Positions 1 to 31,431 of a stretch of 31,431 nucleotides of DNA are shown here, piece after piece. Under the pieces are notes generated by a model that made no database searches, was not told the origin of the DNA, and worked only from the letters and a program-made list of their open reading frames with translations. The DNA lies in IMG/VR virus record IMGVR_UViG_3300048790_000015, positions 1-31,431 of that record; one strand, given 5' to 3'. Positions within the stretch are counted from its first letter, which is position 1. The number at the start of each line of letters is the position of its first letter. This DNA is from a virus. A program made the translations under genes and the position numbers.

Positions 1-1
1 A

Positions 2-340
2 GGGCAGGATGCTTACAAGGGGCAGCTCTACATCAGCTCGTCCAGCAAGGTACAGCCGCGCATCTTGGCGACTGTCAACGGCATCAACCAGGAGGTCCCC
101 GAGGACCACGAGTTCGCACCCTACAGTGGATGCCACGCGAATGCGATCATCAACATATGGGCGCAGAACAACAAGTGGGGCAAGCGCGTTAACGCTGGGC
201 TCACGGGGGTGCAGTTCCTCCGGCACGATGTCCGTCTGTCGGGCGCTGGCAAGGTTGCATCGCTCGAAGAGTTCGGGGTCGTAGCGACGGATGCGGACGG
301 AGCCGCTCCGGCGAGTGGAGGGAACGAGGGTCTGGTCTAA
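2..340 (+). CDS. Single-strand DNA-binding protein, DUF2815/Enc34-like (5' end outside window)
   Basis: The reading frame is open from base 2 with no stop upstream, so this is the C-terminal 112 residues of a gene that starts outside the window. The sequence has the pattern I associate with the Enc34-type phage ssDNA-binding family (DUF2815): a 'GCHANAIINIWAQNN' strand, then 'GLTGVQFLRHD' and a short tail ending in an acidic, Ala/Gly-rich stretch. In that family the protein coats single-stranded DNA during phage replication, and the acidic tail may contact partners. Its place directly ahead of the DNA polymerase operon fits this role. A terminator hairpin begins 7 bases after the stop codon. 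An internal TTG at 65 is not needed as a start because homology-like sequence continues upstream of it. Identification is from motif memory, not a search. Confidence 0.78.
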   Translation, partial: GQDAYKGQLYISSSSKVQPRILATVNGINQEVPEDHEFAPYSGCHANAIINIWAQNNKWGKRVNAGLTGVQFLRHDVRLSGAGKVASLEEFGVVATDADGAAPASGGNEGLV

Positions 341-347
341 AGAGTTT

Positions 348-397
348 GCGCGCCGGGGTGATGAGTCGGACCGGGTCCGCTCCCGGCGCGCGTTTTT
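348..397 (+). terminator. Intrinsic terminator with nested hairpin
   Basis: Arms at 348-357 (gcgcgccggg) and 382-391 (cccggcgcgc) form a perfect 10-bp GC stem, followed by a G and a run of five T (393-397). The 24-nt loop contains a second perfect 5-bp stem (367-371 cggac with 375-379 gtccg). The shape fits a Rho-independent terminator for the ssDNA-binding protein gene. The next gene starts only 28 bases past the T run, so some transcripts probably read through. Confidence 0.85.
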
Positions 398-426
398 AGG
401 AGACTACGATTTTAGGAGACTACGAT
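395..426 (+). repeat. 16-bp tandem duplication carrying a ribosome-binding site
   Basis: The unit tttaggagactacgat occurs twice back to back (395-410 and 411-426) with no mismatch. Each copy holds a Shine-Dalgarno sequence (TAGGAGA). Only the second is followed by a start codon: its final 'at' supplies the first two bases of the ATG at 425. The first copy begins in the T run of the terminator. Confidence 0.9.
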
Positions 427-718
427 GAGCACAATTCAGAAACTCGATCCAATGGTCCGCGAGCGCAGAACGCAGCGGAAGAATCTTCTGGCGTTCTTCG
501 AGAAGCAGCGCCGCACCGACACAGAGGTCGGCAAATTTTGCATCACGAGTTGGGCACACATGGTCGCGATCCGCGACGACCCCGGCTCGGACGGGTTTAG
601 GAAGCACGCACTAGCAATGCGGCTGCATGAACGGTTTAGCAAGATCATCGAGGCGCAGAGCGCACCAGAAACTGTCGGCAACGAAGGTTGGGGAAACCCA
701 GGCTACGGGGCTTCGTAA
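425..718 (+). CDS. Hypothetical small protein upstream of DNA polymerase
   Basis: This encodes 97 residues. The start at 425 has a strong ribosome-binding site (AGGAGA, 414-419) at good spacing. The protein is charged, with a basic N-terminal third (RERRTQRKNLL) and a Gly/Asn-rich C-terminus, and has no cysteines beyond one and no membrane segment. I do not recognise a family. The stop TAA (716-718) overlaps the ATG of the DNA polymerase (718) as TAATG, so the two are probably translationally coupled and this may serve replication. Function unknown. Confidence 0.75.
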   Translation: MSTIQKLDPMVRERRTQRKNLLAFFEKQRRTDTEVGKFCITSWAHMVAIRDDPGSDGFRKHALAMRLHERFSKIIEAQSAPETVGNEGWGNPGYGAS

Positions 719-2913
719 TGACCGACCCCTGCTTCCTGGACGCCGAGACCAGGAGCATCATCCCGATCCAACGCGGGAACGACGTGTACACGCGCTCCGC
801 GCAGTGTCTCATTGTGACCTGGGCTATCGGAGAGGGGGAAGCGCGAGGATGGGACGCCTACGATGACCCGCGGATGCCCGCGGAGTTGGAAGATCAGATA
901 GACGACGAGCGCGTGCAGCTCGTCGCGCATAACGCGAAGTTCGACCGCAACATCCTGCGCTACGCCCTCAAGAAGCCGACCGCGCACGAGCGCTGGTTCG
1001 ATACGCAGTCTTGCGCCTATAGCGCGGGCCTCCCCGGCTCCCTTGAGTGGCTGGGGCTCGTACTCGGCTTGACGCCGGACCAGGCGAAGCTGGCGGAAGA
1101 CGGCCGATTGATCCAGTGGTTCTGTGTCCCGAAGGCGGACGGCACATTCCGGAGTCCTTATGAGTACCCTGACAAATGGCGAGTGTTCTTCGATTATGCA
1201 GTTCGTGACACGGAAGCTCTGCGAGAAGTTTACAAGCGCCTTGCCAAGCACAATTATTCAGGAGATGGCCTCCGGCTCTACCACCTGGATCAAGCTATCA
1301 ATCGCCGAGGATTCCAGTTTGATGTGTCGCTTGCTAGAGCCGCACAGGCTTTTCTTAAAGACGCCAAAGTTACCACCGATGCCGCTATCTCGGAGCGAAC
1401 TGGCGGAGTTGTTGCGGCTGCCACTCAGCGAGAGCGACTGCTCAACTATCTCAACGAGAAGTACGGAGCTGGCCTCGCAAATCTACGGGCGTCTGAGCTG
1501 CGTTCATACCTAGAGCAGGACGATCTGGACCCCGAGGTTCGCTTCCTCTTGGAGACGCGGCTGGAAGCGGCGAAGTCCTCCGGCTCGAAGTACGGCCGCG
1601 GCATCCTGGCGGTCGGCCCCGGCAACCGGATGCGCGACACGATTCAGTTCAACGGGGCGGGGCGTACCGGACGCTCCAGCGGCCGCGGGTTCCAGCCGCA
1701 TAACATGGCGCGGCCCGCTATCACGGTGCGGAACGCGGACGGCGAATATAAGCTCGCTCCGGTGAAGGCGAAGTACATAGACGAAGTCGTCATCCCCGGC
1801 ATCTACTCTAAGAAGGCGCTCGACAACGCGCTGGTGTACGGCGGCCCCAACGAGGTTGGAGCGCTGGCATTGCGCCACGTCATCACCGCGGCACCCGGCA
1901 ATACCTTAGTCGTCGGAGACTGGTCGAACATCGAGAGTCGCGTGCTTGCGTGGATCGCGAACCAGGAGTGGAAGCTAGCGGCGTACCGCGCGCTCGATGC
2001 CGGGACCGGACAGGACTTGTATAAGCTCCTGTTCTCGCAGTTCTTCGGTATCGACATTGAGACTATCAACGACACCGAGCGCCAGTCCGGCAAGGTCTGC
2101 GAGCTGGCATTCGGCTTCGGCGGCGGCGTCGGGGCGCTCGTGATGATGGCCGCGACATACCAGATTGACCTCGCGGTGCTAGCCGCGCTGGTGCTCCCGC
2201 GCGCCAAGCCGGAACACCTGAAAAAAGCCACGAAGGCATGGCGGCGCGCATTCCTAACCGGCGAGGACTACGGCCTGGAGCCCGCGGTATACAAAGCGTG
2301 CGACGTATTGAAACAAACCTATAGGGAATCCAACGATGCGATCAACCAATTTCGGTACGACCTGGATAATGCGATCAAAGGCTCTATCAAGAGCCCTGGA
2401 CAGAGCTACTCTGTTGGCCGTTGCAAAGTTTGGTCAGTATCTACATGGCTTATCATCGAGCTTCCGTCCGGACGACGCCTACTTTACGCGTCCCCTAGAG
2501 TTGAGAAGGAAGTTCTGGCTGACCCCGAGAGTAAGAAACCTATCCATCGAGAGTACGTTACCTACGTTACCGCTCGCGGAAAGTCCTGGCGCAGAGAGCG
2601 AGCCTGGTCCGGACTGTTCGTTGAAAACGTGGTTCAAGCCGCGGCGAATGATGTCCTCCGCGGAGCCCTTATACGTATCGACGCTGACGCCTGGACAGTA
2701 CCCGCCGTCAAAGCCTATCTGCTGACACTGCCGGACGACGAGCGCACGGCGATCAGCCTGCACGTCCACGACGAAGTGGTGCTGGACGTGCCGGAGGGCT
2801 CCTACCCGCTGGAGCGACTGTTGGCAGTGATGAAAGAGCCCTTCGCATGGTCCGAAGGTTTGCCGCTGAAAGCGTCCGGATGGGCCGGATTCCGCTACGG
2901 AAAACGCGAATGA
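718..2913 (+). CDS. Family A DNA polymerase with 3'-5' exonuclease domain
   Basis: The 731-residue replicative polymerase has proofreading exonuclease motifs I (D8, E10 in LDAET), II (D76 in AHNAKFDRN) and III (D164 in YAVRD). Polymerase motif A is D401 in GDWSNIESR, motif B is R455/K459 in RQSGKVCELAFGFGGG, and motif C is H684-D685-E686. The motif B form (RQxGKVxELxxGFGGG) is the one used by a phage branch of family A enzymes and differs from the bacterial Pol I form. There is no 5'-3' exonuclease domain. The frame is also open upstream to a TTG at 688, but ATG 718 overlaps the preceding stop as TAATG and is preferred. Its neighbours (ssDNA-binding protein, nuclease, helicase, second exonuclease) make up a phage replication module. 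Confidence 0.95.
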   Translation: MTDPCFLDAETRSIIPIQRGNDVYTRSAQCLIVTWAIGEGEARGWDAYDDPRMPAELEDQIDDERVQLVAHNAKFDRNILRYALKKPTAHERWFDTQSCAYSAGLPGSLEWLGLVLGLTPDQAKLAEDGRLIQWFCVPKADGTFRSPYEYPDKWRVFFDYAVRDTEALREVYKRLAKHNYSGDGLRLYHLDQAINRRGFQFDVSLARAAQAFLKDAKVTTDAAISERTGGVVAAATQRERLLNYLNEKYGAGLANLRASELRSYLEQDDLDPEVRFLLETRLEAAKSSGSKYGRGILAVGPGNRMRDTIQFNGAGRTGRSSGRGFQPHNMARPAITVRNADGEYKLAPVKAKYIDEVVIPGIYSKKALDNALVYGGPNEVGALALRHVITAAPGNTLVVGDWSNIESRVLAWIANQEWKLAAYRALDAGTGQDLYKLLFSQFFGIDIETINDTERQSGKVCELAFGFGGGVGALVMMAATYQIDLAVLAALVLPRAKPEHLKKATKAWRRAFLTGEDYGLEPAVYKACDVLKQTYRESNDAINQFRYDLDNAIKGSIKSPGQSYSVGRCKVWSVSTWLIIELPSGRRLLYASPRVEKEVLADPESKKPIHREYVTYVTARGKSWRRERAWSGLFVENVVQAAANDVLRGALIRIDADAWTVPAVKAYLLTLPDDERTAISLHVHDEVVLDVPEGSYPLERLLAVMKEPFAWSEGLPLKASGWAGFRYGKRE

Positions 2914-2963
2914 CGAAAAACGTAGCCAAATACCTTCAACGTTTTCTGGAGAGTCGCGCATGA
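2910..2963 (+). CDS. Possible 17-codon ORF bridging polymerase and next gene
   Basis: An ATG at 2910 overlaps the polymerase stop as ATGA. The frame runs 17 codons to a TGA at 2961-2963, which itself overlaps the ATG of the next gene (2960) as ATGA. The peptide is basic (MTKNVAKYLQRFLESRA). It may be only a re-initiation bridge keeping ribosomes on the message, or chance. The next gene has its own site (GGAGAG) inside this ORF, which weakens the case for need. Confidence 0.22.
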   Translation: MTKNVAKYLQRFLESRA

Positions 2964-3187
2964 AAGAGTTCTTAGCGTTCTGTTTCTTCTTGTTTGGGGG
3001 TGTAGCCTTGATCTGGTGGGTTGATGAACCTCTACGGCAGTCAGGCCCCGGCGAAGCCATACAGGGAATCTACAGCCACCTGAATTGCGACACCCAACCC
3101 GGCAAGTACCCGTGGTACGAAGCGGTTCTTACGGTTGACGCAGACGGCAACGAATCTGAGTTCATCTACTTCCTTGGATGTCGGTAG
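2960..3187 (+). CDS. Small membrane-anchored hypothetical protein
   Basis: This encodes 75 residues. A hydrophobic N-terminus (about residues 3-20, FLAFCFFLFGGVALIWWV) forms one predicted membrane segment or uncleaved signal anchor. It is followed by a soluble domain of about 50 residues with two cysteines (in HLNCDT and at the end, FLGCR), which could be disulfide-linked if periplasmic. A GGAGAG site lies about 8 bases before the ATG. It overlaps the next gene by 10 bases. I do not recognise the family. An exported or membrane protein inside a replication operon could act on the host envelope or tether replication, but that is inference. Confidence 0.65.
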   Translation: MKEFLAFCFFLFGGVALIWWVDEPLRQSGPGEAIQGIYSHLNCDTQPGKYPWYEAVLTVDADGNESEFIYFLGCR

Positions 3188-3405
3188 ACGTGACAAGCGT
3201 AACCGACATGCTCGAAGTGAGGCGCACCCGCGAGGCCGCGCGCCTGCGGATAATCCAGCTTTACAAGGACTGCATCACCGATTGGTGCGGGCACGACTTA
3301 GCGATAGAGTTAGTGCATGAGCAGACCAAAGTGCCGCACGCACAGATTTACAACATCGTAGCTAACGCAGGAAATGGAATATGGGAAGACCCGAAGGTCG
3401 TGTAG
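3178..3405 (+). CDS. Hypothetical 75-residue protein
   Basis: This starts with ATG inside the previous gene (10-base overlap) and overlaps the VRR-NUC gene by 25 bases, so it sits in a coupled chain. The protein is soluble and mostly helical in appearance. The C-terminal half (about residues 40-66: AIELVHEQTKVPHAQIYNIVAN) has the spacing of a small helix-turn-helix, so it might bind DNA, but I see no family match. It contains two cysteines (ITDWCGHD and upstream). Function unknown. Confidence 0.65.
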   Translation: MSVDVTSVTDMLEVRRTREAARLRIIQLYKDCITDWCGHDLAIELVHEQTKVPHAQIYNIVANAGNGIWEDPKVV

Positions 3406-3671
3406 AAGACTATCTGTGCGAGCAAGTCGCTCTGCATGGTGGTCTCCATGAAAAACATTCTTCTCCTGGCCGGAACGGAGTCCCCGATCAACTCATCACT
3501 TGGTTTCGGAAGATGGACTTGGTCGAGACAAAGGCACCGGACGGTGCGCTCTCCGGGGCGCAGGAGCGCGACCACGCGCGTCGCGCTGCGCGGGGTATCA
3601 AAGTGAAGGTCTGCCACACCATCGACCAGGTGAACGCCTACATCGAGTCTCGGAGACCGTACTGGTTATGA
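3381..3671 (+). CDS. VRR-NUC domain nuclease
   Basis: This 96-residue protein is almost entirely one VRR-NUC domain, a compact PD-(D/E)XK nuclease fold. Visible marks are the N-terminal Glu (E9), the loop HSSPGRNGVPD with D36, the catalytic E49-x-K51 pair in LVETKAP, and a conserved Q61 in LSGAQERDHARR. Members of this family act on branched or structured DNA, and phages commonly carry a stand-alone copy beside an SNF2-type helicase, as here. An AGGAAATGG ribosome site precedes ATG 3381. The stop overlaps the helicase start as ATGA (3668-3671). It likely processes replication or recombination intermediates together with the helicase. Confidence 0.92.
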   Translation: MGRPEGRVEDYLCEQVALHGGLHEKHSSPGRNGVPDQLITWFRKMDLVETKAPDGALSGAQERDHARRAARGIKVKVCHTIDQVNAYIESRRPYWL

Positions 3672-5035
3672 GGCACTACGCCCCCCATCCGCACCAAGCG
3701 ACCGCACGGAGGTTCCTGATAGAAACCCCGCGCGCGAACCTGTGGATGCCGATGGGGGCAGGAAAGACCGCCGCGGTTCTGTCCGTGCTGGACATCCTCC
3801 AGCTAGCGAGCAGCAACTTCTTTCCCGCGCTGGTGCTAGCGCCGAAGCGGGTGGCGCAGATTGTGTGGACGGACGAACGCGACGAGTGGGATGCCTTCCA
3901 AGGGCTTTCTATGGCGCGCATCATCGGCACCGAAGAGGAGCGCCTGGCTGCGTTGCGCGGGCCGAAGAAAGACGTATACACGATCAACTACGAGAACATT
4001 CCGTGGTTGATGAAGACGCTCGGGGATAAGCCCTGGCCGTTCCGCATCGTGATCGCGGACGAGTCCACCCGCCTGAAGAACTTTCGCCTCATGGGCGGCG
4101 GCGGCGCACGAGCTAACGCGCTGTCGTATATCGCGCGGCATACCGGCCGCTGGATAAACCTGACTGGCACGCCGGTCACGAACGGCCTGAAAGACCTATG
4201 GGGGCAGAATTGGTTCGTGGACTTCGGGGCCGCGCTCGGCCGCTCGTATAGCGCGTTCCAGCGCCGCTGGTTCATCGAGGAGGCGTACACTCACCGGATC
4301 ATCCCTATCGCCGACGCCAACGAGGAGATTCACGAAGCCATGAAGGGGCTAGCCCTCGCTTTCGATCTGGAGGAGTGTCTGCCGAATGTCGATAAGCCGT
4401 TCTACGTGCCGGTCGAAGTCGAGCTGCCCCCCGATGCGCGCAAGCTCTACAACGCGATGGAGGCAGAGTTCTTCATCGAGCTGGGCACGGACGGGATCGA
4501 GGCGCTTAACGCGATGGCGAAGGCAACGAAGCTGCTGCAACTCGCCTCCGGTGCGATCTACGATGCCGAACACCACGCCCACGACGTACACGATGCGAAG
4601 ATCGAGGCCCTACAAGAGATAGTGGAGTCCACTGATGAAAACCTACTTGTTGCGTATCACTATCGCTTCGAGCCGCCACGCATTCGGCGAGCTTTCCCCG
4701 CCGCGCGGATTCTCGAAACCGAGCGTGATATTGACGATTGGAACGCGGGACGGATCAAGATGCTTCTCGCCCATCCGCAGTCCGCAGGACACGGTATCAA
4801 CCTGGCGCGAGGGGGACGAAATATCGTTTTCTTCACCCACACTTGGGACCTTGAACTTAGACAGCAAATCATTGAAAGATTGGGTCCTGCAAGACAGGCA
4901 CAGTTAGGGACCGGCCTAGCCACCAGAATCTTCGACATCACAGCGAAGAATACACTAGACGTTGAGGCGCTAGAGCGCACCGACGAGAAATTGACGGTTC
5001 AACAGGCCCTCATGCGGGCGCGATCACGGAGATAA
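3668..5035 (+). CDS. SNF2-type superfamily 2 DNA helicase/translocase
   Basis: This 455-residue protein carries SF2 motifs: a Q-like element (PHPHQ), Walker A GAGKT (residues 30-34), motif Ia (VLAPKRV), motif II DEST (131-134) in place of the common DEAH, motif III LTGTP (165-169), and C-terminal motifs including HPQSAGHGINL and TWDLELRQQIIERLGPARQ (motif VI-like). This layout is the phage SNF2/Rad54-like helicase usually paired with VRR-NUC. It would move along double-stranded DNA using ATP, remodelling forks or recombination intermediates. The frame extends back to 3500 without a stop, but that extension only overlaps the nuclease gene. ATG 3668 overlaps the nuclease stop and begins just before the first conserved motif. 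Confidence 0.93.
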   Translation: MRHYAPHPHQATARRFLIETPRANLWMPMGAGKTAAVLSVLDILQLASSNFFPALVLAPKRVAQIVWTDERDEWDAFQGLSMARIIGTEEERLAALRGPKKDVYTINYENIPWLMKTLGDKPWPFRIVIADESTRLKNFRLMGGGGARANALSYIARHTGRWINLTGTPVTNGLKDLWGQNWFVDFGAALGRSYSAFQRRWFIEEAYTHRIIPIADANEEIHEAMKGLALAFDLEECLPNVDKPFYVPVEVELPPDARKLYNAMEAEFFIELGTDGIEALNAMAKATKLLQLASGAIYDAEHHAHDVHDAKIEALQEIVESTDENLLVAYHYRFEPPRIRRAFPAARILETERDIDDWNAGRIKMLLAHPQSAGHGINLARGGRNIVFFTHTWDLELRQQIIERLGPARQAQLGTGLATRIFDITAKNTLDVEALERTDEKLTVQQALMRARSRR

Positions 5036-5036
5036 C

Positions 5037-5825
5037 ATGACTGTAGGAAAGCCTTGCATATGCACGCTGGATATTGAGACGACACCCTTGCGGTCGTACC
5101 ACTGGGGGTTGTTCGACCAGAACATCGGCCTGGACATGATCGAGACCGAGTGGTCTATCCTTTCGTACGCAGCTAAGTGGCTGGGGAAGCGGCCGGTTCT
5201 GTACAACGACACGTCGGGTCGCGGCGAGAAAGGTGTGCGGGATGATAGGAAACTGTGCCAGGAGTTGTGGGATATCCTGAACGCGGCGGATATTATAGTC
5301 GCGCAGAACGGCGTGAGCTTCGACATTAAGAAGATCAACGCGCGCCTGATAGAGCAGGGCTTCGGCCCCTACGCCCCGGTGCGAGTGATCGACACGCTCC
5401 GCGCAGCCAGGGCGCATTTCAAGTTCACCTCAAATAAGCTGGAATGGCAGGCAGGACACCTGACCAACACTCCGAAGAGCAAGCATAAGCGCTTCCCCGG
5501 CATCGAGCTGTGGCTGGAGTGCATGAAGGACAACCCCCTTGCATGGGCGGAGTTGAAGAAGTACAATATCCAAGATGTGCGGGCAACGGAGAAGCTGTAC
5601 TTGAAGCAGCGCCCGTGGATCGCATCGCACCCGAACGTGGGGACATACAACCTACGCGGTGACGTGCAGTGCCCGAAGTGCGGTGGCAGCAACCTACAGA
5701 GCCGAGGCGTACAGGTCTTGCAGGCCGGTGTCTACCAACGCTTCGCGTGCCAGGACTGCGGCGGTTGGGCGCGAGGGAAGAAGATGATGAACGATATTGA
5801 TGTTCGAAAGGTTAAACTAGCTTAG
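5037..5825 (+). CDS. DnaQ-like 3'-5' exonuclease with C-terminal zinc ribbon
   Basis: This 262-residue protein is a ribonuclease H-like exonuclease. DEDD-type residues are visible as D12/E14 (LDIETTP), a second Asp in QNGVSFD, a third in the RVIDTLRAA strand region, and the last Asp in YNIQDVRATEKLY. Residues 212-241 form a zinc ribbon, CPKC then CQDC (C212, C215, C238, C241), with a basic tail, probably for nucleic-acid contact. It starts 1 base after the helicase stop with GGAGA 5-6 bases before the ATG. The polymerase already has a proofreading domain, so this second exonuclease may serve repair, recombination or host DNA breakdown. Confidence 0.9.
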   Translation: MTVGKPCICTLDIETTPLRSYHWGLFDQNIGLDMIETEWSILSYAAKWLGKRPVLYNDTSGRGEKGVRDDRKLCQELWDILNAADIIVAQNGVSFDIKKINARLIEQGFGPYAPVRVIDTLRAARAHFKFTSNKLEWQAGHLTNTPKSKHKRFPGIELWLECMKDNPLAWAELKKYNIQDVRATEKLYLKQRPWIASHPNVGTYNLRGDVQCPKCGGSNLQSRGVQVLQAGVYQRFACQDCGGWARGKKMMNDIDVRKVKLA

Positions 5826-5834
5826 GAGATTTTA

Positions 5835-6125
5835 GTGCCTTACATTCTAGCTGCGCGTCGAGAATCCCTGTTTGCCGCTGGGCCGAAAGATATGGGGCCA
5901 GGCGACCTGAACTACTTCTTCACCGCGGTCGTGAACGAGTACATGAAGTGCAAGGGGTTGAACTATCAGGCGATCAACGATGTGGTTGGTGCGCTGGAGG
6001 GCGCGAAGGCTGAGTTCCAGCGCCGCGTAGTCGGCCCATTCGAGGATCGAAAACTTCAACTGAACGGAGATGTGTATGACCAGAGCCTACTTAGCAGGCT
6101 CGATGAGCGGCTATCCCCAATTTAA
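5835..6125 (+). CDS. Conserved small phage protein (DUF6899-like)
   Basis: This 96-residue protein uses a GTG start at 5835, supported by a strong site (TTAGGAGAT) just upstream. It matches a pattern I recall from small phage proteins of unknown function: 'GDLNYFFTAVVNEYM', 'KGLNYQAINDVVGALE', 'EFQRRVVGPFEDRKL', 'NGDVYD'. The family is helical and has no assigned activity. It often lies among replication and nucleotide genes, as here. The 3' end overlaps the next gene by about 50 bases. The family name is from memory and less certain than the match to the pattern. Confidence 0.75.
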   Translation: MPYILAARRESLFAAGPKDMGPGDLNYFFTAVVNEYMKCKGLNYQAINDVVGALEGAKAEFQRRVVGPFEDRKLQLNGDVYDQSLLSRLDERLSPI

Positions 6126-6504
6126 CTTTCCGGTATTCCACGAAGCAACCGCGGCCCTTCGGAAGCAGGGGTGGGATGTAGTCTCGCCCGCCGAGCTTGA
6201 TGCGAAGGCCGGGATCGCCGGGGCGGCGCTCGCATCTGAGCGCGGCGACCCGAACGATCTACCGGATAGTTGGGGCACTATCCTCGCGCGTGACGTGAAG
6301 CTGATAGCCGATGGCGGCATTGAGGCAATCGTATTTCTACCCGGCTGGGAGAAGTCGCGGGGCGCGCTGCTGGAGGGGACCATAGGGTTACTTCAGAAAG
6401 GGTTCAAGTTCTTCGACTACACCGGCCCCGATTCCCCGCCGCGCGAAATTCCACGCGTAAACCGGCTTCGAGACATACACACAGCAATGGTGCATCTAAC
6501 ATGA
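6076..6504 (+). CDS. DUF4406 protein, nucleoside deoxyribosyltransferase-like fold
   Basis: This 142-residue protein carries the family signature YLAGSMSGYPQFNFPVF near the N-terminus, VVSPAELD, and FLPGWEKSRGALLE in the second half. The fold is related to nucleoside 2-deoxyribosyltransferases, but most members have no proven substrate. An ATG at 6070 is also possible. ATG 6076 is preferred because GGAG (6065-6068) is then 7 bases away. The last 4 bases overlap the next gene (ATGA). Sitting beside a dATP/dGTP diphosphohydrolase-type gene, it probably belongs to nucleotide or modified-base metabolism; that is inference. Confidence 0.85.
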   Translation: MTRAYLAGSMSGYPQFNFPVFHEATAALRKQGWDVVSPAELDAKAGIAGAALASERGDPNDLPDSWGTILARDVKLIADGGIEAIVFLPGWEKSRGALLEGTIGLLQKGFKFFDYTGPDSPPREIPRVNRLRDIHTAMVHLT

Positions 6505-6857
6505 GCTTACCCACAGACGATGCGGCGCGTAAGGCGCTGCCGATATTCGATGGCGTCCTGATGTACTTCCCCGACGCGCTGCTCGCGGTAGCCGCGGTCT
6601 CGAAGGCCGGAAACGACCAGCACAATCCAGGCCAACCGCTGCACTGGGCGCGCGGCAAGTCGATGGATCAGATGAACACCGCTACGCGGCACATGATGGA
6701 TCACGGGATGGGGGCCGTGAAGGATACGGACGGCACCTACCACTTGGCGAAGGCGGCGTGGCGGGTGCTAGCGCAGCTGCAATTGGTGATTGAGGGGGAG
6801 CGGGCCGCCAAGGTGGGGGTTGGCCTTGGGGTGACGAAGTTCTCGGAACCGCAGTGA
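6501..6857 (+). CDS. DUF5664 / dATP-dGTP diphosphohydrolase-type protein
   Basis: This 118-residue protein matches the family through RKALPIFDGVLMYFPDALLAVAAVS, then GNDQHNPGQPLHW, then RHMMDHG and AWRVLAQLQLVIE. The family (PF18909) is named after MazG-like members that hydrolyse dGTP or dATP in phages with altered adenine. The family is broad, however, and many carriers have no such modification. The helical HD/MazG-like arrangement with several His and Glu residues suits a metal-dependent pyrophosphohydrolase. It starts within the previous gene (ATGA) and its TGA overlaps the next GTG start (GTGA). It probably adjusts the dNTP pool for the polymerase; the actual substrate is unknown. Confidence 0.85.
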   Translation: MSLPTDDAARKALPIFDGVLMYFPDALLAVAAVSKAGNDQHNPGQPLHWARGKSMDQMNTATRHMMDHGMGAVKDTDGTYHLAKAAWRVLAQLQLVIEGERAAKVGVGLGVTKFSEPQ

Positions 6858-7342
6858 CAACTATAGCGTACAGAGGGGGGATTCTCGCGGCGGACTCGCG
6901 CGAGACGTGGGACGGGGAGGCGGGGGGCACCAGCATCGCGCAATGCACGAAGTTGTACCGTAAGAGGATCGGGAAGCGGGAAGTGATTCTAGGGACAGCG
7001 GGCGCGTCCTACTCGGGGATGGTGTTTGTGGACTGGTTCGGAAGCACCTTGGCTCCTCCAGACTCTCTTACCCTGATGACCGCGGATGAAGACTTCGATG
7101 TCGTGATACTGGATCGCGGCAAGGTCTACACGACTAACCATATGTGCCGCCCCATCGAGATCACGATGCCGTTCTTCGCGGTCGGCTCGGGGCGCAAGGC
7201 GGCGCTCGGGGCGATGTACTGCGGACGCACGGCAAAAGGGGCGGTCGAGGTCGCTTGCCTCGTTGACCCCTTTACCGCCCCACCCATCTACACGATGGCG
7301 ATGCCAGGCTACGTTAAACCTGGTAAACGAACGAAAAGTTGA
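6854..7342 (+). CDS. HslV/proteasome-beta-like Ntn-hydrolase
   Basis: This 162-residue protein begins MTTIAYRGGILAADS, the usual opening of the phage HslV-like family. Removal of Met1 would expose Thr2 as the nucleophile. D14 (in LAADS) and K33 (in QCTKLYR) lie where the Ntn-hydrolase Asp and Lys are expected, and GTAGASYSG follows. Length and glycine pattern agree with a single proteasome-type domain. The GTG start overlaps the previous stop as GTGA. No HslU-type ATPase is seen in the window, so it may act alone or with a host unfoldase. It is the last gene of the plus-strand unit and its 3' end overlaps the tailspike gene on the other strand by 29 bases. Confidence 0.85.
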   Translation: MTTIAYRGGILAADSRETWDGEAGGTSIAQCTKLYRKRIGKREVILGTAGASYSGMVFVDWFGSTLAPPDSLTLMTADEDFDVVILDRGKVYTTNHMCRPIEITMPFFAVGSGRKAALGAMYCGRTAKGAVEVACLVDPFTAPPIYTMAMPGYVKPGKRTKS

Positions 7343-9176
7343 TATTACCGGCCGCCGCCACCGCGCTGCCTTGTAGCGCGGCGGACGCGGCACCGCTCTG
7401 ATACAGCGCCACCGTCGAGCCGCCTGCGGCGATGTTGCCGGTGATCTGCGAGCTGCCTGCGGGTGTGAGGCCGGTGAAGTAGAGCGACACCGCTCCTGGC
7501 GGCCCTCCAGCCTTCGTCACTATTGGCAAGCCGGTGATGGTGATCGCGCCTGTTGGCGACGCCCCACTCCACGTCACACTTCCCTGACCGATGACGCTAT
7601 TCCCCATGCGGCTGTACAGCCCGACGCCTGTGATCGTGCCGACGCTTCCGCCGCCCGATGTGAAGACCGGCGTGAACGCCGCTTCATCCACCGGCCAGCT
7701 AGCTAAACCGGAGCCGGACGGGAGGTAGCGACTGCCGGAGCCGGAGATACTGATCGGAGTTCCAACCACATCTCGAATCATTATGTCTGGATCGTTTGTG
7801 ATCGTAATCGCATGTCCACCCGGCGTGACTATCTCCCCGTGGAAGATGTCGATGCCAGCGCACGAACCGCCGCCAGCGTCGGTTATGCCGTCCCACACGG
7901 TATCCATGTAGAAGTCGTGGATAGAGCCGTAACCCAACCCGAACACGGATACTCCGCACGGAGCACTTACACCGCCGAGCTTATACTCAAGGTACAAGCC
8001 TTGGATGGTGAACACATTGCACAGCCCCATGAAGAACTGGTACACCGTAGATGGGGAGGTCGAGACGTTCGGGTCCGCGGCACAGTTGTTCTGCACATTG
8101 CAGTTGACCCAGGTAACGCAGTTCGCGGTGATGAGGGACGTGTTGTTAGAAGATACACCGCGAAGGCCGTTGTTCGACATGGTGCAATTGTAGAATCCTA
8201 CCGCGCTAGTGTAGTTGTTTGAGTTGATCGGGTTGAACGCGACACCGTAGTTGTTCGAGAAAACCGGAGATGCAAACGTGCCACCCAACGCGGAGCCAAA
8301 CTCGCAATCGTAGAACGAAGACCAAGTCGTCCCGTTGATCTGGAGTGCGGTCCCCCAACCGTTCATTACCACACGGTTCATGTGAACCCGGTTGCAGTTG
8401 CCACCGGAGTCCCCCAGCGTAATGCCTATGCCGGACTGGTTCGTGCCGTAGATGAGGATGTCGTTGATGGTTACGCGACTGCCGCTAATGAAGGGGGTAA
8501 GCACCCCACTCGCTCCGAGCAGGAACTGCCCCGAGCCGGTATACTGCCACGCGCAGTTCTGCCCCGCGCCCTGTAGCACGAGGTACTCAGGAAGATAGTT
8601 ACTCGCCTGGGTGAACTGATACGTTCCGTTCGGGGCGTTCGGGGCGGGCACTTGCACCACGCCGCCGCCATTCTGCTTCACGACCGCGAACAGATTCGTC
8701 AACGCGGTGTTGTTCACCGACGCGGAGGCCCCGACGCCGCCAAGATAGCGCTCCAGGGTGAGCGGTTGGTACTGGAAGGCTATGTTTGATGCGGTAAGTC
8801 CCGCGTTCGACTCCGCCGTCATGATCGGGTACAAGGCAGCACCGACGGTAGCTCCGGTGATCTGGAGTGACGGAACGTACGGGTCAGTGTCTTCTAGTAA
8901 GACGCCGAGCGAAGTATAGAGTTGGACCCGGTAAATCTGCGCCGGGTTCATGTAGATCGGATTGAAACGCCCGCTTGAGTCCGCGGTGCAGCTCGGCTGG
9001 TTCGCACCTGGGGTCTGCGATAGCGGAGTCGTCAGAAGACCGTCCGCATAGACGTTGGCCTGAGTCGTGGTCCCCGTCTGGTAGAACAGGTAGTAGCACC
9101 CAGGCTGGTACGCGCCGTAAGTAGACAGCGGCTTCGCGCGCGGATCGTAGAACAGTAAGCCGGTCGGGGTCGCCAT
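7314..9176 (-). CDS. Tailspike / tail fibre with beta-helix fold
   Basis: This 620-residue protein is the last gene of the structural unit. Residues about 1-110 form an adaptor of the kind that docks to the virion (FYDPRAKPLSTYGAYQPG, QANVYADGLLTTPLSQ, IYRVQLYTSLGVLLEDTDPY). The middle (about 130-480) is rich in Asn/Gly/Ser with short regular strands such as GIGITLGDSGG and GVGFYNCTMSNN-type rungs, as in right-handed beta-helix spikes. Such spikes bind and often cut surface polysaccharide. The C-terminal 110 residues are Gly/Ala/Ser-rich and may trimerise. Catalytic residues cannot be assigned by eye. It corresponds in place to P22 gp9. No variable-repeat or reverse-transcriptase signature was seen near it. 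Confidence 0.85.
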   Translation of the reverse strand: MATPTGLLFYDPRAKPLSTYGAYQPGCYYLFYQTGTTTQANVYADGLLTTPLSQTPGANQPSCTADSSGRFNPIYMNPAQIYRVQLYTSLGVLLEDTDPYVPSLQITGATVGAALYPIMTAESNAGLTASNIAFQYQPLTLERYLGGVGASASVNNTALTNLFAVVKQNGGGVVQVPAPNAPNGTYQFTQASNYLPEYLVLQGAGQNCAWQYTGSGQFLLGASGVLTPFISGSRVTINDILIYGTNQSGIGITLGDSGGNCNRVHMNRVVMNGWGTALQINGTTWSSFYDCEFGSALGGTFASPVFSNNYGVAFNPINSNNYTSAVGFYNCTMSNNGLRGVSSNNTSLITANCVTWVNCNVQNNCAADPNVSTSPSTVYQFFMGLCNVFTIQGLYLEYKLGGVSAPCGVSVFGLGYGSIHDFYMDTVWDGITDAGGGSCAGIDIFHGEIVTPGGHAITITNDPDIMIRDVVGTPISISGSGSRYLPSGSGLASWPVDEAAFTPVFTSGGGSVGTITGVGLYSRMGNSVIGQGSVTWSGASPTGAITITGLPIVTKAGGPPGAVSLYFTGLTPAGSSQITGNIAAGGSTVALYQSGAASAALQGSAVAAAGNINFSFVYQV

Positions 9177-9177
9177 G

Positions 9178-12100
9178 TTATTCCTGCTGTTTGTTAGTCA
9201 AGTTCGGATCTAAGTTCGCTAGCTGCTCTACCGCCGAACCAGGATGGAGCAGTGTCAGAGGCTCGACGGGCTTACCGCGCGCGACCGTCGTCGGAACACG
9301 TTGCGGCTTCGTCAGGTCAACGATATGGTGCTCCACCGAGCGTTTCAGGATGGCGTTCTCGATGCCGCCCGCAGCCTGACCCACCGCTGCTCCGGCGATA
9401 GCACCCGGTATCTCACCGAGCGCTGCGCCCGCGATAGCCCCGCCGTGCTTGATCGCGCCTATTGTTCCGCGGGCCGCGAGGTTCAAGTGTTGCGCAGCCG
9501 CGCCTGGGTAGCTGCGGTCCATGCGCAGATATGCAGCGGAGTCGTTGTGGACTCCGATCTGCCGGAGTTGTTCCGGTGTGAACACCATCGCGAGTTTCGC
9601 CTGGTTATTCATCAGGTAGTTGTTCGATCCCTTCGCGTCCCACATGCCGTCCGTCTTCAAGCCCGCGGCGCGGTACTCGTTCATGAACTGCGCGCGTATC
9701 TCGTTGAGAGACGCCGTTCCCTGTCTATTCAACAAGGTTGCAGGCCCGTTACCGGGGTCTCCGACCTGAGTCAATACGTTAACTAAGTGCCCAAACTGAT
9801 CTACCGGCAAATGCGTGACGTAGCCTGGAATCTTCTCTAACGGCACGTCCCGGTTGATCCCGAGTCGGTCATCCGGGCTGAGTAGTTTCGATACAGCCTT
9901 CGGTTCATCGAGCATCTTGTTACGCAGGGTGTTGACCAGCCGCGCTTTCGCGTACACATCTTCACCCGCGGCTTTCGCCACGTCGTTGTCGAGACCCTGC
10001 TTCGCTCCGCTCACTAGCCGCCCCGTGCGTGGAGTCCACGCATCCGACAGGAACTGGCGCAACGCCTCCGTTTGCTTCACGGTCGGCGGATTGAAGGTGT
10101 CGTTCGCGCCCTTAAAGCCAAGTGTCTTCATCTTCTCATTGATGCCGTTGAGTAGATGTTCGCCCTCGGTGCTGCTGATGAACTCGGCTTTGTTTTCTTT
10201 CAGGTAGTTCTGGAATTCGTTCAACGCCTGGATGGGGGTTGTTCCGAGCCGCTGATTCGCCGTTTCGTAGTTGCTCTGAATCGCATCATCGAGATGCTGG
10301 TGGTAGCCGTCTATCGGGGCAGTGATGGTGCTACCGCGGCGGTACAGGTCCCCGTTCTCCATACCATCAGAGCCGCCGCTCATCGCCACCAGGTTATTCG
10401 CGCCTTCTTTCAACGCGGCACGCTCGCCCCCGATGACTCCGGACATCCGCCGCCCTTGCGGATCATCCACGCGCGAGGTCTGGAAGTCGGTACCGGCCCG
10501 CTTCGTGTCTCCGGTGATAGCGCTTTGACGCGTCTCTTTCAAGGTACCGAGCGCTCGCAGAGTAGACTCACGCTGTATCTGTTCTTGCGGCGAGACTTCA
10601 CCACTCGCGGAGCCCTCGTCCGCGGGCTTCTTGAACGACACCATGTTCGACAGGTCCGGAGGCCCCGAGACCCAGTCGGCCGGTGTCTTCGTCGGGCCTT
10701 GCGGCGTAGATGCGGCGAACGCGGAACCCTTCGGTACACCGCCTGATGCGGGCTCGAAACCACCACCCTCATCCTTCCAGGGTTCGCCTGGCATGATCCC
10801 CGGCTTCTGATCGGCGTAGATCGTGTTGCGGGCGCTTGCGTGACGGTTGAACTCGCCATTCGGCCCGAAGTTCACCCATGCGTTCTGCCCTAGCGTTTCG
10901 CTCGCGAGCGCAGGCTTGGCGGCATCGGAGTACATTGCATTATGCAGACGCCAAGCGTTGTACTCACCATCCGCGCGGAACCCGTTCCCTTCCGCCGCGT
11001 GACCGAAGTAGTCGTGTACGATGCGGAAGATGTCGTTGTTCGTTGCCGGTTTTCCGTCGATCATCTCACCGGAGGGTTGGAGCATCGGGTGGTCGCTCTT
11101 GACCCCCGCAGCCGTAGCCGGGGGTTGGGGGTCGCTGGTAGGCCCGAACCCCGCGTCAGTCGGGTAGACCCACATATGATTGTTGTTGCGGATGTCTTCT
11201 ACCGCGAGCCGCGGGGACGACTCGTACGGGTCCGCTTGGCTGGGCTTGATGAAGTTCACCTTCAAGCCCGCGGCCTTGATGGCTTGGTACTGCGCCATCG
11301 TCTCTTTGTTTAGCGCATCATAGGATGCTTGCACACCGGGGAGCGTCGGGTCCGGCACGGTGCGGTCGTACGCGTCCGCGATCTTCGCCATTTTCTCCGG
11401 CACCACGGCGCGGAAGTCAGTCGGCGGGTTGTACGGTAGGCCGGAGCCAGCCATGTAGTTGCGCGCGACCTGGCGCACAGCCTCAGACGGCCCCGGCGTG
11501 ACGGTGCCGTAGTGGGGGATGTTAACCGGGGTCTGCGGCAAGCCCTCTAGCGGCTTCGGTGCAGGGGCCGGTTGCGTGATGTAGTGCTGACCGGCAGCAT
11601 CCTGGGTGAAACCCGGCTGCGCTTGCGCGGTCTCCGGGGAGACGCTAGTCCACTTCCCTAGCTGCTCGGTATGGCCGTCGTCGTACTGATAGGCGGCATT
11701 GCGGTCCGAATCGACGTGCAGGACCGATTTCTGCTCGTGCTGGGCGGCGAACGCGTTGACCTGGGCCTTGGCCCCGTCCGTCGGGGTCTGCACCGCGTAG
11801 GACGGCTCTGCGGTGCCCTCATAGGCTCCGGAGGTCGGTTGGAACGGTAGGCCGGACGCCTTAAGCTGGTTGCCGAGTTGCTGCGTGTGGGCGGCGTTCT
11901 CCTCCGGCGTACGCTCCGGCCGCTCGGCGGACAGGACCGCGAACGGCTGGCCGGTGGGGCTGTGGATGTCCACCGGGCCGGAGGGTTGGTGGACAACCGG
12001 CGCGGCGGGCGGCGCGGCGGGCGGCGGGGCTCCGGCCGCAGGAGGCGTCGCTGGAGCGGCGTTCGGGTCGGGGGTAGGCTTGGTAGCAGCCGCTTCCTTA

Positions 12101-12777
12101 GCGGCGCGTGCTGCGGCTATGCCTTCGGGGGTGTAGCCTCCGGTCGGGTTGGTGGGCGGGGAGGCTACGCTCTTCGGCGTCAAGGTGGTGGTAGAGCGCA
12201 GGCCGAGGTTGCCTGCGACGTGACCGGCTAGGACCCCTACGGCGGCCTGCGCCAGCGGGCTACCACCGAGGTCGGATGCCCCCTGCTGCGCGACGCCGGA
12301 TGCGGCACCGGCCACGCCCGCGCGCACCGCATTCGCAGGACCGCCTATGATGCCGGGGGCGACCCCCTCGCCTGCGGCGTGGAGGTACTTGTCGAAGGTG
12401 GTCCCTTCCTGGGCATCGACGAGGTCGGAGCGACCGACGTTGCGAGCTTGCTGTTTGATCCAGTCAGAGCTAAAAACATCGTTCTTGTAGTTGTCTTGGT
12501 CTTCCGGTTGCAGCGCTTCGGGGATCGGGTTGCCGGTCAGCTCGTGATAGGTGACTCCCATCGCGGCCTTGCCGAGTTCCTTGATGTTGCGCCCGGTATC
12601 GACCACGGACCCGGCGAGGTCCGCGACACCGGAGTTGAAGCCGCTCGTAGCGGCTTGCACGCCGTCCGCGAAGGTCTGCTGCGGGGCAGCCGGGGGCGCG
12701 TCGAACTGATCGAACGGATTAGCGCCCGCGGCCGGAGCCGCAGGGGCGTCGAACTGGTCGAACGGATTACCGGCCAT
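9178..12777 (-). CDS. Large DNA-ejection (internal virion) protein with embedded enzyme-like domain
   Basis: This 1199-residue protein has a position and composition that match the largest P22-type ejection protein (gp16-like). The N-terminus carries two copies of NPFDQFDAP (residues 4-12 and 20-28), a motif I know from phage internal virion proteins. About residues 215-270 are Ala/Pro-rich. Residues about 440-690 form a distinct conserved-looking domain: DPTLPGVQASYDAL, EDIRNNNHMWVYPTD, HDYFGH (588-593), GFRADGEYNAWRLHNAMYS, then ETLGQNAWVNFGPNGEFNR and YADQKPGIMP. The His/Asp/Glu density suggests a metal or catalytic centre. Near the C-terminus a Gly/Ala-rich hydrophobic run could insert in membrane. 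Proteins of this class are injected ahead of the genome. The ATG (12775-12777) overlaps the stop of the upstream gene. Confidence 0.82.
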   Translation of the reverse strand: MAGNPFDQFDAPAAPAAGANPFDQFDAPPAAPQQTFADGVQAATSGFNSGVADLAGSVVDTGRNIKELGKAAMGVTYHELTGNPIPEALQPEDQDNYKNDVFSSDWIKQQARNVGRSDLVDAQEGTTFDKYLHAAGEGVAPGIIGGPANAVRAGVAGAASGVAQQGASDLGGSPLAQAAVGVLAGHVAGNLGLRSTTTLTPKSVASPPTNPTGGYTPEGIAAARAAKEAAATKPTPDPNAAPATPPAAGAPPPAAPPAAPVVHQPSGPVDIHSPTGQPFAVLSAERPERTPEENAAHTQQLGNQLKASGLPFQPTSGAYEGTAEPSYAVQTPTDGAKAQVNAFAAQHEQKSVLHVDSDRNAAYQYDDGHTEQLGKWTSVSPETAQAQPGFTQDAAGQHYITQPAPAPKPLEGLPQTPVNIPHYGTVTPGPSEAVRQVARNYMAGSGLPYNPPTDFRAVVPEKMAKIADAYDRTVPDPTLPGVQASYDALNKETMAQYQAIKAAGLKVNFIKPSQADPYESSPRLAVEDIRNNNHMWVYPTDAGFGPTSDPQPPATAAGVKSDHPMLQPSGEMIDGKPATNNDIFRIVHDYFGHAAEGNGFRADGEYNAWRLHNAMYSDAAKPALASETLGQNAWVNFGPNGEFNRHASARNTIYADQKPGIMPGEPWKDEGGGFEPASGGVPKGSAFAASTPQGPTKTPADWVSGPPDLSNMVSFKKPADEGSASGEVSPQEQIQRESTLRALGTLKETRQSAITGDTKRAGTDFQTSRVDDPQGRRMSGVIGGERAALKEGANNLVAMSGGSDGMENGDLYRRGSTITAPIDGYHQHLDDAIQSNYETANQRLGTTPIQALNEFQNYLKENKAEFISSTEGEHLLNGINEKMKTLGFKGANDTFNPPTVKQTEALRQFLSDAWTPRTGRLVSGAKQGLDNDVAKAAGEDVYAKARLVNTLRNKMLDEPKAVSKLLSPDDRLGINRDVPLEKIPGYVTHLPVDQFGHLVNVLTQVGDPGNGPATLLNRQGTASLNEIRAQFMNEYRAAGLKTDGMWDAKGSNNYLMNNQAKLAMVFTPEQLRQIGVHNDSAAYLRMDRSYPGAAAQHLNLAARGTIGAIKHGGAIAGAALGEIPGAIAGAAVGQAAGGIENAILKRSVEHHIVDLTKPQRVPTTVARGKPVEPLTLLHPGSAVEQLANLDPNLTNKQQE

Positions 12778-14831
12778 TAGTATCCTGTACCAGGGTTAGG
12801 AACTTGACTGCCGAGCGGGCCTTGCGGCGCACGTTGACGCCCCGGTGCCGGAGCTGCGGGCACGCCTGGGAGGTAGCCGTATTTCGTTTGGAAGTGCGGC
12901 GCGAACTCCGGATGTTGTTGCAAGTAAGCGAGTGCTGCGACTGGCGCGGGAGGCGCGGGTTCGTTCACGCCAGCCGCGCGCTGGAAGTGCAACTCATTCC
13001 ACTGCTTGAACTGGTTCGGATCATTGCGGAACATGGCCCCGTTATTGTTCGGACCATGCAGATAGGGGGCGACACGAGAGGCGCTCGCAATATCGTACTG
13101 AGCGGCGCGAATCTGTTGATCTACGAGGTTCTTCACCGCACCCATACCCATCGTCTCAAGGGACGGAAACGCCTCTTCCTTGTTCAACTTCACGTCGAAC
13201 ATGGCCGGACGCGAGCCGTAGGTCGTCTTGATGCCGTTGATGGCGGCGTTCACCAGATACTTCGCGGCTTCGGAGCGCTGATCCGCGGTCTTGGTGTCTA
13301 GCCCAGCTTTTGCGAGCACCACGCGGAGGTAGCCAGGCAGACCCGCGATGTTACCGTCTGGAGAATCCAGAATCGCCTTCGCCGCCTTGAAGTTCTGTAA
13401 GGCGCTTGAGCTGGCGGTTGTCACGTCCGCGGCGAAGTCCGTTAGCTTAGTCGCTTGATCGACCGGCAGCGCTTGGAGGTCAGTTTCGGCCTTGGTGGCT
13501 AGGCGGCCACCCGGCACCACGTAGGGGTGGAAGGCGTAAGCCGGGTCGTTCAACGCGGTCTTGAGCTGGGCCTGGTACTCTTGCGGCGTGGTGTCGGGCG
13601 GGGTAGCCGGTTGCGCCGCCGTGCCGGTTGCTGTGCCGGTTGCCGCGGGGGCAGAAGCACCAGGAGCACTGGCGGGTTGCGCCCGCGGAGCAGCCCCCGG
13701 CGTGCCGGTTGCCGTGCCGGTTGCCGTGCCGGTTGCCGTGCCGGTTGCCGTGCCGCCTGCTGCCGGGTTCCTGCTATTCGCGTTGACCGCTTGTTGCAGA
13801 CTCGTGTACCCCGCCTGCTGCCAGGGGAGAATCTTGGTGGCGACGCCGTTCACCGGGACACCATCGACCGGGGTGCCCCAGTACTCAACCGCCTTCTGGT
13901 GCTGCTCGGCGGTCATGCCAGCCGGAACAGCGCCGACAACCGGCTGCTGAGTGGTCTCATCGCGTGCTACACCGTCAGCGCCGACCACGGTACCACGACC
14001 GGAGTAGCGGTGCGCGGCGTTGCCGACTTCATCCGCGTAGGTCTTCACGAACTGGTCGGTCTGATCCGGGGTCCAGCCTTTCTCTTTTGCCGTGTTCTGG
14101 ATCAACCGCGCGATGTCGGGGTGAACTGCCTGTAGCGTCGCCATGCGAGTACCGGGGTCGGCGCTAGATACGGTGTAGGCATCATCGTACACCTTGCTCG
14201 CTTTAAGCTGTGCTTGACTTGTGAGCGTAGTGATACGCGCGTTGTGCGCCTTGATGATGTCTTCAGTCTGATCCGGCAAACCAAGCATGGTCTGCGCGCG
14301 AGCGGTGCGAAGTTGCTGAATCTCTTGCGGAGTCCAGATGTCTTTCACGGCGAGATTCTGCTGCATCCCGTTTGCGATGTGCGCCGGATTGAGGTCGGCA
14401 TCGGAGAGCCCTACTCCGCCGCCTGCGGTAGCAGCCGCACCGCTCGCGGTAGCAGTAGGAGTAGTCGCGCCGCCCGCGGCAGCGGCGGCGGCGGCGGCGG
14501 GAGGCGCGCTAGATGCACCGGCAGCGCCGTCCCAGCCGCCTAGTCCACTAGCGCTCGCGGATTGGTCGTTCACAACCGGCGCACCGCCTGGGTTCATCAT
14601 GCTCTGAATCGCTTGCGGAAGGATCGCTAGCTGCATGGCGCTGCGCTGGTTCTGTAGATCAGCTCCGGTCGCTTCTTGTTGCACCAGTCCGGTTTGCGCC
14701 TGCGTAAGCGGCACCTGTGCGCGAGCAGTCAGGTTTGCCGTTGTGGCGTTCTCTTGGTTCGCCAGCCCTTCGCCGTAGCTGGAGAGCATCTGACCGTAGT
14801 TTAGAACGGGTTGAACAGGAAGGTCGGCCAT
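12777..14831 (-). CDS. DNA-ejection / internal virion protein (gp20-like position)
   Basis: This 684-residue protein opens with ADLPVQPVLNYGQMLSSYGEGLANQENAT followed by a long Gln/Ala/Leu-rich helix (about 30-75), which is typical of phage ejection proteins. An Ala-rich linker (about 100-140), a helical middle, and a (Gly-Thr-Ala-Thr)n segment near residues 358-375 encoded by a DNA minisatellite follow. The rest is an alpha-helical C-terminal half with low cysteine content. It lies between the gp7-like and gp16-like genes, the place of P22 gp20. Members are carried in the virion and form part of the trans-envelope conduit. I infer the role from order and composition, since I recognise no catalytic motif. 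Confidence 0.75.
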   Translation of the reverse strand: MADLPVQPVLNYGQMLSSYGEGLANQENATTANLTARAQVPLTQAQTGLVQQEATGADLQNQRSAMQLAILPQAIQSMMNPGGAPVVNDQSASASGLGGWDGAAGASSAPPAAAAAAAAGGATTPTATASGAAATAGGGVGLSDADLNPAHIANGMQQNLAVKDIWTPQEIQQLRTARAQTMLGLPDQTEDIIKAHNARITTLTSQAQLKASKVYDDAYTVSSADPGTRMATLQAVHPDIARLIQNTAKEKGWTPDQTDQFVKTYADEVGNAAHRYSGRGTVVGADGVARDETTQQPVVGAVPAGMTAEQHQKAVEYWGTPVDGVPVNGVATKILPWQQAGYTSLQQAVNANSRNPAAGGTATGTATGTATGTATGTPGAAPRAQPASAPGASAPAATGTATGTAAQPATPPDTTPQEYQAQLKTALNDPAYAFHPYVVPGGRLATKAETDLQALPVDQATKLTDFAADVTTASSSALQNFKAAKAILDSPDGNIAGLPGYLRVVLAKAGLDTKTADQRSEAAKYLVNAAINGIKTTYGSRPAMFDVKLNKEEAFPSLETMGMGAVKNLVDQQIRAAQYDIASASRVAPYLHGPNNNGAMFRNDPNQFKQWNELHFQRAAGVNEPAPPAPVAALAYLQQHPEFAPHFQTKYGYLPGVPAAPAPGRQRAPQGPLGSQVPNPGTGY
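13620..13643. repeat. Two-copy outlier of the 12-bp minisatellite
   Basis: Two adjacent copies of the 12-bp unit cgtgccggttgc (the second with one change, tgtgccggttgc) lie about 60 bp from the main array. They encode another Gly-Thr-Ala-Thr stretch in the same protein, on the other side of an Ala/Pro-rich segment. Confidence 0.85.
13701..13760. repeat. 12-bp tandem repeat coding (Gly-Thr-Ala-Thr)n
   Basis: There are four perfect copies of cgtgccggttgc (13701-13748) followed by a degenerate fifth (13749-13760). The unit is a multiple of three, so copy-number change keeps the reading frame of the ejection protein. It encodes a flexible linker flanked by Ala/Pro-rich sequence. Confidence 0.93.
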
Positions 14832-14871
14832 TATAGGTTCACCGGAATTGAGCTGGGGTCAATAGACGTAC

Positions 14872-15858
14872 TCATGGGCCGTTCCCGTATGCGTACGAGT
14901 TGTAGTTGATGGGTGGGTTACTAGTTAAAGCGGCGTAGTTACCGAGTTGACCGCCCACATTATTGATCGCACCACTGAACGCGCCCGCGGACCCGAGGAT
15001 GCCGCTTGCATTTGCATTGCCTGCGCTCAGTTGGTTCGCGGAGATGTTGTTGCCTGCGGTCGTGGCCGAACTGACGGTGGACGCTGTTGCCTGCCCGCCG
15101 ATTCCGGCGAGGCCCATCAACTGCTGGACGTAGTTGTTGTACTGCGACGAAGCGAACCCCTGCGCATTCTGGTCTAGCTGGTTGAGTGTATTCGGGGTAT
15201 AGAGGTTGCCGTTCGCGGCTGCGCCGCGGTTGATCGCCTGCTGTCCCTGCCCGAGCGCGAACTGGTAGCCGGGTGAATTGTAGAAGTTCGCGTACTGCGA
15301 GGACGCGCCGTACGGCTGTCCACCGGCCGCTCCGGTACCGTTGGTTCCTGTCGGGCCGATGTTGGAAGTTGCACCCGTGCCGCCCGTGCCGGTAACGCCG
15401 CCCGCGCCCCCAAGAACGCCGGGGATTCCGCCGATGGCGTTGAGAGATTGGTTCGCGCCGTATCCGGCCGTCGTACTGCCCGAGTTCGGGTTCGGCAAGC
15501 CGTAGAGCTGCGCAAGTAGTGCATCTGCGCCGTAGCCCAAGTTGCGGCCAGGAGTCTGAAGGCCCGCGTTGGCTTGCAGCTCCGCTAGCTGTGTTGAGTT
15601 AGCGTTCTGTGCGGCCTGCTCCTGGGCATTGACCGCACTCTTACTGGCACCAGAGCTGATGACCGCGCCGCCGATTGTTCCAGCGGCGACAACAGCCACT
15701 GCGCCGATCCAACCCTCAATGCCGCGCGCTAGAGGGCCGGTGTAGTCGAATGAATCTTCAAACTCACAGGAGCGCTCGCGAGCCACAGCCATCTCTGCCG
15801 TCGAAGTTACGGCGGTCAACTCCGCTATGTCAAAGACGGCCTTGCGAATAATCTTCAT
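14872..15858 (-). CDS. DNA transfer / ejection protein (P22 gp7-like)
   Basis: This 328-residue protein has a hydrophobic Ala/Gly segment near residues 50-70 (AVAVVAAGTIGGAVISSGA), which could enter a membrane. A Gly/Thr/Asn-rich middle and the recognisable block SPGYQFALGQGQQAINRGAAANG with NLYTPNTLNQL and GFASSQYNNYVQQL follow. That block is common to phage DNA-transfer proteins of the gp7 type, which leave the virion and enter the cell envelope. The first 45 residues (acidic patch FEDSFDYTGPLARG) are unusual ahead of the membrane segment. The start ATG overlaps the stop of the oxygenase-like gene (ATGA). The gene is followed by a 40-base gap before the next ejection gene. Confidence 0.82.
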   Translation of the reverse strand: MKIIRKAVFDIAELTAVTSTAEMAVARERSCEFEDSFDYTGPLARGIEGWIGAVAVVAAGTIGGAVISSGASKSAVNAQEQAAQNANSTQLAELQANAGLQTPGRNLGYGADALLAQLYGLPNPNSGSTTAGYGANQSLNAIGGIPGVLGGAGGVTGTGGTGATSNIGPTGTNGTGAAGGQPYGASSQYANFYNSPGYQFALGQGQQAINRGAAANGNLYTPNTLNQLDQNAQGFASSQYNNYVQQLMGLAGIGGQATASTVSSATTAGNNISANQLSAGNANASGILGSAGAFSGAINNVGGQLGNYAALTSNPPINYNSYAYGNGP

Positions 15859-16451
15859 TCAGGTTTGTTCTCGCTGAAATGACACACCCATACCATGCGG
15901 CTATCGGCGTCATTGGTGCCGTACCCGTTCTTTGGGATGCGGCAATGAATCTTTGGTGCATCGAACACCAAACATCGGTTGTACTTAGCCTCTACGAAAT
16001 CGTACATCTCCCAATCGGCATCGCTCGCGTCGAGCATTTGCTGACGGATTTTTTGGAAAAACACCTCGTCTCGCATCAACTCGGCTATTGGCGGCATATC
16101 AACCATACCGGTTTCGCGGTGCCTATAAAACGCGGTGCCGCTACCCTCCCTAGTCGGGGATAAGTAGACGATTGTGGTGTAGTCCCCGTACTCACGATCA
16201 CTGTGTATGAGCGCGTGTTCCATCGTCGGGTTTGTTATCCGGAAGAACATACTGCTTGGTACAACCGGACCGATCTGGTTAAATAATGCTTGAACCAGCG
16301 TCCCGTGATCCCCGATGAAGTTAACTCCCCCGTATGACGGGGTACCTAGAAGACCTTGGTGCGGGTTCCAGGCCCCGAACCCGGAGCTTAGGGCAGACTG
16401 CCGAACCTTCTCGGGGTCTGCGATGAAATCGTCTACGAAGCGTATGCTCAT
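15855..16451 (-). CDS. 2-oxoglutarate/Fe(II)-dependent oxygenase-like protein
   Basis: This 198-residue protein shows the double-stranded beta-helix metal triad as H83-x-D85 in ALIHSDREYGDYTTIVYLS and a distal H169 in VFDAPKIHCRIP. R185 in DSRMVWVCHF is placed to bind 2-oxoglutarate. The arrangement resembles DUF6445-type hydroxylases. Family members use Fe(II), O2 and 2-oxoglutarate to hydroxylate a protein, nucleic acid or small molecule; the target here cannot be read. It is coupled on both sides (ATGA overlaps with Rz upstream and the gp7-like gene downstream), so it is made late with virion and lysis proteins. Modification of a virion protein is one possibility. Confidence 0.8.
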   Translation of the reverse strand: MSIRFVDDFIADPEKVRQSALSSGFGAWNPHQGLLGTPSYGGVNFIGDHGTLVQALFNQIGPVVPSSMFFRITNPTMEHALIHSDREYGDYTTIVYLSPTREGSGTAFYRHRETGMVDMPPIAELMRDEVFFQKIRQQMLDASDADWEMYDFVEAKYNRCLVFDAPKIHCRIPKNGYGTNDADSRMVWVCHFSENKPE

Positions 16452-16897
16452 TTCAGTGAGTTTACGTAGCCGGTGAGAATCTCGTTCGCTTCGATCAGGG
16501 CGTTGACTTGGGCGTCGCTGTCGCGGAGCAAAGTGAGGATGGCACCCGAAGGATCAAAGCTCCCTGACTGCACCGGCTCGCCTTGACTAACAGGTTGGCC
16601 GGAGTGACCGGGGCTTGAGGCAACGGAGGTACTACCGGGTGACTTGCACACGAGGCCAGCGTTAGGCACAGGAGCAGCGGCAATAGCGATTTTCTCATGG
16701 TTCCCTACATCGACCAGCTCAAGCTGGGCGTTATCGTGAATGATTTTGTCTTTTGCCGCGACCGTAGCCGCGAGCTTCGTATCGGCGGCCACTATCACGG
16801 CCTCCCCTTCATGGCGTTCGTGGACCGTGTACCAGCCGAACGCGCCGAGGATAATCGCGATGGCACCGCCGTAAATCAAATCCTTGATCGGGATCAT
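16448..16897 (-). CDS. Rz-like inner-membrane spanin
   Basis: This 149-residue protein has a single N-terminal membrane segment (about residues 6-23, DLIYGGAIAIILGAFGWYT) and a periplasmic domain with helical stretches around residues 30-70 and 115-148, as expected for an i-spanin. It links through the periplasm to an outer-membrane lipoprotein and fuses the two membranes in the last step of lysis. The gene for its partner (Rz1-like) lies entirely within it in another frame. Both ends show ATGA overlaps, with the holin candidate upstream and the oxygenase-like gene downstream. The class is assigned by topology and context; sequence identity in this class is usually low. Confidence 0.82.
   Translation of the reverse strand: MIPIKDLIYGGAIAIILGAFGWYTVHERHEGEAVIVAADTKLAATVAAKDKIIHDNAQLELVDVGNHEKIAIAAAPVPNAGLVCKSPGSTSVASSPGHSGQPVSQGEPVQSGSFDPSGAILTLLRDSDAQVNALIEANEILTGYVNSLK
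16495..16698 (-). CDS. Rz1-like outer-membrane spanin lipoprotein, nested in Rz
   Basis: This 67-residue protein is wholly inside the i-spanin gene, in a shifted frame. It starts MRKSLLPLLLCLTLASC, a short lipoprotein signal with lipobox LASC, so Cys17 would be lipidated after cleavage. The mature part is short and has prolines just after the lipobox (SHPVVPPLPQAPVTP), as is usual for Rz1. The nested layout is the same as in lambda-type Rz/Rz1 pairs, and it supports the assignment of both genes. Confidence 0.85.
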   Translation of the reverse strand: MRKSLLPLLLCLTLASCASHPVVPPLPQAPVTPANLLVKASRCSQGALILRVPSSLCSATATPKSTP

Positions 16898-17082
16898 TGC
16901 GCGTCTGCCTGTTTGGCGTCTCGAATCAACATCCAGTGGTACGCACTAAAAAGTGCCGCCATAAAGGTTCCCCACGTAATGAAGTTCGTCGGCACCGGGT
17001 AGAGGAACAGGAAAATGGTCGCCGCTACGGCCGCGGCGTTTACGTGCGCGAGGACGAACCAGTCGCTGAAGTCCCACTTCAC
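16894..17082 (-). CDS. Holin candidate with two membrane segments
   Basis: This 62-residue protein starts with GTG (GTGA overlap with the lysozyme stop). Two hydrophobic segments lie at about residues 9-28 (VLAHVNAAAVAATIFLFLYP) and 34-52 (FITWGTFMAALFSAYHWMLI), separated by a short turn, with a charged C-terminus (RDAKQADAQ). Size, topology and its place between lysozyme and spanins fit a class II-type holin, which would collect in the inner membrane and release the lysozyme. It might instead be another small membrane protein. A second membrane protein upstream of the lysozyme is an alternative holin. Confidence 0.7.
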   Translation of the reverse strand: MKWDFSDWFVLAHVNAAAVAATIFLFLYPVPTNFITWGTFMAALFSAYHWMLIRDAKQADAQ

Positions 17083-17516
17083 GGATACTGGCCGGTCAGG
17101 AGATAGTCCGCCAGCCGGTTCGCGCGCGTGGCGTGAACCTCACTAGCCCACAGGCTGTTCAGTAGTCCGTCGTGCGCGGCTTGCCAGTCGCGGGCCTGAA
17201 TAGCGTGGCGCGTGTTGGCGAACGCCAACCACCTCTTGCGCATGTTGAAACACAACTCGATAACTGCGTTCTGCCGACAGTCGGTGTCAAGGGCGTCCCA
17301 CTCGGGGAGGGTCTGCGCGAACGCCGTGGCCGAGTTAATATCTAGCTGGCGCTGCGCGTCGGCTTGCGCCTGAGTCCACGTCACGCCGGTCTGATCGACA
17401 GTCTGATCCATCAGATGACCCCAACCAATCGTCCAGAAGCCCTCGGTGTCGCGGTACGCTACGAGCTGGCAGTGCTCCGCTGCGTCGAGATCAGCGACGA
17501 GTCTTGGATCGGTCAT
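17079..17516 (-). CDS. Endolysin, GH24 (T4-like) lysozyme
   Basis: This 145-residue protein carries the catalytic triad at the exact T4 lysozyme spacing: E14, D23 and T29 in AAEHCQLVAYRDTEGFWTIG. WGHLMDQ follows, and helical sequence such as NAVIELCFNMRKRWLAF lies in the C-terminal lobe. It cuts the glycan chain of peptidoglycan. No signal or signal-anchor sequence is visible, so release should depend on a holin. The ATG at 17516 lies within the end of the upstream membrane/coiled-coil gene (26-base overlap), and its stop overlaps the GTG of the holin candidate. Confidence 0.95.
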   Translation of the reverse strand: MTDPRLVADLDAAEHCQLVAYRDTEGFWTIGWGHLMDQTVDQTGVTWTQAQADAQRQLDINSATAFAQTLPEWDALDTDCRQNAVIELCFNMRKRWLAFANTRHAIQARDWQAAHDGLLNSLWASEVHATRANRLADYLLTGQYP

Positions 17517-17760
17517 CGTCTATCTTCTGGTTTATCACGTCGATTTTCCCCTCGATGCGGGCCGTAGAAACAGCGTTAGTCTCCAGAGCTTTTTGGTTCT
17601 GCTGCGCGATGTCGAACAGCTTTGAAATCTGCGCGGTGTGTTGGGTCAAAGTGGTCGTCTGTCCGTACGACTCTACGGCCTGCTTCGCACCGAAGCCGAG
17701 AAGGCCCATGAGGATAGAGAGTCCTATACCGCGAACAGTGCTGTTATCCAACACTGCCAT
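17491..17760 (-). CDS. Small membrane protein with coiled coil in lysis cassette
   Basis: This 89-residue protein has a hydrophobic segment at about residues 12-28 (GIGLSILMGLLGFGAKQAV), then a polar helical part with heptad-like spacing (SKLFDIAQQNQKALETNAV, IEGKIDVINQKIDDD) ending in basic residues. The frame is open upstream to 17826, but ATG 17760 lies just after GGACCGGAA and agrees with the small gene that ends at 17744. It could be a single-span holin or a regulator of lysis; its place directly before the lysozyme supports a lysis role. No family recognised. Confidence 0.72.
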   Translation of the reverse strand: MAVLDNSTVRGIGLSILMGLLGFGAKQAVESYGQTTTLTQHTAQISKLFDIAQQNQKALETNAVSTARIEGKIDVINQKIDDDRSKTRR

Positions 17761-17890
17761 TTTCCGGTCCCGCGGTAAGCATCGCATTAAGTGCATCGAC
17801 ACACTCGCATAGCGCCCGCGCTTCACCCACTCCGGTAACGGGGGCGCGAGCCAGGAACACGAGCATGTTGCGGAGAATCTGGTCTGTCAT
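17744..17890 (-). CDS. 48-residue small protein before the lysis genes
   Basis: This short gene fills a stretch that otherwise looks empty. ATG 17890 is preceded by an AGGT-type site and lies 8 bases after the tail-fibre-like stop. It runs 48 codons (opening MTDQILRNMLVFLARAPVTG, later LCECVDALNAML) and overlaps the next gene's ATG by 17 bases. The pattern of a helical 'LR..L.FL.R..V.G.EA...C...ALN' peptide is one I have seen among small phage proteins near lysis or tail genes, but no function is known. Codon content and junction spacing support a real gene. Confidence 0.62.
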   Translation of the reverse strand: MTDQILRNMLVFLARAPVTGVGEARALCECVDALNAMLTAGPENGSVG

Positions 17891-17897
17891 GGTGTAC

Positions 17898-18893
17898 CTA
17901 CGTTAAGTAAACGCCCGCCGCTTTGAGCGTCGCGATTATCTGGCCTACGGCCGCACCGCACTGCGCGAGTGTTGGCGTGGCCGGAAAGTTGGCGACTACG
18001 GCCGGACCGGCTGGGGTGCCCCATCCGGCTAGCCCCGCTGCAAAGATCGGCTGCTTCACTCCGTTGACGTAGTACGCCACGGGAAGGTTTATCGTTCCAG
18101 CGCCTTTACCTGCGGCCGTGCCGAGTGTGACGCTGTTGTCCGTCAGTAGGGCGAGCCCGTTGGTTGCCCCATCGTTGGTGAACCACAAGTTATTCGTGTT
18201 GTTGTACGGTCCGATAACCATGTCGCCGTTCGTGGACGTGGCGAATAGGTTCTGCGATCCGTCGCAGCCGAAGATTCCGACATCGCCAACCCCTACCTGG
18301 CTGAAGTAGGTGACGGTAGCTACTGTAGCCCCCGACGAGCGGTACTCGATGAACGGGCCTGCAAAAACATGCGTGCCGGTCCATACCGGGTTTATAGCCT
18401 GACTAAGCGCCGGAGCCGCGTCGCTCCGCATGTAGGTTGTCAACACACCGTTGACGGCCACCAGCCCGACTTGTGCGGTCGGATTAGCGCCGGTATTCAC
18501 GCCAACCCAAGTCCCCGCGGCTGTTAGCACGTACCCGTTCGGTGTCGCCGATCCAGGGGCGGGTACCGCGCCGCTTAGGGTCTTCGTGAAGACGTTCACC
18601 AACGAGGTGAACTGAGTTTGCGTCAAACCGATAGGCACAGCGGTAGCGCCGCTGATGTTCCCGAGCACCGTATCATTCGCAGTCGGGGTAAGCCCGACCG
18701 AGGGGGCAACACTGACGCCACCGGGCGTCGCGGATACCGTTACGCCTCCGGTCAACGTGGCGTTGCGAACGTCCATGTTCTGCAAGTAGTTCGTGATGAA
18801 GCCGCGGAACCACTCACGCGACCATTTCTCGGGGATACTGGTGACAATCGGGGCACTGATTCCCTGACGAATCGGCTGCGATAAGGTAGCCAC
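17898..18893 (-). CDS. Tail-fibre-like structural protein
   Basis: This 331-residue protein starts with GTG three bases after the gp10-like stop codon's final base (TAACGTG). The N-terminus is short and may attach to the virion (MATLSQPIRQGISAP, WSREWFRGFITNYLQNMD). The rest is Gly/Thr/Ala/Val-rich with short strands. Two patterns common in phage fibres are visible: 'SDAAPALSQAINPVWTGTHVF' in the middle (shorter than a full domain) and a C-terminal 'WGTPAGPAVVANFP' followed by 'LAQCGAAVGQIIATLKAAG'. It lies between the head-completion genes and the lysis genes, where P22 carries gp26. I judge it a fibre or tail-tip protein; the exact role is unknown. Confidence 0.7.
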   Translation of the reverse strand: MATLSQPIRQGISAPIVTSIPEKWSREWFRGFITNYLQNMDVRNATLTGGVTVSATPGGVSVAPSVGLTPTANDTVLGNISGATAVPIGLTQTQFTSLVNVFTKTLSGAVPAPGSATPNGYVLTAAGTWVGVNTGANPTAQVGLVAVNGVLTTYMRSDAAPALSQAINPVWTGTHVFAGPFIEYRSSGATVATVTYFSQVGVGDVGIFGCDGSQNLFATSTNGDMVIGPYNNTNNLWFTNDGATNGLALLTDNSVTLGTAAGKGAGTINLPVAYYVNGVKQPIFAAGLAGWGTPAGPAVVANFPATPTLAQCGAAVGQIIATLKAAGVYLT

Positions 18894-18894
18894 G

Positions 18895-20370
18895 TTACCA
18901 CTTCCCGACAGTTACATCCGCCAGAATATTGACGGTGAACAGAAGAGTCGGATCACTGATATGGAACGCGAACGCAGTATCGCGGCATTGCCCTAGATTC
19001 GTCCAGAAAACTCGCCCCTGGCGATCCCCAAGGTTGCCGAGGGACTTCGTCTGTCGAGCGGTGTACGTGGCTCCGGAGTCCTTCGACTTGTACAGCGTGA
19101 CCCGTACAGGGGTCGTGAAACTCGAATCGGCACCACACGTCGTCACAAGTTCTACTCGCCGAATCGTTAGGCGGTTATGTTCCTCGTAGACCGACTGTGT
19201 TACGATTCGCGCCCGCATCGGCTGTGTGAACTCGCTATACGTGCTGGCGTCGAGGTAGCCGATGCCAGAGCCTTGCGAATCGCCGACGAGTTGAAGCCCG
19301 AGCGCATTGTACCAGCAAAGCGGCCGCCAGTACCCTAAACTGTTCACGAGCGACTCTAGCTCGAACCATTCCGTCGTCAAGCAGTCATACGCGATGGTGC
19401 GGGACGCGAGCGGTATCGTGAGTATCCACAGCGGGTGGCCGCCGATGGTTGGGGTCATCGCATAGCAGCCGGTCAGAAGCAGCTTGTTCGCTTCAAGGAT
19501 CGCTTCGATGCCGCTGTTCGATACACGAACCGGTGTCTGGCCGTTGCGGCGGCGAACCGTTAAGTCCTGCGCGAGCCAGAACGTCGCCTGGTCCTGCACT
19601 CCGATAGCGTATGCGCCGGAGGGGTGCATTCCTATTTCGAGGAACGTATCCGGAGCAGAGGCGAACGGACTCTCCTGCGCGTTGCCGACATCAATGTAAC
19701 CTTCCGACGTGCGCGAGCCGAACATCAGCACCGTGCGGTGCTCTATCGCCATTCCAACGAACGGGTCCGTGCCGAACTCACGAGCGAATAGTCCGCCAGT
19801 GTTGAACGTAATCTGACCGCTGCCGGAGACGGATTCACCGTCGTCATTGTAGAACTCCAAGCCGTTGATGGCGAGAAATACAATGTAGCTGTCCACGAAC
19901 CCTAGATCGACCGCACCGAGGAGCGTGAAGGTCGGAGCGGTAAGCGGGAGGATTCCGGTGGTGACGGTATATGTCCACGCGAGATAGGTACCGGGCAGGA
20001 GAATCACAAGACATTTCGTGTTGTCCGCCATCCGCACGAAGCCGCTGCCGGTTATCGTCGGTGTGCCGCCGCTGCTGTTCACTACCTGGTGCAGAGCGCC
20101 GTTTGCGGTAAGCGTACAGAGCTTCGTGCCGTACACAACGTAGGTGACGCCGTTCATGTCGTGCATTCCACGCACTTGATGGCCGGAGCCGTCCGTTGCG
20201 AGCGGCGTTATCCCGAACATGCGTCGCAAGTAGCACGGCGGTACCTCGGACTTCATATCCGCCAGCGAGGTCTGCGGAGCTATCTCGCTCATGCAGTTGA
20301 CGAGGCGCTTATTCGATGCGCGCGGATCGGCTGTCCGATACGACCCGGTCGGGAGGGGCACCATTCCCAT
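18895..20370 (-). CDS. Packaged-DNA stabilisation protein (P22 gp10-like)
   Basis: This 491-residue protein (P22 gp10 is about 470) is beta-rich. It has the N-terminal block TADPRASNKRLVNCMSE and repeated short strands such as GMHDMNGVTYVVYGTKLCTL and DLGFVDSYIVFLAINGLEFYN, then FASAPDTFLEIGMHPSGAYAIG and ATFWLAQDLTVRRRNGQTPV. These features are shared by phage stabilisation proteins, which plug the portal after packaging and bind the tail. ATG 20370 overlaps the gp4-like stop as TAATG. A GTG at 20397 would add nine residues (including LPLMG) that resemble the opening of some relatives, so it remains a possible start. Confidence 0.85.
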   Translation of the reverse strand: MGMVPLPTGSYRTADPRASNKRLVNCMSEIAPQTSLADMKSEVPPCYLRRMFGITPLATDGSGHQVRGMHDMNGVTYVVYGTKLCTLTANGALHQVVNSSGGTPTITGSGFVRMADNTKCLVILLPGTYLAWTYTVTTGILPLTAPTFTLLGAVDLGFVDSYIVFLAINGLEFYNDDGESVSGSGQITFNTGGLFAREFGTDPFVGMAIEHRTVLMFGSRTSEGYIDVGNAQESPFASAPDTFLEIGMHPSGAYAIGVQDQATFWLAQDLTVRRRNGQTPVRVSNSGIEAILEANKLLLTGCYAMTPTIGGHPLWILTIPLASRTIAYDCLTTEWFELESLVNSLGYWRPLCWYNALGLQLVGDSQGSGIGYLDASTYSEFTQPMRARIVTQSVYEEHNRLTIRRVELVTTCGADSSFTTPVRVTLYKSKDSGATYTARQTKSLGNLGDRQGRVFWTNLGQCRDTAFAFHISDPTLLFTVNILADVTVGKW

Positions 20371-20783
20371 TAGAGGAAGTACCCCGCGCCGCCCCACGGA
20401 CCGGCCTGCGGCCGTTGCAGCTCGCCGAGATCACTCTCGAAGTAGCGGATGGCGCGCTTCGTCATCTGCCTATACGCCTCGCTCATCTGCATAGCCAGCA
20501 CCGGGTTGTCCCTTGCCAGGTTGATGCCGTAGCGCGGGCTGATCGCGGCCGCAAGCATAAGTTTCACCGCGTAGAAATCCTGGTCGCGAAGCGGGGCGAC
20601 GTTCGCCAGAGAGGTTTGCGGCCACCACCCTATACGCAGGCCGTCCGCAGCTTCATTCGCGAGCATGTCGTTCAAGACCTGGAGGCCGTTGACGCCTTGC
20701 TCGGGGCTCGGTGATTCAGTCTCGTCAACAATACCGGCGATTTGAAACGCTTCGGTAACGATTTGCTGCACAGTCTGAGTCAC
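20370..20783 (-). CDS. Head-completion / tail accessory factor (P22 gp4-like)
   Basis: This 137-residue protein has the pattern of the P22 gp4 family: QQIVTEAFQIAGIVDETESPS, NGLQVLNDMLANEAADGLRIGWW, then DFYAVKLMLAAAISPRYGI and a helical C-terminus. In P22, gp4 binds the portal first after packaging and makes the platform for gp10. It starts with GTG at 20783, with AAGGGGA 6 bases upstream. It is the first gene after a 141-base gap and is coupled to the gp10-like gene by TAATG. Confidence 0.87.
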   Translation of the reverse strand: MTQTVQQIVTEAFQIAGIVDETESPSPEQGVNGLQVLNDMLANEAADGLRIGWWPQTSLANVAPLRDQDFYAVKLMLAAAISPRYGINLARDNPVLAMQMSEAYRQMTKRAIRYFESDLGELQRPQAGPWGGAGYFL

Positions 20784-20924
20784 GATGTCCCCTTAAATTA
20801 GTTGCCGGTCTTTCCCGACTGTCACAGTGTCAGCCCGTAGGCGTGAGTTTATAGCGGAGGGCCGCGAGGGGTCTGTTACCCTCAACGTCCGGCACTTACG
20901 GTGAGGCGTGGCCGGACAAACACC
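20784..20924 (-). other. 141-base non-coding gap with strong hairpin
   Basis: This is the largest gene-free stretch in the structural unit. Just after the upstream gene's stop (minus strand) lies a hairpin: 20887-20895 (gtccggcac) pairs with 20908-20917 (gtggccggac) with one bulged G and a 12-nt loop. No T run follows, so it could be a partial terminator or an RNA-stability element. A short direct repeat (TGTCA, CAG, TGTCA; 20820-20832) lies 36 bases before the gp4-like start. I see no convincing promoter, though GTGACA with a weak TAATTT at 19-bp spacing is present. No tRNA or small gene seen. Confidence 0.6.
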
Positions 20925-21332
20925 TTACTGGATGCGAACCCAGGTGCGCGGATTGATCGCTGCCGCATTGCCAGCCACAGAGCCGTTCAATGTGTAAGCG
21001 TACTTGATCGTTCCGGTGGGGACGCCCGCGGTCGCGGAGTTCGTCGGAATGATTTCAGTCACAGCAACGAGAACGCCGTACGCCAATAAGTCGCCAGTGT
21101 TGGCGCTCACGGTGAGCGAGGTCAATTGCTGAGTCGTGGTGATCTCCGCGACGCAACCGTCGGGCGGATTCAGGGGCAGGGTAATGGTACCCGTAGCCAA
21201 GGTAGCGGAAGGGTTCAGCACCAGACGGGCGGCCGTCATGGTGATGGCGAATCCGGTAACGAGGTTTGCGCCTGCTACATATTGAAACGGCGTGCCGACT
21301 GGATCGTTGACGCCGTAACCTTGTTGAGACAT
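20925..21332 (-). CDS. Beta-rich 135-residue protein next to coat gene (possible decoration or head fibre)
   Basis: This protein begins MSQQGYGVNDPVGTPFQYVAG and continues with Thr/Ala/Gly-rich short strands (ATLATGTITLPLNPPDGCVAEI, QLTSLTVSANTGDLLAYG type). The ribosome site AAAAGGA is about 8 bases from the ATG. The gene directly follows the coat gene, separated by a strong hairpin. Small beta-rich proteins at this place often decorate the capsid surface or attach to it, but I do not recognise a named family. It resembles in composition the other small beta-rich proteins at the right end of the window (29380, 30375, 31158). Confidence 0.65.
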   Translation of the reverse strand: MSQQGYGVNDPVGTPFQYVAGANLVTGFAITMTAARLVLNPSATLATGTITLPLNPPDGCVAEITTTQQLTSLTVSANTGDLLAYGVLVAVTEIIPTNSATAGVPTGTIKYAYTLNGSVAGNAAAINPRTWVRIQ

Positions 21333-21356
21333 AGAATTTTTCCTTTTGTTGGAAGC

Positions 21357-21378
21357 GGGGCGGCACGGTTGCCGCCCC
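21357..21378 (-). terminator. Strong hairpin directly after the coat gene
   Basis: A perfect 8-bp GC stem (21357-21364 ggggcggc with 21371-21378 gccgcccc) with a 6-nt loop starts 7 bases after the coat gene stop, on the minus-strand transcript. There is no T run on either side. It may therefore be a partial terminator or protect the coat message from 3' decay rather than end transcription fully. It would set coat mRNA above downstream mRNA. Confidence 0.6.
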
Positions 21379-21385
21379 TCTTACA

Positions 21386-22669
21386 TTACGACGGCAACTC
21401 GATCAGCTTCGTACCCAGTTCCGGATACGCAACCACCGCACCGACAATGCTGTCCAGGCGAGCCGGGAGCAAGTCGTTGTTCGGGTCCCATTGCTGGGCG
21501 AACCGAATGTTGTAACCCTCAAAGCTCTCCGCAGCCGTCATTTTCACGAGCGGCGACAGGTCAAGCATGGGCGGGTTGGCAAACACGACTGCATCGCGAT
21601 ACCAGCCGAGCGACTGCTTGATGAGCTGACCAGACACGGCATTGATGCCCGCGCCCGTCCCCTGACCGAACACCTGAATCGCAGCGCCGGTCGCGGGCAC
21701 CGAGTCTACGTTCTGGTATGCACCACCCGTGATGATAGCCGGGGAGATGTTCAGCGCAATGGCACCCGAGGTGTCGCTGATGGTCGTGTTGACCACGAAC
21801 TGCTTCAAGCGGCCTAGCGAGGACTTCGACTCCGGATCGACATCGTTGACGCCCGTGATCGTAATCACGTCGCCCGCGTTGACGGTCGTAGCGCCCGAAC
21901 TCCAACCGTTCGTGTTCAACGTCTGCGAGGACGCGAACGCGTTACCGGCACCGGAGTTGCTCTGGCCCGCACCGTTCACGACCGGGGTGGACCCAGTCAC
22001 GACACCGATGGTGTGCGTCGGCATCTTGGTGTTGCGGAAGGCGACGAACCCTGCGGCCTTGTCGGCAATGACGCCGTCGAGCCACTGGTCCGAAACCGTC
22101 GCTTCGGGGTTGAACAATCCCTTGTTGTCGAGGATGAAGTACTGCGACGTTTGCGGGGTTGCCGTGAAGGTGCGGCGGTCATCTTCCGGAGCCAATGCTT
22201 CCGTCAAGAATCGCTCGCACTGGAGCAACTGCGCATAGGTTGCGGTCGTGTTGTACGCGCCAACGAACTTCGGGATGGTTGCCATCGCCGTAGTCGTGGT
22301 GAATGTCTCGAGACCCGAGGACAGTTTCGCCATCGCGGGTTCCAACACTTGCTCTTCGAAGTTGTTGAGCAACATCGCGCGCTCGACCGACGTGAAGTTC
22401 ACATCGACGCCGAACTGGTTGCTCACACTCAACTGAGCGTAACGCTGCACCGACGCCTGAGCCGACATGGTCGGACCCGTGCGCAAGGTGTACTGGAACG
22501 GCAGACGGATGCTCAGGACTTGACCCAAGATCACACCGTCAATCGGACCAGGCAGCAAGCTCTGATAGTCACGGTTCGTTCGACCCGTGAAGTTTGACTT
22601 AGCGTGCAACAGGACAAGCGCCTTGCGCGCGACCCATTGAGCAGTCAGTAAACTATTACCTACAGCCAT
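21386..22669 (-). CDS. Major capsid (coat) protein, P22 gp5-like
   Basis: This 427-residue protein is close to the P22 coat length of 430. It follows the scaffold gene and has an HK97-type order. The N-terminal part includes TGRTNRDYQSLLPGPIDG and IRLPFQYTLRTGP, then QFGVDVNFTSVERAMLLNNFEEQVLEPAMAKL. A central stretch (TTVNAGDVITITGVNDVDPESK, LGRLKQFVV) matches the inserted telokin-like I-domain that P22-type coats carry for folding and stability. The C-terminus reads AVVAYPELGTKLIELPS. The ATG is preceded by an AAGG site at wide spacing, with the 16-bp element (22688-22703) just upstream. Two GroES-like genes in the same unit may aid folding of this protein. Confidence 0.88.
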   Translation of the reverse strand: MAVGNSLLTAQWVARKALVLLHAKSNFTGRTNRDYQSLLPGPIDGVILGQVLSIRLPFQYTLRTGPTMSAQASVQRYAQLSVSNQFGVDVNFTSVERAMLLNNFEEQVLEPAMAKLSSGLETFTTTTAMATIPKFVGAYNTTATYAQLLQCERFLTEALAPEDDRRTFTATPQTSQYFILDNKGLFNPEATVSDQWLDGVIADKAAGFVAFRNTKMPTHTIGVVTGSTPVVNGAGQSNSGAGNAFASSQTLNTNGWSSGATTVNAGDVITITGVNDVDPESKSSLGRLKQFVVNTTISDTSGAIALNISPAIITGGAYQNVDSVPATGAAIQVFGQGTGAGINAVSGQLIKQSLGWYRDAVVFANPPMLDLSPLVKMTAAESFEGYNIRFAQQWDPNNDLLPARLDSIVGAVVAYPELGTKLIELPS

Positions 22670-22687
22670 GATATTTTAATACCTTTT

Positions 22688-22703
22688 TAAATCGAATCGA
22701 CTT
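22688..22703. repeat. 16-bp element, copy 1 (scaffold-coat gap)
   Basis: The sequence taaatcgaatcgactt is identical to that at 23794-23809. Its last two bases on the plus strand are part of the scaffold stop codon. Read on the transcribed strand it follows the stop directly and lies just ahead of the coat gene. It contains TCGATTCGA, a near-palindrome. Confidence 0.85.
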
Positions 22704-23748
22704 ATCGCATCGCGCGGCGAATCTTTAGACTCTGCTCGCGCTTCGCGAGTTTCTGCGCCCGTTCGTGCGCCGCGAACTCTTCCATCGACATCTCGTGAAC
22801 CTGTTTTGTCGGGTTCACGCTGCCGCGGACGGAGGTCGGCGGTGGCGGGGCTTTTGTAACGGTCTTCTGTGCCGGAGCTGGCTTACCTTTCGGTGCGGGG
22901 GCCGCGGACTTCGCGGCGAGTTCCCCTTCGATGCGGCCGATGGCGGCGATCTGAGAGTCGCGATCCATCTTCTCGATACGCGCTGCGAGCCCTGGATTCT
23001 TACCTAGATGGTAAGCAATCTCGGTCCCCAACTCGGATTTAACGATCATGTCAGCGGATTTCACGTCGAGCTTCGGAAAGTTCGGATTCTTGGAAGTCAT
23101 CAGGTCGAAGTCCGGATGCGCTGCGCGGGATACCGCCTCGCGCTCAATGAACTTCGCTGTTGCTGCCGCGGAATCCTGCTGTCCGCGCGCGGCCGCCAGT
23201 GTGTCGGCGACTTGCTTCTTGACTTGATCTTTCAGCCACTTCGATTGCGCTTTGGAAAACTCCACCGGATCGAACTTGAACTGTTCGAGCGTTGGCGGTT
23301 CGTCACCACTGTCCGCATTCGCTGCGGGGGGCGGAGTGCCGGTCGAGCCTGTTGGGGGCGTAGCGCCCTTCTTCAGTTCCTCGATGTGGGCCAGTAAGTG
23401 CTCACCGTATTTTCGGAAAGCGTTACGTTCTGTAACCAGTTCCTCAATGCGTTCCTGGGCCGCGCTGCGCCGGGGTTTACCGTCACCCTGTTCGCCGCTC
23501 GGTGTATCGCTGCTAGGATCAGCGGGTGAATTTGACGAGTCATCCGTAGCGTCAGAAGTACCGTCTTCAACCGGATCGGCCGGGTCCGCAGAAACATCAT
23601 CCGCTGACGAAGCGGGTGTGTCGTTCGCATCTTCTACTGTAGGTGCGATAACAGGGTCCGGCACTACCGCGGCCGGGGGCGTAATCACTGGATCAGGGGT
23701 TTTCGAAGCGGCGGATAACCACGCATCGACCGTAGCTTTATCAGGCAT
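22702..23748 (-). CDS. Scaffolding protein
   Basis: This 348-residue protein lies between portal and coat, the standard scaffold position. It has an acidic, Pro/Asp/Ser-rich N-terminal third (about residues 15-95), then a helical region (SAAQERIEELVTERNAFRKYGEHLLAHIEELKK) and further helices with high charge. The C-terminus is basic (AHERAQKLAKREQSLKIRRAMR), as in P22-type scaffolds where a basic helix pair binds coat subunits. The frame runs to 23766, but ATG 23748 has GGAGA at ideal distance and is preferred. It guides coat assembly and leaves the procapsid before or during packaging. Assignment rests on position and composition. Confidence 0.82.
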   Translation of the reverse strand: MPDKATVDAWLSAASKTPDPVITPPAAVVPDPVIAPTVEDANDTPASSADDVSADPADPVEDGTSDATDDSSNSPADPSSDTPSGEQGDGKPRRSAAQERIEELVTERNAFRKYGEHLLAHIEELKKGATPPTGSTGTPPPAANADSGDEPPTLEQFKFDPVEFSKAQSKWLKDQVKKQVADTLAAARGQQDSAAATAKFIEREAVSRAAHPDFDLMTSKNPNFPKLDVKSADMIVKSELGTEIAYHLGKNPGLAARIEKMDRDSQIAAIGRIEGELAAKSAAPAPKGKPAPAQKTVTKAPPPPTSVRGSVNPTKQVHEMSMEEFAAHERAQKLAKREQSLKIRRAMR

Positions 23749-23793
23749 GTGAATCTCCATATACACGCTGTAACGTCGCGCGAGACGGTGGAG

Positions 23794-23809
23794 TAAATCG
23801 AATCGACTT
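23794..23809. repeat. 16-bp element, copy 2 (portal-scaffold gap)
   Basis: This is the second exact copy of taaatcgaatcgactt. Its end touches the portal stop codon, and the element lies about 45 bases ahead of the scaffold start. The two copies bracket the scaffold gene in the same orientation and at the same place relative to the upstream stop codon. Confidence 0.85.
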
Positions 23810-25998
23810 TATGCGCGGGTTGGCTGCGAGCCTTGTGTGGACTCCGCCTCTGCGGCAGCGTCAGGCTGTCCTAGCTGCTGCGCCATCAACAAATTGTTTA
23901 AGTGCTTTCCTGCTGTCTCTATGGCTAGCCTGTGTGTTTCGAGGTCCGTGGATTTTGCTTTGCTCTGCGCTATTTGTGCGTTTGCCTGATCGCGAGTGGT
24001 GAGTGCTTGGGTGCGTGCTGTTTCTAACTGCTGTTCTTGGCTCGGTTGCGGCGGAGGCGGTAGATTTTTCTTCTCCTCCGGCGTTGGTTGAATGATCCCT
24101 TGCTGGATGAGCGGTATACGCAGGCGGCGGGCCATCTCGTCCGCATCCGGCGAGTCGATGTTCTTCGCCAGGAGGTCCGGACACATCGTAGCAATGGTCG
24201 GGAGAACAGCCGCGGCATCAATCAGGGTAGCTAGCGTCTCTTGACGGGCGCTCTGGTAGCTCGGCCCAATCGTAACTGTGCAGTCGTAGCTGCCTTCCGA
24301 CAAATCGTGTACAACGTCTCCGCCACCGGAGCCATTGAGGGTGACTAGCTTCTCGATCCCGTCGTGACCGATGATGCGCTCGATACGCTCCGAGTCGTAG
24401 ATCGTGGGGATCATGTCGAGCCCCATCTCCCACGTCAACTGGATCGCATCGCCGTAGCCGTCAGTGAATTCGTAGCTGCCAAGGTCCGAACGCTTCGTGT
24501 GTTGCACGAGCGCCTTACCGCTGACGCGGTTCATGTCCTCCGCGTTGCCGAGCGCCGGGTCGAAGAAGCCCGTGGTGGCTTGGATGTCGGCCTGCGCCAT
24601 CTGCGCTAGCGCGAGAGCGCCAGCGGGGAGATCGAGCGGCGGCGTACGCTGCGGCATTCCGCCAGCGCCTTCCGCGTTCTTGTCCACGTTGTACGGGAGG
24701 TACGGACGGGAGGCGGTGCTGGACTGCGCCCACTCGTTCTCGTAGCTCTTAATCATCGTCTCGGTGACGAGGTACGGAGCCTTCGGGATGAGCGCACTGC
24801 GCTCAATCATGTCGGATGCGCGGCTATTGTAGCTGCGTTGCGCATCTTTGCTATGCCGAATCAGCGACTGGAGCTTCTTGCGCCCCTCGATGTTGATGTA
24901 GCGACCGGGAATGCGGACGAGCGGGATACGCTTCCACTCGTAGTAATAGGGGCCTTCAAGGACGTTCGAGCCATCAACCTTAACCCACATGACGCGCCAC
25001 TGAAGAACCTTGCGGGTCTTCTTGATGCGAGCGGCGTCGGACTTTTGCTCTAGTTTGCCGGACTTCGCCAAACGGTCCAGGTGCGCCTCGACTTGCTTCG
25101 CCTCGTCGTCGTGGTCCTTCACGGTCCCGTCGCTCATTAGCGCGATCTCTTTCTCGAACGGGACGCGCTCGTAGTAGTCTACGATGCGGACTTCCTTGTC
25201 GGTGAACCAGCCGTACGAATCGCGCGACCAGTTGAAGCTGGACATCGAGCTGCCAGCATTCGGGTACAGGGACTTGTACTTGTCGATGGAGATGCGATCT
25301 CCGACCATCCCCCACATGGCGTCTCCGGCGCACGGGTCTTCGCACTCCGGGTCCCACACCACGGTCTGCGGGTTCGGGATGCCTTTGATGCGCAGGACTT
25401 GGTCGAACGACTTCGAGCTAAGGTACTCGGGGCAGAGCCGCCAGGCACCAAAGCCTCCGGCGACGGCGAACTTGAACTGAGTCTTGTAGATTTGCTCCGC
25501 GCGGCTAGCCTGCTCGATGCTGCGCATCAAGCCGCCGAACACGTCCGCGGTCGCCTCGTTCGCTCCATCTGCCGCGGGGCGTACCTTCCCCGCGGGGCGC
25601 GTCTGGCGCATGTCGGCAACGACCATGTTCACCGGGCCTATTACGCGATTGAATGTGTAGCACGGCTTTCCTTGCCGCGCCTGCAACACGACAGGGTCCC
25701 ATTGACCCATGCTCTCCGCGTTGTAGACGAAGTTCAAGTCCTCAGAGTGCAACCGACGGTTCTCATCGAACGCGCCTACGCCATCGTTGTACCGCTGCTT
25801 GATGCGGTCCACGAGAGCGTCGTTGCTGGATAGCGCCTCGTACCCGGCGTTCTCCGGGTGCTTATCTCCCTCAACGTCAACGCCGCCTGGCAGTTCGCCG
25901 AGATCGTCGTTCGAGTGCGGGAAATTACCGCCGCGGGGGTCGGAGTTATCATCTCCGCCCGCTTCCGCCGTGTTGTCGGTACTGAGGTACTCGGCCAT
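23809..25998 (-). CDS. Portal protein, P22 gp1-like
   Basis: This 729-residue protein is close to the P22 portal length of 725. An acidic N-terminal tail (about 1-45) is followed by the conserved portal core: RIKQRYNDGVGAFDENRRLHSEDLNFVYN, GKPCYTFNRVIGPVNMVVADMRQ, and later YYYEWKRIPLVRIPGRYI and RSYNSRASDMIERS. GFFDPALGNAEDMNRVSGKAL lies in the stem/crown part. The C-terminus is a long Gln/Ala helix that could form a barrel. The frame extends to a TTG at 26049, but ATG 25998 lies one base after the stop of the upstream gene and begins the tail directly. It forms the twelve-fold ring through which DNA enters and leaves. Confidence 0.93.
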   Translation of the reverse strand: MAEYLSTDNTAEAGGDDNSDPRGGNFPHSNDDLGELPGGVDVEGDKHPENAGYEALSSNDALVDRIKQRYNDGVGAFDENRRLHSEDLNFVYNAESMGQWDPVVLQARQGKPCYTFNRVIGPVNMVVADMRQTRPAGKVRPAADGANEATADVFGGLMRSIEQASRAEQIYKTQFKFAVAGGFGAWRLCPEYLSSKSFDQVLRIKGIPNPQTVVWDPECEDPCAGDAMWGMVGDRISIDKYKSLYPNAGSSMSSFNWSRDSYGWFTDKEVRIVDYYERVPFEKEIALMSDGTVKDHDDEAKQVEAHLDRLAKSGKLEQKSDAARIKKTRKVLQWRVMWVKVDGSNVLEGPYYYEWKRIPLVRIPGRYINIEGRKKLQSLIRHSKDAQRSYNSRASDMIERSALIPKAPYLVTETMIKSYENEWAQSSTASRPYLPYNVDKNAEGAGGMPQRTPPLDLPAGALALAQMAQADIQATTGFFDPALGNAEDMNRVSGKALVQHTKRSDLGSYEFTDGYGDAIQLTWEMGLDMIPTIYDSERIERIIGHDGIEKLVTLNGSGGGDVVHDLSEGSYDCTVTIGPSYQSARQETLATLIDAAAVLPTIATMCPDLLAKNIDSPDADEMARRLRIPLIQQGIIQPTPEEKKNLPPPPQPSQEQQLETARTQALTTRDQANAQIAQSKAKSTDLETHRLAIETAGKHLNNLLMAQQLGQPDAAAEAESTQGSQPTRA

Positions 25999-25999
25999 G

Positions 26000-26227
26000 T
26001 TACGTCGGCAGCTCTTCCACGAACGCGCCGCGGCCGCCTTGTGCGTCAAGCCAGTAGTCTACTACGTCTTCACCGGGCGCTCCGCGACCCTTCGGTTTAA
26101 CGAATTTCACAGCGCCGCGCTTGAACTTGCCGGTCAACTTGCCTTCCTCGTTCCGGACCCCATCGTGAATCGTGACTTTGATGCCGTTTGTCACGCTGGG
26201 GTTCTGATAAGTAACTCGAATAGCCAT
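26000..26227 (-). CDS. Small hypothetical protein between terminase and portal
   Basis: This 75-residue basic protein opens MAIRVTYQNPSVTNGIKVTI and has a Lys/Arg-rich middle (GKFKRGAVKFVKPKGRG). A good ribosome site (AAGGTGAGG) lies 5-6 bases before the ATG. The stop is one base ahead of the portal ATG, so the two are coupled. It could bind DNA or RNA through its basic part. No family recognised; the place between the large terminase and portal suggests packaging, by inference only. Confidence 0.7.
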   Translation of the reverse strand: MAIRVTYQNPSVTNGIKVTIHDGVRNEEGKLTGKFKRGAVKFVKPKGRGAPGEDVVDYWLDAQGGRGAFVEELPT

Positions 26228-26249
26228 TAAGCCTCACCTTTTTGCATGT

Positions 26250-27773
26250 TTAACCGCTCCAAAATGGTTGCGGTCTCCAATCGAACCATCGCTTTCCGTC
26301 CGGCCGGTCCGTGGGCTCGATCTTAGCCCGAGCTAGCCCTGATACAACCGCGTAACGCAAGGCGTCGAGCGCGTGGTCGTTAGTCTTGACGATGTTGCCG
26401 TTCCTATCGCGCCGGTAGGTCGCATACTCGCGCAGAAGATTCTGGCAAGTGCTGAAAATCCGTAACCGGCCTTGGCTGAGTAGCTCCCACACGGCAAAAA
26501 TGCCGGATTCGCGAGCGTTTTCCGCTTTCTCTACATCGAGCCCCAGGTCGAGGTACATATCGAGCAGACGTTGGCCGTCTGTCTGCATTCGGCCGCGTGC
26601 GGCGGGGTCTATAACGCCGGGTTGCCACTTTCCGCGGTTGTTAATCGCGGCCGCATGAACCGACGGTTCAACTTTTCCGCGGTAGTACTCGTCAACGACG
26701 TAAACTGTACCGGTATCTGAGTCGTGCGCGAGCCATACGGTTGCAGTGCAGTTCCAACCAACGTCCAAGCCGTAGCATCGGCGGTAGTGCGCCGGTATCT
26801 GGAACGGCTGTATGATAATTTCTGACTGCGGCACCTGATAAATGGCTCCGGACCCCAACATCGGGATACCGCGAGTACGGGCGTCGCGTTGCCAGGGAGC
26901 ATAAGACGCCATCAAGGCGGCTTTTTCTAGCGGGTCAAGGTGAGGGACATCGTCCCAGCCAGCCTGCACCGCGAATTTCGTTTGTACCGGAGGCTTTCCT
27001 TCGTCCGTATCGAGCGCCGGACGCATTCCGGGCAGGAATTGAAGGATAAGCTCGGTCAGACCCTCCATCGGGGTCGTCGTGACGTAGATGATGCCGTGCG
27101 TCGTCGCGGTACGAGTCAAGCACTCGGAGTAAATGCTCTCGTCGGGCTCTTCGTCAAGCCATATTGCGTGGCAACTGGAGCCTTCGTAGGCGTCTCGGCC
27201 TTGATCGTACGACTTCAACTGCAAGGACGAAACGCCGCCAGACACGTGTTTGACGTAGATCGTCTCGACCGCGTCCGCGATGCCGTGCTTGGTCGTAGTC
27301 CGCACTATCAGGTCGCGTGGAATCATGCCCGTACCGAACGACGCGTCGCTGCCAGGCTTGCCGAGCATCAACTGCTGGATGATGTCGCGTACGGTTTTGG
27401 AAGACTTACCGGCCGCCCAGCAATCGGTAGGGTCGTCAAAGCGGCGTCCAGTCCACCACTCCGGATATTTCCCGGTTAGGTGGCACGTCATTTCGTAGCC
27501 GCCCGTTACTGTCTTACCGACTCGGTTCGCGGCGATGAACGCTCGCTCTTTCCAGACGTTTCCGGCCGCCATGAACTCAACGTGCCGCGGGTACGCGGCG
27601 CGCGTCTCCGGCGTGCTATAGTAGGTCGCTATTAGATTTTGCGACTGGCGGCGCGCTTTCTCTTCGAGCGTCTGTAAGAGCTGCAACTTTTCCGCTCGCG
27701 TCAGTGAATTCAGCATCGATGACGGGTCCGTTATGCCGGAGGAGGTAACGGAGTCGATTATCGAGCTGCTCAT
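26250..27773 (-). CDS. Terminase large subunit
   Basis: This 507-residue protein is the packaging motor ATPase and nuclease. Walker A is ANRVGKT (residues 82-88) and Walker B is HAIWLDEEP (D207, E208, E209), with a coupling-type VTTTPMEG near 231-238. The nuclease domain shows D337 (YGLDVGW), D389 (PGVIDP) and D466-H467 with D470 (NDHALDALRYA). Residues 21-70 hold the RAEKLQLLQTLEEKARR helix and YPRHVEFMA, which are usual for terminases of this group, so translation must begin ahead of them. ATG 27773 has AGGGA upstream; ATG 27716 is a weaker choice. The first 52 codons overlap the end of the small terminase gene by 158 bases in another frame. Confidence 0.94.
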   Translation of the reverse strand: MSSSIIDSVTSSGITDPSSMLNSLTRAEKLQLLQTLEEKARRQSQNLIATYYSTPETRAAYPRHVEFMAAGNVWKERAFIAANRVGKTVTGGYEMTCHLTGKYPEWWTGRRFDDPTDCWAAGKSSKTVRDIIQQLMLGKPGSDASFGTGMIPRDLIVRTTTKHGIADAVETIYVKHVSGGVSSLQLKSYDQGRDAYEGSSCHAIWLDEEPDESIYSECLTRTATTHGIIYVTTTPMEGLTELILQFLPGMRPALDTDEGKPPVQTKFAVQAGWDDVPHLDPLEKAALMASYAPWQRDARTRGIPMLGSGAIYQVPQSEIIIQPFQIPAHYRRCYGLDVGWNCTATVWLAHDSDTGTVYVVDEYYRGKVEPSVHAAAINNRGKWQPGVIDPAARGRMQTDGQRLLDMYLDLGLDVEKAENARESGIFAVWELLSQGRLRIFSTCQNLLREYATYRRDRNGNIVKTNDHALDALRYAVVSGLARAKIEPTDRPDGKRWFDWRPQPFWSG

Positions 27774-28647
27774 CAGACATTTTCCCTGTGACGTTCATAT
27801 CTACGTTCAGCCGTTCGGAGAATTTATCCGGGCGCTCGGCTTTCAGAATCAACGTCAAAAGTTTATCGTTCCCGGCGAGCGCTAACTGCTTCGCACGTTC
27901 CTCAAAAGCGAGATTTGCTATCGGTTCGGCCTCTTCGCAACGTGAGCGAAAGGCGGGATTGCGGGCAAATTCGGCTTGTATCTCCGACATCGTCACGCGG
28001 ATTGCGTCTCGCGCGGTAGCGACATCGCCGCTGTCGATCCATACCGTGATGTAGCGGGCGCGCTTATCCTCGTTCCACTCGAATGCGGTCGTATCAGGCA
28101 CTGTAGGGCGGATGTTCAACCGCGACTCCAGATCGTTCGTGGCGGCGCGGAATACCGCGGAGGTGCTAAGGCGCATGTGAATCTGCGCTGCGCTGCTGTT
28201 CACTAAATGCGCGGCGCGCTCTAAGTCCTTCACCGCAGCGTACTCCACCAGGAACCGCTTCTCAAACGCGTCGGGCTCAATCGGCCGGAGAGACGGAGCG
28301 TTCGGTACGACCGACTTCTCGTACTTCGCTGGGCGTTCTACTGCCATGCCGCTAGCGCGGCCTGCAATGGGTTGCTTGCCCCGCGAAAGGCGGTGGCAGT
28401 CTACGCACTGGTTCACGTTCGAGACGTAGCGCGGAGCCTGGTGGCCGAACCGGCACGCGCGGCCATCGTAGAATAGGGAGAACCCGCGTTGCCGTGCTTC
28501 ATCGAGCGGGACTAGCCGCGTCGGCATGAAGTTGTACATATCCGGCATACCGTCTTTAAGCGGTGCAATAGCCGCTAGTTCACCGTCTGTAAGCGGTGAA
28601 ATGTCGCGGCTCGGCGCTTCAACCTTCTTCGGCCGACCCGCTGGCAT
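27616..28647 (-). CDS. Small terminase-like protein with N-terminal zinc-binding motif
   Basis: This 343-residue protein lies directly before the large terminase. About residues 55-90 contain a C-H-C-C-H cluster (C65, H69, C81, C84, H85; DGRACRFGHQAPRYVSN then CVDCH), a small zinc-binding module seen in several phage proteins. The rest is helical, with two helix-turn-helix-like regions (VKDLERAAHLVNSSAAQIHMRL; ATARDAIRVTMSEIQAEF) and LALAGNDKLLTLILKAERPDKF, which resembles TerS families. It would recognise phage DNA and load the motor. The ATG overlaps the GroES-like stop (TAATG). The last 52 or so codons also encode the start of the large terminase in another frame. The length is greater than for typical TerS proteins. 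Confidence 0.78.
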   Translation of the reverse strand: MPAGRPKKVEAPSRDISPLTDGELAAIAPLKDGMPDMYNFMPTRLVPLDEARQRGFSLFYDGRACRFGHQAPRYVSNVNQCVDCHRLSRGKQPIAGRASGMAVERPAKYEKSVVPNAPSLRPIEPDAFEKRFLVEYAAVKDLERAAHLVNSSAAQIHMRLSTSAVFRAATNDLESRLNIRPTVPDTTAFEWNEDKRARYITVWIDSGDVATARDAIRVTMSEIQAEFARNPAFRSRCEEAEPIANLAFEERAKQLALAGNDKLLTLILKAERPDKFSERLNVDMNVTGKMSDEQLDNRLRYLLRHNGPVIDAEFTDASGKVAALTDARRESAPPVAKSNSDLL

Positions 28648-29075
28648 TACGACTGCATCCAGTCTTCCGCGCCTGACATGAAGTTACCGTTCCGGTCGTA
28701 GCCCGCGGACTGCTGCCACAGGAGCGCATTGCTCTTCGAGGCGGTCGGGTCTATGCCGTAGCAGGACCTACGCCACACCATCAGGTATGACTTGCCTTCG
28801 AAGTCAAACTCTACCACGCCGCGCGGACTGAACTCCACCACGTCGCCGACCTTGACATCCATCGGCGTGAACTTCCCGTTCTCAGCCCCATCTTCGAACC
28901 AAGTCGGCGGTCGTCCTGGCATTCCGTCAAAGCGCGTCATCTTCTTGCGGCGGCGGCCGGGTCCGGCCGCTATGACGGTACCCTTTTGGAGTACTACACC
29001 AACCACCGCGAGGATGGGGTGCTCGTACTCCATACGCTTGACAATCAAGCGATCAGCGAGTGGGCGCAGGGTCAT
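28647..29075 (-). CDS. GroES-like co-chaperonin with insertion and C-terminal extension
   Basis: This 142-residue protein has the N-terminal GroES pattern MTLRPLADRLIVKRMEYE, then VVLQKGTVIAAGPG, then MDVKVGDVVEFSPRGVVEFDFEGKSY and MVWRRSCYGI, which follow the GroES strands in order. Between GPG and the VKVGD strand there are about 30 extra residues, basic then Pro/Gly-rich (RRRKKMTRFDGMPGRPP), and the C-terminus continues about 35 residues past the usual end. GroES caps the GroEL chamber; T4-type phages use their own version for coat folding. The ATG overlaps the stop of the other GroES-like gene (ATGA). The mobile loop, if present, is the EYEHPILAVVG region. Confidence 0.82.
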   Translation of the reverse strand: MTLRPLADRLIVKRMEYEHPILAVVGVVLQKGTVIAAGPGRRRKKMTRFDGMPGRPPTWFEDGAENGKFTPMDVKVGDVVEFSPRGVVEFDFEGKSYLMVWRRSCYGIDPTASKSNALLWQQSAGYDRNGNFMSGAEDWMQS

Positions 29076-29347
29076 GCCGCGTCCTCAAAAACACCCAGCA
29101 CGTCTTTCTCTTCGCTCATGATGCGGATCGCCGCGCCATCGAAAACAGAGTCCATACCGCTAGCTGCGCCGAACTGGACCTTGTCCCCGACTTTCAGCTC
29201 GGTGCAGTCAGGCCCACACGCTAACACAGAGCCCGTAAGCGAGCGCTGCCAATCGGGCAGGATAATCGCGCCGACCTGGCGCGTAGATGCGGGCAAGACC
29301 GCAACCAAGTCGCCAAGCAACTGCATCGTAAATTCTTTCAATGGCAT
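29072..29347 (-). CDS. GroES-like co-chaperonin, compact form
   Basis: This 91-residue protein is the normal GroES size. The pattern runs MQLLGDLVAVLPASTRQVGAIILP (first strand, then a mobile-loop-like segment with the hydrophobic triad IIL), GSVLACGPDCTELKVGDKVQFG (roof and VKxGD strand), and IRIMSEEKDVLGVFED (closing strand). ATG 29347 is listed; ATG 29326 (residue 8) begins nearer the conserved part and is an alternative. It is directly followed by a second, longer GroES-like gene. Likely partner: host GroEL, and likely client the coat or another virion protein. No GroEL-like gene occurs in the window. Confidence 0.83.
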   Translation of the reverse strand: MPLKEFTMQLLGDLVAVLPASTRQVGAIILPDWQRSLTGSVLACGPDCTELKVGDKVQFGAASGMDSVFDGAAIRIMSEEKDVLGVFEDAA

Positions 29348-29379
29348 GGGTAAAACGCCTCACACATTTTGCCTTTAAG

Positions 29380-29784
29380 TTAAAAACTTCCGCTGGGGGT
29401 CTGGACTGCGCACAGCTCGATGATCGCTACCGTAACGATACTGCTCGGATTCCCCGTAACGCTATCCGTGACAGTAGCCGTCACTGATAACTGGCAGAGT
29501 TGCGATCCCTGGTACTGGTACGTCATGACCATAGACGAACCGGGAATCTGCAACGTCTGCGACGGCGTGGCCGGACCCGGAGGGATCGGGAGCGTCGTGA
29601 GCGGAATCATGTTGACATCGTTCGTGATGTTGTCTAGCTGGTACGCGGCCGCGGTCGGTACACATTCGGTCATTGTGTGATCGAGGTACGTCAAGTCAAC
29701 GAATACGTCGGCTCCCGCATACGAGCGGAAGTCGATGTAGGGCAGGATCGGTTGACCGGCGAGACCGCGATTGTTGATCGTCAT
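29380..29784 (-). CDS. Beta-rich 134-residue hypothetical structural protein
   Basis: This protein opens MTINNRGLAGQPILPYIDFRS and includes a hydrophobic/Thr/Pro-rich central part (MIPLTTLPIPPGPATPSQTL) and strands such as GSSMVMTYQYQGSQLCQLSVTATVTDSVT. This gives an immunoglobulin-like or other beta-sandwich look. The ATG immediately follows the TAA of the 23-codon gene upstream. It is probably a minor virion or assembly protein because it is transcribed with the head genes, but I recognise no family. Confidence 0.65.
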   Translation of the reverse strand: MTINNRGLAGQPILPYIDFRSYAGADVFVDLTYLDHTMTECVPTAAAYQLDNITNDVNMIPLTTLPIPPGPATPSQTLQIPGSSMVMTYQYQGSQLCQLSVTATVTDSVTGNPSSIVTVAIIELCAVQTPSGSF

Positions 29785-29856
29785 TTAGATCGGGTAGCTC
29801 TGGTTAGGACGCACGTTGATAAAGATGTTTCCGCATCGGAGAACAATTTTTATCAC
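29785..29856 (-). CDS. 23-residue microprotein gene
   Basis: This short frame exactly fills the gap between two genes. Its GTG start (29856) overlaps the upstream stop as GTGA, and its TAA is followed at once by the next ATG. The peptide begins MIKIVLRCGNIFINVR and ends in a Pro-Ile. It has an alternating strand-like pattern and one cysteine, and is not simply low-complexity. No independent ribosome site is needed because of the GTGA coupling. It may be a real microprotein or only a re-initiation bridge. Confidence 0.45.
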   Translation of the reverse strand: MIKIVLRCGNIFINVRPNQSYPI

Positions 29857-30164
29857 TTCGGCACCTTAATCATCGGTGCCTTTCCAGTCAGCACTCGGTT
29901 GGCTCGCGCGTGAATTCCCGCGTGTTGCTTATTCGACAACTCCCCCATGACCCAGCGCCGCGTGGCGTGAACCTTGGAGTCACGCGCATCCATCTTCATG
30001 CGTTGGCGCGGGGTGGGCTCCTTGTAACCCTGCAATTCGCCGTGTTGCTGGCCGGTCATGGACTCCGCCTTCTCGCCGGTCTTGGGGCGCTTGACCTTTG
30101 GGTCTTTGACCTTTTTCTTCGAGTCCGGCGCGAGCAGCGCGGCAATCAACGGGGAACTTGCCAT
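29853..30164 (-). CDS. Small basic phage protein, paralogue of the next upstream gene
   Basis: This 103-residue protein has a lysine-rich middle (KKKVKDPKVKRPKTGEKAES). Its last 35 residues contain KVHATRRWVMGELSNKQH, then IHARANRVLTGKA, which match the end of the neighbouring 68-residue protein (KARATQQWVKGRMSSSTR, IAAKANSILKGK). An AAAGG site lies 8-9 bases before the ATG. Function unknown. Such short basic proteins occur near head genes of many phages. It overlaps the microprotein gene by 4 bases. Confidence 0.72.
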   Translation of the reverse strand: MASSPLIAALLAPDSKKKVKDPKVKRPKTGEKAESMTGQQHGELQGYKEPTPRQRMKMDARDSKVHATRRWVMGELSNKQHAGIHARANRVLTGKAPMIKVPK

Positions 30165-30165
30165 A

Positions 30166-30372
30166 CTATTTACCTTTCAAAATTGAATTCGCCTTGGCGG
30201 CTATCTTTTCGCGAGTGGAGCTGGACATTCGGCCTTTGACCCACTGCTGAGTTGCGCGGGCTTTGGCATTTGCAGCGTGAGCGCGGTCCGGCATCGGGTA
30301 CTTCCCCGAGCTGGGTAGACCGAATTCGCTCTTCGGAATCTTCTTCCGCGCGGCGCTCGTCAACTTCGCCAC
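30166..30372 (-). CDS. Small basic phage protein (KYPMPD...AKANSIL type)
   Basis: This 68-residue protein uses a GTG start (30372), two bases after the upstream stop. It contains SEFGLPSSGKYPMPDRAHA followed by NAKARATQQWVKGRMS and KIAAKANSILKGK, a pattern I know from small uncharacterised phage proteins. It is basic and helical. The C-terminal 30 residues match the next gene (29853-30164), so the two probably arose by duplication. Role unknown. Confidence 0.75.
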   Translation of the reverse strand: MAKLTSAARKKIPKSEFGLPSSGKYPMPDRAHAANAKARATQQWVKGRMSSSTREKIAAKANSILKGK

Positions 30373-30374
30373 GG

Positions 30375-30758
30375 TTAAACACCGCTACCTGGGGTCACGT
30401 AGATCACCTGACCAGCGGCGCTTGAAATCACGCCGATGTAGTTCGGACTACCGGGAACGGTGAGAATCTTATCGCACCCAGGCGGAATGGGGTAGCTACC
30501 CGCCGTACCTGTCGGAATAGTAGCAACTGCGGTAGCCGTGATCGTTCCAAAGGCGACGTACACCACAACGCTACCGGCGTTGTAAATCTCGAACTGCGAA
30601 GTGGGCTGGCCCGTTGCCTGGCTGCCATAGTTGCCGACACCGGCTACCTGGGGCAGAAGGGCTGTGGAGGCGGTTAATCCCGCCGTCACCGCTATGGTGG
30701 AGGCGTTCGGGCCACCCTCGGGAGCGAAGGCCGAAGCGACTGCGTTAATATCTGACAT
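30375..30758 (-). CDS. Beta-rich 127-residue hypothetical protein
   Basis: This protein opens MSDINAVASAFAPEGGPNAS. The rest is Ala/Thr/Val/Gly-rich short strands (SQFEIYNAGSVVVYVAFGTITATAVATIP, GCDKILTVPGSPNYIGVIS), like a compact beta-sandwich. This is a composition seen in small phage capsid-decorating or fibre-associated proteins, but no family is recognised. Its ATG overlaps the stop of the 44-residue gene (TAATG). Confidence 0.65.
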   Translation of the reverse strand: MSDINAVASAFAPEGGPNASTIAVTAGLTASTALLPQVAGVGNYGSQATGQPTSQFEIYNAGSVVVYVAFGTITATAVATIPTGTAGSYPIPPGCDKILTVPGSPNYIGVISSAAGQVIYVTPGSGV

Positions 30759-30892
30759 TACTTTTTACCTTGCGCCCACTTGTCGAGCGCCTTCATTCGT
30801 TCGGCTTTACGGTCGCTATGCGCGGAGCCGCCTTTGACCTTCGGGGCCTTGTGCGACTGTTTCTTTTGGCCTTTCCAGACAGAGGCGGCCAC
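30758..30892 (-). CDS. 44-residue lysine-rich small protein
   Basis: This frame starts with GTG at 30892 and lies one codon after the stop of the upstream gene, in the same frame. Its TAA overlaps the next ATG as TAATG. The peptide is strongly basic: MAASVWKGQKKQSHKAPKVK, then GGSAHSDRKAERMKALDKWA and a KK end. Its lysine content and 'KWAQGK' ending recall the two basic neighbours. An AGGA site is about 10 bases upstream of the GTG. It may be a nucleic-acid-binding accessory protein; function unknown. Confidence 0.6.
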   Translation of the reverse strand: MAASVWKGQKKQSHKAPKVKGGSAHSDRKAERMKALDKWAQGKK

Positions 30893-30895
30893 CGT

Positions 30896-31126
30896 TTATC
30901 GGTCCTGAATAGCCGGGTCAGAATTCTTGCGGCCGCCGCTGTTCGCTGCCGCACGAGAATAAAGGCTCGACGCGGCGGAATCCAACTCGGAATCCGTGGT
31001 ACCGCTGTCCGAAGAGTGTCCTGTCGCGGTCACTTTATACGAGTCGCGGTTTTTTTCGAGCTTGTTCATGCTCTCGCCCTTAATGGTATCGCGACCAGTC
31101 TGAGCTTTCGCTGCTTCAATTGACAT
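30896..31126 (-). CDS. Hypothetical 76-residue polar protein
   Basis: The start ATG (31126) is preceded by AGAAGGA. The protein is polar and Ser/Asp/Lys-rich (TGHSSDSGTTDSELDSAASSLYSRAA), without cysteine or membrane segment, and is probably disordered. No family recognised. It lies in the cluster of small proteins leading into the packaging genes. Confidence 0.62.
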   Translation of the reverse strand: MSIEAAKAQTGRDTIKGESMNKLEKNRDSYKVTATGHSSDSGTTDSELDSAASSLYSRAAANSGGRKNSDPAIQDR

Positions 31127-31157
31127 TTGAGAAATCCTTCTTGAAAATAGAAAAAAC

Positions 31158-31430
31158 TTAAACCCCCAGGTTCTGGATGGTTACTGCGCTCGGGCCGGTG
31201 ATGGTCACGAGATACTTTCGCGTCAGGGTGGTTGCAATGGTGGCGGTGCCGGTGATGGTTACACCCGTGCCCGCGCTCAACGTCAAGGTGGACGCATCCT
31301 GGTTGTTGATCCAGAGTAGATAGCTGACCCGGCCACTGGTCACGTCGGGGACGCCGAACGGGGGGCCTTGCTCGATGCCTATCGCGGCAAGCTGTATGGC
31401 TACCACGTTCTTGAGGTACGCGATGATGTT
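31158..31430 (-). CDS. Beta-rich protein, 5' end outside window
   Basis: The frame is open to the window edge, so only the C-terminal 90 residues are seen. They read as short strands with Thr/Gly turns (TLTLSAGTGVTITGTATIATTL, YLVTITGPSAVTIQNLGV), a pattern I associate with phage virion beta-sandwich or jelly-roll proteins. A GTG at 31406 is the first internal start but is not needed. Role unknown; probably structural, since it is in the late unit. Confidence 0.6.
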   Translation of the reverse strand, partial: NIIAYLKNVVAIQLAAIGIEQGPPFGVPDVTSGRVSYLLWINNQDASTLTLSAGTGVTITGTATIATTLTRKYLVTITGPSAVTIQNLGV

Positions 31431-31431
31431 G

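What the first reader, a model, noticed from the sequence alone, without database searches (positions are those of the whole stretch)
28647..29347. Two adjacent, dissimilar GroES-like co-chaperonin genes in one phage
Two consecutive genes both follow the GroES strand order. One is compact (91 residues) with an IIL-type mobile loop. The other (142 residues) has an insertion of about 30 residues and a C-terminal extension. They are coupled by ATGA and lie in the late unit just before the small terminase. Known phage co-chaperonins such as T4 gp31 are single genes that alter GroEL use for coat folding. A pair could form a mixed heptamer, two caps for different clients, or one cap plus a protein with a new task.
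Basis: partly seen in the sequence, partly recalled or inferred. Interest (0 to 1): 0.72.

Follow-up and report, generated by a model that had tools for sequence, protein, structure and literature searches.

The report
Paired phage co-chaperonins, likely one ring
A family of environmental viruses of bacteria carries two different relatives of the protein-folding lid GroES side by side, always together and once fused into one protein, so they probably build one mixed lid on the host's GroEL folding machine, which no phage is known to do.

Summary
Both ORFs (P2, 91 aa, 29072-29347; P1, 142 aa, 28647-29075; minus strand, ATGA overlap) exceed Pfam's Cpn10 cut-off and their predicted structures match GroES. 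The pair is conserved. Independent scans from each side found 93 other IMG/VR contigs plus one MAG contig. P2 and P1 occur together in 84 of the 85 contigs with enough sequence to tell; in the exception an endonuclease VII gene sits where P2 should be. The usual junction is a 4-base overlap. In one lineage (two samples) the genes are fused in frame, with a diverged linker and both halves under purifying selection. None of 38 pair-bearing records searched encodes GroEL. P1 and P2 are separate, old paralogues. P1 has an enlarged basic roof, a shortened mobile loop and a nearly invariant C-terminal tail (LLWQQSAGYDRxGNFMSGxEDW) that is predicted disordered. P2 keeps a canonical-type GroEL-binding loop (I-x-L-P-D-W-Q-R). 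Best reading: a two-subunit co-chaperonin, most likely a mixed ring, working with host GroEL to fold virion proteins (probably the P22-type coat), like chloroplast Cpn10/Cpn20. Shown: homology, linkage, fusion, constraint. Inferred: ring composition, GroEL use, client. New variant of a known kind.

The parts
29072..29347 (-). P2: compact Cpn10/GroES-type subunit, 91 aa; roofless in this phage (9 residues between the conserved Gly and the VGD motif, versus 18 in GroES)
   Evidence: Pfam Cpn10 26.4 bits; AF2 pLDDT 84.8; Foldseek to GroES chains, prob 1.00; profile A4 to Thermus Cpn10, E=3e-15; loop and roof lengths
29243..29260 (-). P2 mobile-loop motif LPDWQR (residues 30-35), after the first residues of the hydrophobic tripeptide I-I-L
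   Evidence: P and W in 34/34, L 33/34, D 33/34, Q 33/34, R 31/34 members
29072..29075 (-). ATGA overlap: stop of P2 and start of P1
   Evidence: same -3 junction in 45 of 67 pairs
28647..29075 (-). P1: divergent Cpn10/GroES-type subunit with enlarged roof and C-terminal tail, 142 aa
   Evidence: Pfam Cpn10 35.5 bits in two stretches; AF2 pLDDT 75.7, barrel mostly 80-89; Foldseek to GroES, prob 1.00
28983..29036 (-). P1 shortened mobile-loop segment (residues 14-31), YxHPxL...G-[IV]-x-[ILVM]-x-K
   Evidence: 24 residues from the conserved Asp to the conserved Gly in 37/38 members, versus 30 in Salmonella GroES; residue counts
28860..28961 (-). P1 enlarged roof (residues 39-72) with basic cluster GRRxRRK and FEDGxExG motif
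   Evidence: 34-57 residues across the family, mean net charge +3.7; residue counts
28650..28745 (-). P1 C-terminal extension (residues 111-142)
   Evidence: beyond the end of the GroES barrel; pLDDT 38-55
28659..28724 (-). near-invariant tail motif LLWQQSAGYDRNGNFMSGAEDW (residues 118-139)
   Evidence: mean commonest-residue fraction 0.88 over 38 members, versus 0.78 for the second half of the barrel
27616..28647 (-). putative small terminase (context)
   Evidence: phrog_4044, E=0.001, weak
26250..27773 (-). large terminase (context)
   Evidence: PF03237 6.7e-24, PF17289 2.5e-9
21386..22669 (-). P22-type major coat protein, 427 aa: the most likely client (inference)
   Evidence: PF11651 2e-24; phrog_283 3e-47

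Best explanation
P2 and P1 are the two subunits of one phage co-chaperonin that replaces or competes with the host's GroES. Late in infection they are made together (overlapping genes) and assemble into a mixed Cpn10 ring that caps the host's GroEL. P2 supplies canonical-type GroEL-binding loops (I-x-L-P-D-W-Q-R). P1, with its short loop, enlarged basic roof and conserved flexible tail, reshapes the dome or holds the client, most likely the P22-type coat protein. Shown: homology, predicted fold, near-constant linkage, overlap, natural fusion, purifying selection, no phage GroEL found. Inferred: mixed ring, use of host GroEL, late timing, identity of the client.
For: Cpn10 profile and fold matches for both. 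The pair is together in 84 of 85 contigs where it could be judged, from scans started independently from P1 and from P2: 67 of the 68 judgeable contigs of the first set and all 17 contigs found only by the second. 4-base overlap in 45 of 67 junctions. In-frame fusions of 264 and 259 aa in L053 and L055: halves 96-99% identical with dN/dS 0.36 and 0.06, linker only 58% identical with a 5-residue in-frame length change. Low dN/dS for the separate genes of the window and L047 (P1 0.23, P2 0.07). Where a gene sits between them in L070, and where P2 should be in L092, it is an endonuclease VII type gene, a likely later insertion. No Cpn60 in 25 + 13 pair-bearing records, so a host GroEL is needed. 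22 other phage records with GroES have one Cpn10 each. Precedent: chloroplast Cpn10(1) is active only in hetero-oligomers with the tandem-domain Cpn20 (PMC4242682).
Against: No direct evidence for a mixed ring: no multimer model, no biochemistry. Fusion and gene neighbourhood show joint action, not necessarily the same ring. P1's loop segment is 6 residues shorter than that of GroES and lacks the P-D motif, so P1 may not bind GroEL. Related podoviruses manage with one GroES (ct2G2228, DSL-LC05) or none (EBPR podovirus 1, Rhodoferax P26218), so P1 is not generally needed for a P22-type coat. All members are metagenomic; hosts are unknown and most records are fragments.
Confidence: 0.57

Rival explanations
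1. P2 is the GroEL cap. P1 is a GroES-fold protein turned to another task, such as a client adaptor, a packaging or assembly factor, or a regulator of P2, acting through its tail and basic roof.
For: P1 has the shorter loop without P-D, a roof 2-3 times longer than usual and rich in Arg/Lys, and a tail more conserved than the second half of its barrel yet predicted disordered, as expected for a motif that binds a fixed partner. It lies directly upstream of the terminase genes. One related phage has only a P2-like gene (DSL-LC05).
Against: P1 keeps the GroES barrel, both terminal strands used for ring contacts in GroES, and a G-[IV]-x-[ILVM] loop motif. It is fused to P2 in one lineage and no P2 of this family was seen without it.
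Confidence: 0.23
2. Two separate homo-heptameric caps, made together, for different clients or stages.
For: Both keep the complete Cpn10 barrel. P1 and P2 form separate, fully supported clades with long stems, as expected for specialised paralogues. Phage CBB is reported to have two separate GroES-like ORFs (PMC5259590).
Against: Near-constant adjacency, overlap and fusion argue for joint assembly. A fused chain could not easily build two separate rings.
Confidence: 0.15
3. A redundant or recent duplicate, or a chance resemblance of one ORF to GroES.
For: P1 of most relatives does not reach the Pfam threshold by itself.
Against: P1 and P2 are each one clade with 100% support; purifying selection on both; the window's P1 passes the Pfam cut-off and its model matches GroES.
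Confidence: 0.03

Closest known systems
Chloroplast co-chaperonins Cpn10/Cpn20 (Arabidopsis Cpn10(1) with Cpn20; Chlamydomonas Cpn11/20/23, chains of PDB 7ekq)
   Same: Several different Cpn10 domains, some joined head to tail in one chain, working as mixed rings; profile A4 and both models match the 7ekq chains; some subunits are active only in hetero-oligomers (PMC4242682).
   Different: Here encoded by phages, usually as two overlapping genes; P1 has an enlarged roof and a conserved tail; used with a host's GroEL rather than Cpn60 alpha/beta; mixed ring not shown.
T4 gp31 (phage co-chaperonin)
   Same: Phage-encoded GroES fold without a phage GroEL; P2 of the window lacks the roof, as gp31 does (PMC6318259); 1g31 is among the structural matches of both models.
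   Different: gp31 is one gene forming homo-heptamers with a longer mobile loop (22 versus 16 residues); here both loop segments are 3-6 residues shorter than in GroES, there are two subunits, and P1 has a larger roof.
Single GroES genes of podoviruses (Phage DSL-LC05; ct2G2228) and phrog_3188
   Same: GroES-like gene in the portal-terminase-capsid region of related podoviruses; both proteins match phrog_3188.
   Different: One gene only, no P1-type partner.
Jumbo phage CBB, two GroES-like ORFs (CBB_131, CBB_268)
   Same: Two GroES-like genes in one phage (PMC5259590).
   Different: Not adjacent by number, in a 356 kb myovirus; not retrieved by P1 or P2 at protein level.

Membership tests
Cpn10 / GroES co-chaperonin (PF00166) | sequence profile above the curated cut-off | tested here: met
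   P1 35.5 and P2 26.4 bits against 21.1
Cpn10 / GroES co-chaperonin (PF00166) | GroES beta-barrel fold | tested here: met
   AF2 models of both; only GroES/Cpn10 chains at prob 1.00; TM normalised by target up to 0.80 for P2 and 0.84 for P1; the whole-query TM for P1 is about 0.5 because the roof and tail are extra
Cpn10 / GroES co-chaperonin (PF00166) | mobile loop with a hydrophobic GroEL-binding tripeptide | tested here: met
   P2: [IV]-x-[LM] followed by P in 34/34. For P1 the result is ambiguous: G-[IV]-x-[ILMV] present, but the loop is 6 residues shorter and has no P-D
Cpn10 / GroES co-chaperonin (PF00166) | seven-membered ring that caps ATP-bound GroEL and supports folding | not testable with these tools
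   no multimer modelling or biochemistry available
T4 gp31-type phage co-chaperonin | no roof | tested here: inconclusive
   true for P2 of the window and 4 other members of 34; not for most P2s; P1 has an enlarged roof
T4 gp31-type phage co-chaperonin | mobile loop longer than in GroES | tested here: not met
   Asp-to-Gly distance 24-27 versus 30 in Salmonella GroES
Cpn20-type tandem co-chaperonin | two Cpn10 domains in one chain | tested here: not met
   separate genes in the window; met in relatives L053 and L055
Hetero-oligomeric co-chaperonin (chloroplast type) | different Cpn10 subunits in one ring | not testable with these tools
   supported indirectly by linkage and fusion

The most novel reading that the evidence does not exclude
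An obligate two-component phage co-chaperonin, evolved independently of the chloroplast one: a mixed P2/P1 ring on host GroEL, in which P1 subunits are weak or non-binding members whose basic roof and invariant tail line or seal the dome and give the cage specificity for the phage coat protein.
Probability: 0.35. Interest if true: 0.8.

Novelty: new variant of a known kind. Interest (0 to 1): 0.62.

Why it matters
If right, this is a bacterial-virus counterpart of the chloroplast's mixed co-chaperonins and a natural experiment on how unlike subunits change a GroEL cage. It makes questions testable that are hard in plastids: how many functional loops a ring needs, what the roof does, and whether a co-chaperonin can carry client specificity. 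The split genes, the natural fusion, and the roofed and roofless P2 variants form a ready series. It also shows that the GroES genes of phages include a paired lineage for which no report was found in the open-access library searched.

Tried and rejected
Recent duplication: rejected, since P1 and P2 are each a fully supported clade on long stems; whether they share one ancestor within phages is unresolved. Chance ORFs: rejected by profiles, fold and dN/dS. A phage-encoded GroEL partner: none found. A third Cpn10 in the records: none found. P2 without P1 in this family: none among the P2 scan's loci. Forcing P1 and P2 rows onto the fusion for a joint fold: MAFFT laid both on the P1 half, so the two available folds went to the window's own proteins. 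A profile scan with A2 failed for lack of conserved stretches and was repeated with A6. Host assignment: the only genome-contig hit is a contig in a Solirubrobacterales bog MAG (L125), quite possibly a mis-binned phage contig; not relied on. Literature: ten full-text searches found no phage GroES pair of this kind; only CBB's two separate ORFs. My expectation that P22-type coat folding uses GroEL rests on general knowledge; I read no paper for it.

Full report
CHECK OF THE OBSERVATION. Both exceed Pfam's gathering score for Cpn10 (P1 35.5 bits, P2 26.4, cut-off 21.1); PHROGs and NCBIfam also name GroES. A six-frame search of the whole 31,431-base virus record finds these two places only. With family alignments, the P2 profile reaches Thermus Cpn10 at 3e-15 and the P1 profile at 1.2e-5. 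AlphaFold gives a confident barrel for P2 (mean pLDDT 84.8) and for the P1 core (blocks mostly 80-89), with a low-confidence P1 tail (38-55). Foldseek's only matches at probability 1.00 are GroES/Cpn10 chains for both.

CONSERVATION OF THE PAIR. A scan of IMG/VR with the P1 family (patterns from its C-terminal tail) gave 76 contigs. Counting the window and one MAG contig, 67 of these 78 also show a P2-type gene in front of P1. Ten of the other eleven are cut off by the contig end, and in the eleventh (L092) a recombination endonuclease VII gene (PF02945, 2.2e-15) sits where P2 should be, near the contig start. A second scan, started from P2's mobile loop, found 17 further contigs; all have P1 behind P2. 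Together that is 84 of 85 judgeable contigs. At 45 of 67 junctions the start codon of P1 lies 3 bases before the last base of P2 (ATGA or GTGA). Some junctions are interrupted; in L070, which was inspected, the gene between is of the same endonuclease type as in L092. Control: 22 other phage records carrying a GroES have exactly one Cpn10 each. Named podoviruses related by terminase or coat have one (DSL-LC05, ct2G2228) or none (EBPR podovirus 1, Rhodoferax P26218, CV-1-33, ctNMl277).

FUSION. In L053 (264 aa) and L055 (259 aa), from different samples, P2 and P1 are one ORF. Between them the P2 half is 96% and the P1 half 99% identical (dN/dS 0.36 and 0.06, on few changes), while the linker is 58% identical and 5 residues different in length, in frame. 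A sequencing error would not keep frame through a diverging linker. This is the strongest evidence for joint action.

ANATOMY. P2 keeps the hydrophobic loop tripeptide and then PDWQR (P and W in all 34 members). In most members P2 has a roof of normal length (18 residues between the conserved Gly and the VGD motif, as in Salmonella GroES), but in the window and four others it is roofless (9-10), as reported for gp31 (PMC6318259). P1 has a loop segment of 24 residues against 30 in GroES, always an enlarged roof (34-57 residues for the part that is 13 in GroES) with a GRRxRRK cluster, and a tail whose 22-residue motif is more conserved than the second half of the barrel. In the window, P1 shares only one base with the next gene (TAATG), so the tail is not conserved because of an overlapping reading frame. 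A conserved but predicted-disordered tail suggests a binding motif for a fixed partner (inference). P1 and P2 are each one clade with 100% support, on long stems.

CONTEXT. The phage is a podovirus-like virus with a P22-type coat (PF11651, 2e-24), scaffold, portal, head-closure protein and family A DNA polymerase. The pair lies in the order P2, P1, putative TerS, TerL, portal, scaffold, coat. No Cpn60 was found in 25 + 13 pair-bearing records, though most are fragments. The cap most likely serves a host GroEL.

HOW IT MOST LIKELY WORKS. The overlap and the fusion imply that P2 and P1 are needed together in similar amounts. The economical model is a mixed ring in which P2 supplies most of the GroEL contacts and P1 changes the dome. 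In plants, Cpn10(1) is inactive alone but active with the tandem-domain Cpn20, and the authors argue that four intact subunits in the ring could be enough for GroEL binding (PMC4242682), so a ring with weakly binding members is plausible. The coat protein is the likely client by analogy with T4 gp23 and gp31 (PMC6318259) and by gene position; this is inference. Rivals are one cap plus a second task for P1 (0.23), two caps (0.15) and redundancy (0.03).

NOVELTY. Membership in Cpn10 is met by profile and fold for both proteins; ring and GroEL function could not be tested. It is not gp31-like in loop length, and not Cpn20 in the window, although fused relatives have Cpn20's architecture. Two GroES-like ORFs in one phage have been reported (CBB, PMC5259590), so the count alone is not new. 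A conserved, coupled and sometimes fused pair of specialised subunits was not found in the library searched. Verdict: new variant of a known kind.

LIMITS. All members are metagenomic; hosts are unknown; the contigs include near-duplicates; the literature searched is open-access PMC only; ring composition, GroEL use and client remain untested.

Noticed in passing
L065 9405-10319 and 10306-11082; L001 4912-5772 and 5765-6520: In many relatives the large terminase is split into two overlapping genes, an ATPase ORF (PF03237) and a nuclease ORF (PF17289), sometimes with an HNH-like endonuclease gene between them (L006 2541-3059; L111 10264-10764); in the window TerL is one 507-aa ORF.
   Followed up: partly
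window 9178-12777 (-): A 1199-aa protein in the structural region holds an S-adenosylmethionine lyase domain (PF23780, E=1.7e-16, residues 281-401): possibly an anti-restriction activity carried by a virion or ejected protein.
   Followed up: no
window 6854-7342 (+): HslV-family peptidase homologue (phrog_1040, 1.8e-31) at the end of the early gene block.
   Followed up: no
L070 7633-7956; L092 67-432: Endonuclease VII type genes sit between P2 and P1 (L070) or where P2 should be (L092, PF02945 2.2e-15), suggesting homing-type insertion at this junction.
   Followed up: partly
window 29380-29784 (-): A 134-aa gene of unknown family just upstream of P2 (motif GNRxLxGxPILPY) is also upstream of P2 in the relatives read out; no Pfam match.
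   Followed up: no
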